Shown: in pieces, positions 1-44,832 of the stretch
Position numbering within the stretch: the first letter of the stretch is position 1
How the letters are laid out: each line of letters begins with the position of its first letter
Source of the DNA: a virus
Virus record (IMG/VR): IMGVR_UViG_3300025645_000015
Coordinates: 1-44,832 of that record
Direction: 5' to 3' (one strand)
Length of the DNA stretch: 44,832 bases
Notes under the pieces: generated by a model
Database searches by the model: none
Told to the model about the DNA's origin: nothing
Seen by the model: only the letters and a program-made list of their open reading frames with translations
Made by a program: the position numbers and the translations under genes

Positions 1-127
1 ATTTCGGCCCATCATGGCAGCACATATGCACCCGCAAAGAGTTTGAAGATAGGGTTGAGGAGTTAAATAATATGAAAAAATGGAATGGTAAAGGGTTGCC
101 GCCTGTTGGGGCTGAGTGCGAATTAAG
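1..127. repeat. Terminal direct repeat, copy 1 (other copy 44706-44832)
   Basis: The first 127 bases are identical to the last 127 bases of the window. An exact overlap of this odd length is what a de Bruijn assembler with k=127 leaves when it closes a circle, so the natural molecule is probably circular or circularly permuted and 44705 bp long. A true 127-bp phage direct terminal repeat is possible but less likely. Confidence 0.95.
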
Positions 128-377
128 TAATTGTAATAACCAGTACGTTTGGTGCAAAATTAGATTTATGGGTGACGAGTTATGCGTTGTAGACCATAAT
201 AATTACAATGAGCAGCACTACCACCTTGGTAGCGTCAAATTCCGCCCAATCCAATCAGAGCGCGACAAGGTTGTTGAGCATATATGTAGTCATTTAACAA
301 ATCCTAACAAGGAGTCAATAGAATTCATGTATGATAAAGGATGGATAAACACAGAATCTTTAATCCTACCAAAATAA
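1..377 (+). CDS. Hypothetical phage protein, C-terminal part (gene continues from 44555)
   Basis: This is the 3' portion of a gene that starts at 44555 and crosses the circular junction. Frame is continuous: the internal Met codon at 72 equals position 44777 on the circle, 222 bases (74 codons) after the ATG at 44555. The full protein would be 175 residues. The part here carries a short region beginning KKWNGKGLPPVGAECELS, a form common in small phage proteins of unknown role. An independent start at 72 is possible but has no good ribosome binding site. No function can be assigned. Confidence 0.75.
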   Translation, partial: FGPSWQHICTRKEFEDRVEELNNMKKWNGKGLPPVGAECELSNCNNQYVWCKIRFMGDELCVVDHNNYNEQHYHLGSVKFRPIQSERDKVVEHICSHLTNPNKESIEFMYDKGWINTESLILPK

Positions 378-389
378 ACCGCGATACTT

Positions 390-406
390 TATAATGCCAC
401 TATAAT
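390..406 (+). promoter_or_regulatory. Two tandem -10-like hexamers before the tail operon
   Basis: TATAAT occurs at 390-395 and again at 401-406, one helical turn apart, in the short gap before the GTG-start gene at 425. No convincing -35 lies 16-18 bp upstream of either, so promoter activity is inferred only from the perfect -10 matches and the position. Confidence 0.35.
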
Positions 407-424
407 TCCAAATCAGGAAAAATA

Positions 425-868
425 GTGGCAGATTTAATTCAATCAAGCCTTGAAAAAGTCAAAGGCACAAAAGACCTAATAATTAACTTGTTAGACGATA
501 ACGAGACGTTCGCGTATAAGCAAGACGCTGACCAAATAATGATTATTCATAACACCAGTGGCGATACAATCACCCCAATACTAAAAGGCACATCTGCAAG
601 CGCTGCTTATAAAGTCCCAGGCTTAGGCGAATTAGATTTAACTGTCGGCTATCAAATCGGTGATATTTTAGACGGTGAATCTGTTATCATACCGCTAGAA
701 TCAGTGCGCAAGTGGATAGCTGGCATTTCATCAATTGAAAACGGTTCTGGCGCTACGTGCATAATTACAACGGATGGCAATCTCGCTATGTACGACTATA
801 TCTGGCTGCAAGGTGGCCGCGTAGTCGGTGGCGGCAAAATTACAACAAATTCAATAGTGTGGGGGTAA
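425..868 (+). CDS. Putative structural protein, paralogue of the 5759 gene
   Basis: The start is GTG with AGGAAA about 8 bases upstream; the protein is 147 residues. From about residue 38 it aligns with most of the 116-residue product at 5759-6109. Both share an N(D)TAG/NTSG-TPxI stretch, a VPGLGELDLTVGY / VAGVGDVDVSGGY stretch, a GESVIIPL / GASVAIPL strand and a final GxTC motif. This one has an extra N-terminal segment and about 20 extra C-terminal residues. It sits directly before the tail spike gene, so I infer a virion role such as decoration or adaptor. No family name is recognised. Confidence 0.6.
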   Translation: MADLIQSSLEKVKGTKDLIINLLDDNETFAYKQDADQIMIIHNTSGDTITPILKGTSASAAYKVPGLGELDLTVGYQIGDILDGESVIIPLESVRKWIAGISSIENGSGATCIITTDGNLAMYDYIWLQGGRVVGGGKITTNSIVWG

Positions 869-872
869 TAAA

Positions 873-2744
873 ATGGCCATTGGTGTATTAAAATCCGGTG
901 TGAATTCGCAAGACGTAACAGCTTCTACGGGTGAGGATGTTGTTGATACGGTTAATTATGTTTACTCATCCGTGCTAGCTGCGGCAGGTAACAATATACT
1001 TGACTTTGGTGCTGACGGCACCTTAATTGCGGATTCCGCCGCCGCACAAGCCGTTATAGACGCTGGATATACTTATGTTTTGCTACCGTACCGATCTGAG
1101 CCTTATAAATTAAATGGATTAATAGCGGCCAATAGGTTTTCGTTTGTTGGAGTTAGCGGTAAAGATGGACAAAAGCCAACTATTGAGGCCAGCGGAACAG
1201 TTATTACGATTGGTGCGCATACTGGCGCTAAACTAGATAATTTTGAGACGTTTAGAAATATTAAAATAAACGTCATTGCTGATGTGGTAGATGGGGTTTT
1301 TGATATGCGTTCATGTCGCAACTTTGTAATAGATTCCACGGTTGAGATATACGCAAGTCAGCAATATTGGATTGGCACATTAGTTAAATCATCGCGATCT
1401 TACCAATGTACAATATCTGCAAAAAACTTTGCCAAAGGTGTTTCACTAATTGAAATAGGTGACAATGCAGGTGGTGAGGTATTAGATAATATTAACTTAA
1501 CAAACGCATTAGTGCAGGGTAATGTTGCAATAATGCAGCGCGACAATGTAGCTGCCTATAACTTACATAACATTTCTATTGACGGTCTTAAGTGCAGAGA
1601 ATCGGCAGGCTCAGGAGAAGCGACTCTAGCAAATCAGGGCATGACTCACATAACATCGAGCTTAACAGCAGGTGATACGATTATAAATGTTACTGACGCC
1701 ACCCAACTTAAGCAAGGCAATCTTGTAGCTAATGATTTAATTTACATTGGACAACGCAACAATGCTGAATATGTTCGAGTATTGAGTAAGTCAGGTAATG
1801 CAATTACGCTTGATACCCCGTTGCGATTCAATCACTCGAATGATGCAAACAGTAGTGGTATCGGTGAGCCGGTTATCTATGGGCCTGTTTATATAACACT
1901 TGATAGCGTTAGGGGCTTAAACGCGGGTCAAGTGCATTTCGAACGCGGTTTTGTTGCAATGCATTTACACAATCCATTAGCTACATCATTTGGCACATTG
2001 CATGACACAAGTAAAAACCTAATTATGTGTACCCACACCGGCAAAGATAATGTCATCAATACAATACAAGGTGGTAACACTGGTTGGGCTGGGAATATTG
2101 CGATAATGAATAGACCTGCGCACGCAAACACAAGTGCAGCAATTAAGCCTTGGAAAATAGCAAGTAAGCCAGTTATTGACGCCCCGTTTGTTACACAAGT
2201 TGGTACGGTTCCAGCCGGCAAATATCTATGGAGTTACCAGTATCAAAATAAAACAGAAGTCGCCAGAGTTTTTGCTTCAACTACAGCGGATCTAGGGGAT
2301 TGCTCTGATTTTTATATAAACATGGATGGTTCGGTTACAATAGTTACATCAACTGCTGGGTTATTTGTTGGTCAAAAGTCCTGTTTGCATATCAGACAGG
2401 ATGCTACTGGTGGCCGCATAGTCTTTGGTTTTGACGCAACATTTACGCTCATAAAACCATACAAGGCATCCACTTCAGCTTATGCTGTTGATACTTTGGA
2501 ATTCGAGTGGAATGGCACTGTGTGGGTTGAGCAAAGACGATCACCGAGAATAACCGACAAGCCTTACTTTGTGACCACTACAACTTTACTAAATACTATC
2601 GCGCAGAACATAAATGCACAGTATAAAGAAAAAGATTTGGAAGTACTTAACTCAACAACAGGTCTTATTGTTCGGGCTGTAGATGGCACAGCCGGTGCTA
2701 TTTGGGTTAATAGAGATGGTACAACAGCCGCCACACCGGTCTGA
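873..2744 (+). CDS. Tail spike / tail fibre with beta-helix-like fold
   Basis: This 623-residue protein starts behind a GGGGG ribosome binding site. After about 40 residues it shows NILDFGADGTLIADSAAA, the form typical of the start of pectate-lyase-like right-handed beta-helix tailspikes (DFGADG followed by a repeated aliphatic pattern). The middle, about residues 80-420, is rich in regularly spaced Ile/Val/Asn as in stacked beta-coils. The C-terminal 150 residues look like a separate globular domain. Such proteins bind or cleave host surface polysaccharide. No catalytic residues can be named from sequence alone. Unusually, it lies upstream of the connector genes instead of after the tape measure. 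Confidence 0.75.
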   Translation: MAIGVLKSGVNSQDVTASTGEDVVDTVNYVYSSVLAAAGNNILDFGADGTLIADSAAAQAVIDAGYTYVLLPYRSEPYKLNGLIAANRFSFVGVSGKDGQKPTIEASGTVITIGAHTGAKLDNFETFRNIKINVIADVVDGVFDMRSCRNFVIDSTVEIYASQQYWIGTLVKSSRSYQCTISAKNFAKGVSLIEIGDNAGGEVLDNINLTNALVQGNVAIMQRDNVAAYNLHNISIDGLKCRESAGSGEATLANQGMTHITSSLTAGDTIINVTDATQLKQGNLVANDLIYIGQRNNAEYVRVLSKSGNAITLDTPLRFNHSNDANSSGIGEPVIYGPVYITLDSVRGLNAGQVHFERGFVAMHLHNPLATSFGTLHDTSKNLIMCTHTGKDNVINTIQGGNTGWAGNIAIMNRPAHANTSAAIKPWKIASKPVIDAPFVTQVGTVPAGKYLWSYQYQNKTEVARVFASTTADLGDCSDFYINMDGSVTIVTSTAGLFVGQKSCLHIRQDATGGRIVFGFDATFTLIKPYKASTSAYAVDTLEFEWNGTVWVEQRRSPRITDKPYFVTTTTLLNTIAQNINAQYKEKDLEVLNSTTGLIVRAVDGTAGAIWVNRDGTTAATPV

Positions 2745-2749
2745 TCAGT

Positions 2750-2818
2750 ATGACTATCTCAATCACACCAACAGGCATCAAAGTCACTGGCTCAGCTATA
2801 GCGTCAATAGAGGTCTAA
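2750..2818 (+). CDS. Possible 22-residue ORF between tail spike and connector
   Basis: ATG at 2750 opens a 22-codon frame beginning MTISITPTGIKVTGSA that ends with TAA immediately before the ATG at 2819. The exact abutment suggests translational coupling, but no Shine-Dalgarno sequence precedes it. The Thr/Ile/Val-rich composition resembles the start of a beta-sandwich domain. It could be a real micro-protein or leftover sequence. Confidence 0.3.
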   Translation: MTISITPTGIKVTGSAIASIEV

Positions 2819-3250
2819 ATGCCAACACTAAGCACAGACTCATACACAACCGAGGCAGAGTATACGACGTATGCTACTGCTCGTGGCATAACCGTTGATA
2901 CGTCAACAATTGACGCTGATTTGGTACTGTCCGCTGATTTTATTAGCACATATTACAATATTGCTGACGAATACAAGTTGCCAGATATTGCCGACGAGTA
3001 TTTAACACTCATAAACAAAGCCGCATTAAAAGCGGTTGAGTTGCAGCAAGCTGGACGATTGACGATTGATTATGCCGCGATTAGTGGCGGGCTGATTAAA
3101 CGCACATTCAAAAAGGCTGACGCACTCGAAAAAGAAATCGAATACCAAGAAGGCACGACACCGACATATAAACCTCGTGTGCCTGAGCTTGATTTGTTGA
3201 TGCGTCCGTTTTTGGCGGGTGGCGGTAATTTGGGTAAGAAGCTAGTATGA
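2819..3250 (+). CDS. Head-tail connector (DnaT-like / gp6-type adaptor)
   Basis: The 143-residue protein begins with a segment containing TEAEYTTYATARG, followed by an alpha-helical region with repeated Ala/Leu, as in phage proteins annotated DnaT-like or gp6-type head-tail adaptors. It starts the neck/tail-joining run and its stop overlaps the next ATG (ATGA). In this family the protein forms the ring attached below the portal. Order and length fit; family assignment is by pattern only. Confidence 0.6.
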   Translation: MPTLSTDSYTTEAEYTTYATARGITVDTSTIDADLVLSADFISTYYNIADEYKLPDIADEYLTLINKAALKAVELQQAGRLTIDYAAISGGLIKRTFKKADALEKEIEYQEGTTPTYKPRVPELDLLMRPFLAGGGNLGKKLV

Positions 3251-3609
3251 CCGATACAGTCTTTTACAATGAAATGGTTGAACTCGCAGAGGAATTGCTC
3301 GACGAGTTTGGCCGACCTGTCACGCTAGTTATGGCGGGACAAGAAGCGGGTTTTGACCAGTACGGCAATGCTGTAGGCGCGACACCTGATGTTTCTGTTA
3401 GTGGCTTAGGATGCTCACTAAACTACAAAATTGGCGAGATAGACGGCTCAGTAATTCAGATGGGTGACGCTAAACTGTTGTACAAGGGCGAGACTCCATT
3501 AATTAATATGACGGTGACGCTTGATGGTGTAAAGTGGCGTGTGGTGGCGCTAAATCCGCTTAACCCTGCTGGTGTTTTGATTATGTATAGTTTGCAGTTG
3601 AGGAAATAG
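3247..3609 (+). CDS. Head closure / head-tail joining protein
   Basis: The 120-residue protein overlaps the previous gene by 4 bases. It has the pattern of phage head-closure proteins: an N-terminal helix (ELAEELLDEFGRPVTL), then beta strands including GCSLNYKIGEIDGSVIQMGD and a final strand pair around VKWRVVALNPLNPAGVLIMY. Such proteins plug the connector and bind the tail terminator. The position between connector and tail-completion genes supports this. Confidence 0.6.
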   Translation: MTDTVFYNEMVELAEELLDEFGRPVTLVMAGQEAGFDQYGNAVGATPDVSVSGLGCSLNYKIGEIDGSVIQMGDAKLLYKGETPLINMTVTLDGVKWRVVALNPLNPAGVLIMYSLQLRK

Positions 3610-3610
3610 G

Positions 3611-3859
3611 ATGACAATTAAAATAGTTTTACCAAGCGGTGACATGAAAGCAGGTTATGGCACGAAAGTATACACGGATAGCGGGGATGAGATAAAAGGA
3701 GTGACGAGCATAAACATAAATATAGATCCTAACTCTCTAATAACCGCGACAATGACTGTTATTGTGTCAGAAATAGAAAACTTAAGTAGTGTAGTTTCTG
3801 TTCTATCTCCAGATACAATAAAATCTATTGAGCAATTTGGTTATACGGTTAGTCAATGA
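3611..3859 (+). CDS. Small conserved phage protein in the neck cluster
   Basis: The 82-residue protein starts one base after the previous stop. It is mostly beta: an IKIVLPSGD start, then KVYTDSGDEIKGVTSI and alternating polar/apolar residues. Similar short proteins lie between neck genes of many phages without a known job. It overlaps the next ATG by 4 bases, so it is clearly part of the operon. Confidence 0.6.
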   Translation: MTIKIVLPSGDMKAGYGTKVYTDSGDEIKGVTSININIDPNSLITATMTVIVSEIENLSSVVSVLSPDTIKSIEQFGYTVSQ

Positions 3860-4269
3860 CAACCACCAACCTATCCGCAAAGCTGGCAGAGTTCCGCAAA
3901 CTATCACGAGATAGGATGCAAACTGTTGTCGAGAAATCGCTGATTAGGTCGGGCACTTCTGTCATTGTTGAATCGCCAGTTGATACCGGTAGATTTGCGG
4001 CCAACTGGATGTTTGCATTTGGTGACTATGACGGCACAACGATTAATGGTGATTTCAGTGGAGAAGGCGAGAAACAAGGCTCGATTAATAAGCTAACGTC
4101 GAACGTGTCTAACATCGAGCTTGGTTCAACTTTTTTTATGACAAACTCATTGCCTTATGCCGACCGATTAGAAAATAAGGAATGGTCAGCAAAAGGCAGT
4201 AAAATGGTTTACAGGGCCGTGATGAATTTCCCTGCCGTGGTTGCTGATGAAGTTGGAAAGGTTAAATAA
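3856..4269 (+). CDS. Tail completion / neck protein (HK97 gp10-like)
   Basis: The 137-residue protein has the SPVDTGRFAANWMF signature typical of HK97-gp10 / gpZ-like minor tail proteins, in which a DTG(R)-(L/F)..(S/N)W motif follows an N-terminal helix. It overlaps its neighbours at both ends (ATGA, then TAATG). The role inferred from the family is at the head-tail interface during tail attachment. Confidence 0.7.
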   Translation: MTTTNLSAKLAEFRKLSRDRMQTVVEKSLIRSGTSVIVESPVDTGRFAANWMFAFGDYDGTTINGDFSGEGEKQGSINKLTSNVSNIELGSTFFMTNSLPYADRLENKEWSAKGSKMVYRAVMNFPAVVADEVGKVK

Positions 4270-4682
4270 TGACAACAATAAACGAATCATATGTAAGTAA
4301 AGCGCTGATCGACCACTTAATGAGCATTCCAAACTTGCCACATATTGTGACTGAAAATACGGCTTATACCCCTGTCATTGGCACTCCTTATTTGCGTGAA
4401 ATGGACATTCCAGCAATCACTCAGGCGCCAACGCTAAACACAACTGGCTATCAACGCAGAGATGGCGCCTATCGTATCGGGCTGTTTTATCCAAAAAGTA
4501 CAGGCAAGTTTCAGGCCCTGGCTATTGCTGACAAAATCATATCAAGGTTTTATCGTGGTCTTAGATTGGAATATGAAGAACAAACGGTTGAGATTAAAAC
4601 GACTGACCGCGAGCAGATTTATACTGATGGCGAATTTATTCAGTGCGGATTGATGATTAGATATACTGTTGTTGTGAATTAG
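4269..4682 (+). CDS. Tail terminator (DUF4128-like)
   Basis: The 137-residue protein follows the neck protein directly. It has an N-terminal helix with a central TGYQRRDGAYRIGLFYPKS strand pair and FYRG...E, as in DUF4128 / gpU-like tail terminators that cap the tail tube. The next gene downstream, after a long gene-free block, is the tail tube gene, which is the expected partner. Confidence 0.65.
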   Translation: MTTINESYVSKALIDHLMSIPNLPHIVTENTAYTPVIGTPYLREMDIPAITQAPTLNTTGYQRRDGAYRIGLFYPKSTGKFQALAIADKIISRFYRGLRLEYEEQTVEIKTTDREQIYTDGEFIQCGLMIRYTVVVN

Positions 4683-5160
4683 TCCGTAGCGCCACAGTGG
4701 ACTAGCCTGCATGATGGGGACAAAATAAATAAAAACCCCGACTTGCCCATATATCGTTTGTCATTAACAACCCGTAACTGCTAAGCAAGGAGAGCTTAAA
4801 CTAAGATTGCGACTCACTGGACCAGATGGTACTACAGAATACTTATTCAACTGATGACTGGTGGCCACTTAAACACCTGCGAATACCGCTGACGTACAAT
4901 CATCATGTGAATAAACATTCACCGCGCCTGCGGTCACTTGTCTAAACCGTTATCATTACTCAGGAGTCCAAGCCTCGCTTGAGTGATTCGTCAGTTGTTC
5001 CGGTTTATTCTTGATTATTTAGCTAATCACTCTGAATTTGCGCTTGTAGCCTATTTAATTCGCAAACTCTTTAGGCTGGTCTCATTTAGTTATGATTGAC
5101 CGCTTCTAACGGCTAATTATCACGTTGCATATAAAAACCCTCTCGTTAGGTTATTTATTC
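4680..5160. ncRNA. Candidate large structured non-coding RNA in a gene-free block (4683-5301)
   Basis: About 620 bp here have no convincing ORF on either strand although the surrounding genes overlap. Many inverted repeats are visible on the plus strand: 4680-4685/4699-4704 (TAGTCC), 4782-4786/4794-4798, 4860-4863/4874-4877, 4907-4912/4917-4922 (6 bp, AAAC loop), 4922-4925/4930-4933, 4943-4949/5001-5007 (7 bp) enclosing 4955-4962/4980-4987 (8 bp with one G-U), 5012-5017/5024-5029, 5037-5042/5061-5066, 5048-5053/5072-5077 and 5095-5102/5110-5117. Two of these interleave as a pseudoknot. By size and phage context it recalls GOLLD or ROOL ornate RNAs, but I see no identifying motif. The strand is unresolved: G-U pairs mildly favour plus, while the dyad at 5221 could drive the minus strand. 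Confidence 0.5.
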
Positions 5161-5182
5161 TCTTTTCCTAGACCGCAAAACA

Positions 5183-5252
5183 AATATACACCACCACATA
5201 AAAACCGCAACCTTTAAATAACTGGTAAGACCAGTGCTATTTATTGTACAAT
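5183..5252. promoter_or_regulatory. Dyad site ACTGGTAAGACCAGT (5221-5235), atypical copy
   Basis: This is a perfect 15-bp dyad of the phage-wide element, but without the GTG at the usual distance. Rightward, TACAAT (5247-5252) follows 11 bp after it, the same spacing as the portal-side -10 at 39471, and could serve the tail tube gene. Leftward, TATATT (read on minus, 5183-5188) preceded by GTG lies about 32 bp away with a weak TTG-containing -35. Which direction is active is inferred only. Confidence 0.5.
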
Positions 5253-5301
5253 TGGCAAAGGATGATCGATCGATTAACTATTTTTATATGAGGGCTTTAA
5301 A

Positions 5302-5748
5302 ATGCCAGTAATGACTAGTACAGAAACAATTCTGCGAGTATCCGCAGCTACACCAGCAACGTTCGACGAAGCAGGCTATGCAGCGCTTACATTCACGGAA
5401 GTAAAAGAAGTAACCACAATTCCCGCGTATGGACCAACTCGTCAAGTTGTAAACCATGAGCCGTTAGCAACTGGCGTAACTGAAAAATACGGCGGCTTTA
5501 TCAACTATGGTTCTGTTGCTGTAGATGGCGCTTATGATTCTATTGACGCTGGACAATCTATTTTACGCGCTAACGTGTTATCAGCTACCGCATTGTTATC
5601 AGTCGCTATCGAATACCAAGATGGCTCAATAGATTACACATACGGCAAAGCATTCAGCGCAACTAAAGCCCCAGGCTCTGCAAACTCAATGGTTGGTTCT
5701 TCTATGAACATCGAGTTTAACAAGCCTATCGTCGAAGTCGCAGCGTAA
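5302..5748 (+). CDS. Major tail tube protein
   Basis: The 148-residue protein sits between the tail terminator and the tail chaperones, the usual position of the tube protein. It is beta-rich with EVTTIPAYGPTRQVVNHEPLA near residue 35, matching gpV-like tube proteins that carry an early strand-loop of this type. It starts behind GAGGGC. It should polymerise as rings around the tape measure. Confidence 0.7.
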   Translation: MPVMTSTETILRVSAATPATFDEAGYAALTFTEVKEVTTIPAYGPTRQVVNHEPLATGVTEKYGGFINYGSVAVDGAYDSIDAGQSILRANVLSATALLSVAIEYQDGSIDYTYGKAFSATKAPGSANSMVGSSMNIEFNKPIVEVAA

Positions 5749-5758
5749 GGAGTAGATT

Positions 5759-6109
5759 ATGGCTACTATCACACCAACGCTGATGACGGGCAGCGGAAAG
5801 CGCACGATGGTTGAAGTTGATTTGACCGGAACTGCTGACACGTTTACCTATGTTGCATCATACAAGCCAACGCTAATCATGCGTAACGATACAGCCGGCG
5901 CATTAACTCCGGTTATTGACGGTGACGGCGGAACTGTTGTTCCTGTCGCGGGCGTGGGTGATGTTGACGTGTCAGGCGGGTACTCTGTTGGCTCAATCGC
6001 TATCGGGGCATCTGTCGCAATACCGCTAAATACAATTAGTGCATATTTATCCGGCACCATCGCTATCACTGGCGGCACTGGGCTTACTTGTAGTTTGTTG
6101 CATTTTTAA
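5759..6109 (+). CDS. Small structural protein, paralogue of the 425 gene
   Basis: The 116-residue protein has a GGAG ribosome binding site and follows the tail tube gene. It aligns along most of its length with residues 38-120 of the product at 425-868, sharing the TPVI strand, the GVGDVDVSGGY motif, GASVAIPL and a final GLTC. Its placement with tail genes and its all-beta pattern suggest a virion protein, perhaps a tail decoration. The role is inferred. Confidence 0.6.
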   Translation: MATITPTLMTGSGKRTMVEVDLTGTADTFTYVASYKPTLIMRNDTAGALTPVIDGDGGTVVPVAGVGDVDVSGGYSVGSIAIGASVAIPLNTISAYLSGTIAITGGTGLTCSLLHF

Positions 6110-6113
6110 TTAA

Positions 6114-6136
6114 TAGGGGCTTAGCGCCCCTATTTT
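6114..6136. terminator. Bidirectional rho-independent terminator
   Basis: TAGGGGC (6114-6120), a 5-base loop and GCCCCTA (6126-6132) form a perfect 7-bp stem followed by TTTT on plus and by an A/T-rich run on minus. It lies between the convergent genes ending at 6109 (+) and 6135 (-). Confidence 0.85.
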
Positions 6137-6536
6137 ATTCTCCACAGCCTTTACCAACTTTTCCTTTATCTCTATCATCAACAAAGTCAGCCCAATTAAC
6201 CCATCCTTTAGGGCAGTGGAAACCCCAACTCCTAATTACTGGCCCAGTTATAAACAATGTCCAAGCTGGTCCATTCAAGATTTTAAGCATGTGAGCGAAC
6301 TTAGCAGACCTAACTAGTGGTAAAAACCTTTTTGGTATTCTTGAGCCATTTTTGTGCACCTCCAATAACTTGCCTTTCAACAAAAAACTTACTGACCACC
6401 AAGGGTGATCGTGCAATGCTCGATCATCATCGTCATGCATTATCTTGTGGAGATATACGTTAAAGTACTTGTTGCGTGGTATCAACCACCACCGATGCAT
6501 GTAGTTATCGCCTATTATAAAATCTGGTTTTCTCAC
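6135..6536 (-). CDS. Cupin-like phage accessory protein
   Basis: I place the start at GTG (6534-6536) because GGAG lies 8 bases upstream; a TTG at 6554 has no such site. The protein of about 133 residues has the signature of a phage cupin-fold family: YMHRWWLIPRNKYFNVYLH, then DDDDRALHDHPWW with an HxH pair, and later a GFHCP strand. The histidines are where cupins bind metal. The substrate is unknown. It is a stand-alone leftward cassette inside the tail operon, with its own dyad promoter at 6569-6607 and a terminator at 6114. Confidence 0.65.
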   Translation of the reverse strand: MRKPDFIIGDNYMHRWWLIPRNKYFNVYLHKIMHDDDDRALHDHPWWSVSFLLKGKLLEVHKNGSRIPKRFLPLVRSAKFAHMLKILNGPAWTLFITGPVIRSWGFHCPKGWVNWADFVDDRDKGKVGKGCGE

Positions 6537-6568
6537 TCTACCAACTCCATCCAATTAAAAGAAAAACA

Positions 6569-6613
6569 AAGATACCACACTTTATTGTAAACACTGGTCT
6601 TACCAGTTACACT
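6569..6613. promoter_or_regulatory. Dyad promoter (leftward) overlapping a rightward promoter
   Basis: The dyad ACTGGTCTTACCAGT is at 6593-6607. Leftward, 18 bp later, the -10 TATCTT lies at 6574-6569 with GTG at spacer positions 15-17; it faces the cupin-like gene. Rightward, TTGTAA (6585-6590), a 17-bp spacer and TACACT (6608-6613) form a standard promoter for the tail chaperone, with the dyad filling the spacer. A protein on the dyad should therefore block the rightward promoter. Confidence 0.75.
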
Positions 6614-6706
6614 AATGCAGCTAGTAAAAGGGTCATGCCCCGCGAGACTCATCCACTCGCACTAGCATTCAATTAATGGATGCAAAGACGCTGATGAGGC
6701 TTTATC

Positions 6707-7150
6707 ATGGCTAAAGATTTAGAATTCGACTTTTCACAACTAGAATTAAACGACACGGCAGAATGTCATATCACATTCCCAGATGGACGTTTATGTTATA
6801 TGCCTAAAATCGACGAAAACGGCAATAAAGTAGATGACGAAACTAAGCCGTTATTGATTTTGTTGTATGGCTCAGACTCAAAGCAGGCAAGAACTGCAAA
6901 CCTTGCGCGACTTCGCAAGCTGGATAAAATCGAGAAGAAGCGCCACAAAGATTCGCTGCCATCTGACAGCGAGATTGAAAGCAGGCTTGAAATTAACCGA
7001 GAATTCGTTGCAGAGTTAACGTGTGGCTGGAAAAACTTTAAAGAGAGTTTCACTCGTGAACAAGCTTTAGACTTTTACAAAAAGTACCCGATTGTTTATG
7101 AGCAAGTTGACAAGCATATTGCCGACCGGACTAACTACGTAAAAAAGTAA
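6707..7150 (+). CDS. Tail assembly chaperone, short form (gpG-like)
   Basis: The 147-residue product starts with ATG behind GAGG and has a mixed alpha/beta pattern with a charged C-terminus. It lies immediately before the tape measure region and ends in TAC GTA AAA AAG TAA, a slippery end that marks it as the upstream partner of a lambda G/GT-type pair. Chaperones of this kind bind the tape measure and recruit tail tube subunits. Confidence 0.8.
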   Translation: MAKDLEFDFSQLELNDTAECHITFPDGRLCYMPKIDENGNKVDDETKPLLILLYGSDSKQARTANLARLRKLDKIEKKRHKDSLPSDSEIESRLEINREFVAELTCGWKNFKESFTREQALDFYKKYPIVYEQVDKHIADRTNYVKK

Positions 7151-7575
7151 TCTCTGATTGCGCTGATTGGGCTGGCTACTTTGGCTGGATCCATGCGCCT
7201 TGGAAAGAGTCAAAAAATAGTGACAATTACACAAGCTGGGGCAGAGTTCACGGTGACGCGGCATGGATGCCTGAGTCACCTTGCCAATACTTATCTGATT
7301 GGTTTAGTAAAGCTGGTAGGTGCTTGCAAGGTTTTAATGGGATAATGCCGTTAACCTGGCAAGAAATCACCAGCTTTTTTGCCGCTAACAAGATTGATTA
7401 TTTAGATTGGGAAGCCGAAGCAATAAGGAAAATGTCAGAATCTTATTGCAGTTGGCATAGTATGACAAGTCAAGATAACAACATTGATCCGCCATTGATT
7501 CCAGATGATGAAGCATTAGCGCTGATACAAGCCGCTAATGGTCGAAGAATGAAGGCTATGATGAGGCCCTCTTAG
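6707..7575 (+). CDS. Tail assembly chaperone, -1 frameshift form (gpGT-like)
   Basis: Ribosomes slipping back one base at A-AAA-AAG (7141-7147) would join 6707-7147 to 7147-7575 and give 289 residues. The downstream frame is open from 7147 to TAG at 7573-7575 with no start near its beginning; an ATG at 7267 only lies inside it. It begins VISDCADWAGYFGWIH after the shift. The arrangement before a tape measure gene is the standard one for long-tailed phages. The T part should bind the tape measure protein. Confidence 0.85.
7141..7147 (+). other. Programmed -1 ribosomal frameshift heptamer A-AAA-AAG
   Basis: In the zero frame the codons are GTA AAA AAG TAA, so the heptamer has the ideal X XXY YYZ phasing, and the stop is immediately 3'. 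This is the same heptamer used in dnaX and in many tail chaperone genes. Confidence 0.85.
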
Positions 7576-7584
7576 GAGGGTTTA
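7567..7584. terminator. Terminator between convergent genes
   Basis: CCCTC (7567-7571), loop TTAG and GAGGG (7576-7580) form a short GC stem followed by TTTAAT. It overlaps the stop codon of the tail chaperone T frame and the stop of the leftward gene at 7582. Confidence 0.6.
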
Positions 7585-7986
7585 ATCTGGCTTGTTAATC
7601 CATGCTAGATCTACTGATTCTGAATAATACCCATTAGATTCACCTAGCCACCGCATCCATATGCTGCCTTTAGTTGTCTGTATATCATAAAATGTCCAAG
7701 TGAAGCTATCTGAATATTCACTTGGCTTATCTTTTGAGTCTTCATCGCCAGAGTTGCTTCTTTCCTCTGCCGAAACGATAACGCCGCCAATTAAATCTTC
7801 CGCAACGCCTTCAAAATCATTTAAATGCACATCCTCACAGCAACCTTGTTCATGATAAAAAAGGTATTCATTGCCGCACTCAGTAAACACCCTTACTTCC
7901 TCTGAGCCTTCTATTAACCCTGTAATGCTTTTAATTACTTTTCCTTCCAATTCTTTTAGCTCAACTCTTTTATTCCAGTGTCCCAT
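7582..7986 (-). CDS. DUF7448-family phage protein
   Basis: The 134-residue protein starts behind GAGGATA. It shows the pattern of the DUF7448 family: LEGKVIKSITGLIEGSEEV, a YHEQGCCEDV motif, DLIGGVIVSAEE, and FYDIQTTKGSIWMRWLGES followed by NGYYSESV. Its role is unknown; members occur as accessory genes in many phages. It is a single-gene leftward cassette between the chaperone and tape measure, with a dyad promoter at 8016-8054 and a terminator at 7567. Confidence 0.75.
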   Translation of the reverse strand: MGHWNKRVELKELEGKVIKSITGLIEGSEEVRVFTECGNEYLFYHEQGCCEDVHLNDFEGVAEDLIGGVIVSAEERSNSGDEDSKDKPSEYSDSFTWTFYDIQTTKGSIWMRWLGESNGYYSESVDLAWINKPD

Positions 7987-8015
7987 ATTTATATCCTCTT
8001 AGTTACCGAAACCAA

Positions 8016-8064
8016 ACCATACCACAAACAATTCGTTTAACTGGTTTGACCAGTGGGTTATACT
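8016..8064. promoter_or_regulatory. Dyad promoter (leftward) overlapping the tape measure promoter
   Basis: The dyad ACTGGTTTGACCAGT is at 8040-8054. Leftward, the -10 TATGGT (8021-8016) follows 18 bp later, with GTG at spacer positions 15-17, for the DUF7448 gene. Rightward, TTTAAC (8036-8041), 17 bp and TATACT (8059-8064) form a promoter for the tape measure gene, again with the dyad inside the spacer. Confidence 0.75.
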
Positions 8065-8087
8065 AGGAAAAAGTTTATGGGGGTTCT

Positions 8088-11000
8088 ATGGATACGCTGG
8101 CAACAATTGGTTTTCGTGCCAATACCGATGATTTAACAAAAGCCGACACTAAGTTAAAAAACTTAGCAACCACTGGCGACAAGACAGAAAAGTCAATCAC
8201 CAAGTCATCTGACGGCATGAGTAAGGGCTTCATGTCTGCTCGAACCGCGACCACTGCATTAACTACGGCTGTAGGCGCTTTGGGTGCAATCATAGCGGCA
8301 AACAGGCTAACTCAATACGCGGATGAATGGCGCTCGTATAACAACGTTTTAAAACAAGTTGCTAAATCAGAAGAGGAATTCAATAAGATACAAAAACAAG
8401 TATTCGACGTTGCAAAAGCTACTAACAGTAATCTCAAATCAACCGCTGAATTATACGGAGAACTGAGAAGAAGCGTTGAAAGCTTGGGTGTATCATCCGA
8501 TCGCGTTTTAGGTGTAGTTGGTACAATCAATAACCTATTCTTAGCTGGTGGCAAATCGGCAGAGGAAGCCGCTGGAGCAATTAGGCAGTTAAGCCAAGGT
8601 TTAGCTGCTGGCGCTTTGCGTGGCGATGAATTTAATTCTGTCGCTGAGGGCGCTCCACGCATAATGGATGCGTTAGCGCTTAAGCTAAAAATGACTCGAG
8701 GAGAATTAAGGGAGTTTGCAGCGACTGGTGGAATCACCTCAAAAATAATGGTTGACGCTCTTGAAGAGTATAGCCAGCAAGCACAAAGAATGGCTGATAT
8801 TACGGAGCGAACATGGTCGCAGACTAGCGAGGTAGTAAGTTCTAATGTTGCAAAATGGGCAGGTTCATCAAAGGCGGTAATGGCGGCTACAGCTTCACTC
8901 GGCACTGTGTTGGTGGCAATGTCAGAAAACATAGACCACTTATTTGTCGGGATAGGCGCTGGTGCTGCGATTCTTGCCTCCTCAATGGTTCCATCGATGA
9001 TTGCTTATGTTTCATCATTATCTGCTGCTGCAACTGCTACCGGAGTTTTAACCGTAGCAACTAAATTTTTATTAGGCCCATTTGGTTTAGTGTTGGCTGC
9101 TATTTCAGCGGCCACCATCGCATTCAGGCTTAGCAAAAAAGCAAGCGATGATGATGCAAAATCTAAAGGAAAGCTTGCTGATGAATTAGATAAACTAAAG
9201 TCTGCATATTCATCTATGAACGAGGAGCAAAATAAAGCACTGAGAAATAAGTACGCTCAAACTTACATGCAAGCACAGCAAGCGGGTATGGCGATTGACC
9301 AACAGCGTATAGATGTAAGCAAAAAATTAGCTGACGCAGAAAAAAAGGCGGCCGAATCAAATCAGCGCAATGGCGACTCAAGAAATAAAGCGACCAATCA
9401 ATGGGCGAAAGTTGCGGCATCATTAAAACTTGAACTTGCAGCATTAAATGTTGACGCAAAAGAAAACGAGAAAACAATAGGCGCATTAACTAAAGTTTTT
9501 GAGCAAGGCTTGCCAACTTTAGAAAGTTATAGCGAGGTTGTTGATAACACAAAAACATCATTTAAGGGATGGCCAGAGGATATAAAAGCGGTTAGCGATG
9601 AAATGCAAAAGCTTATTGACAGGCTCGACCCGCTAGGCGCTGCACAGCGACAATATGCCGCTGATTACGACGCTCTATTAGGATTGATGGCTGACACAGG
9701 AGACTATGAAGAAGTGATCCGATTAATGGGATTGCTAGACGACGAGTTTGCAGAGTTCACAAAAAAAGAAGATGAAGTACAAAAAATAATAGATAAAACT
9801 CAATCTCTTGGAAGCTCATGGACGCAAACTGGATCGATTATAGTTGATGCCTTTGGCAATATGTCAGATGCAATAGATGATTATTCATCTAAAATGGAAA
9901 AAATAACTGATTTGGAGAAGGTGTGGATTGGCGTTAGAGATAATGCCAAGTCATCAACTGCACAAAAAATGCAGGCTGAACAAGCGCTAGCAGACCTAAC
10001 AACAGAAAGCCAAAAAACGCAAATTGGACTGTTAAGTAAAACCGCCGGCGCTGCTTCATCATTATTCAAAGAGCAATCAAAAGAGCGTAAAGCTTTACAC
10101 GCGATGGAAAAAGGATTTGCAGCTATCGAAATAGCGATGTCATTGCAAAAAGGCTTGGCTGCCGCTGCATCAGGCGCTGCTAAAATGTTCGAGCAATCAG
10201 GGTGGGGCGGCTTCGCTGGTGTGGCTGCTATGGGTGTCGTGCTTGGCGGCATGGGGTTAGCTGTAAGCGGTGGAGGCGGTGGTTCATACACCAAACCTGA
10301 AAGCGGCACTGGCACAGTATTGGGCGATAGTGAAGCGTCTAGTAGCTCAGTTAGCAACTCAATGAGTGAGTATAAAGACATTGCTTACGACCAACTGTCA
10401 GAGCTTGAAAAAATAAGTAATGGCTTAACAGGCCTATCAGATGGTATAGCAAAACTTGCAACATCTTTAATATCATCAACTAGCTTTGGTGGTGGTGGCG
10501 CTGAACTGAAAAGCTCCAACTTCCTAGACTCAAAACTAGGTGGAGTTCTTAGAAAGTTAGACCCAGTAGCTAGAATCATGGACGCAATAGGATTAGGTGA
10601 TATAGCGGATAAAATATTTGGAAGCTTTAGCTCTAAGAAACAAAAGCTAATTGATTCTGGACTTAAGTTCGACTCTCAAAGCATGGCCAATATAATGTCA
10701 GACGGTTTCGAGGGTTACTATTATAACGTCATCGAAACAACTAAGAAAAAGTTCTGGGGCTTATCCAAAAAGACATCGACTGACACTCAATTTTCAGGCG
10801 TTGAGTCTGCAATACTAGACCAGATTAGCTCTATATTTAACTACTTAGGACAAACCGTTTCAAGCTCTGTTGACTCTCTCGGTATTGATACAGCTAAAAC
10901 AATAGAATCTTTTAAAGTATCCCTTGGCTCAATCAGCTTTGAAGATATGACAGGCGAAGAAATACAGAAGAAACTTGAACAGGTCATAGGGCAGAAAGGC

Positions 11001-12926
11001 GACTTATTAGCAGCTTATGTATTACCGCAAATCACTGAATATCAACAAATAGGTGAAGGAGCACTAGAAACTCTATTAAGGGTATCTAAAGAGCAAGCGG
11101 TATTCAATGATGCAATTGATAAGATGGGCAAATCACTAGGTGATGTGTCTGCAATCATGCGCGTCGATGTTGCGCAATCAATCATTACAATGATGGGCGG
11201 GTTGGAGGAATTTACCAGCGCTACTAATGAATACTTTGAGCAGTTTTTCAGTGAGTCAGAACAATTTGATTATTTAGCTAAGTCGCTAACTGAGTCGATG
11301 AGTGGATTGGGCGAAACGCTTCCAAGTACACGAGATGGGTTCCGCGCAATTGTTGATGCGCTTGACTTAACGAGCGAAGCGGACCAGCAAGTATTCGCAT
11401 CATTAATGCGATTAGTTCCGGGCTTAGACGAGTATTATGATGCGATAGAAAAGCAGACCGGCGCAGTATCAAGCGTTGCTGATTTAACCAATGCTCGTAC
11501 AAACTTAGAAATAAGATTAGCCGATGCATTAGGAAACAGCTCAGAAGCGCTAGATATGCGCAGAAAGCTAGAGATTGAGTCAACTGATGAGTCTTTGCGC
11601 GGATTATTGCAACAAATTTATGCAGCGCAAGACTTAGCAAGCGCTAATCAGATAGCTGCTGATGCTGCTCGTGAGCTTGCAGATAAAGAATTAGAGATTG
11701 CAAACCAGCGTCAAGATTTAGAGCTGCGCTTGATGGATGCATTAGGCATGGAAACTGAGGCTCTAGCGGTGCGCAGACAGTTAGAGCTTGCATCAATCGA
11801 CGATACTAATAAAGCACTGTTGATGCAGATATTCGCTGCTGAGGATGCTGCTAAGGCAGAGATTGAGCTAAACGAGGCGAGACAGAATTCCGCGCAGTCT
11901 GCCATTGATGCAGCAAATGCTTTAATTGATGCCGCTAGCAAAATGATGGACGATGCAAACAGTAGAGCGAGTTCATCTATGAGCTTAGTAGAGCGTGCTG
12001 CGAATGCTGAAAAAGAGCAATACAATACATTGCATCAAACAAGATTGGACGCACTAACTAACGAGCATAGTGTGGCGATGTCTGCCATTGATGCTGAGTC
12101 TAATGCCGCAAAAGCTGCGCATGATGCTCAATTAGAATCATTAAACAATCAAAAGTCAGCGGCTGAGGATTCCGTCAATGCTGCGCGTCAACTTTCTGAC
12201 TTGTTGAAAAATAACTCAATTGTTGGTGGCATGAATTATGGCACTGCTCAACAAGCTTTAGTCAAAATGCTCTCAGGCGCTAAAGGTGGCAGCTTGCCAA
12301 CTTCTGATAGTGTTAGCGCAGTGATTGAAGGATTAAGCCAAGGGCGCACGTTTGGCAGTTCGACAGAGATGTCATTCGAGCAAGCGGTTAATGCAGCAAG
12401 ACTTAAAGAGCTTGGTACTTACGCAGATGCACAGTTAAGCGTTGAAGAAATGGTGCTAGCCAGCATCGATGCTCAAATTGAGTCTGCATCTGCTGCAAAT
12501 GAAGCACATATGATGCGTTTGGATGATCAAAAATTATTGCTTAAAGCGACTTATGACGAAGCAGTAGCGGCCAATGATGAGTGGCTGCAAATGCAAATTG
12601 ATGGCGTTGATAAGATATTAGCAAGCGCTGAAATGCAATTAAATGCATTGCTTGGTATTGATGATAGAATTTTGACGCTATCGGATGCAATGTCTGAGTT
12701 CACGACTTCTGTAAACAATGCTATGATAGCGCAACAAAACTATGAGCAAACCAACGCACAGCAACAAAATGTTATTGCTAAACAAACTGAGTTGTTAGAA
12801 AAGATGGCTTCGGAGCTTGAAGAAATGAAATTCGCTCAAAACTCAATTGCCAAGAACACAGCGACTAGCGCAAACGTAGCAGAGCGCACAGAGATAGACG
12901 GGCAGGTAGTGAGGATTTCAGCATGA
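8088..12926 (+). CDS. Tape measure protein
   Basis: At 1612 residues this is the largest gene. The N-terminus (about residues 1-230) matches the tape-measure domain, with ATIGFRANTDDLTKADTKL and a GALRGDEFNSVAEGAPRIMDAL motif. A long hydrophobic stretch at about 260-350 and a shorter one near 700-725 suit a protein that reaches the host membrane during DNA entry. The rest is alpha-helical and coiled coil, with a tandem repeat of about 70 residues (about 1130 and 1204). Length sets tail length: about 1600 residues implies a tail of roughly 240 nm by the usual 1.5 A per residue. Confidence 0.95.
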   Translation: MDTLATIGFRANTDDLTKADTKLKNLATTGDKTEKSITKSSDGMSKGFMSARTATTALTTAVGALGAIIAANRLTQYADEWRSYNNVLKQVAKSEEEFNKIQKQVFDVAKATNSNLKSTAELYGELRRSVESLGVSSDRVLGVVGTINNLFLAGGKSAEEAAGAIRQLSQGLAAGALRGDEFNSVAEGAPRIMDALALKLKMTRGELREFAATGGITSKIMVDALEEYSQQAQRMADITERTWSQTSEVVSSNVAKWAGSSKAVMAATASLGTVLVAMSENIDHLFVGIGAGAAILASSMVPSMIAYVSSLSAAATATGVLTVATKFLLGPFGLVLAAISAATIAFRLSKKASDDDAKSKGKLADELDKLKSAYSSMNEEQNKALRNKYAQTYMQAQQAGMAIDQQRIDVSKKLADAEKKAAESNQRNGDSRNKATNQWAKVAASLKLELAALNVDAKENEKTIGALTKVFEQGLPTLESYSEVVDNTKTSFKGWPEDIKAVSDEMQKLIDRLDPLGAAQRQYAADYDALLGLMADTGDYEEVIRLMGLLDDEFAEFTKKEDEVQKIIDKTQSLGSSWTQTGSIIVDAFGNMSDAIDDYSSKMEKITDLEKVWIGVRDNAKSSTAQKMQAEQALADLTTESQKTQIGLLSKTAGAASSLFKEQSKERKALHAMEKGFAAIEIAMSLQKGLAAAASGAAKMFEQSGWGGFAGVAAMGVVLGGMGLAVSGGGGGSYTKPESGTGTVLGDSEASSSSVSNSMSEYKDIAYDQLSELEKISNGLTGLSDGIAKLATSLISSTSFGGGGAELKSSNFLDSKLGGVLRKLDPVARIMDAIGLGDIADKIFGSFSSKKQKLIDSGLKFDSQSMANIMSDGFEGYYYNVIETTKKKFWGLSKKTSTDTQFSGVESAILDQISSIFNYLGQTVSSSVDSLGIDTAKTIESFKVSLGSISFEDMTGEEIQKKLEQVIGQKGDLLAAYVLPQITEYQQIGEGALETLLRVSKEQAVFNDAIDKMGKSLGDVSAIMRVDVAQSIITMMGGLEEFTSATNEYFEQFFSESEQFDYLAKSLTESMSGLGETLPSTRDGFRAIVDALDLTSEADQQVFASLMRLVPGLDEYYDAIEKQTGAVSSVADLTNARTNLEIRLADALGNSSEALDMRRKLEIESTDESLRGLLQQIYAAQDLASANQIAADAARELADKELEIANQRQDLELRLMDALGMETEALAVRRQLELASIDDTNKALLMQIFAAEDAAKAEIELNEARQNSAQSAIDAANALIDAASKMMDDANSRASSSMSLVERAANAEKEQYNTLHQTRLDALTNEHSVAMSAIDAESNAAKAAHDAQLESLNNQKSAAEDSVNAARQLSDLLKNNSIVGGMNYGTAQQALVKMLSGAKGGSLPTSDSVSAVIEGLSQGRTFGSSTEMSFEQAVNAARLKELGTYADAQLSVEEMVLASIDAQIESASAANEAHMMRLDDQKLLLKATYDEAVAANDEWLQMQIDGVDKILASAEMQLNALLGIDDRILTLSDAMSEFTTSVNNAMIAQQNYEQTNAQQQNVIAKQTELLEKMASELEEMKFAQNSIAKNTATSANVAERTEIDGQVVRISA

Positions 12927-13837
12927 TAGTTATCAAGCCTTACGCCATCACTGACGCGATGCTAACGAGTGATATACCAGAGCCTGATACGGGCGAAACG
13001 GTATGGGTGGCTGGCAGCTATTCGATTGGTGACGAGCGGATAAGCACTGTTACCCATAAAATATATAAATCCATTGTTGATAGCAACACTCTTGATCCAA
13101 CTCTTGATGTTTACACTGATGGAGTTGGCGAAAAGTGGTTAATAGTTGGACCCACTAATAGATGGGCATTCACTGACGGAATTATCAGCAATCCATCTGT
13201 CGGCAACTCGCCTCTTAATATGGGGTTTACTATTAGGCGCAACGTTGACGGAGTGGCAGTATTTGGATTGAGTGGCGTATCGTCTGCCATTGTGACTGTT
13301 GACGATCCTGCTGGTGGGGAGGTTTACAATAGAGAGGTTAGACTAACGGATAATAGCGCTGTCACTGGCTTTTATTCTTATTTGTTTCAGCCAGTTGTTA
13401 GGCAGACTCAGTTTGTTTTAGTTGACTTGCCGCTGTACGTGAATGCTACTGTTAACTTTGAATTTAACGGCTCAGATCCTCTCGATATTGGAGAGATTGT
13501 TTTAGGGAAGCAAATTGATTTAGGCGTTGCGGTTTATGGTTGCGGGTTCAAGCTATTGGATTTTTCTATTGCCAACACGGACGAATTTGGAAACTTTACC
13601 GGCGTTACTCGTCGCAGATTTAGTAAGTTAGTTGATTTTGATGTTAGAATAGAGAAAAGTAGATTAAACTTTGTTTATAATACGCTTTCAGACCTTCGAG
13701 CAACTAGCGCGGTTTGGATTGGCGAAGGGACAGAAGATGACGCGACGCTAGCGTTAGGGTATTATAGGAATAATCAAATTAACATTAATGCGCCCAGTTA
13801 TTGCTCGGCAACAATTCAAGTTCAGAGTGTAATATAA
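12923..13837 (+). CDS. Distal tail / minor tail protein
   Basis: The 304-residue protein overlaps the end of the tape measure gene (ATGA). It is beta-rich, with an N-terminal segment of about 100 residues (VWVAGSYSIGDERIS, HKIYKSIVD), the form of a carbohydrate-binding-like or chitinase-A5-like module, followed by a tail-tip type domain containing RRRFSKLVDFDVRIEK. The position right after the tape measure suggests a tail tip component. The exact family is not recognised. Confidence 0.55.
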   Translation: MIVIKPYAITDAMLTSDIPEPDTGETVWVAGSYSIGDERISTVTHKIYKSIVDSNTLDPTLDVYTDGVGEKWLIVGPTNRWAFTDGIISNPSVGNSPLNMGFTIRRNVDGVAVFGLSGVSSAIVTVDDPAGGEVYNREVRLTDNSAVTGFYSYLFQPVVRQTQFVLVDLPLYVNATVNFEFNGSDPLDIGEIVLGKQIDLGVAVYGCGFKLLDFSIANTDEFGNFTGVTRRRFSKLVDFDVRIEKSRLNFVYNTLSDLRATSAVWIGEGTEDDATLALGYYRNNQININAPSYCSATIQVQSVI

Positions 13838-14509
13838 ATGGCAGAAATAACACAGGTAATACCAGATTATACAGGAACGCCACCTAATAGGTTCGATCAG
13901 CTTGAGGATGAATTCTCTGATAACGCTGATTTTTTTGCCGCTTATTTTGCTACGGTTCCGACTGATTATAATGCTTTTGCAACTCAGGCCAATGCCGTTG
14001 CTGTAGAGGTGAACGCTAACGCGACATTGGCAACTGGAGCCGCTGCATCATCCGCAGCCGCCGCTAATTTTGAAGGACTTTGGTCTACGCTAACAGGTGA
14101 GGGGTTATCTGGTATAAGCGTTCAGCACGACGGCGCTTTGTGGCGGCTTGTTAATTATTTAGCTGATATAACAGCAAGTGAGCCAAGCGGAACAAATGCA
14201 GACTGGGTTTATGTTAGTGGGACGCGATGGTCTACGTTAACCGCATCCGCAACAATTGCGGCAAATGCTAGTTACATCATAGTTGCTACCGCTGGCGTGA
14301 CTGAGTTAACGCAGCCAACGTGGGAGGTTGATGATTTTGTTGTTATTAAAAATAGCATTGATAGCACTCAGATTGTAAGGTTTTTGAATCCTTCGAATAC
14401 AATTAAAGGCGACATCGGAACAATATCATCTGGTGATGACTTGATAATACCGGCTGGCGATACCGTGCACCTAGTTGCCAGATCTGCTAGTTTATTGGAG
14501 ACTGCGTAA
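13838..14509 (+). CDS. Tail fibre-like structural protein
   Basis: The 223-residue protein starts one base after the previous stop. Residues 1-30 contain PPNRFDQLEDEFSDNADFF, then a helical Ala/Asn-rich stretch (about 45-80), as in trimeric fibre shafts. The second half is beta-rich. It is probably part of the tail tip or a short fibre. The function is inferred from position. Confidence 0.5.
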   Translation: MAEITQVIPDYTGTPPNRFDQLEDEFSDNADFFAAYFATVPTDYNAFATQANAVAVEVNANATLATGAAASSAAAANFEGLWSTLTGEGLSGISVQHDGALWRLVNYLADITASEPSGTNADWVYVSGTRWSTLTASATIAANASYIIVATAGVTELTQPTWEVDDFVVIKNSIDSTQIVRFLNPSNTIKGDIGTISSGDDLIIPAGDTVHLVARSASLLETA

Positions 14510-14917
14510 ATGAGTGATGTAATACTTAGTAATATAAAGAGTTCTGGCGGCCTTCCTATTTTAGCGCCGGACTTAACGTTTCCTTCAGCAAAGTTTAGTA
14601 GCGCCCTAACTTTTAAAACAGTTAGCGGAATAAATGCTGTCGGTTCATTAACGACAGCTATTTCGCTTACTGGGAAATGGGCTACTAGCTTAGCTAGACT
14701 AACGGGCATTACAGAAAGCGAATCTGTAACAGTTAAGCTTACTATTGACGGTGTTGTTATATGGAATGCATCAACATCTGTAACTGGTGGAACTTTATTT
14801 CTAATTGGGTCATCGCCGGAATCTGCAATTCGGTGCAATCAGTCTTTTCTTCTTGAAGTTCAAACAACTGCCGACACGTCAATAGCACTTGATTATTTAG
14901 CGAGGCCAATATTATGA
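14510..14917 (+). CDS. Hypothetical tail-region structural protein
   Basis: The 135-residue protein directly abuts its upstream neighbour. It is all-beta and Ser/Thr-rich, with ITESESVTVKLTIDGVVIW and no cysteine cluster. The SVTVKLTIDG pattern resembles an immunoglobulin-like or jelly-roll virion domain. No family is recognised; a virion role follows from its place in the tail operon. Confidence 0.5.
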   Translation: MSDVILSNIKSSGGLPILAPDLTFPSAKFSSALTFKTVSGINAVGSLTTAISLTGKWATSLARLTGITESESVTVKLTIDGVVIWNASTSVTGGTLFLIGSSPESAIRCNQSFLLEVQTTADTSIALDYLARPIL

Positions 14918-15234
14918 GCTTAAATACAATATTTGATAATGGCGTCCATAAGATAGAAAGCGCTGGCGTAATTGGGTCACCTGCGCCAATCCGCAAAATA
15001 ACAAAGGGGTCAATGAGAAGTCGATTTACCATTGCTGAAAAAGTTGCGATTAAGGTAAGTTCAGATCCTATTGTTCAAGTTCTTGCTGAGGATATGAATA
15101 ATTCAAGTCACGCAGACTTAGATTATCAAGAGTTAATCGACGGGCTGAATTATTTGCAATCTGTCGGAATTATTGCCGGTGGCCGCGTTACTGAACTGCT
15201 GGCAGATGGAACACAAGAAGAATCTTTTTATTAA
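14914..15234 (+). CDS. Hypothetical tail-region protein
   Basis: The 106-residue protein overlaps the previous gene by 4 bases. After a short beta start it reads ITKGSMRSRFTIAEKVAI and is then helical with LDYQELIDGLNYLQSVG. The RxRFTxxEKxAI pattern is common in small phage tail-region proteins whose role is unknown. Confidence 0.5.
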   Translation: MSLNTIFDNGVHKIESAGVIGSPAPIRKITKGSMRSRFTIAEKVAIKVSSDPIVQVLAEDMNNSSHADLDYQELIDGLNYLQSVGIIAGGRVTELLADGTQEESFY

Positions 15235-15246
15235 AACGAGGCTATT

Positions 15247-15594
15247 ATGAAACTTTCAGATTTTGTATCAACAACAAAGCAAGAGAATGTAAATAATAAT
15301 ATTATTTGTATTGGATTTCTTGATAAGTCAGACCCTAAAAACCCAGACGTTTTGCAACCTGCGTTATTAAAGCAAAACGGTAATGATTGGGATATAGTAA
15401 AACTGTATGACACATTGCCTTCAAACATTCAGGAGGATGTATCTCCTGAAATGATAGCAACATTAATAATTAATGATTTCAACAAGGAAATATCGAAACT
15501 GTCGGGAGGGTCATTAACTTGGAGTCAGCAGTTAATATTGATATTTCAAACGCGGTTGGCGATGGTTAATAATCAATTTATTTTAAATCCATAA
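15247..15594 (+). CDS. Hypothetical protein before the lysis block
   Basis: The 115-residue protein has a GAGG ribosome binding site. It is mainly helical at the C-terminus (LTWSQQLILIFQTRLAMV). It lies between tail genes and lysis genes. No family is recognised and no membrane segment is certain. Confidence 0.5.
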   Translation: MKLSDFVSTTKQENVNNNIICIGFLDKSDPKNPDVLQPALLKQNGNDWDIVKLYDTLPSNIQEDVSPEMIATLIINDFNKEISKLSGGSLTWSQQLILIFQTRLAMVNNQFILNP

Positions 15595-15610
15595 ACTAAA
15601 GAGGTGTAAA

Positions 15611-15661
15611 ATGGGCAACAAGACAAAAGGTAAAGGCAAGGGCGGCACTGGTAAAAAGTAA
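15611..15661 (+). CDS. Lys/Gly-rich 16-residue micro-gene
   Basis: ATG at 15611 follows a strong GAGGTG site at ideal distance, and the 16-residue product (MGNKTKGKGKGGTGKK) ends in TAA that overlaps the next ATG (TAATG). It has seven lysines and six glycines. The ribosome binding site and coupling argue for real translation. It might act as a cationic peptide or only as a leader for the next gene. Confidence 0.5.
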   Translation: MGNKTKGKGKGGTGKK

Positions 15662-16113
15662 TGACCGATGCCATTTTGATGGGCTGCTTTTTAGCGGCCC
15701 TTTATTTTAACAGGTTAATGTATCCGGCTGTATTGTCGTATGCTATCACATGCTTATATATTTCAACTTTATTTGATTCACACTCCGCAGTAATTAATCA
15801 TGTTATTTACGGGTTAATATTTATCCCGCCTTGCTTTGTTGCTACAATGCGACTATCTGCCGCGATGCTTTGGTATTCAACTTTCCATCTTGTTGTAGCA
15901 ATTGATTATTTTATCTACCCAGAAACGGTAACGCTTATTTCATATTTATATAATTACATACAAATTGCGTTAGCTATAAGTCTTATTTACGTTGGGTTTG
16001 AGGCATCACATGACAGCACAAACAGTTTACGAAATAGGGGCTATAGCTTTTCTGGGGTGGGCGATATATGGCACTTTCAAACACATAAGAAAACGGAAAA
16101 TAAAACACGATGA
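15661..16113 (+). CDS. Multi-pass membrane protein of the lysis block
   Basis: The 150-residue protein has about four hydrophobic segments (around residues 5-25, 30-55, 60-85 and 90-115) with short loops and a polar basic tail. It starts at TAATG behind the micro-gene. The position before holin and endolysin genes suggests a lysis or membrane function; it could be a holin or a host-membrane protein. The family is not recognised. Confidence 0.5.
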   Translation: MTDAILMGCFLAALYFNRLMYPAVLSYAITCLYISTLFDSHSAVINHVIYGLIFIPPCFVATMRLSAAMLWYSTFHLVVAIDYFIYPETVTLISYLYNYIQIALAISLIYVGFEASHDSTNSLRNRGYSFSGVGDIWHFQTHKKTENKTR

Positions 16114-16159
16114 ATTTATTAAGAGCAATCAGCGACCACGGGAACCCGATGCTGAGTAA
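16010..16159 (+). CDS. Overlapping small single-TM protein in the lysis block
   Basis: ATG at 16010 has GAGG 6-7 bases upstream. The 49-codon frame overlaps the end of the gene at 15661 and the start of the gene at 16110 in a third frame. It starts MTAQTVYEIGAIAFLG, giving one hydrophobic helix, then a very basic stretch (KHIRKRKIKH) and a charged tail. This is the topology of small spanin- or holin-like proteins. The ribosome binding site supports expression; the role is inferred. Confidence 0.5.
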   Translation: MTAQTVYEIGAIAFLGWAIYGTFKHIRKRKIKHDEFIKSNQRPREPDAE

Positions 16160-16436
16160 GTTAATTAATTATTTTGGTGTTGGTGTTGGTGTTGGAGGTG
16201 GAACAGTTCAAGTTGCAGCCTCGCAAATACATAACAACCCAATTGTTGACGCTTGCGCAAATGCTGCACCGGATTGGATAGTGTACGCGCCAATCGTTGG
16301 GGTGGTGTCGCTTGTTATTAAAAACGCTGCCGATTTTATTTTTAGACGTATCGAGCATAAACACAAAATGCGTGAGATAAATGAAGATAATATTCGCAAG
16401 AAACAAACATTGGATAAGTCGGTGGATTCAGAGTGA
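16110..16436 (+). CDS. Putative holin
   Basis: Starting at ATGA (16110), the product is 108 residues; an inner ATG at 16149 would give 95. It has two hydrophobic segments: a Gly/Val-rich one (YFGVGVGVGGGTVQVA) and WIVYAPIVGVVSLVIKNAADF. A highly charged C-terminal tail follows. This is the form of class II phage holins. It overlaps the hydrolase gene downstream by 56 bases. Confidence 0.6.
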   Translation: MNLLRAISDHGNPMLSKLINYFGVGVGVGGGTVQVAASQIHNNPIVDACANAAPDWIVYAPIVGVVSLVIKNAADFIFRRIEHKHKMREINEDNIRKKQTLDKSVDSE

Positions 16437-16842
16437 AACATGGTCGCGTTGGTCCCATGTTGGCATAGTTGATGGCGATTATGTAATCGAGGCAAAAGGT
16501 ATTGCTGTTTGGCCTATGTTGCTAGTATTGCTAGGATTGAAAAAGAATTCAATAAAACTTGGTGGCGTAGTTGAAACGCCTATTAGTGAGTTTTTAGAAA
16601 AGTATAAAATGGTTCGATATGCCTATCTCGATGGCGACATAGAAAGAGCTAGGGCGCTTGTCGGAAAAGCAATGTTCGACCCTTGGGGCTTAATCGGTAT
16701 ATACCTAAAAAAGCGCATAGACTGTCATGACAAATTCTTTTGTGCAAAGCTTGTGGCTTATTGCGCCACCCACTATAGAGACAGGTTTATACATCGAGCC
16801 ACTGCTCAACGAATACTTGAAATAAGTAGGGATGAAGAATGA
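16381..16842 (+). CDS. NlpC/YiiX-like cysteine hydrolase
   Basis: The 153-residue protein shows the permuted NlpC/P60 (YiiX/YebB) pattern: SRWSHVGIVDGDYVIEA near residue 25, supplying the catalytic His in the SHVGI motif, and a later FFCAKLVAYC segment, supplying the catalytic Cys. Such enzymes hydrolyse amide or ester bonds in peptidoglycan or lipoproteins. It lies between holin and M15 endolysin and may be a second lysis enzyme. Overlap with the holin gene is 56 bases. Confidence 0.6.
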   Translation: MKIIFARNKHWISRWIQSETWSRWSHVGIVDGDYVIEAKGIAVWPMLLVLLGLKKNSIKLGGVVETPISEFLEKYKMVRYAYLDGDIERARALVGKAMFDPWGLIGIYLKKRIDCHDKFFCAKLVAYCATHYRDRFIHRATAQRILEISRDEE

Positions 16843-17186
16843 CACACTCATTAGGTGATAAACAAAGGTTATTTACAAGACTTGTATCTGACTTGCTAAA
16901 CTTTATTCACACAAGAGGTTATGAGGTTACTTTTGGTGACGCATACAGAGATACCAGATTGCATGGTGAATTAGGCGTCAAAATTGCTTACGGTCACAAA
17001 AATAGCTGTCATAAAATTAGATTGGCTATTGACCTTAATTTATTTAAAGATGGCGTGTATCTAACAACAGATAAAGACCATGAACCAATTGGTTTATATT
17101 GGGAATCTCTAAACCCATTGTGCCGCTGGGGCGGAAGGTTTAAAGACGGAAATCATTATTCTTTAGAGCATAATGGGAGTATGTAA
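16839..17186 (+). CDS. M15-family peptidase endolysin
   Basis: The 115-residue protein has the compact M15 (VanY/L-alanyl-D-glutamate peptidase) layout: FGDAYRDTRLH near residue 32, SCHKIRLAIDLNLF near residue 57 supplying zinc ligands His and Asp, and GNHYSLEH at the end supplying the last His. It should cut the peptide stems of peptidoglycan at lysis. It overlaps the hydrolase and 3TM holin genes (ATGA, ATG overlap). Confidence 0.8.
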   Translation: MTHSLGDKQRLFTRLVSDLLNFIHTRGYEVTFGDAYRDTRLHGELGVKIAYGHKNSCHKIRLAIDLNLFKDGVYLTTDKDHEPIGLYWESLNPLCRWGGRFKDGNHYSLEHNGSM

Positions 17187-17638
17187 TGGACTTAAACCCA
17201 CTATCCGCACTTTTCGACATTGGCAAAATAGCCATTGAAAAAATATGGCCTGACCCTACAAAACAGGCAGAGCAACTATTTAAACTTGAGGAACTAAGGC
17301 AAAAGGGTGATTTGGCAGAGCTTAACGCTCATGTGCAATCACTAACTGGGCAGCTTGAAATAAACAAGGTTGAAGCCGGTCACGCTAGTATATTTGTAGC
17401 AGGCTGGCGTCCATTTGTGGGATGGTGCTGTGGATTTGCGTTATTGTATGCGTCAATACTTGAGCCTTTAATGCGGTTCATTGCGACCATGTTCGGATAC
17501 GCTGGCACATTCCCAATCATAGACACAAACACGACAATGCAAGTATTGCTTGGCATGCTTGGTCTAGTTGGCGCCAGAAGCTACGAAAAGAAAAATAAGG
17601 TGCAAAGAGATAGTTTAAAGGCTAACTCAAACCCCTAA
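17186..17638 (+). CDS. 3TM holin
   Basis: The 150-residue protein matches the Holin_3TM form: PLSALFDIGKIAIEKIWPDP at the start, a helical region, then GWRPFVGWCCGFALLYASIL, a second segment around EPLMRFIATMFG and a third around MQVLLGMLGLVGARSYEK. The C-terminus is basic. It permits endolysin release. It is the last rightward gene of the tail/lysis operon. Confidence 0.8.
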   Translation: MDLNPLSALFDIGKIAIEKIWPDPTKQAEQLFKLEELRQKGDLAELNAHVQSLTGQLEINKVEAGHASIFVAGWRPFVGWCCGFALLYASILEPLMRFIATMFGYAGTFPIIDTNTTMQVLLGMLGLVGARSYEKKNKVQRDSLKANSNP

Positions 17639-17813
17639 GGCTATGCCCCAATAACATCATTTTGTTTTTGATTGCTTTAACGGGTACGCCCGTCTGCTTT
17701 TCGATATCAGACAGTTTTGTTTTTGCTTTAACCAAATCGACAACACGTCTTAGTATCTTCTCGTCATTGAACTTTGGCTTGTTGGATTTTCTGTTCCATG
17801 TTGGTTTGTTCAT
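17622..17813 (-). CDS. Small putative HTH protein
   Basis: The 63-residue, strongly basic protein has GGAG upstream and overlaps the previous stop (ATGA). Residues 20-55 (ILRRVVDLVKAKTKLSDIEK, then TGVPVKAIKNKMMLLG) read as a helix-turn-helix of the sigma/transposase type. It is the last gene of the leftward arm and converges on the 3TM holin, overlapping it by 17 bases. DNA binding is inferred. Confidence 0.5.
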   Translation of the reverse strand: MNKPTWNRKSNKPKFNDEKILRRVVDLVKAKTKLSDIEKQTGVPVKAIKNKMMLLGHSLRGLS

Positions 17814-18034
17814 TTTGGCGGCTCCGGTAATGGCATCCAGTGGGTCGGGCTTGTAGATGCAAATTTACACCAAAAATTTATAGTATTGCCTGCCTCAAAG
17901 TCATCTATGTAAACAGTATGGTCGCCAATTTTACCAAAGCAAATAACCTCAACACTATTGTAGTTTAGATTTTTATCAACCATTTCTTGTTTAGTTATTG
18001 GCAATCTATCCTTAACGCTTATCCATTCACTCAT
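17810..18034 (-). CDS. DUF551-family protein
   Basis: I set the start at ATG 18034 because AAGGTGG precedes it; a longer frame from 18076 lacks such a site. The product of 74 residues starts MSEWISVKDRLP and ends THWMPLPEPPK, the two conserved ends of DUF551 (PF04448). These small proteins are common in phages and have no known biochemical role. Confidence 0.8.
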   Translation of the reverse strand: MSEWISVKDRLPITKQEMVDKNLNYNSVEVICFGKIGDHTVYIDDFEAGNTINFWCKFASTSPTHWMPLPEPPK

Positions 18035-18203
18035 GAAAATCCACCTTATCAATAGCCAAGCATTCGGCCTCGTCAATATCCAATCCAGACATTTCTAAAT
18101 AGTTAGAAAACTGGTCGTAAGCGTTACCCATCAATACCCCGTTCGATGTAGTAAACTTTTGTTCTTTGTTGTTGATTATGCATGTGCAGCTGAATTCGGT
18201 CAT
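18027..18203 (-). CDS. Small hypothetical protein
   Basis: The 58-residue product starts at ATG 18203, overlapping the previous stop by ATGA, and ends at 18027 over the start of the DUF551 gene. It begins MTEFSCTCIINNKEQKF and has an acidic C-terminal half. Coupling at both ends argues for a real gene. Function unknown. Confidence 0.6.
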   Translation of the reverse strand: MTEFSCTCIINNKEQKFTTSNGVLMGNAYDQFSNYLEMSGLDIDEAECLAIDKVDFHE

Positions 18204-18700
18204 TTTGCATTCCTTAGCAAACTAACATCAAAGTTAGATTCTATAAATTTAATTGCTAGTTTTTGATTAACTCCATTGCCTAGTTTTGTATAAATAACTT
18301 TTAAATCGTCATCTGAAAAATTAACGCATAGGTATGATTTAAACCCACGTTTAAACCAGTTTTTCCAGTACGGTGTAACATGTTTATGAGCACTACGAGA
18401 AACCCACTCTATAAATTTTCGCTTAAAGTTTATTTCAATCTCATCAGCTTCAAGACTAAGCAAATCGTAAAGCATAAAATAAACGTTATTTTTAGGCTCT
18501 ATTATTAATTCATAAATATCATTAATATAACAGCTATCAAAATATATACTTAATTGCTCAATGCATTCCTCTATTTTTTTATGGTGATTTAACTTTCCGA
18601 TAGGTACATATTCAAGGTCTTCATACCCTGATTTTTCGTACGTTTTCGGCTTAGACATAGAAAAGCTTAAAGTGCACTCTCCGCTAGTTTGTATACTCAC
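18200..18700 (-). CDS. Hypothetical protein
   Basis: The frame is open from ATG 18712, but GTG at 18700 forms a GTGA overlap with the preceding gene and has GGGTGG in front, so I prefer it (166 residues). The protein is mixed alpha/beta with a KLNHHKKIEECIEQL segment and an aromatic-rich middle (WKNWFKRGFKSYLCVNF). I do not recognise a family. Confidence 0.55.
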   Translation of the reverse strand: MSIQTSGECTLSFSMSKPKTYEKSGYEDLEYVPIGKLNHHKKIEECIEQLSIYFDSCYINDIYELIIEPKNNVYFMLYDLLSLEADEIEINFKRKFIEWVSRSAHKHVTPYWKNWFKRGFKSYLCVNFSDDDLKVIYTKLGNGVNQKLAIKFIESNFDVSLLRNAK

Positions 18701-18816
18701 AACGCCACCCATTCATTTCTGATAACTTCATTAACTTGCGAGACTGTTAAACCTTCACGGTTTGCAATCCATTCAATTGTACGGCCGTTGAGCCAGTGGT
18801 TTAGGATGCTTTTCAT
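18697..18816 (-). CDS. Small HTH-like protein (39 residues)
   Basis: ATG at 18816 overlaps the stop of the next upstream gene (TAATG). The 39-residue sequence, MKSILNHWLNGRTIEWIANR and on, reads as a helix-turn-helix (IEWIANREGLTVSQVNEVI). It may be a truncated or mini DNA-binding protein. No other domain is present. Confidence 0.5.
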   Translation of the reverse strand: MKSILNHWLNGRTIEWIANREGLTVSQVNEVIRNEWVAL

Positions 18817-19181
18817 TATTCAAGTCTCCTTAATTGTCTTTGTTGTTTCATATCTTTAAATTTATTACAAAAACCAATTACGTCATTTGATAAAAATAAC
18901 CTTCTTGGTTGGACAAATGTTTCTTTATTATCGACTGGCTGAATCATTGATGGCTTATGATGATGCAATTCTTTTTTTATTGTATAAAAGAACGAATAGC
19001 GAAATGCACCTTCTTTTACAATAAAAGACTTTATATCATTTCCTTTAAACTTAACCCATTCACATATAATTTCTATTGATTCAACATCATAAAAAACAAT
19101 AGGCTCAGATTGACGCAGGGTTTCAAGGTCATTCCAGCTTATTGAAGTTATCTCTTTACCTATAAGTTCTGTTATTTTCAT
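18816..19181 (-). CDS. Hypothetical protein
   Basis: The 121-residue protein starts within the stop of the preceding gene (ATGA). It begins MKITELIGKEITSISWNDLE and has the look of small phage proteins with an N-terminal ELIGKEI strand, as in DUF-type accessory genes. The C-terminus is basic (DMKQQRQLRRLE). Function unknown. Confidence 0.55.
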   Translation of the reverse strand: MKITELIGKEITSISWNDLETLRQSEPIVFYDVESIEIICEWVKFKGNDIKSFIVKEGAFRYSFFYTIKKELHHHKPSMIQPVDNKETFVQPRRLFLSNDVIGFCNKFKDMKQQRQLRRLE

Positions 19182-19357
19182 TTAAGTTCACTTTCTTTGC
19201 TGAATAACCAGCTTCTGCTAACAATAATGTAATTCGATTTTCCAGATAAATGCTGTAATCCAGCATCGCGCAATACTTCGTTTTTTATAAACAAAAAGAA
19301 GCTGTCAGTCGAATTCAACTCTTTTTTAATTTCTTCTAACGCTTCTGCTTTAGTCAT
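19178..19357 (-). CDS. Small hypothetical protein
   Basis: The 59-residue gene is the first after the dyad promoter at 19381-19419. It begins MTKAEALEEIKKELNSTDS and ends in a TGA that overlaps the next ATG. The pattern is an amphipathic helix followed by a short beta region. No family is recognised. Confidence 0.55.
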   Translation of the reverse strand: MTKAEALEEIKKELNSTDSFFLFIKNEVLRDAGLQHLSGKSNYIIVSRSWLFSKESELK

Positions 19358-19380
19358 AATGCAACCCGTTAATTTCCCAA

Positions 19381-19419
19381 ATCATACCACTATTATTCTT
19401 CTTTAGTGGTATGACCAGT
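19381..19419 (-). promoter_or_regulatory. Dyad promoter, leftward
   Basis: Read on minus: ACTGGTCATACCACT (19419-19405), 18 bp with GTG at positions 15-17, then TATGAT (19386-19381). It drives the gene at 19357. The dyad lies inside the 3' end of the small membrane-protein gene at 19393-19497 and encodes its TGHTT residues. Confidence 0.7.
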
Positions 19420-19497
19420 GTTTAGCTCTTCGCCTATTTCAAGCCACTCCAAAATTAACCAGATTAATAGCAGCAATATAAAGTAGTTAAGCATCAT
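19393..19497 (-). CDS. Small single-TM protein
   Basis: The 34-residue product starts at an ATGA overlap with the preceding gene. Its first 20 residues, MMLNYFILLLLIWLILEWLE, form one membrane helix; the rest is acidic and then carries TGHTTKEE encoded by the dyad operator. Coupling and composition argue for a genuine membrane micro-protein. Role unknown. Confidence 0.55.
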   Translation of the reverse strand: MMLNYFILLLLIWLILEWLEIGEELNTGHTTKEE

Positions 19498-19850
19498 TCA
19501 CCTAACTTTAATGGTAGTGGGGTAATAGCGTCTAATATTCCTCGAATTCTGTTATATAGAAGCTCACCGTCTATACTGGTTATTGTATGTCCTGCTCCAA
19601 TTTCTAGCTCAAGCGAGTCATTTAACGCCATAGAAATGCAATTTCTCAAATTATTCATATCTATTGGCTCACACTGGCTTTGTGTGCGGGTGTTTTGTGT
19701 ATCTTTTCTGATGTACTCGATTACTGATGCGCCTATGCACTCTGCTGTCTCATTGGCTTCGATTTCATTTGAAAATCCACTTGGGTAAGAGTTGTCATTC
19801 TCACCATTCAAGACATATATAATTTTTGGCGGTACAAAAATCTCACTCAT
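19494..19850 (-). CDS. Hypothetical protein
   Basis: The 118-residue protein is coupled to both neighbours (ATGA overlaps). It starts MSEIFVPPKIIYVLNGEN and continues with an acidic segment (NEIEANETAECIGASVIEYI) typical of small phage proteins that span a beta strand and a helix. The C-terminal part is separate and less conserved-looking. Function unknown. Confidence 0.55.
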   Translation of the reverse strand: MSEIFVPPKIIYVLNGENDNSYPSGFSNEIEANETAECIGASVIEYIRKDTQNTRTQSQCEPIDMNNLRNCISMALNDSLELEIGAGHTITSIDGELLYNRIRGILDAITPLPLKLGE

Positions 19851-20092
19851 TCGTCACCGCCTTGGATGGTGTAGGGTAATAGTGATTTATTTGTAAACTT
19901 TCCTTCTGATGCGTCAGAAACGGCATCCATAACATCTACGCTTGCATCATGAACACCTAATATTTGGTAAAGCTCAGCAAATAGGTATTTAATTCTTGTC
20001 ATGACAACTGATACGTAAAGCCAGTGATAAATTGATATTGCTAATGCGCCACATAAAATGCCAAGTAAAAAATTATTAATGAATTCCATCAC
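19847..20092 (-). CDS. Hypothetical membrane protein
   Basis: The 81-residue protein has one hydrophobic helix near the start (NNFLLGILCGALAISIYHW), then a cytoplasmic-looking polar region. It is coupled to both neighbours by ATGA overlaps. Function unknown. Confidence 0.55.
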   Translation of the reverse strand: MMEFINNFLLGILCGALAISIYHWLYVSVVMTRIKYLFAELYQILGVHDASVDVMDAVSDASEGKFTNKSLLPYTIQGGDE

Positions 20093-20523
20093 TTCACCCC
20101 TTCGCGTAGTTGTTTTGCTTGCTGCGTTAATGCACTTGCAGCATTATCTAGAATAATCTCAACCGCTTTTAATTCCTCAAAAACCAAGTCATGATCTTCT
20201 TGCGAATAACTACCATCGCTTAAATGATTTAACACTGTTACTGAGTCAGATTTTTTAAATCTAAAGGAGCTTAATGCTAAAGATTGTTGCTCAAGGTTGT
20301 GGGCTTGTAGTAACTGCTGAACCTTACCTTCCATTTCAGACCAATTAGAAACCCACCCAAACCCGTCAATATAACCAGTTTCATCAGCTATTTGATGAGC
20401 AACTATTACATCCTTTAGTTCACTATTTTCTTTCTCAAGCTCAGCAATTTTAGCCTTAAGACTTGCAATCTCTTTATCCGCTACCGTTTCAAATAATGGT
20501 AAATCATGGTGATATTCATTCAC
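20089..20523 (-). CDS. Coiled-coil protein
   Basis: The frame is open to 20583, but I choose GTG at 20523 because GGGGGAG lies 6-7 bases upstream and the gene at 20516-20629 occupies the upstream part. The product is about 144 residues. Residues 15-45 contain KEIASLKAKIAELEKENSEL, a clear leucine-zipper-like coiled coil; this form is common in phage accessory proteins of unknown role. Confidence 0.55.
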   Translation of the reverse strand: MNEYHHDLPLFETVADKEIASLKAKIAELEKENSELKDVIVAHQIADETGYIDGFGWVSNWSEMEGKVQQLLQAHNLEQQSLALSSFRFKKSDSVTVLNHLSDGSYSQEDHDLVFEELKAVEIILDNAASALTQQAKQLREGVK

Positions 20524-20629
20524 AATCATCTCCCCCAAATCTTCTTCTATTTCGCTCACGTTCGTATTCTGCATCATCTTCATCCCACTCAGGCGGATAG
20601 TCGTTTGGTGGTATTGGGCTGTAGTTCAT
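20516..20629 (-). CDS. Small acidic/basic protein
   Basis: The 37-residue frame starts in an ATGA overlap with the gene at 20626-20823 and begins MNYSPIPPNDYPPEWDEDDA, followed by an Arg/Glu-rich helix. Proline-rich openings of this kind occur in small phage genes. It overlaps the coiled-coil ORF in another frame, which is why that gene is likely to start later. Confidence 0.5.
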   Translation of the reverse strand: MNYSPIPPNDYPPEWDEDDAEYERERNRRRFGGDDCE

Positions 20630-20823
20630 TCAATCACCCCGCCAGCTTCAATAAATGCTTTTTCAAATTCGACTGACAATGAACTGGCAACAATAAAAAC
20701 CCGCTGATTGTTTTTTTCGAGTTCAATATTCCCGCTCTCTTCATTAAATCCCGCATCACTGAACAGCACGCTTCCACATGAAGTCACCAACATGTAACCT
20801 GCGCTTAGTTTAATTATTTGCAT
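20626..20823 (-). CDS. Hypothetical protein
   Basis: The 65-residue protein is the first gene behind the dyad promoter at 20854-20892. It begins MQIIKLSAGYMLVTSCGS and is a predicted small beta/alpha protein. It shares an ATGA junction with the next gene. Function unknown. Confidence 0.55.
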   Translation of the reverse strand: MQIIKLSAGYMLVTSCGSVLFSDAGFNEESGNIELEKNNQRVFIVASSLSVEFEKAFIEAGGVIE

Positions 20824-20853
20824 CTCATCCGCTCCTTAATTAATTTCCCACTA

Positions 20854-20892
20854 ACTATAAACTACTTTTTATCTGCATGTGGTATGACCAGT
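20854..20892 (-). promoter_or_regulatory. Dyad promoter, leftward (no GTG)
   Basis: Read on minus: ACTGGTCATACCACA (20892-20878), 18 bp, TATAGT (20859-20854). The last dyad base deviates and the spacer ends AGTT without the GTG found at the other 12 sites. It is placed right after the stop of the gene at 20892. Confidence 0.65.
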
Positions 20893-21104
20893 TATACATC
20901 ATCGCTAAATTCCCACAAAACACCATTTATTCGTGAGCCTTGCCCAGCTTTATTGTGTTTGCAGTAGAGTAAAACCTTTTTGTAGGCATCGCGTTCTTTT
21001 TTCAGCGAATAATTATCAGCAAGAAGCTTTCTATATTCTTCGATTTGCAATTCAACCAATTCAATTAGTTGTTTTTTATTGTACGACTCGATGTTGTTAA
21101 TCAC
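20892..21104 (-). CDS. Hypothetical coiled-coil protein
   Basis: The start is GTG in a GTGA overlap with the previous stop and with GGGGGAA in front. The 70-residue product is helical with a heptad-like pattern (LIELVELQIEEYRKLLADN). It ends with VLWEFSDDV. Function unknown. Confidence 0.55.
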   Translation of the reverse strand: MINNIESYNKKQLIELVELQIEEYRKLLADNYSLKKERDAYKKVLLYCKHNKAGQGSRINGVLWEFSDDV

Positions 21105-21331
21105 AATTCCCCCAACTTATCATTAGTACTATCAATAACCATTTCCAAATAACGCTCAATAGACTTGAGCGCGTCGTCGTTATGCTCGTGTTTAGCTATC
21201 ACGCTGACAGTCTCGTTAAGCGCATCTAGCAGCCCGTCGATTAATATGAGTGACTTGGACAGCTTAATGTCGTTTAGCGCAAATTCACGCTGTAGGTGCG
21301 CTAATTTGGCTCTGGTTTGGTGTGGGGTCAT
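21101..21331 (-). CDS. Hypothetical helical protein
   Basis: The 76-residue product is almost wholly helical (SLILIDGLLDALNETVSVIA). It is the first gene behind the dyad promoter at 21364-21401 and is coupled to the gene at 20892. Function unknown. Confidence 0.55.
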   Translation of the reverse strand: MTPHQTRAKLAHLQREFALNDIKLSKSLILIDGLLDALNETVSVIAKHEHNDDALKSIERYLEMVIDSTNDKLGEL

Positions 21332-21363
21332 TTTTTATTCATCCTCTCTACTAATTTCAAACC

Positions 21364-21401
21364 AATATACACACTTTTTAGCGTTAAGTGGTCTTACCAG
21401 T
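21364..21401 (-). promoter_or_regulatory. Dyad promoter, leftward
   Basis: Read on minus: ACTGGTAAGACCACT (21401-21387), 17 bp with GTG at 15-17, TATATT (21369-21364). The dyad lies inside the last codons of the resolvase gene, encoding its C-terminal TGKTT, so it is both coding and regulatory. Confidence 0.7.
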
Positions 21402-21857
21402 GATTACACCCAAGTATCCAAAATAAGCAGCTGATCGGCTATCTTCATTACTGGAACCTTTCCAGCCAGTAACGCGCTCAAACTCTTTTTTCTGTATCTG
21501 GCTTTTCCACATCGGGCTAACTGGGTGACGAACTATTTTAATGTCGAAATATTCCGCTATTCGTTCAATCTCAGTTTGAACCTGTTTGCATTTTCCGACT
21601 GACTCGGATTTTTTGCCCATAACCGCCTTGCTGTCTCGTCGATTGTAATTAAACGCGCTCGACTTGTTGCCATTTAGGTTTTCAATGTGGAGTTCGATGT
21701 CAATCCATAACTCTTTAGATGAACTTGATTCGACTTTCATCATCAAATAAATATCAATCAATGGCATGCTCCTGCATTCTATTAGTTCGCCACCTTTGTA
21801 TATTGCAACCCCTGATTTGTCGGCATCCGGATCGCATCCGATTATTATTTTTGTCAT
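21384..21857 (-). CDS. RuvC-like Holliday junction resolvase
   Basis: The 157-residue protein has an RNase H-fold RuvC pattern: IIIGCDPDADKSGVAIY with a catalytic Asp near residue 9, an acidic strand (LWIDIELHIEN) near residue 50, and SSNEDSRSAAYFG near residue 138 with the C-terminal acidic residues. It should resolve recombination or packaging branches in phage DNA. It is in the recombination cluster with SSB and exonuclease. Confidence 0.75.
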   Translation of the reverse strand: MTKIIIGCDPDADKSGVAIYKGGELIECRSMPLIDIYLMMKVESSSSKELWIDIELHIENLNGNKSSAFNYNRRDSKAVMGKKSESVGKCKQVQTEIERIAEYFDIKIVRHPVSPMWKSQIQKKEFERVTGWKGSSNEDSRSAAYFGYLGVITGKTT

Positions 21858-21891
21858 TGCAAAACCTTAGCGCCCGAAGGCGCGATTGTTA

Positions 21892-22305
21892 TCAGAATGG
21901 GATTGAGTCGTCGTCAAAGTCGATGTCTGGAGTTGTGTTTGATGGGGGCTTGTTTTGTTGTTGCGGCTGGCTTGCTGGCTTTTGTTGCTGGCTTCCGCTG
22001 TCATAATTAATATAAACCAACTTAGCATCTTGGATAACCAATTTAGCTTTGTAGTCTTTATTTGAATCATCAATTATTAATCCGGTTCCAGATATTGAAA
22101 TTATAGAACCTTCAATTAATGCGGACTCATAAAAATTAACTTGTGCATCTTTTGCAAACAAAGCAGCCTCGTAGTTTGTCCACTCGTCTTTTTTATCTTT
22201 GAAATTGTAGTTTTTTTCACCTACGCTAACAAAGAAAGTTGAACCGTTTTGATTGTCGTATCGTCTAGCGGCTTTGTTTAATTTACCTGTTACTGTGTGA
22301 CTCAT
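21892..22305 (-). CDS. ssb: Single-stranded DNA-binding protein
   Basis: The 137-residue protein has an OB-fold-like N-terminal part, a Gln/Pro-rich linker (about residues 105-120) and the diagnostic acidic tail DIDFDDDSIPF, which in SSB proteins binds partner enzymes. It sits with resolvase and exonuclease genes. The OB fold itself is inferred; the tail is clear. Confidence 0.85.
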   Translation of the reverse strand: MSHTVTGKLNKAARRYDNQNGSTFFVSVGEKNYNFKDKKDEWTNYEAALFAKDAQVNFYESALIEGSIISISGTGLIIDDSNKDYKAKLVIQDAKLVYINYDSGSQQQKPASQPQQQNKPPSNTTPDIDFDDDSIPF

Positions 22306-22655
22306 TACTCACAATCTCCATATTCACTATCATCAAAAAATTCTTTTGTTTCTGGATTGAATAAATCCACTATAATTCCTTTCCACTTGGCTTTAGTGAT
22401 AAACCCATAAAACCCAGTAATTTCAACGCCTGACCTCAATAGCGCCAATTGAATGTCATGTTGGTTTGTTTCAAATGACATTACATCCTGCCTATGCCTA
22501 AACAAAACAATATCAATGTCTTTTCTGAATCCATCCTTATAAAGAAGCCCACCAGTTAACGCGGGGAATATCCCAAGCCCTTTAAGGTTTTCATAAAGAA
22601 TTTTGCATAACGCCATACCTTGATATGACGACGTCTCAATATTAATATCACTCAT
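22305..22655 (-). CDS. Nucleotidyltransferase-like protein
   Basis: I use ATG 22655 (MSDINIETSS, GGAGA upstream), giving 116 residues; a longer frame starts at 22682 without support. The segment GGLLYKDGFRKDIDIVLFRH resembles the GG-x(8-11)-DxD core of polymerase-beta-type nucleotidyltransferases, with D-I-D as the metal pair. A third acidic residue may be IVDLFNPE near residue 100. The reaction is unknown; it could be a degenerate or minimal NTase. Confidence 0.5.
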   Translation of the reverse strand: MSDINIETSSYQGMALCKILYENLKGLGIFPALTGGLLYKDGFRKDIDIVLFRHRQDVMSFETNQHDIQLALLRSGVEITGFYGFITKAKWKGIIVDLFNPETKEFFDDSEYGDCE

Positions 22656-23277
22656 CTGGATTATCTCCAAAAAAATCATCATCTGATTGTTGTTCGATTA
22701 ATTTAACTGAATTCAACTTGTCGATTTGTGACTGTGTTAAATCCGCTGTTTTCTGCAAAAACGTAACGATACTGTCAACCGTTGATTTGCCAGTTTCAAT
22801 GGCTGTCTTCATCTTATCGAATTGCGCATTAAATTTATCGTCCGGCCAAACTGCGCGTTGTTTTTGTTCAGTGCGTTGTTCAATCTTTAACGGCTCAATA
22901 ATGTAAGTCGTTTTTTTGTGCTTCGACTCGTTCATTGATACCGATTTAGTTTTATCAATGTGTGACAATCCACAGATACGGATACCGCCGACCTCTTTGC
23001 CTGACCATTTTACATTAGGGTCATTGTACACGCTCATGGTGCGCCCAATCCATTGATTAGCATCAACACCCCATAGCCCTGCTAAGACCTTTCTCATTGA
23101 CTTACACGGCTTATACGGACGACCTTCACCGCCTTCATAGTCAATTACAATCGGTTGATCGTCAGAGTTTAATAATTTAACTCCGGTAACATTTAAAATC
23201 ATGTTGTTACCGATTAAATCATCAGCGTTTAACTGGTCACTCTTTGTCAATATTGTATGACTGATATCTAAAGTCAT
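22648..23277 (-). CDS. Conserved phage protein of the recombination cluster
   Basis: I start at the second ATG (23277, MTLDISH) because GAGG lies at the proper distance; the first ATG at 23286 overlaps that site. The product is about 209 residues, with GKEVGGIRICGLSHID and a helical, acidic C-terminus (DDDFFGDNPDE). It lies between SSB-side genes and the exonuclease. A recombination or annealing accessory role is inferred from the neighbourhood only. Confidence 0.5.
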   Translation of the reverse strand: MTLDISHTILTKSDQLNADDLIGNNMILNVTGVKLLNSDDQPIVIDYEGGEGRPYKPCKSMRKVLAGLWGVDANQWIGRTMSVYNDPNVKWSGKEVGGIRICGLSHIDKTKSVSMNESKHKKTTYIIEPLKIEQRTEQKQRAVWPDDKFNAQFDKMKTAIETGKSTVDSIVTFLQKTADLTQSQIDKLNSVKLIEQQSDDDFFGDNPDE

Positions 23278-23278
23278 T

Positions 23279-23557
23279 TTATGCATCCTCTTTAATTGTG
23301 AACATATTTCTCTTTAATACTCTGTTGTCATCGAATCTTTCAAAGTAATCCGCATCATCATCTGACTGACCACTTAAAAAACTTGGAAACTGATAAACAA
23401 AAAACGATCTGATTGAAATTAATCTATTTATAAAATTAATATCGTCATCAGTAGGGTCGTCGTCCATTTGCTGCAAAAACAGCTCCTCAAAATTATCTAC
23501 AGCTTTAACAACAAAGTAATTGCGCTTAACTATCCACTCACTTTTAGGGCATTCCAT
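23279..23557 (-). CDS. Hypothetical protein
   Basis: The 92-residue protein begins MECPKSEWIVKRNYFVVKA and is acidic in its middle. It starts just after the exonuclease stop behind GAGGATGCATAA, the same string that ends this gene, so two successive junctions are near-identical. Function unknown. Confidence 0.5.
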   Translation of the reverse strand: MECPKSEWIVKRNYFVVKAVDNFEELFLQQMDDDPTDDDINFINRLISIRSFFVYQFPSFLSGQSDDDADYFERFDDNRVLKRNMFTIKEDA

Positions 23558-24406
23558 TTATGCATCCTCTATCGTTATTTCACCAAATCCACCAAACAGT
23601 GGAAACCTTTCCACTTCATCCCAATCATTAGAATGCAAACAAGTTGCGTATTTATCCAAGTTGTAATTCATCTGGTCAAATGCGCCTAAACCGTTTAATT
23701 CGTCTCGGGTTATCGTTATTGCCGCAACTGGATAGCGCCCCATTTCAATATGTTTCTGAATGACAACGAATGTATATTCGTCTACATTTTCACCGTAAAA
23801 TAGAGTGGCAGTATCCATATAATAAGCGGCAGTATGCGCGTAATTGCGCGTAAACAATGGATTTTTCCATCGTGCATCCTCTCTCCAATCGCTAATTTTA
23901 TCGGTTGATTTAGCATCTGCTAACAACAATTTGCCGTGATTACAATAATCTAAGTCGGGTCTGATTTTGCGAACAATATCACGCGCTTTGTCATTAACAA
24001 AAATCGACGCCTCTTTGTCTGACGGGCAAGTCAATAACCGGTTAACTGCTGGATGATATTTTGCACCGTCAACAGTAAAGCGTAATTTATCGTATTCAGA
24101 TTCGAGTAAAATGATTTTACTTTCGTTGTTATGCTCAGCTAAAAACTCTTGAAACGCTTTTGTTTCACGGGTCTTTGTTTGCGAGTAAATAACAACTTGG
24201 TTATTGAATTTTTCAGGCTCAAGTAGTGCGGTATGCAATGCGGTTCCAAAGTCGAAAGCCGCTGTTTTTGATTCGTCAACTGGTGCGTTTTTAGACCAAA
24301 TATAATCTGATGCACTGCGTTCGATTAGCAATAAATCAGAGTTAGCCGCGCCTATGTGGTCGCGGTATTCTGAGTTTGACATTGTTAGTGATTTGTAGTT
24401 TTTCAT
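23558..24406 (-). CDS. RecE-like PD-(D/E)XK exonuclease
   Basis: The 282-residue protein matches the exodeoxyribonuclease 8 PDDEXK-like domain: ISAANSDLLLIERSASDY-type start, DFGTALHTALLEP, and a core with RPDLDY...LLLADAKSTD supplying the Asp and DxK residues. It should degrade one DNA strand from ends to prepare single-strand annealing. The nearby SSB and conserved gene fit such a system, but no recognisable annealase (Erf, RecT, Rad52) was identified. Confidence 0.8.
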   Translation of the reverse strand: MKNYKSLTMSNSEYRDHIGAANSDLLLIERSASDYIWSKNAPVDESKTAAFDFGTALHTALLEPEKFNNQVVIYSQTKTRETKAFQEFLAEHNNESKIILLESEYDKLRFTVDGAKYHPAVNRLLTCPSDKEASIFVNDKARDIVRKIRPDLDYCNHGKLLLADAKSTDKISDWREDARWKNPLFTRNYAHTAAYYMDTATLFYGENVDEYTFVVIQKHIEMGRYPVAAITITRDELNGLGAFDQMNYNLDKYATCLHSNDWDEVERFPLFGGFGEITIEDA

Positions 24407-24410
24407 TAAT

Positions 24411-24635
24411 TTAAATCCTGTTTATTGATAAAATTTCTATCTTTGAATTACTGTCACATTTTGGGTAAATTTTAGATATTTCATCAATACTAATTTCTCT
24501 AGCAGTTTTTAATAATTCTTCAGGCTTATATTTAAAAAAACTAACTGTATTTAAAACTCCATTCCACCAAGAATAACTTGATGTGCCATTGTTATGTGAA
24601 TATTTAACGCTTAAAAAATATGAACGTGTAATCAT
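24411..24635 (-). CDS. Hypothetical protein
   Basis: The 74-residue product is the first gene behind the dyad promoter at 24676-24713. It begins MITRSYFLSVKYSHNNGTSS and contains WWNGVLNTV, a pattern seen in small phage proteins. Function unknown. Confidence 0.55.
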   Translation of the reverse strand: MITRSYFLSVKYSHNNGTSSYSWWNGVLNTVSFFKYKPEELLKTAREISIDEISKIYPKCDSNSKIEILSINRI

Positions 24636-24675
24636 AATTAATCCTATTTACTTTTGTTTGTTTAACCTAGCCACC

Positions 24676-24713
24676 ACTATACACAAAAATAATAATATAG
24701 TGGTCTAACCAGT
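24676..24713 (-). promoter_or_regulatory. Dyad promoter, leftward
   Basis: Read on minus: ACTGGTTAGACCACT (24713-24699), 17 bp with GTG at 15-17, TATAGT (24681-24676). It lies immediately after the helicase stop and re-initiates transcription ahead of the exonuclease/SSB cluster. Confidence 0.7.
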
Positions 24714-26530
24714 TACTTAGCCTCTCGACCGCTTAAAAATTTACGTCTTGCGATAATGCTAATCGTTTTCTCGTTTAGCCTGTGCGTGATATGCGTTGGA
24801 ACATCAAACATGGCTTTGCTGTGAATTATCTGTTGAACGCTACGCATTTTTTTGACCGCAAAACGCCATGAGGTGCCGTTAATGTGAGCCTCTAAAAAGT
24901 TATTCCACCTTACTTTGTGATGGTGCTCAGTGCTGAACGGGTCATAATGTTCTTTTGCTACTTCTTGGCTTTCAATCCCTTGTTTTGTGTAAATAGAATC
25001 AAGGTAGTATTTAACCCATAACCCTTTGCCTTTTGCTGGCTCCCACTCCATTGACAGCACCTTTTTGTAATCGTCATCAGTGTAAGCCTTACCCTTTAAT
25101 TTTTCAGCCGGGTCAATCATAATGGCTTTGCACTTTCGGCAATTTTGCGCGCTGGGTGAATTCATGGTGTTACAACGAAAGCACATATTGAATTTGAAAA
25201 AGTGACCACATCGTCCATCTTCTTCATTGTCTGATTGCCCGATACATCTTACCGCGTACATGCTGTTTGGTTGTTCGCATAGTGGGCAAGGCTGGGTTTC
25301 GTTGGACTGTTTAGCTTTCTCAGTTCGCGCGCGGTCTAGCATCGGGTCATCGTAAATGTCACCAAAGCTTGAGAATGTATCTGTGTAGTCTAAGACTAAT
25401 GCGTCAGACTTTTTAAACCCTCTATCGATATCTTCTTGCTCAAGTATGCGCAACACTCGACCGATTAACTGGGTTAATAGTGTTAGGCTCCCTATTCTGC
25501 GTAGAATAACGCTGCAATCCCAGGGTGGAATGTTGATTCCGGTCGTGAGGCATCCGACTTGTAAAATAAACTTAATTTTACCCTCTCTTGCATCCTCGAG
25601 CGCTTTCGACCTCGCTTTTGTGGTTGTCGAGTCAGTAATGATTGCCCATGTGTTTGGCGGTAAAAATTCAGCCACTTGCTCACAGTGTTTTTTACCTGCG
25701 CAAGTAATCATTACTCCGCCACGGCTTTTAGTTATCTCGATCACTTCTTCGATGATAACTTGCGTCACCTGTTTTTCTTTTAGTATTTTACGCTGCATTG
25801 CGGCCATTTCTTTGCTGCTAAAATCACTCGCGCTTTCGGTTGATTGGTCAGGCGTCCATTCTGATAAGTCGTATTTATGCAAATCATCCCCAAAGCCAAA
25901 AGTGGGCGGAACTAAATACCCAAGGCCAACAAGATACATAGTTGAAACGTCATAAAGTTTCTTCTTCCAAAAACCTCCGATAATATCTTCTTTGCCGCGA
26001 TATGGTGAGCCAGTGTAGCCAATGATTCTAAGCTTTGGATTTAACGCCTTGAAGTGGGTTATGATTTTTGTGTACTGAGTATATTCAGCGTTGACGTTTT
26101 TAGGGTTTAATGCTTCCGCAACATCTGTATTATCAACGTGATGACATTCATCAATTAAGATTATATCGAATTTCTTTGCTTTAAAGTCACTGGTTAGCGA
26201 CCTTGCGACCGTTCCCTCAGTGCCGAAAACTACAGGGTAAAACGTGCTTTTTGTATTCAATGACGCGCTAAACACGCTATTTTTTAGGCCGCATTTCCAT
26301 GCCATTTTTGAGTTCTGGCTTACTAACTCGCCCTGCCTAGCCAAAACCAAAACGCTACCGCCTAAGCTGGCAACGTGTTTTGCTAGCGCTGCAATATTTA
26401 CGGTTTTCCCTCCGCCGACTGAACAAGATATTATTGCTGGTTCAAGGCTTGATTTACAATGTTCGACGGTCAAGTTATGTATTGGTTTTTGGTATTCATC
26501 CCTTAGCGTTATTCCGTTCAAATCAATCAT
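24713..26530 (-). CDS. SF2 DEAD/DECH-type helicase with C-terminal zinc fingers
   Basis: I start at ATG 26530 (MIDLNGITLRDEYQ) because AAGGATAA precedes it; 26569 has no support. The 605-residue protein has Walker A CSVGGGKT near residue 40, DECHH motif II near 125, and motif VI-like LTQLIGRVLRILE near 370. Cysteine pairs near 425-475 (CPLC, then CGHFFKF, CFRCNTMN, CRKC) look like zinc fingers. It is a UvsW/RecG-like or type-III-restriction-type helicase for replication or recombination. Confidence 0.85.
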   Translation of the reverse strand: MIDLNGITLRDEYQKPIHNLTVEHCKSSLEPAIISCSVGGGKTVNIAALAKHVASLGGSVLVLARQGELVSQNSKMAWKCGLKNSVFSASLNTKSTFYPVVFGTEGTVARSLTSDFKAKKFDIILIDECHHVDNTDVAEALNPKNVNAEYTQYTKIITHFKALNPKLRIIGYTGSPYRGKEDIIGGFWKKKLYDVSTMYLVGLGYLVPPTFGFGDDLHKYDLSEWTPDQSTESASDFSSKEMAAMQRKILKEKQVTQVIIEEVIEITKSRGGVMITCAGKKHCEQVAEFLPPNTWAIITDSTTTKARSKALEDAREGKIKFILQVGCLTTGINIPPWDCSVILRRIGSLTLLTQLIGRVLRILEQEDIDRGFKKSDALVLDYTDTFSSFGDIYDDPMLDRARTEKAKQSNETQPCPLCEQPNSMYAVRCIGQSDNEEDGRCGHFFKFNMCFRCNTMNSPSAQNCRKCKAIMIDPAEKLKGKAYTDDDYKKVLSMEWEPAKGKGLWVKYYLDSIYTKQGIESQEVAKEHYDPFSTEHHHKVRWNNFLEAHINGTSWRFAVKKMRSVQQIIHSKAMFDVPTHITHRLNEKTISIIARRKFLSGREAK

Positions 26531-27287
26531 AATAATTATCCTTGTCGCTTTTTGCTCTATTTTCATCAACAGTGAGCGGCTGCAAGTTAGAAAGCGCGTT
26601 TATTATTTTCATGTCTGTAATCCCGTTTTTTATCATTTTAGATACTGGATTTATGTGGTCTATTTCCCAGTAATCCCCGTAATTACCCCAGTTCATTTCA
26701 GGCGAAAATAGCCCTTCAATATGAGAGACTAAATCTGATTTAGAATAACCAAGCATAGGCTCTGTTCTAGTTGATTTTTTTCTTCCAGTTAATCTTAAAC
26801 ACCTATTCAGAGTGTTTCTCATTGTGTTAAGCATTCTTGCATCTGCAGATGTATCTAGTAGTTTTTTCCTTGTTTCCCTCATTGATCTTGTCTGCTCTTC
26901 AGTCATAGAATTGTACTTATCCCTAGCAGTCCTCTTACTTTTGCCATGCTGCTCATAATACAGTTCCCTAGCCCTCTCGTTTCTTCTAGCCCTATTCTCT
27001 GGCTTATTCTTTAATATTTTCTTCCTCTCTTTATATTCTTCTGATTGGTAATATTCCTTAAAGTAATCAGATCTATGCTCTCTCTCTTTTCTAGCGTCTT
27101 CCCTTATACATGTTATACATTTCCTTGATGATAAAAGTCTCTCATCAACATGCCCATACTTACACGGCTTGCCAGTAAAGTACCTAAGAAGTTTCTTTTG
27201 TATCGCCTCCTTTCTTTCTATGATTTGCAACTCTGCATTTTGTTGAGCAATATTCTGCTCTGGCTGTTCCGTGGAATTTTTTATCAC
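26523..27287 (-). CDS. HNH endonuclease (homing-type) with N-terminal zinc ribbon
   Basis: The frame gives 254 residues. Residues 30-65 hold FTGKPCKYGHVDERLL and CITC, a zinc-ribbon seen in phage HNH proteins; the C-terminus has YWEIDHINPVSKM and LSNLQPLTVDENRAKSDK, the HNH nuclease core. The start is uncertain: the first 20 residues are read from DNA that also encodes a small zinc-ribbon ORF (27184-27315) in another frame. It overlaps the helicase start by 8 bases. Likely a free-standing homing gene next to the helicase. Confidence 0.75.
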   Translation of the reverse strand: MIKNSTEQPEQNIAQQNAELQIIERKEAIQKKLLRYFTGKPCKYGHVDERLLSSRKCITCIREDARKEREHRSDYFKEYYQSEEYKERKKILKNKPENRARRNERARELYYEQHGKSKRTARDKYNSMTEEQTRSMRETRKKLLDTSADARMLNTMRNTLNRCLRLTGRKKSTRTEPMLGYSKSDLVSHIEGLFSPEMNWGNYGDYWEIDHINPVSKMIKNGITDMKIINALSNLQPLTVDENRAKSDKDNYYD

Positions 27288-27315
27288 AATTTTTACACTT
27301 TTTTTCTGTAATCAT
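27184..27315 (-). CDS. Small zinc-ribbon ORF overlapping the HNH gene
   Basis: ATG at 27315 has GAGGG in front and opens 43 codons: MITEKKCKNCDKKFHG, then EYCSTKCR, a CxxC/CxxxC ribbon seen in phage and HNH-linked proteins. It overlaps the presumed HNH N-terminus in a different frame and ends 104 bases into it. The HNH gene could be a frameshifted fusion with this ribbon, or two overlapping genes. Confidence 0.5.
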   Translation of the reverse strand: MITEKKCKNCDKKFHGTARAEYCSTKCRVANHRKKGGDTKETS

Positions 27316-27354
27316 AATACCCTCATTGTAACGTAGTTTAGTAACACATTCAAA

Positions 27355-28188
27355 TCAATCATCCAAATACTCCCCTTTTTTCTTCTTAGTCAATTTTCCG
27401 TCACTATCTAAATAAATCCACACGCCTTTATCACATAATGATTCTGCCTGTGTATCCTCATAACGCAATACAGGCACTTTGCGCATATCATCAATATGAT
27501 TGCATACCAATAAGCTGTTATACGCTGAGAATGTCACCAAGACGTTATTTTGGCGTTGTTGAGCTATCTTTAACCCTTGCCAAAAATCGACGACAACCAG
27601 CCAATTGCTTGTTTCGTTTTTTCTTATTGGCGTGAATGCGAGGTGTGATATTCCGCCAGCTATGAAGTTTAAATAACAACTTACTGGATTATTTTCCTCA
27701 TCCAATCTAGGGCAATATAGGTTGACAACTTCCCCATCAAAATCAATAACCGGGTAATAATAATTATGTGTTAATTCATAACTCCCATTTTGACAAGGCG
27801 TTAAACCCTCAATCATTTTCTGACACTTTTCAGCATCCCGCTTATCATAACTCGGCAAATGCGGATTAATGTTTTCAGCTAGTTTCTTATTGGCCTCAAC
27901 TTTCTTGCTTGGCATTAACTCGATTTCTGCGCCCAATTCTTTGCAAGCGTCGATAAATTCCATACCTGAGTATTCCATAACAAAACTGATAACATTGCCA
28001 TGAGCGCCACAGCCAAAGCAATGATAAAACTGTTTTGATTCGTCAACACTGAATGATGGTGACTTCTCAGCATGAAAAGGACAACAACCAAACCAATTCT
28101 TGCCGCTTTTTTTGATTGGTACGTATTTTTGTATTACGTCTACAATGTTGTGGCTCTGGATTAGGTCGGTGGTGTTGATTTTAGTCAT
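27355..28188 (-). CDS. CHC2-type primase
   Basis: The 277-residue protein begins with a DnaG-like zinc domain: WFGCCPFHAEKSPSFSV and YHCFGCGAHGNVISF supply the Cys/His set of the CHC2 finger, within residues 30-70. The C-terminal half (FDGEVVNLYCPRLDE, WLVVVDFWQGLKIA) looks like the reduced toprim-like portion of phage primases. It should prime DNA synthesis with the DUF3987 partner. It overlaps the next gene by 4 bases. Confidence 0.8.
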   Translation of the reverse strand: MTKINTTDLIQSHNIVDVIQKYVPIKKSGKNWFGCCPFHAEKSPSFSVDESKQFYHCFGCGAHGNVISFVMEYSGMEFIDACKELGAEIELMPSKKVEANKKLAENINPHLPSYDKRDAEKCQKMIEGLTPCQNGSYELTHNYYYPVIDFDGEVVNLYCPRLDEENNPVSCYLNFIAGGISHLAFTPIRKNETSNWLVVVDFWQGLKIAQQRQNNVLVTFSAYNSLLVCNHIDDMRKVPVLRYEDTQAESLCDKGVWIYLDSDGKLTKKKKGEYLDD

Positions 28189-28502
28189 TTGTTTCTCTCC
28201 CTGATTCTTCTTATCCTAGCTTCCATGCTTGTATCTAAACTATCTCTAATCCACTCTGTATTGTGCTTTGATAAAATAGAATCTACCATTGATTTTATCA
28301 TTACTTCTTTTAATTCTGAGCTGTAATAAGATTCTTCAATAATTGCGTAGACGAAAACATTATCCTCCTCAACCCATAACATGTTGGCAATTCTTTTTGT
28401 TGGAGTTAATCCATTTAAAATGTCACCAAGAGTTCCATAGCTATGAATCTCTCCGTCAAAAATTGTGTAATAAAAAAATGTATAAGATGTAAGTTTATTC
28501 AT
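28185..28502 (-). CDS. Hypothetical protein between primase and DUF3987
   Basis: The 105-residue protein overlaps both neighbours by a few bases. It begins MNKLTSYTFFYYTIFDGEIH and its C-terminus is basic (RIRRIRERNK). No family is recognised; the tight coupling to replication genes suggests a role there. Confidence 0.5.
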   Translation of the reverse strand: MNKLTSYTFFYYTIFDGEIHSYGTLGDILNGLTPTKRIANMLWVEEDNVFVYAIIEESYYSSELKEVMIKSMVDSILSKHNTEWIRDSLDTSMEARIRRIRERNK

Positions 28503-30067
28503 TATTTCAACCTCGGATTAATGTGAATTGTATTACCATGCAAAACGCAATAATTAAGATCCTGCGCTGCTGGTAATAGTTTGTTTCTGAGTGTTTTTTG
28601 CAAATATCTAATTTGATCAAATGGCTTTGTATTTTTAATTGAATCTCTGAGTGATGTAATATTTACCTTTAGCTTTCCCATTTCAGCCCTTCTTGCTAAA
28701 ACTTCTATTAGTTTTTGCATCTCAGAGTTATGCCCAACATGCCCAAGGTTGTCGGATGCTGCTCTAAATGTTTTTCCAAGCTCCTCGAATATAGATATAG
28801 CCCAGTAAACATAGTCATCATTTACTGATAATGACCTCTGTCCGCCATCTTCCCAGTTATCCATAACGTGCAATATAACGGCTATTTTCTTGCATTGGTC
28901 ATAGGCTTTACCCATAAATCCGGTGAATAGGTTTTGAGAGTATTCCCCATCATCTCCCATCTTTTTCTCATTACCATTTACATAATTTGAAATAACAAAC
29001 TCGGCTGACTGAGTGAAATTTAAAATAACTTCGCTTTCCATAACAATGTTATCAATTAGGTTTTTATACCTCCTCTCTAAGCTCTCGTTTACATCTCTAT
29101 ATTTGTTTTGGTCTGGTCTATGTCCAAGCAAGCTAGGCTCATTCAATAAAAAAAATCTTTCAGGTATTCCGCGCCCCATTGAACTGCTAGCTAGAATAGT
29201 ATCAACACTATTAGCTTGAGCTAAAACAGATATAGCTCCCCTCACTTTCCCGTCAAAACCATCTCGCCCAATCCTTGTTGTGCTGATATAGCCACAATCC
29301 CAACCCTTTAGGATTATTTCGCTGTTATTTTTACCGCTTGCACCACCGTCTTTACTATAAACAGCACCAAGAACTATGTTAATACTATCTGCCTCGTCGC
29401 TTATAATGCTAAATAAACCGCCTTGCCTTCCAGCCTCTTTTTCAAGTGCTTCGATAGTTGCATTTGTTATTGATGGCTTTATATATGCAACCTTTGCAAG
29501 CTTTTCTTGTTTTTGCTTTTTAGTGTCGATTAATTCAATCATTTCATGTTCTTCAGTTACCTTCCCTGAATCAAGCTTCTTGTCTATCCTGTTTATTTCA
29601 AGCTCTAACATAACTCTTTCAGTGTTGTTTTTTTCGTTGTATTTTTTGTATGAGTCGAATATAGGGTCGAAGCAGTAATGATTAATTCCCGATTTCCCAG
29701 TTGATGGAGGCTGCCCAATAACTACATATATGTTTGGGTATATATGGTAATTATGGTGCTTAAACTTAAATGATTTAGTCATAGCCGAGCTTACGCACCC
29801 CATGCAATGCATGAACGCGCTGGACTCTGGAAATCTAACAACTTTAGCCATCATCTTAGAGTATTCAGTTAATAAATCTCCGCGCTGACTGCATGCGAGG
29901 TTTATATTTTGGCTGATAGCGGTAGGGTTAAATTCAATAACATCAGGCCATATTTTAGTTTGTTTAATTAGCTGGCTATTTAATGCTGCTGCGCTTATAT
30001 GGTGACCGCATCCGTTTTCATCGCTGTACGCATAAACATCATCAATGCCGACTTCTCCATGTGACAT
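28502..30067 (-). CDS. DUF3987-type replicative ATPase
   Basis: The 521-residue protein has a Walker A VIGQPPSTGKS near residue 116 and a Walker B-type IISDEADS near residue 223. The arrangement matches DUF3987, phage/prophage ATPases found beside CHC2 primases and thought to be replicative helicases. The middle is coiled (LELEINRIDKKLDSG). It overlaps the gene at 28185 and follows the Cro-like gene by two bases. Confidence 0.75.
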   Translation of the reverse strand: MSHGEVGIDDVYAYSDENGCGHHISAAALNSQLIKQTKIWPDVIEFNPTAISQNINLACSQRGDLLTEYSKMMAKVVRFPESSAFMHCMGCVSSAMTKSFKFKHHNYHIYPNIYVVIGQPPSTGKSGINHYCFDPIFDSYKKYNEKNNTERVMLELEINRIDKKLDSGKVTEEHEMIELIDTKKQKQEKLAKVAYIKPSITNATIEALEKEAGRQGGLFSIISDEADSINIVLGAVYSKDGGASGKNNSEIILKGWDCGYISTTRIGRDGFDGKVRGAISVLAQANSVDTILASSSMGRGIPERFFLLNEPSLLGHRPDQNKYRDVNESLERRYKNLIDNIVMESEVILNFTQSAEFVISNYVNGNEKKMGDDGEYSQNLFTGFMGKAYDQCKKIAVILHVMDNWEDGGQRSLSVNDDYVYWAISIFEELGKTFRAASDNLGHVGHNSEMQKLIEVLARRAEMGKLKVNITSLRDSIKNTKPFDQIRYLQKTLRNKLLPAAQDLNYCVLHGNTIHINPRLK

Positions 30068-30069
30068 AA

Positions 30070-30309
30070 TTATTCCTCAATCCACTTATCCACATCTGGC
30101 CTTAAATCCTCTTTTGTTATAAATCCATTTGTTATTTTTTCCGCTTCTCTTGCGCAAGTGGCGCTTATTCTCCCGCGCTTAACCCAGTCATAAACGCATT
30201 GCCTATGAACATTAAGCGCATTGGCTAATCTTGATCTGCTGCCAGCGTATTTAATTAGCCTCATCAAGTTATCTGCTTGCTCTTGCTGTATTATTTCGTA
30301 AGGTTTCAT
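30070..30309 (-). CDS. Cro/YdaS-type repressor
   Basis: The 79-residue protein has a helix-turn-helix at about residues 24-52 (AGSRSRLANALNVHRQCVYD then WVKRGRIS), the YdaS/Cro pattern. It is the first gene after the leftward promoter at 30342-30370 and is next to the repeat-rich control region. It probably binds that region and controls the divergent transcripts. It is the only clear repressor in the window and is not GntR-type. Confidence 0.75.
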   Translation of the reverse strand: MKPYEIIQQEQADNLMRLIKYAGSRSRLANALNVHRQCVYDWVKRGRISATCAREAEKITNGFITKEDLRPDVDKWIEE

Positions 30310-30705
30310 TTAAATGCCAATGTAAGTAAAATGGTAAGCACAAGATACTTATTTATTTATCTACTGTCAAACTGATTTTTTAATATTAATTAAAACTGGG
30401 GCATCTTGGGCAAATAATTTAAAAACTGGGAGGGAAACACGCCCAGTCGCTAGGCCGCATTAATAAAGGGATTTTACTGTTTTTTATGCTTAAATTGACG
30501 TTTTGGGGCAGTGTGCGTCCTTGTATGAGTATAAAATAATTAAATAGTAGAAATAAAATAAATAAAGGTAACTGCCCCAGTTTATATATATTTATACTTA
30601 AACCCTTATTTTTAAAGGGCTACAGACTGGGCGTATAACTGCCCCAAAATACCCCAAACTGGGAGTATTTACGATATAATACTGAAAACCTATCTGGACA
30701 ACCCA
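30310..30705. other. Divergent control region with TGGGGCAGT-type repeats; candidate origin
   Basis: Nearly 400 non-coding bases lie between leftward and rightward genes. Copies of a TGGGGCA(GT) element occur at 30397-30403, 30504-30512 and, inverted, at 30571-30579 and 30638-30646. AACTGCCCCAGTT (30570-30582) is a full dyad; ACTGGG...CCCAGT (30425-30430/30442-30447) is an inverted repeat; further ACTGGG cores lie at 30626 and 30658. An A/T stretch spans 30530-30568. This fits Cro operators or replication iterons with an unwinding element. Confidence 0.55.
30342..30370 (-). promoter_or_regulatory. Strong leftward early promoter
   Basis: Read on minus: TTGACA (30370-30365), 17 bp, TATCTT (30347-30342), a near-consensus sigma-70 promoter. 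It should drive the Cro-like gene and the replication operon to its left. Confidence 0.8.
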
Positions 30706-30825
30706 ATGACAACCCACAAACTAAAACTTGCAGACGGCACAGAAATGACCGTGCTGTCAGTGCATAAAAATATTGATGATTTGAAAGCGATGTTGACGAG
30801 GGATAAGGGGTGGAGGTTTGTTTGA
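30706..30825 (+). CDS. Small hypothetical protein
   Basis: ATG at 30706 opens 39 codons beginning MTTHKLKLADGTEMTVLSVH and ending KGWRFV. TATAAT at 30675-30680 is upstream but no clear -35 or Shine-Dalgarno site. Its stop overlaps the first base of the dyad at 30825. The protein-like pattern favours a gene. Confidence 0.4.
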   Translation: MTTHKLKLADGTEMTVLSVHKNIDDLKAMLTRDKGWRFV

Positions 30826-30863
30826 CTGGTCATACCACTAACCGTTAATTCATGTGTTATTGT
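30825..30863 (+). promoter_or_regulatory. Dyad promoter, rightward
   Basis: ACTGGTCATACCACT (30825-30839), 18 bp with GTG at 15-17, TATTGT (30858-30863). It faces the duplicated accessory gene at 30894. Confidence 0.7.
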
Positions 30864-30893
30864 TCGGTGGAAATTAATTCTGTGGAGTAAATA

Positions 30894-31256
30894 ATGATAA
30901 ATGCAAAAATGAAGTACGTGGTATTTGACGGGTATAATGGTGAACAGATAATAATTTTTCCTAAAATTATCCAGCATTCAGTTATGGCAAATGATGTTCA
31001 TAAATCATCATTCGGTGGCATGCGGGCAATATCAGGAGGTTTTGTTGTTGATGGGCAGTGTGTTGGTGAAAGTGAAAGCTTGAGAATGAAGTCAAGGCTA
31101 GATAAAGATACTGCGTTAATCGCCAAACTATTAGATACTAACCATGGCGATAATATGCGCGAACCTTTGCTTGTTGATTTAAAAATGTCATCCAGATCAG
31201 CTATAAGTAAAAACAAGGCAAAGGCTTTGCGAAAGAAAGGGATAAGCACAAGGTAG
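30894..31256 (+). CDS. Duplicated phage accessory protein, copy A
   Basis: The 120-residue protein begins MINAKMKYVVFDGYNGEQII and is close along most of its length to the 119-residue product on minus at 41712-42071. The first 85 residues and the last 16 (ISKNKAKALRKKGISTR) are nearly identical; a middle segment differs in sequence. Both copies have a dyad promoter about 55 bases upstream. The basic C-terminus could bind nucleic acid. Family not recognised. Confidence 0.65.
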   Translation: MINAKMKYVVFDGYNGEQIIIFPKIIQHSVMANDVHKSSFGGMRAISGGFVVDGQCVGESESLRMKSRLDKDTALIAKLLDTNHGDNMREPLLVDLKMSSRSAISKNKAKALRKKGISTR

Positions 31257-31271
31257 GTCTTACGTAGTTTG

Positions 31272-31310
31272 ACTGGTCGGAGTTGTCGCAGTGTGTTTTT
31301 GTGGTAGATT
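31272..31310 (+). promoter_or_regulatory. Dyad promoter with degenerate right half, rightward
   Basis: ACTGGTCGGAGTTGT (31272-31286): the left half is perfect, the right half is changed. The rest follows the rule: 18 bp with GTG at 15-17, then TAGATT (31305-31310). It faces the gene at 31343. Confidence 0.55.
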
Positions 31311-31342
31311 AGGTTTTGAAATTAACGAATGAGGGGAAGATG

Positions 31343-31651
31343 ATGGATTACGAAACGGTTTTATCTGAATCAAAAGAACAAGAAAAACGCAGGGCTGAAA
31401 AAATGCCATCTGAATCAGATGCGCTAAAACAAATGTTTAATGCTTTCCTTAGACTAAAAGATTTAGGGTTTAAAGATTCGATGTATTGCCATAAAGATGG
31501 GAGTAAATTTGAATCCATAGAAGCTGGATCAACTGGCATTCATAAAGAAACCGTATATTACGGAGTATGGCCAAATGGACAGTTTTTCATATTTGATAAT
31601 GGCGATTTGTGGCCATCAAGACCAATTCTTTTCAGAGAGAAAAGAAATTAA
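31343..31651 (+). CDS. Hypothetical protein
   Basis: I choose the second of two adjacent ATGs (31340, 31343) because GAGGGG is 6 bases before it. The product is 102 residues: an N-terminal charged helix (ESKEQEKRRAEKMPSESDAL) and a C-terminal beta part with GVWPNGQFFIFDNGDLWPSR, a compact pattern seen in small phage accessory proteins. A CCCTCTTTAGAGGG hairpin follows the stop. Function unknown. Confidence 0.6.
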   Translation: MDYETVLSESKEQEKRRAEKMPSESDALKQMFNAFLRLKDLGFKDSMYCHKDGSKFESIEAGSTGIHKETVYYGVWPNGQFFIFDNGDLWPSRPILFREKRN

Positions 31652-31711
31652 ACCGCCCTCTTTAGAGGGTAACAACCGACGCAGTATGTCAAAACAAAAA
31701 GGATTAAGATT

Positions 31712-31852
31712 ATGAGATACTACGAGACAGACACAAATAGTTATATTGTTATCAACCAACGCCACACAAAACGGTTTACATGGAAGCAAACGTTGTGCTG
31801 GTGGATGATTATTTTAGTTGGTGGCTTGGTTAATTGGTTAATATGGCTCTAA
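31712..31852 (+). CDS. Small membrane protein (46 residues)
   Basis: ATG at 31712 is preceded by GGATTAAG. The 46-residue product has a polar N-terminal half (MRYYETDTNSYIVINQRH) and a C-terminal membrane helix (LCWWMIILVGGLVNWLIWL). It is a plausible small phage membrane protein; no family is recognised. Confidence 0.5.
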   Translation: MRYYETDTNSYIVINQRHTKRFTWKQTLCWWMIILVGGLVNWLIWL

Positions 31853-31871
31853 TCGTTCGTGAGTCGAACGA
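31853..31871. repeat. Inverted repeat TCGTTCG-TGAGT-CGAACGA
   Basis: A perfect 7-bp inverted repeat with a 5-base loop directly after a stop codon. There is no T-run close enough for a classic terminator, so it could be a weak terminator, an mRNA-end hairpin or an operator unlike the phage-wide dyad. Confidence 0.6.
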
Positions 31872-31919
31872 GGTTAGGTTTTAATGGTATGGGTAATACA
31901 CTTGGATAGGTAGGATAAA

Positions 31920-32171
31920 ATGACAAACACACAGCGCCACATAGACGAATTGTATAAAACAGGCAAGACCAGTTTTAGAGACAACTTAGGGGCTTACCCT
32001 GATTATGTTGTTGAATTTAATGACTTGGTTAGTGGTTGGGCTTTGGTTAACGTTGAATTGTTGGCTGGGTTTATACGGACTCCAAGGCCGTTTGGGCTCT
32101 TTCAATCTTTCAATAAATACGCCACCAACGAACTAAAACAACTTTGCATTGATTATTATGGGGAGGAGTGA
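31920..32171 (+). CDS. Hypothetical protein
   Basis: The 83-residue protein starts behind AGGATAAA. Near residue 14 it encodes TGKTS in DNA that looks like a degenerate dyad (31959-31973). The C-terminal half contains LFQSFNKYATNELKQL. Function unknown. Confidence 0.5.
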   Translation: MTNTQRHIDELYKTGKTSFRDNLGAYPDYVVEFNDLVSGWALVNVELLAGFIRTPRPFGLFQSFNKYATNELKQLCIDYYGEE

Positions 32172-32172
32172 A

Positions 32173-32397
32173 ATGAAAACAGACCTAGAAAAATTAAAGG
32201 ATTGTTACTTAGATTTGGAGGTTGATTTTGTTGTTAGGAATAACGGAGAATATTCGTATTTATTCGTAGGAAAACCAGAAGATGCTCAAGGTATTCAATG
32301 GATGGATGATAACTTTGAAACAACAGAGTTAGATGCATTAACTCTAAGAAATAAATACTTTGAATTTGAAAATGGCGAATTGGTTTCGTTGAGTTAG
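32173..32397 (+). CDS. Hypothetical acidic protein
   Basis: I set the start at ATG 32173 (MKTDLEKLKDCY) because GGGAGGAG precedes it; a longer frame from 32149 lies over the previous gene. The product is 74 residues and acidic, with YSYLFVGKPEDAQGIQWMDD. Function unknown. Confidence 0.55.
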   Translation: MKTDLEKLKDCYLDLEVDFVVRNNGEYSYLFVGKPEDAQGIQWMDDNFETTELDALTLRNKYFEFENGELVSLS

Positions 32398-32427
32398 TTG
32401 CCAGTCTATGCATTGTCGCGCTATACT
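32398..32427 (+). promoter_or_regulatory. Sigma-70 promoter for the terminase genes
   Basis: TTGCCA (32398-32403), 18 bp, TATACT (32422-32427), about 40 bases before the terminase small subunit. There is no dyad element here, unlike most other promoters in the window. Confidence 0.65.
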
Positions 32428-32468
32428 CTCAACATCTGCGCAGTGCGCTAAATATAGGAGTGTAGCCC

Positions 32469-32903
32469 GTGGCTAGGCCGACAAAGTACAAAGAAGAATA
32501 CGCAAAGCAGGCCGAAAAAATTTGCAAGCTAGGTGCTACAGATAGAGACCTTTCAGAGTTCTTCGAAGTTTCCGAGTCGACAATAAACCTTTGGAAGCTT
32601 CAACACGAAGATTTTTCGGAGTCCATAAAGGTTGGAAAGGAGCCTGCAAACGAAAGGGTAAAGATGGCTTTGTACCATAGAGCCGTTGGTTATTCGCATC
32701 CTGACGTTGACATAAAAATGTTTGAAGGGCAGATAATAAAAACGGATACGGTAAAATATTACCCGCCAGATACTACCGCTTTAATCTATTGGACAAAGAA
32801 TAGAATGCCAGAGGAGTTTAGGCAAAACCCAGAGGACACAGGAAGCGGAGCCGACAAACTCGTAGAAGCAGTCGCAAGCCTGATTGATAAACTACCTAAT
32901 TAA
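32469..32903 (+). CDS. Terminase small subunit
   Basis: The start is GTG (32469) behind AGGAG. The 144-residue protein begins ARPTKYKEEYAKQAEKI and has an HTH (LGATDRDLSEFFEVSESTIN then LWKLQHEDF) typical of small terminases that bind packaging sites; the later GYSHPDVDIKM and YYPPDTTALIYWTKNRMPEE are typical family motifs. It overlaps the large-subunit ATG. Confidence 0.9.
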   Translation: MARPTKYKEEYAKQAEKICKLGATDRDLSEFFEVSESTINLWKLQHEDFSESIKVGKEPANERVKMALYHRAVGYSHPDVDIKMFEGQIIKTDTVKYYPPDTTALIYWTKNRMPEEFRQNPEDTGSGADKLVEAVASLIDKLPN

Positions 32904-34219
32904 TGTCAACTGGCAACTTCTTACTAGATAGACAGATTGCTAGATGGTACGAACTCAAAGACCATCCAGTCCAATTAAACCTAATCACTGCGGTAATGCG
33001 TGGGGTTAGGTTTCCGCTTGTGCCAGCAGGTAGACGTTCAGGCAAGACAGAACGATTCAAGCGCTTCCTAGTAAAGCAGGCCAATAAAATAGTCGGTCAA
33101 TACTTCGCAGCCGCACCAACTCACGCGCAAGCAAAGAAGATATTTTGGGATGACCTCTTAGCATTCACGCTATCCGCAACACATAAGAAAAAGCCTAACG
33201 TCTCAGACCTGATTATCTACATGAATAACGGATCTGAAATACATGTTATCGGCCTTGATAAGCCGCAGCGTATCGAGGGTATTCCGTGGGTGGGTGGCGG
33301 CATTGATGAATTTGCAGACATTAAGCCTGACGCATGGGAGGCAAACATATATCCCGCGCTTAACACTGTTAACCCGACTAGGCCAGATTATCGCGCTTGG
33401 TGTTGGTTATTAGGTGTTCCAGATGGTTTAAACCATTACTATGATTTGTGCGAGAAGGCGAAAACAGGCGTTAGTGACGAGTACGAAGTATTTCACTGGA
33501 TGACAGAGGAAATATTTCCTGAGATGGCCGCAGAAGCTAAAAAGGTAATGTCAACCAAGCAATACAAACAAGAATTTCAAGCCTCTTTCGAGACTGCAAG
33601 CGGTCGCATTTATGAGGATTATTCGCCAGATAATTACACCGATGAAGCCATACAAGACCATGAATTGTTGTGGTGGATGCATGACCAAAACTTTACGCCA
33701 CTATCAAGCGCCATTGGTGTTAATCGTGGTAACTCTCTTTATTTGTTAGACGAGATAGTATTGATTAGCGCCGTATCAAAGCAATCAGCACTTGAATTTG
33801 TAGAGAAGTATAAGAGCCACAAAAACAAAACCGTCTATGTTTATGGCGACCCAGCAGGAAGGGCAGGCGAAAAACACGGTCATAACTCAGATTACAATGA
33901 TATTGAGGACGTGTTACGCGCTCACGGTTGGAAGTTTCAGCGCAGAGTTGCTAAGTCACACCCAGCGATTAAAGACCGTCAAAATGCTGTTAGGGCTAAA
34001 ATTAAAACAGCGTCCGGTGATGTGTCTCTTTATGTTAATCCTAAAACCGCGCCATGGTGTCACAAGGGATTGGCAACGGTTCAATTACAGCAAGGCTCAT
34101 CATTCCAAGAAGACCAAAAGAACGACACGCAACACATTACAACTGCAATAGGTTATTGTGTTGCGTATGAATGGCCGGTTGATAGGAAGCCAATGTCTCG
34201 CGGGCCTAAAGCAGGCTAG
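32903..34219 (+). CDS. Terminase large subunit
   Basis: The 438-residue protein has the ATPase Walker A PAGRRSGKT (residues 41-49), a Walker B-like GGGIDEFAD near residue 131 and a C-terminal nuclease half with YVYGDPAG near residue 312. It pumps DNA into the prohead and cuts it. It is preceded by the small subunit. Confidence 0.95.
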   Translation: MSTGNFLLDRQIARWYELKDHPVQLNLITAVMRGVRFPLVPAGRRSGKTERFKRFLVKQANKIVGQYFAAAPTHAQAKKIFWDDLLAFTLSATHKKKPNVSDLIIYMNNGSEIHVIGLDKPQRIEGIPWVGGGIDEFADIKPDAWEANIYPALNTVNPTRPDYRAWCWLLGVPDGLNHYYDLCEKAKTGVSDEYEVFHWMTEEIFPEMAAEAKKVMSTKQYKQEFQASFETASGRIYEDYSPDNYTDEAIQDHELLWWMHDQNFTPLSSAIGVNRGNSLYLLDEIVLISAVSKQSALEFVEKYKSHKNKTVYVYGDPAGRAGEKHGHNSDYNDIEDVLRAHGWKFQRRVAKSHPAIKDRQNAVRAKIKTASGDVSLYVNPKTAPWCHKGLATVQLQQGSSFQEDQKNDTQHITTAIGYCVAYEWPVDRKPMSRGPKAG

Positions 34220-34463
34220 ATATAACCCAAATTACATTAACTATAATTACTCCAAGAATAAATCCATGCTTAAATTTATCTGGCTTGGTTATGTCAGTTA
34301 ATAAATCAATACTATCATAATCAGGATGCGCATTAACCAGTTCAATATACAGTTTAACTGGAATAAATACACCTTGGTCACTAAATGTATATTCAAACTG
34401 CTTACCTTCATTCGCCACCATCCGTTCATATTCTTCAAGCGGCATTGTTATTGTTTTGTTCAT
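34206..34463 (-). CDS. Small protein with C-terminal TM segment
   Basis: The 85-residue protein is the last gene of a leftward cassette. It is polar at the N-terminus and ends in a membrane helix (GFILGVIIVNVIWVISSLL). It overlaps the terminase stop on the other strand by 14 bases. Function unknown. Confidence 0.55.
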   Translation of the reverse strand: MNKTITMPLEEYERMVANEGKQFEYTFSDQGVFIPVKLYIELVNAHPDYDSIDLLTDITKPDKFKHGFILGVIIVNVIWVISSLL

Positions 34464-34654
34464 TTGGCATCCTCTCTATAAATTTCCCACTCGTTGAAGT
34501 CGCCGTAATTAAATTCATTCAACGCCTTGTTATCAGTTAATTTTGTTGACAAAACAGCTTGTGATGCTCGCGTTGCAATGACATCATTAAGTTGAGCCAT
34601 TCCATAAACCCTTACATACCCTCTATCATTCATTTGCGACTCAATTGTTTTCAC
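34460..34654 (-). CDS. Hypothetical protein
   Basis: I prefer GTG at 34654 with GGGAG 6-7 bases upstream; TTG 34660 is also possible. The product of about 64 residues is coupled at both ends and begins VKTIESQMNDRGYVRVYGM. Its last residues, REDAK, overlap the next ribosome binding site. Function unknown. Confidence 0.5.
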   Translation of the reverse strand: MKTIESQMNDRGYVRVYGMAQLNDVIATRASQAVLSTKLTDNKALNEFNYGDFNEWEIYREDAK

Positions 34655-34874
34655 TCTCAAACTCCCTCAATATCTTCATTGACCACAAATGCCGGTCTTT
34701 TCTCGCGCCAGAATTAGACTTGTGATGATAGCCATCAGCCGCGGGGAATTTACCCTCGCTGACTAAGCGGCTAATTGATTTAGTTGTACAGCCCATTATC
34801 TGGGCCAGCTCTTTTGCGTTCATCCGCGCATCGTTGGGTAATGCGCGGGCGTAAGGTGGTAATTCTAGAATCAT
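34641..34874 (-). CDS. AlpA/excisionase-type HTH protein
   Basis: The 77-residue protein has the MerR-like/AlpA winged HTH: MNAKELAQIMGCTTKSISRL then VSEGKFPAADGYHHKS, with a following basic patch and ILREFESE. Such proteins act as DNA-bending excisionases or as transcription regulators. No integrase was seen in the window, so a regulatory role is more likely. It is coupled to both neighbours. Confidence 0.65.
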   Translation of the reverse strand: MILELPPYARALPNDARMNAKELAQIMGCTTKSISRLVSEGKFPAADGYHHKSNSGARKDRHLWSMKILREFESENN

Positions 34875-35242
34875 CTAAAACTATCCTCTGTAATCATTTT
34901 TATTCTTTCCTCCAAATTCTTTATTTTTAAGTCCTTTGGGCATTCAGGCATTGACTCAACAATCTTATCTAGCATGCATGTATAAAACCCATTTGTTGAA
35001 ATCATTATTCTGCAACTAACGCTATTGCTAGGAACTATTATTACATTGTCATTAACGGTAAATTTACCCTCTATTATTTGCCTTATAACTTCTTCTGTTC
35101 GAGAGTTTACATTTAGTTCAGTATCAGACTCAACATAAGGAAGCCATTCACAATGTAAATCCGCTATTGCATCGCCGACTATTGATAATGCTTCCTTTTT
35201 AAACTTTTCAACTATCTCAGTAAACTTTTGTTCTGTGTTCAT
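34871..35242 (-). CDS. Hypothetical protein
   Basis: The 123-residue protein is coupled to the HTH gene by ATGA and to the preceding gene by one base. It is mixed alpha/beta, with an N-terminal helix (FTEIVEKFKKEALSIVGDAI). Function unknown. Confidence 0.5.
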   Translation of the reverse strand: MNTEQKFTEIVEKFKKEALSIVGDAIADLHCEWLPYVESDTELNVNSRTEEVIRQIIEGKFTVNDNVIIVPSNSVSCRIMISTNGFYTCMLDKIVESMPECPKDLKIKNLEERIKMITEDSFR

Positions 35243-35520
35243 TACGATTCCTTTATCATATAAAACATATATTGCTCAAATGCGCTTTTCTTTTCTGTGT
35301 TAGTAAGAATTGACATACAAAAATTGCTAAACTTTTTAACTTCTGCTGAAACGTAAGCAAGAGTGGTATTGACTATATCTTCTTCACCCATGCCTAAAAA
35401 TATATCTTTCATGCCATCTTGCTCAAGTGAATTTTTAACCATATTTATTAAGCTCAATACGTCGCCAGTTGTTACATTCATTGATGTAGCTAATTCAGTA
35501 ATGTTCACAATCTTTCTCAC
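35242..35520 (-). CDS. Hypothetical protein
   Basis: The 92-residue protein begins with GTG (35520) and opens with INITELATSMNVTTGDVL-like helices (VNITELATSMNVTTGDVLSL), a possible HTH. It follows the HNH gene by 26 bases. Function unknown. Confidence 0.45.
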   Translation of the reverse strand: MRKIVNITELATSMNVTTGDVLSLINMVKNSLEQDGMKDIFLGMGEEDIVNTTLAYVSAEVKKFSNFCMSILTNTEKKSAFEQYMFYMIKES

Positions 35521-35546
35521 TTGGTTGTTTTGTTTCAGTGACGCTA

Positions 35547-36149
35547 TTAAACCATACTTTTATCGTTCAAGTGGTCCGATGAGTACCTATTCCTCAAAGC
35601 ATTAGCAACTCTTTCATCCGATTGTAAATCGGCATATTTGCATGCTATCTCGTGCTTTCTTTTCTTCCATGCCTGATGAGCTTCTTCTGTGGTATGGTAG
35701 ACTCCTAATCTAGCATTCCTGCTTTTTGAAAACGGATTACTGCATTGCCCTATAATGTATCCGTCACCATTAATATGAACGCCTATAGGATAGCCGCCTC
35801 TTCCTGCGGCATGGTCTGTAGTAAATAAATTCAATGCTCGATCAACAAACACGCAATTTTCAGGGCTATAAACTTTATTTCCTTTAACAAGAATATCCTT
35901 ATCAATCTCTTTGCCTTCCCAGTCTTGAGCAACCATCCACGCTCTGAAATTGCTAAATGTCAGCCATTCCTCGCATACCGTGCAGTCTTTGTAAGTTGGT
36001 CTTTTTGTATGGTATTTATCTGAATAACATCTTCTTATCATGTCATACCAAACGCTATAAAACCTGCATATAGACCTCTTTTCTCCACCCCTTGGTCTTA
36101 CGGAATAATTTGCATCATTAGTACCCACGCCAAAAATTGAACTTTTCAT
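35547..36149 (-). CDS. HNH homing endonuclease (AP2-linked type)
   Basis: I start at ATG 36149 (MKSSIFGVGTNDANYSV) behind GGTGATAG; upstream ATG 36176 has no support. The 200-residue protein matches phage HNH proteins with YSVWYDMIRRCY, PTYKDCTVCEEWLTFSNF and DKDILVKGNKVYSPENCVFV, followed by an AP2-like DNA-binding part (GVHINGDGYIIGQC, LGVYHTTEEAHQAW). It is the first gene of a leftward cassette and is driven by the dyad promoter at 36240-36278. Confidence 0.8.
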   Translation of the reverse strand: MKSSIFGVGTNDANYSVRPRGGEKRSICRFYSVWYDMIRRCYSDKYHTKRPTYKDCTVCEEWLTFSNFRAWMVAQDWEGKEIDKDILVKGNKVYSPENCVFVDRALNLFTTDHAAGRGGYPIGVHINGDGYIIGQCSNPFSKSRNARLGVYHTTEEAHQAWKKRKHEIACKYADLQSDERVANALRNRYSSDHLNDKSMV

Positions 36150-36239
36150 AACTATCACCATATAGTTTTTCACCAATTGAAATTAGTGCGGCAGTCAGTT
36201 GGTGTTCTGGTTTTCGGTAGCTAACCTAGCCGCAGCTTT

Positions 36240-36288
36240 ATTTTAACACAACTCAATACTAGAAGTGGTCTGACCTCTGGCGTATAAT
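36240..36288. promoter_or_regulatory. Dyad promoter (leftward) abutting a rightward -10
   Basis: The dyad (plus AGTGGTCTGACCTCT, 36264-36278) has one mismatch. Leftward, 18 bp later with GTG at 15-17, TAAAAT lies at 36245-36240, for the HNH gene. Rightward, TATAAT (36283-36288) is 4 bp past the dyad; its -35 would fall inside or beside the dyad and has no consensus match. Confidence 0.65.
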
Positions 36289-36376
36289 CAACAAATGACC
36301 TCTCACACCATGCAATTAGAGCAGAAATGTTAAGTCATAAACCAACCAGCTAACTAACAATACAGGCGAGCTATAT

Positions 36377-36574
36377 ATGAGTGAACATATCGAAAGAATG
36401 AAGATTGAGTTTAGAGATTTGAAGCAAAAAACAGAAGCTCTTGGCTCGTTTATCCATAGCAACCCAATATTCAAAGCATTGGATGACATCGAGCAATCGA
36501 GAATGATTAAGCAGCATGGCTTTATGGAGTCATACGCAGCAGTTTTATCTAGCAGAATATGGGTTGCTCAATAA
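36377..36574 (+). CDS. Small phage protein, crAss001_48-like
   Basis: The 65-residue protein is helical with LKQKTEALGSFIHSNPIFKA and DIEQSRMIKQHGFMESYAAV, the pattern of a widespread small phage family (crAss001_48-related). No function is known. It starts after a gap of 90 bases from the -10 at 36283. Confidence 0.5.
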   Translation: MSEHIERMKIEFRDLKQKTEALGSFIHSNPIFKALDDIEQSRMIKQHGFMESYAAVLSSRIWVAQ

Positions 36575-36581
36575 TCAAATA

Positions 36582-36752
36582 ATGACCGAAATATCCAAAC
36601 TTCAACCACACATTGTCGCAAATATTGACGGCAAGGCGCACATTATCTGCATTGCCGACATTCGACGCCTAGCAAATGGCGAATGTTATCGCGGGGATGC
36701 GCAAGAGATGATAAGATTGTTGGCGAATATTGTTAAGGATTTAAGCGGATGA
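36582..36752 (+). CDS. Hypothetical protein
   Basis: Starting at ATG 36582 (MTEISKLQPHIVANIDGKAH), the product has 56 residues; an upstream frame from 36516 lies over the previous gene. There is no clear Shine-Dalgarno site. It overlaps the next ATG by ATGA. Function unknown. Confidence 0.5.
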   Translation: MTEISKLQPHIVANIDGKAHIICIADIRRLANGECYRGDAQEMIRLLANIVKDLSG

Positions 36753-37201
36753 CCACAATTGTATATGACCACGAAAACAGGAAAATAGCAGTTGATAGCC
36801 GAATGACTAAAAACAGTGGGTTTTACAACGACTGTTTTGATAAGATAAAATTTAAAGGCTCGTTGGTTTTTGTTATGTGCGGCTCGACGTGTGACATACC
36901 GCACTTTATTGATAACTACGAAAACTACAAGCTAACAGGCCTTGATGGCATAGTGCTTGATTGCTCAGGTATAATGGTTAGAGATGGGAAAGTTTACAAT
37001 GTCTTTGTGCATGAAGGTGTATTCAACGAGGATATTCTCATTTGTAACGAGGCGTACGGAAGTGGCGCTCAATTAGCTTTAGCCGCCTTAGACTTTGGTA
37101 GGTCAGCAAAAGAAGCCGTTGAGTATGCCGCAACGCGAGATATCTACACCGGTGGAAAGGTTCATGTTTTTAATTTGGATAGTATGAGGTTTGAGGTTTG
37201 A
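36749..37201 (+). CDS. Proteasome/HslV-like Ntn-hydrolase family protein
   Basis: The 150-residue protein begins MTTIVYDHENRKIAVDSRMT, the start pattern of proteasome beta/HslV proteins in which Thr2 becomes the N-terminal nucleophile; the DS and FDKIKF that follow match strand S2 and the conserved Lys region. The middle carries FVMCGSTCDI-like strands. In phage it sits between terminase and head genes. Whether it is an active peptidase is unclear. Confidence 0.6.
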   Translation: MTTIVYDHENRKIAVDSRMTKNSGFYNDCFDKIKFKGSLVFVMCGSTCDIPHFIDNYENYKLTGLDGIVLDCSGIMVRDGKVYNVFVHEGVFNEDILICNEAYGSGAQLALAALDFGRSAKEAVEYAATRDIYTGGKVHVFNLDSMRFEV

Positions 37202-37210
37202 TGATTGATT

Positions 37211-37333
37211 ATGAATTACACGGGATTTGGTAAAACATTAGTTATTTTAGCGATAGTTTGTGGAATAGTTGGATGGGCACTAATTGAATTAATCATTTGG
37301 CTGTTTTCGTTTATTACGATAAGTATTGCGTAA
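37211..37333 (+). CDS. Small membrane protein (40 residues)
   Basis: ATG at 37211 opens 40 codons, MNYTGFGKTLVILAIVCGIV then GWALIELIIWLFSFITISIA, essentially one long or two short hydrophobic helices. TAA abuts the MuF ATG at 37334. Function unknown. Confidence 0.5.
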   Translation: MNYTGFGKTLVILAIVCGIVGWALIELIIWLFSFITISIA

Positions 37334-38467
37334 ATGCCAATAGCCGACGACCTCGACAAACACTCAATCTATTTGGGCAGGGTAGCCACAAACCTACTCA
37401 AAGCCAACATATACCCGTCTTACGCTGAGGCATATAAAGCCGTTCGCTTAATCCTGTTGGACGCTGAAAACATTGGTAGTGTGTCGAAATTATCCGCTGT
37501 CAATCGAGCTATTGCTAGGGCTATTCAGGATTCCACAGATAGCGCTTGGCAGGTATCCACGGACGAGTTAACAGAGTTAGCAGTCTATGAGTCGAATTAC
37601 TACGCTCAACTGATTGGCGGCTATGCTGATGTAAGATTACGAACGCCACCACAGCAACAAGTTAGTGATTGGATGAATAAGGCGTTAATGGCGCTTGAGT
37701 CTGGGCAGCGTTCGCAGGTCGGCACATGGGCTGAGTATGTCGCTAAAAACCAAGGTTCGTTTATTGATGCAGTGCAAAACACGGTTAAAAAGGGCTATAT
37801 AAACGGCTCGACAGTTAACGAGATGGTTAATGATTTACGCCCTATGGTTGATGGGATATTGAGACGCGATGCTGAGTTTTTAATTAGAACAGGTACGGCT
37901 TTTTATTCTAATCAGGGTCGGCAGCAAATGGCTGAACATAACAAGCATTTGATAGCCCGTGAAGTTCCATTCGTCACTTTTGATAATAGGCTATCAAAAA
38001 TTTGCATGTCTATCGATGCGCACTATCATGATGGCTGGCCTTTAGGTGAAAACCCAATAGGTATGCCGCCGTTTCATATAAATTGCCGCACAATAATTTT
38101 ACACCTAGTCGAAGGTCAAGAAATGCCAGACGGATTGCGTCCAGCGGTAGGTGGTAAAGACACGAAAGAAGCGCGCGAGAAATTCGAGAAACGCGAAAAT
38201 AGAACAGGTAAAAAACCAAAGTATCGCGGACGCAAAGACCTAGACACATTTGACATTGACAGGCTGAAAACATCTACCAAGTACGACACATGGTTACGAG
38301 AGCAGCCTCGTTGGTTCGTTGATGATGTATTGGGTGCGACTAGGACTAAATTATTTTTAGATGGGAAATTGTCGCTTTCATCGTTTAGTGACATGACCCT
38401 GCGCCAACTAACAATCGATGAATTGAGAGTTAGAGACGCAGAGGTATTTAGGCGGCTTGGTTTGTAA
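37334..38467 (+). CDS. MuF-like minor head protein
   Basis: The 377-residue protein has an N-terminal helical region and a MuF-type C-terminal core: VPFVTFDNRLSKICMSIDAH then GMPPFHINCRTIILH, with the Asp, Cys/His pattern of phage Mu gpF/SPP1 gp7. A basic linker (EKRENRTGKKPKYRGRKDLD) follows. It helps prohead assembly. Here it precedes the portal gene, the reverse of the more usual order. Confidence 0.8.
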   Translation: MPIADDLDKHSIYLGRVATNLLKANIYPSYAEAYKAVRLILLDAENIGSVSKLSAVNRAIARAIQDSTDSAWQVSTDELTELAVYESNYYAQLIGGYADVRLRTPPQQQVSDWMNKALMALESGQRSQVGTWAEYVAKNQGSFIDAVQNTVKKGYINGSTVNEMVNDLRPMVDGILRRDAEFLIRTGTAFYSNQGRQQMAEHNKHLIAREVPFVTFDNRLSKICMSIDAHYHDGWPLGENPIGMPPFHINCRTIILHLVEGQEMPDGLRPAVGGKDTKEAREKFEKRENRTGKKPKYRGRKDLDTFDIDRLKTSTKYDTWLREQPRWFVDDVLGATRTKLFLDGKLSLSSFSDMTLRQLTIDELRVRDAEVFRRLGL

Positions 38468-38597
38468 TTAATATCCTGATTAGCGAGTTTGCAATGGTTT
38501 TTTGTATTGCGCATTCAACTGTCATGCTTTCATTTCTGGCTTTCTCGGATTCTTCTTTAACTATTTGCTGTATTTCCTCTGGTGTAATTATTTTCAT
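38448..38597 (-). CDS. Small hypothetical helical protein
   Basis: ATG at 38597 overlaps the preceding stop (ATGA). The 49 residues begin MKIITPEEIQQIVKEESEKA, an amphipathic helix, and overlap the MuF 3' end by 20 bases on the other strand. It is the last gene of the cassette. Function unknown. Confidence 0.5.
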   Translation of the reverse strand: MKIITPEEIQQIVKEESEKARNESMTVECAIQKTIANSLIRILITNQAA

Positions 38598-38797
38598 GCT
38601 TTACTCCCAATATCATTAATATTGATCCTGAGCTTGTAGATTACGTCTTGATTATCCCTTCTTTCATGAGGTGTGCATAACGGTTCTTCTGGGCAATTAT
38701 AATTAAGCGCGCATGATTTACAGTTATCATAATCAGTATGTTTATTCATAACTGCCTGATACTCCACGCCATCTACTTTAATTATGTTGTGTATCAT
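38594..38797 (-). CDS. Small Cys-rich protein
   Basis: The 67-residue protein has CKSCALNYNCPEEPLC near the middle, giving four closely spaced cysteines that could bind zinc. It starts MIHNIIKVDGVEYQAV. Such small Cys-rich proteins are frequent phage accessory genes. Function unknown. Confidence 0.55.
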   Translation of the reverse strand: MIHNIIKVDGVEYQAVMNKHTDYDNCKSCALNYNCPEEPLCTPHERRDNQDVIYKLRININDIGSKA

Positions 38798-38867
38798 AAT
38801 TCACCTCATTAATTATCAATCCAGCCATAACTATACGTTAATTTTTATTATAATTTGGTAATACCAT

Positions 38868-39389
38868 TCACCACCTGAACTTTGAACTGTCGCAGTAAAC
38901 TTGTATATGCCTCCTCTCTTCACCTACATTTATTGTTGTTTCATGGATAAATGACTTTGGAATTACCCTTATAAAACACCTCCAAGTATGTATCTTTGAT
39001 ACATCGCCTCGGTGCATGTCGTATTGGGTGAAAGAGTGCCACTTCTTGCATTCTTTTGTATATTCCTTGCCTGTTTTCCTGTCTTTATATACTGTTAAAG
39101 GCTCGCCGCTTATCCACATATACATTTTTAAATCAGATCTATTCCCTTTGCATCGCTCACCATTTGAGTCCCTTGGTAGAAAATCATAATGCCAGTTTGG
39201 TATGCATGGAAATGAATCAGGCATTAGCATATGTACCTTTACATCAATTACATATTCTGATTCGTCCATTTCTAACATTGGCCTCACTTCATCAATTATG
39301 CTTTTTAACTCTGGCATTATTTCTAATGTTTTATCAAAAGAACAAAGCATTACGCCAGCTTTTGATTTACTAAAGTCTATATCTTTCAT
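38868..39389 (-). CDS. Phage accessory protein, possible dioxygenase-like fold
   Basis: I start at ATG 39389 (MKDIDFSKSKAGVMLC) with AGGA 8 bases before it. The 173-residue product contains NWHYDFLPRD (an HxD pair) around residue 78 and ends with HTWRCFIRVIPKSF, giving an HxD...H...R arrangement like iron/2-oxoglutarate or cupin-type double-stranded beta-helix enzymes. That is inference; it may be non-catalytic. First gene behind the dyad promoter at 39422-39459. Confidence 0.5.
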   Translation of the reverse strand: MKDIDFSKSKAGVMLCSFDKTLEIMPELKSIIDEVRPMLEMDESEYVIDVKVHMLMPDSFPCIPNWHYDFLPRDSNGERCKGNRSDLKMYMWISGEPLTVYKDRKTGKEYTKECKKWHSFTQYDMHRGDVSKIHTWRCFIRVIPKSFIHETTINVGEERRHIQVYCDSSKFRW

Positions 39390-39421
39390 TTTAGTCATCC
39401 TATTCAATTAATCTCACATAA

Positions 39422-39476
39422 ACTATACACGAAAAATAATTGATACTGGTCTTACCACTAGCCTTTACGTTATACT
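39422..39476. promoter_or_regulatory. Dyad promoter (leftward) overlapping the portal promoter
   Basis: The dyad ACTGGTCTTACCACT is at 39445-39459. Leftward, 17 bp with GTG at 15-17, then TATAGT (39427-39422) for the accessory gene at 39389. Rightward, TATACT (39471-39476) lies 11 bp past the dyad and would place its -35 (39448-39453) inside the dyad, for the portal gene. Confidence 0.7.
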
Positions 39477-39500
39477 AAACAAAATTATCAGGGCTTTATC

Positions 39501-40973
39501 ATGACCACGACAACATCAATTATCAACAACCAAGATTACACAGATATGCAGGGTGCTATCAAGGCGCTTCGTGCTGCAGTGCTTGGTAGTCATTTCGTTA
39601 AGGCTACTGGCTATGAATTATTGCCTCATCCTTCGAGTGTTGATAAGACCAGCGAGACAGCTATTCAACGTTATTATGAATATTTGTGCGGCGCTGAATT
39701 TGATGAAATTGCAGGCCAAACTTTGAAGTCATGGCTAGGGCGAATGAAGTTTAACGAAACTGATTTTACTGAGTTTCCCGACCGTATTAGTTACCTGATT
39801 GAAAACTCTGATAATGATGGCACCAGCTTAACCGGATTAATTGAGCAAACAGCGTCGAATGTCATGCAAGTTGGTTGGCATGTGCTAGTGGCTGAATACC
39901 TAAACGCTCCGGTGGCGGGTGAAAACTTATCAGCCGAAGCAGCAAAGAATCGTAATATCCGCGCAGCAATCAAATCTTATACCCGTGAGTCTGTTGTTGA
40001 CTGGTCATTTAGGCGCATGAATGGCATATTGCAATTGACCTATTTAAAACTCGTTGAATGCCGTTCAGAGTTAAACGTCAAATCAGGCGCGCGTGAAGAT
40101 GTGACTGAATACCTAGTATTGGCTCTGGACGATGACGGGGCGTACTACTGGCAGAAATTTGACAATGACAATTTGACGCAAGAGTCGGCGCCGATGAATT
40201 ATGTAACGGTAGGTGGCAAGGCGCTTAAATGGTTGCCTGTTCACATTGTATCTGACTCAGAATTACAGCCGGGCAAAATGCCTAAACAACTTGGTATGAT
40301 TTCACCTATCGCCACTGCTTGCCTTGAGCGTTATCGAGTCAGCGCTGACTACAAAGAAACAATCAAAAACATTTGCCCGACTAGTTATACAGCAGGATGG
40401 ACGGATCAAGGTTGGGAGCAATTTCAAACAATGAACCAAGGGCGTGATTATATCGCTTTTGGTGCTCGTGCTATGAACAATCTACCCATGGGCGTTACCA
40501 TGGACACGCTCAACCCGTCCATAACGCTAGAAGGGTTCGAACGCTACTTCGATGCTAACAAATCTAAAATAACGGCTTACGGTGGAGTTTGGCCGTCAGA
40601 AAATGGACAATCAACTAAGACAGCAACACAAAGCGAAAACGAATCAAGCGAAGTAACAAGCAGACTTGTAACGCTTGTTGACAACTTAGAAAACGCATTT
40701 AGACGCATGTGTTTATACTGCTTAATGTTTGAGGGCGTAATCAGTCAGGATAATATCGAAGATAATCTCGATATGATTGAAATCAATTTACCGTCAGATT
40801 TTGCGCGTAGTAAGTTGACATCTCAGGAGCAAAAGGAAATTCGTGACAACTTCTTGAGTGGATTATACGGACGACCCGAAGCTGTCCGTATACTTGTTCG
40901 CGGTGGGGTAACCGTATCTGACGTTGATACGATACTAGCTGAGGATGATGGTGGTGGTGGAATTACTGATTAA
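39501..40973 (+). CDS. Portal protein (DUF4055-type)
   Basis: The 490-residue protein resembles DUF4055 portals: an N-terminal RYYEYLCGAEFDEIAGQTLK region, ESVVDWSFRRMNG, and a stem region KQLGMISPIATACLERYRVS typical of the family. C-terminal residues are acidic and Gly-rich. It forms the ring through which DNA is packaged. It lies downstream of MuF and upstream of scaffold and capsid. Confidence 0.85.
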   Translation: MTTTTSIINNQDYTDMQGAIKALRAAVLGSHFVKATGYELLPHPSSVDKTSETAIQRYYEYLCGAEFDEIAGQTLKSWLGRMKFNETDFTEFPDRISYLIENSDNDGTSLTGLIEQTASNVMQVGWHVLVAEYLNAPVAGENLSAEAAKNRNIRAAIKSYTRESVVDWSFRRMNGILQLTYLKLVECRSELNVKSGAREDVTEYLVLALDDDGAYYWQKFDNDNLTQESAPMNYVTVGGKALKWLPVHIVSDSELQPGKMPKQLGMISPIATACLERYRVSADYKETIKNICPTSYTAGWTDQGWEQFQTMNQGRDYIAFGARAMNNLPMGVTMDTLNPSITLEGFERYFDANKSKITAYGGVWPSENGQSTKTATQSENESSEVTSRLVTLVDNLENAFRRMCLYCLMFEGVISQDNIEDNLDMIEINLPSDFARSKLTSQEQKEIRDNFLSGLYGRPEAVRILVRGGVTVSDVDTILAEDDGGGGITD

Positions 40974-41119
40974 AGCACCACCTCCCCGCTATTGAGTTTT
41001 TCGCATAGTTCGATGGCGGTGGATTCATCATCCAATCTTTTCTCATCCACAATCAACTCCGCATGCTGCTTGCGTAGTTCTTCTAGTCTCTCTTGTCTTT
41101 CGTTGTGGTAGTGGGTCAT
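40970..41119 (-). CDS. Small hypothetical helical protein
   Basis: ATG at 41119 overlaps the previous stop (ATGA). The 49-residue product begins MTHYHNERQERLEELRKQHA, a long charged helix. It overlaps the portal stop codon on the opposite strand. Last gene of the cassette driven from 41673-41711. Confidence 0.5.
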   Translation of the reverse strand: MTHYHNERQERLEELRKQHAELIVDEKRLDDESTAIELCEKLNSGEVVL

Positions 41120-41307
41120 TTGTTAGCCTTTTCATTTAAACTCTCATAAGTCGCAATAAGTAAGTCTTTTATTGCGGTTATCGTTTGTGGCTCCATAGTT
41201 AAGCCGTTTAACATGCTGACGTTATGGTCTATATCATTCAGAATCTTGTACGCTTTCATGCATGCGCTTGCCGCTTCTAATGATATTTGTTTGCCGTATT
41301 CGTTCAT
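41116..41307 (-). CDS. Hypothetical protein
   Basis: The 63-residue helical protein begins MNEYGKQISLEAASACMKAY. It is coupled to both neighbours. Function unknown. Confidence 0.5.
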   Translation of the reverse strand: MNEYGKQISLEAASACMKAYKILNDIDHNVSMLNGLTMEPQTITAIKDLLIATYESLNEKANK

Positions 41308-41641
41308 TTCAAATCCTCCGCTGTTATGCCGATAGCTTTTGCTAATAACATCTTTCTTGATTCCTCCAACTGAAAAATCAATGCATCGATACTTTTTTCA
41401 TTATCAAATAGGATGTATATTTTTTGGTCGTCAGGTGATTTATTCACCGCGATTTCAGACTCGCCATTTGCTAGCACTTCAAATGGCTTACTGTCAACGT
41501 TGCTACTTCTAACAAACACAACCCCACATGGCCTGCGTCAAAACCAACTGACGCAATCCTTGTCATGCCATCACCAAGCATGCACGTAGCAGAATCAATA
41601 TTATCTTCACCATAAACAACTTTACTAATTCCGTATTTCAT
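41304..41641 (-). pseudogene. Gene split by an apparent -1 frameshift at a G4 run
   Basis: ATG at 41641 (GAGGTGA upstream) opens a frame starting MKYGISKVVYGEDNI and reading to GFDAGHVG at codon 40, then running to an early stop. A second frame begins here at GTG 41519 (FVRSSNVDSKPFEVLANG). Stepping back one base at the GGGG run (41522-41525) fuses them into 112 residues that read smoothly (FDAGHVG then VVFVRSSN). The heptamer is not a standard slippery site, so this is a lesion or sequencing error, or two genes. Confidence 0.55.
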
Positions 41642-41672
41642 ATATTCACCTCATCAATTAATTCCAGACACA

Positions 41673-41711
41673 ACCTTAACACACTTTATTTGCATTACTG
41701 GTCTGACCAGT
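41673..41711 (-). promoter_or_regulatory. Dyad promoter, leftward
   Basis: Read on minus: ACTGGTCAGACCAGT (41711-41697), 18 bp with GTG at 15-17, TAAGGT (41678-41673), ahead of the frameshifted gene. The dyad matches the FadR-type operator TGGTCNGACCA exactly. Confidence 0.65.
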
Positions 41712-42071
41712 TTATCTTGTGCTTATTCCTTTTTTGCGCAGCGCTTTAGCTTTATTCTTACTTATCTTCATATTTTTCACTGATAATATAGGTATATCAT
41801 CAATTGGCTTATTTCTGCATTCTTCAATATCAAGCAGTCTTTCTATTAAAGCAGTGTCAACATCAAGCCTAGATTTCATTCTTAGACTTTCGCTTTCCCC
41901 TACGCACTGTCCACCAACAACAAATCCGGCAGATATTGGTCGCATGCCTCCAAATGATGATCTTGCTACATCCTCAGCCATAACTGAGTGCTGTATAATT
42001 TTAGGGAAAATTATTATTTGTTCGCCATTATGGCCATCGAAAGTTACGTACTTCATTTTTGCTCCAATCAT
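41712..42071 (-). CDS. Duplicated phage accessory protein, copy B
   Basis: The 119-residue protein begins MIGAKMKYVTFDGHNGEQII and is the paralogue of the product at 30894. The N-terminal 85 residues and the C-terminal ISKNKAKALRKKGISTR match closely, while the middle (about residues 80-100) differs. It lies in opposite orientation, 10.8 kb away, and has its own dyad promoter (42102-42140). It ends right against the next dyad. Function unknown. Confidence 0.65.
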   Translation of the reverse strand: MIGAKMKYVTFDGHNGEQIIIFPKIIQHSVMAEDVARSSFGGMRPISAGFVVGGQCVGESESLRMKSRLDVDTALIERLLDIEECRNKPIDDIPILSVKNMKISKNKAKALRKKGISTR

Positions 42072-42101
42072 AAAAACCTCTTTAGTTTGTTTGTTTATTA
42101 G

Positions 42102-42140
42102 ATGCTATCACAAACAAAACGAACAACTGGTATGACCACT
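42102..42140 (-). promoter_or_regulatory. Dyad promoter, leftward, beside the scaffold/capsid promoter
   Basis: Read on minus: AGTGGTCATACCAGT (42140-42126), 18 bp with GTG at 15-17, TAGCAT (42107-42102), for copy B of the duplicated gene. The rightward scaffold promoter begins 2 bp beyond the dyad. Confidence 0.7.
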
Positions 42141-42142
42141 GT

Positions 42143-42171
42143 TTGACTACTAAACCTATTAGGTTTATCAT
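42143..42171 (+). promoter_or_regulatory. Sigma-70 promoter for scaffold and capsid
   Basis: TTGACT (42143-42148), 17 bp, TATCAT (42166-42171), close to consensus, about 60 bases before the scaffold ATG at 42231. Confidence 0.75.
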
Positions 42172-42230
42172 TGTGCATGAGCGCTAATACTGTGTATTGG
42201 CTTGGATGAATGAAAAGAGGGTAGTACCCA

Positions 42231-42941
42231 ATGGCGTTAACAACCGAACAATTTAATGATTTGCCTGATTTTGTAAAATCCGATTATGTTGAGCATGAAG
42301 GGGCGTATGTTCCGCAAGCTGAGCTTAAAGTAAAAGGATTAAAGTCTAGCTTGGATAATCTCGATGCTAAATACAAAGACATCGAATCCAAGATGACAGC
42401 ATCAGAGCAAGCTAAAGCCGCTGAAATACAGGCGGCACGCGACAAAGCACTTGCAGACGCAGAAAGTAAAGGCGATGTCAAAGCGATTAAAGAGCGCTAC
42501 GAACAACAGATGGCAGACCTAAAAGAGCGGGTAGAAAAAGAAACCCGTGAGGCTGTCACAAAAGAGATGACGCAAAAGCAAGCGGATACAAAAGCGTCCG
42601 GCATTGCTGAAACTATTGCGGCATCAAAAGCGGTTGACGAACGAGCCGCAAAGAGCCTTAAAAAATTACTGTCTGATCGCGTTAAAGTAGACGCTGAAAC
42701 GGGCAAAGAGTATTTTCTTGATGACAATGGCGGTGCCTTGTCTGTAGATAGAGCAGGATTTGAAAAGCTTGTGCTTGAAGAATTCCCGCACTTAGTAAAA
42801 GCGACTGTCAATACTCATGGTACTGGCGGCGCAAATGGCAATAATGGCGGCGGTGCCCCTATAGCTAAAAACCAAACCGCTGATGAAGCCCGTAAAAAAG
42901 GCGACATGGCAGGATTTTTAAAAGCATCAATCAAAATATAG
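42231..42941 (+). CDS. Scaffolding protein
   Basis: The 236-residue protein is highly charged and helical (EIQAARDKALADAESKGDVK, KERVEKETREAVTKEMTQKQ), with a short beta segment near residue 165 and a Gly/Asn-rich linker before a C-terminal helix. It lies between portal and capsid. It fits the phage scaffold form that guides capsid assembly. Confidence 0.75.
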   Translation: MALTTEQFNDLPDFVKSDYVEHEGAYVPQAELKVKGLKSSLDNLDAKYKDIESKMTASEQAKAAEIQAARDKALADAESKGDVKAIKERYEQQMADLKERVEKETREAVTKEMTQKQADTKASGIAETIAASKAVDERAAKSLKKLLSDRVKVDAETGKEYFLDDNGGALSVDRAGFEKLVLEEFPHLVKATVNTHGTGGANGNNGGGAPIAKNQTADEARKKGDMAGFLKASIKI

Positions 42942-42950
42942 AGGGTCATC

Positions 42951-44120
42951 ATGGCTAACGAAATCACAAGCGGGTTATTGGCATCCGCATTAAATCAAGA
43001 AGTAATCAATGGCGCGTTTGAAATTGCACGTTCAAACCGCACTGGTATTTTATCAATAGTTAACTTTGCCAGCCCTATGGCAGCTTATGACGGCTATAAA
43101 ATGGGCTGGTTAGACTTTCGAGTTGACGCAACATCGTCCGTCACATCTGCTACCGCTTTAGTTGGCGCAACCACTGTAAACGTGGCGACTGGCGACGGGG
43201 CTAAGTTCCGCGCAGGCATGACTATCTCGCCAACTGGCTCGGAAGAAATCATGTTGGTTACTGCGGTAACTGCCGATGCATTAACCGTTGTCCGTGGATT
43301 TGGCGGAACCACTGCCGCTGCATTGACTTTGGCTCAAGTGCTGACCATCGATTCTGTAGGCCGTGAAGAAAACTCATTGGCCGCTAACGATGGCATCTAT
43401 CAGCCTGAGAAAATGGAAAACTATTTTCAGACTATGGACACTGCTGTTGAAATGTCGCGTCGCGCATTGGCTACTATGCAATGGGGTGATACCAACGATT
43501 TGCAATTCCAAGTTGCTGAGCGTATTCGCCAGTTAGCTACGCAGATGGATAGAGCGCTTATCCGTGGTCGCAAAGCAACGGCTACAATTGGCGGCGATAC
43601 CGTAACTTATACTGGTGGCTTGCGTTACTTCTTATCGCAATCTGGCGCAATCAACACTAACAACTCTGGTGTGTTAACGCTTGACGCATTGAACAACCTT
43701 AATGCCGAAATCGTAACCCGTGGCGGCATGGCTGATACTATCGCTGTAGGTATACCACTGGCCCGTAAGTTAAATGCTTTGGTTGGTGCAAACTATAACA
43801 GTCAACGCTTAGCTGATTGGTCAAACGATGAAGGCGCTGTAAACCGCTTACCTTCTGACTTGCCGTTAATCGGTAACGTTACTAACATCGTAATCGATAC
43901 CAACTTGGCTGTCGATGAGGTGCTGATGTTTGATAAGAGCGCAATCTCTATCAAGCCGATGGAAGCTAACAACGCTAATGCAAGCGGGGCATGGCGCACA
44001 CTAGACGCAACGCAGCCAGGACAAGATGGGCAGCGTGTGCGTGTTATCGGTGACTTTGCAATGGAAGTTCGCCAATCTAAAACGCATATGGCTCGTTTAT
44101 ACGGCGCCACATTGTCGTAA
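42951..44120 (+). CDS. Major capsid protein (SU10/DUF5309-like)
   Basis: The 389-residue protein starts ANEITSGLLASALNQEVING and has an inserted beta domain at about residues 60-120 (SVTSATALVGATTVNVA), then a HK97-fold-like region with PEKMENYFQTMDTAVEMSRR and a C-terminal QPGQDGQRVRVIGDFAMEVR. It follows scaffold and portal and precedes a small gene. It matches the SU10/DUF5309 capsid family by pattern. Confidence 0.85.
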   Translation: MANEITSGLLASALNQEVINGAFEIARSNRTGILSIVNFASPMAAYDGYKMGWLDFRVDATSSVTSATALVGATTVNVATGDGAKFRAGMTISPTGSEEIMLVTAVTADALTVVRGFGGTTAAALTLAQVLTIDSVGREENSLAANDGIYQPEKMENYFQTMDTAVEMSRRALATMQWGDTNDLQFQVAERIRQLATQMDRALIRGRKATATIGGDTVTYTGGLRYFLSQSGAINTNNSGVLTLDALNNLNAEIVTRGGMADTIAVGIPLARKLNALVGANYNSQRLADWSNDEGAVNRLPSDLPLIGNVTNIVIDTNLAVDEVLMFDKSAISIKPMEANNANASGAWRTLDATQPGQDGQRVRVIGDFAMEVRQSKTHMARLYGATLS

Positions 44121-44275
44121 TGAAGTTTGACGTAAAGCGCGATATACAAGTGATGATGCAGTCTCGCATCATCACACTAAGCGCTGGAGTCTACGAGACT
44201 GACGACAAAGAAGAAATCGACAAGCTGAGTAATGTCGATGGAATCGAAGTTGTAAAAGAGAAATCGGCCAAGTAA
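44120..44275 (+). CDS. Small head-associated protein
   Basis: ATG at 44120 overlaps the capsid stop (TAATG). The 51-residue product begins MKFDVKRDIQVMMQSRIITL and is beta with a helical end, the form of small proteins often found directly after the capsid gene. Function unknown, possibly minor head or neck. Confidence 0.55.
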   Translation: MKFDVKRDIQVMMQSRIITLSAGVYETDDKEEIDKLSNVDGIEVVKEKSAK

Positions 44276-44277
44276 AC

Positions 44278-44315
44278 ACTGGTCATACCACTAAAACCCA
44301 AATATGGTGTAAGCT
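44278..44315 (+). promoter_or_regulatory. Dyad promoter, rightward, inside a terminator
   Basis: ACTGGTCATACCACT (44278-44292), 17 bp with GTG at 15-17, TAAGCT (44310-44315), a poor -10. The -10 lies in the loop of the terminator at 44293-44330. It would drive the genes at 44349 and 44555. Confidence 0.5.
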
Positions 44316-44330
44316 GTATTTGGGTTTTTT
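44293..44330 (+). terminator. Rho-independent terminator of the capsid operon
   Basis: Arms 44293-44304 and 44317-44328 form a 12-bp stem (AAAACCCAAATA with TATTTGGGTTTT) with a 12-base loop, followed by T6 at 44325-44330. It follows the dyad directly and ends the capsid transcript. Confidence 0.85.
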
Positions 44331-44348
44331 AATTTGGATGAGGTGAAA

Positions 44349-44558
44349 ATGTTAGCAAAAATAACCAATGGTAAAGATTGTAAATATAGGCTTTGGCAAG
44401 AGGATAGTTATGTTGAGTTTGATGATGCATGGGGAGATGATAACGGAATAGATTTAATCGAAATAATCAATGATATGTATTTTGAAAAAGCAACAATCAA
44501 AGGCTCGTCAGCTAAAGAGTTTTTACGGTGTTTTGAGATAGTTAAGGGTGATTTATGA
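44349..44558 (+). CDS. Hypothetical protein
   Basis: I start at ATG 44349 (MLAKITNGKDCKYRLWQED) behind GAGGTGA; a TTG at 44334 has no site. The 69-residue protein is acidic, mixed alpha/beta. It overlaps the next gene by ATGA. Function unknown. Confidence 0.6.
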   Translation: MLAKITNGKDCKYRLWQEDSYVEFDDAWGDDNGIDLIEIINDMYFEKATIKGSSAKEFLRCFEIVKGDL

Positions 44559-44832
44559 ACAAACAACAAATGATTGATAAGGCTATTGATGATTTGGGTG
44601 GCGTGTACCCCGTTACTATTAATGGCTTGAACTATTTAATTAAATCTACCTTTAACAACCCCTATTGGGGCGGAGGTAAGTATCGAACTTATAAATACCC
44701 TGAATATTTCGGCCCATCATGGCAGCACATATGCACCCGCAAAGAGTTTGAAGATAGGGTTGAGGAGTTAAATAATATGAAAAAATGGAATGGTAAAGGG
44801 TTGCCGCCTGTTGGGGCTGAGTGCGAATTAAG
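44555..44832 (+). CDS. Hypothetical phage protein, N-terminal part (continues at 1)
   Basis: ATG at 44555 overlaps the previous stop (ATGA). The frame begins MNKQQMIDKAIDDLGGVYPV and contains a FGPSWQHICTRKEFEDRVEE helix. It runs off the window end in frame with the feature at 1-377 because the last 127 bases repeat the first. The complete product is 175 residues. Function unknown. Confidence 0.75.
   Translation, partial: MNKQQMIDKAIDDLGGVYPVTINGLNYLIKSTFNNPYWGGGKYRTYKYPEYFGPSWQHICTRKEFEDRVEELNNMKKWNGKGLPPVGAECEL
44706..44832. repeat. Terminal direct repeat, copy 2 (identical to 1-127)
   Basis: Exact copy of the first 127 bases. Its presence shows the sequence closes into a circle or carries terminal redundancy. 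Confidence 0.95.

Follow-up and report, generated by a model that had tools for sequence, protein, structure and literature searches.

Comparative evidence for a previously undescribed structured RNA encoded on the minus strand of a phage tail operon

Comparison of related phages indicates that a block between two tail genes of the marine phage in IMG/VR record IMGVR_UViG_3300025645_000015 almost certainly encodes a real structured RNA, read from the minus strand. The stretch of DNA analyzed, here called the window, covers positions 1 to 44,832 of that record (44,832 nt). Judged from the sequences compared, this RNA is a previously undescribed one, with a conserved core of 147 nt (domain D) and a variable front part able to carry a tRNA-like piece. 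A limited search of the open-access literature gave no description of the D RNA.

The block between the tail genes and its conserved 3′ domain

The block and the genes that flank it are:

4683-5301 (619 nt, no strand assigned): ORF-free block between the tail terminator and tail tube genes
4269-4682: tail terminator gene (phrog_179)
5302-5748: major tail protein (tail tube) gene (phrog_158)

This block is the longest stretch of the window without any ORF of at least 60 aa. A sequence-only reading had called it gene-free, and this was borne out: the longest ORF inside has 39 aa, compared with a mean of 58 in dinucleotide shuffles of the block, of 619-nt slices taken at random from the window only 0.2% matched its stop richness, and no ORF is common to the four near relatives. 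Other long ORF-free gaps are found at 30310-30689 (380 nt), 19182-19493 (312 nt) and 31652-31919 (268 nt), and these may hold further RNAs or regulatory sites. The same reading had counted at least ten stems in the block. As raw folding this is at chance level. Minimum free energy z-scores of the whole block are −0.3 on the plus strand and +0.2 on the minus strand, no better than shuffles, and so the stems are no evidence by themselves.

The evidence comes instead from comparison. In IMG/VR we found one identical contig (L001) and three distinct near relatives that have a block at the same position, namely L002 (block identical in L010), L003, and L011 (block identical in L013). Block lengths in the near relatives are 521-744 nt; roughly 150 nt beside the tail terminator gene and 120 nt beside the tail tube gene are conserved among them, and the middle is a mosaic that differs from one to the next. 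The conserved 3′ domain of the RNA and its helices, all on the minus strand, are:

4680-4826, minus strand: domain D, 147 nt, P1 to P4 (models R1 and R2, alignment A4)
4810-4822 with 4745-4756, minus strand: helix P1, a long-range closing stem with a compensatory 5-bp end
4768-4809, minus strand: helix P2, apical loop UCUCCUU (4787-4793), 12 of 16 pairs changed on both sides
4716-4739, minus strand: helix P3 (GGGG/CCCC), 2 of 4 pairs changed on both sides
4680-4704, minus strand: hairpin P4, invariant CCACU..GGCG....GG, 5 of 9 pairs changed on both sides

Covariance model R1, trained only on the window and the three near relatives, found two full-length divergent copies of D, one in L005 (3776-3904, minus strand, E 7.6e-6) and one in G013 (G013:C1:15970-16105, plus strand, E 9.5e-6), with E-values that are rough, the models being short-calibrated. 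L005 is a tail relative that carries its copy at the same position, between tail terminator and tail tube, in a compact unit of D plus about 100 nt ahead of the tail tube gene. The G013 copy is free-standing, about 140 nt long and not opposite tail genes; there the order is a dyad ACTGGTCATACCACT (15922-15936), an early-type −10 region, D, an intrinsic terminator directly after it (AACCCGCTTAACAGCGGGTT then TTTT), and the terminase small and large subunits. In both phages the RNA is only about 130-160 nt, without 5′ inserts or the tRNA-like module C described below, so D does not need the inserts. A weak match of model R2 in L023 was rejected, being without helix P2.

The D family as sampled here spans three phage lineages and six sequences, with 49-61% identity between lineages. 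Alignment A4 of these six distinct sequences has 94% of its cells paired and both-side changes in 22 of 40 pairs, counts that lean towards structure as the alignment was fitted to the model; none of 500 shuffles reached any of five measures of the pair statistics, and slid controls gave one to six both-side-changed pairs. An independent four-sequence alignment gave 99% paired cells and six double-change cells, again with 0/500 shuffles. The 5-bp end of P1 illustrates the pattern, reading GUCCA/UGGGC in the window, GGCCA/UGGUC in L003, GCGCA/UGCGC in L002 and L011, and GCACA/UGUGC in L005. The only invariant runs of at least four bases in D are the CUCC of the P2 loop (6/6 sequences) and the P4 core CCACU..GGCG. 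Hairpin P4 and the tail terminator gene overlap at the stop codon of that gene.

G-U cells outnumber A-C cells 39 to one on the minus strand of D, which fixes this strand as that of the RNA. The consensus fold of the region is −32.9 kcal/mol on the minus strand versus −23.1 on the plus strand, with z-scores against column shuffles of −2.0 (moderate) and −1.0, respectively. Because the minus-strand fold beats column shuffles only moderately, the pair changes are the stronger evidence. The minimum free energy fold of the window D differs from the consensus fold, and its energy is ordinary (z 0.02). A plus-strand structure for D was rejected on its weaker consensus and A-C clashes. The compensatory changes looked for in related phages are thus present, and the earlier proposal of a structured RNA locus stands by comparison, for the minus strand only and for a conserved part of 147 nt, not the whole block. 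The rest of the block is a lineage-specific mosaic absent from two lineages.

Outside these lineages the D pattern had zero matches in bacterial genomes, and no comparable block was present in the annotated regions of cultured tail-tube relatives. R1 run on the whole records of Salicola CGphi29, Vibrio 137E35-1, 1.151.O, P23 and Acinetobacter Effie likewise gave zero matches, and the block, compared by BLAST with phages and plasmids, had no useful match beyond a 46-nt piece in Pararheinheimera phage KLER1-1.

Candidate promoter, dyads and the mosaic middle

Upstream of D on the minus strand, the features of the block are:

5183-5210, minus strand: candidate promoter, −35 TTGCGG (TTGTTA in relatives), 16-nt spacer, −10 TATATT
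5221-5235, no strand assigned: operator-like dyad ACTGGTAAGACCAGT, between the minus-strand RNA and the tail tube gene
5009-5172, minus strand: segment A, a structured insert found only in the window and L002 (about 88% identity), with little covariation
4897-5008, minus strand: segment B, a structured insert found almost only in the window and L011 (93% identity)
5221, 6593, 8040, 19405, 21387, 24699, 30825, 39445, 41697, 42126 and 44278: window dyads ACTGGTNNNACCAGT, before early, late and accessory genes

The sequence-only reading had placed the block beside a dyad used by accessory cassettes, and both the dyad and the cassette-like setting were confirmed. Allowing at most one mismatch, the window has 11 copies, the one at 5221 included, and G013 has 12, with none of the reversed pattern in either; the dyad, or a weaker form of it, lies beside D in all three lineages. 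By inspection, dyads in the rightward tail/head direction stand just before a −10-like TATACT, and those in the opposite direction, at accessory and early genes, are followed after about 13-20 nt by a −10 of the TGTG-TAT type. This second arrangement is found at two minus-strand neighbours, 6135-6554 (phrog_4786, cysteine dioxygenase) and 7582-7986. The −10 of the block (GTGTATATT) is of the same kind as that of the accessory and early genes, but it is about 33 nt from the dyad and has a weak −35. A consensus sigma-70 scanner made no call at 5183-5210. For these three reasons the promoter stays a candidate for the minus-strand RNA, although all four near relatives conserve it, and in L003 and L011 the sequence beyond it diverges.

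The E. coli FadR palindrome is aaCTGGTCnGACC(T/A)Gtt (PMC9329746), and the window dyad ACTGGTNNNACCAGT fits it. We found no phage-encoded GntR/FadR gene that could act as the dyad regulator, and so a FadR-like regulator of the host may serve these sites.

Between the candidate promoter and D, the alignments of this phage and its near relatives show exchangeable structured inserts, one of them tRNA-like. Segments A and B each rest on two sequences; B has three covarying pairs, with G-U cells favouring the minus strand. The L002 block has an extra insert (2329-2440, minus strand) that has two hairpins, one resembling a T arm and one an anticodon arm (TCTGGTTTGAATCCAGA), and no tRNA call.

In the window and in L005, all that follows D on the minus strand is the antisense of the tail terminator gene. 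As no minus-strand gene lies downstream, D is not a leader, and a cis-acting leader or riboswitch was rejected for want of a co-directional gene after it. Beyond D, neither phage showed a minus-strand terminator, which leaves the 3′ end of the RNA uncertain in these two.

Module C, a tRNA-like insert

The tRNA-like insert has one entry in the window:

4839-4918, minus strand: module C, an outer stem, a 2x2 internal loop and an acceptor-like stem around a variable body (4860-4897)

Its frame, UUAUUCA-CA-U[7 bp]...[7 bp]A-GU-UGAAUAA, was collected at 15 loci through IMG/VR pattern scans, finds by pattern and BLAST, and inspection, and one of these loci is in the isolate Pararheinheimera phage KLER1-1. 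Among 13 distinct frames (alignment A3), 9 of 19 pairs are changed on both sides, which 0/500 shuffles matched. The flanks are conserved, and the covariation falls in the acceptor-like stem and the outermost pairs; in its paired, covarying acceptor stem module C resembles a tRNA. An exact 19-mer of module C had zero matches in bacterial genomes. Since the frame was not found in G012 or G013, we regard module C as an optional insert.

The likeness to a tRNA lies in the acceptor-like stem of 7-8 bp and in the bodies of L030, L028 and L050, which reach the gathering score of the Rfam tRNA model (RF00005). Unlike in a tRNA, the body of module C is enclosed by an additional conserved flank stem of 7 bp that has a 2x2 internal loop. 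The anticodon arm in L030 is enlarged by tens of nucleotides, and the frame there (7918-8037) encloses a tRNA missed by ARAGORN. In the window neither ARAGORN nor Rfam gives a tRNA at module C; the body has lost its T and D arms, and no D, anticodon or T arm can be recognised in it. ARAGORN called none in the relatives either. Bacterial Y RNA (YrlA) likewise has a conserved end stem and a tRNA-like body; this identity was rejected for module C, with no YrlA match and a Ro/TROVE gene in 0 of 12 records with module C.

A tRNA-enclosing frame with a covarying acceptor stem was also observed in L028, L029, L032, L039, L042, L043, L045, L047, L048 and L050, which are otherwise unrelated phages. L039, L047 and L048 are tRNA-rich and have module C on the same strand. 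Just ahead of module C in L047 and L048 is TGCTCTTTAACAAT, which resembles the rrn boxA. L042 (4224-4709) and L050 (about 5200-5620, minus strand) have a non-coding stretch around module C with CTCACAAACTCACCAG and CAAGTGGTGAT in common, a possible long-range pairing, and CAAGTGGTGAT recurs in the L011 block. This stretch is possibly a second large RNA.

Known RNA families and possible functions

The block had been likened to the GOLLD and ROOL RNAs, a likeness that the Rfam models did not support at any threshold tried. Neither family was found in window positions 4600-5400 (gathering threshold, then E up to 10) or in the L002, L003 and L011 blocks (E up to 5); loose thresholds gave chance matches only, and no family fits the block at a useful threshold. 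A group I intron, considered by eye, was rejected, as the order of elements is wrong and there is no Rfam match. Elsewhere in the window Rfam gave an int-alpA RNA (36171-36236, minus strand, 38.8 bits) where a gene for an HNH endonuclease (35547-36176, minus strand) begins, and no integrase was found among the window proteins scanned. Relatives of this HNH gene are at differing accessory positions (window 35583-36153, L002 1032-1432, L003 4070-4640), as a mobile gene would be.

Going by the sequences, we give even odds to the proposal as a whole, in which the block works as a minus-strand accessory cassette with RNA as its sole product. That product is probably a trans-acting regulatory RNA; action of its CUCC loop against Shine-Dalgarno regions is put forward more tentatively, as the preferred mechanism. 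An early-type promoter of its own beside the dyad at 5221 would drive the cassette, with transcription running leftward from about 5176 to about 4680 (some 500 nt). In mRNAs of the phage or the host, the invariant apical loop would then meet Shine-Dalgarno regions and so lower translation. Hairpin P4 (CCACU..GGCG....GG) would be a protein or stability element, and the 5′ modules would alter stability, processing or the choice of partner. C4-type phage antisense RNAs are small and expose C-rich loops able to meet a ribosome-binding site. D would have such a loop in common with them, but differs in that it has no Rfam match and no target was found: when the P2 region was searched for duplexes with gene starts, none of the targets was common to different phages. 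The CUCC loop is also short, and could make a protein contact instead.

A protein partner is central to another explanation, which we think rather unlikely, that D and/or the tRNA-like module is a decoy or sponge that binds a host RNA-binding protein, a ribonuclease or a tRNA-targeting defence factor. The invariant P4 core suits protein binding, and module C keeps its acceptor-like stem and conserved flanks around a body that is often no decoding tRNA, whereas the module is optional, its frame being missing from G012 and G013, and a partner of the Y-RNA type is unsupported by the Ro/TROVE count.

A further possibility, and an unlikely one, is an ornate RNA working like GOLLD, in which the 3′ domain self-assembles and the variable 5′ region displays or encloses the tRNA-like module. 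GOLLD has a conserved 3′ part and a less conserved 5′ part, sometimes with tRNAs in the linker, and is often >800 nt (PMC12286853). The RNA described here has the same layout, being phage-encoded with a constant 3′ part (D), a variable 5′ part (A/B/C) and a tRNA within or near; it totals about 400-625 nt in the four near relatives, and module C recurs around phage tRNAs. However, D has 147 nt and the compact copies about 130-160 nt, so large size is not essential; the locus is in the tail operon or before terS and not in a tRNA island, the Rfam model is unmatched, and there is no kissing-loop or oligomer evidence. ROOL has in common only that it is a phage-encoded structured RNA, and differs in its layout and in the missing Rfam match.

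Even less probable is antisense or transcriptional interference, in which minus-strand transcripts made early would run through D and on into the tail terminator gene, delaying head-tail expression until late. The overlap of D with the tail terminator stop codon fits, as does the lack of a minus-strand terminator, but in G013 no tail genes lie opposite the RNA, which has a terminator of its own, and such a role would not require a conserved structure and loop sequence. That the block holds functionless, decaying tRNA and other leftovers at an insertion hot spot is very improbable: the mosaic middle and a window module C without T and D arms or an ARAGORN call would fit, but decay would not keep pairs by compensatory change in three lineages, which largely refutes it for D, and the frame of module C covaries too.

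Beyond the preferred reading of a trans-acting regulatory RNA, these phages may have a new RNA class that acts as a platform, a conserved 3′ domain with exchangeable 5′ modules, for RNA assembly or for lures against host defence, its tRNA-like modules drawn from a pool common to many phages; we regard this as unlikely. The analysis adds an RNA family with strong covariation, in a minimal free-standing form and in expanded forms, and fixes the strand, which would escape an annotation of the tail operon. The recurring tRNA-like frame of module C gives a handle on the role of tRNAs in large phage RNAs, a question open for GOLLD and ROOL. The compact G013 form, which at about 140 nt comes with a dyad upstream and a terminator of its own, lends itself readily to expression and testing.
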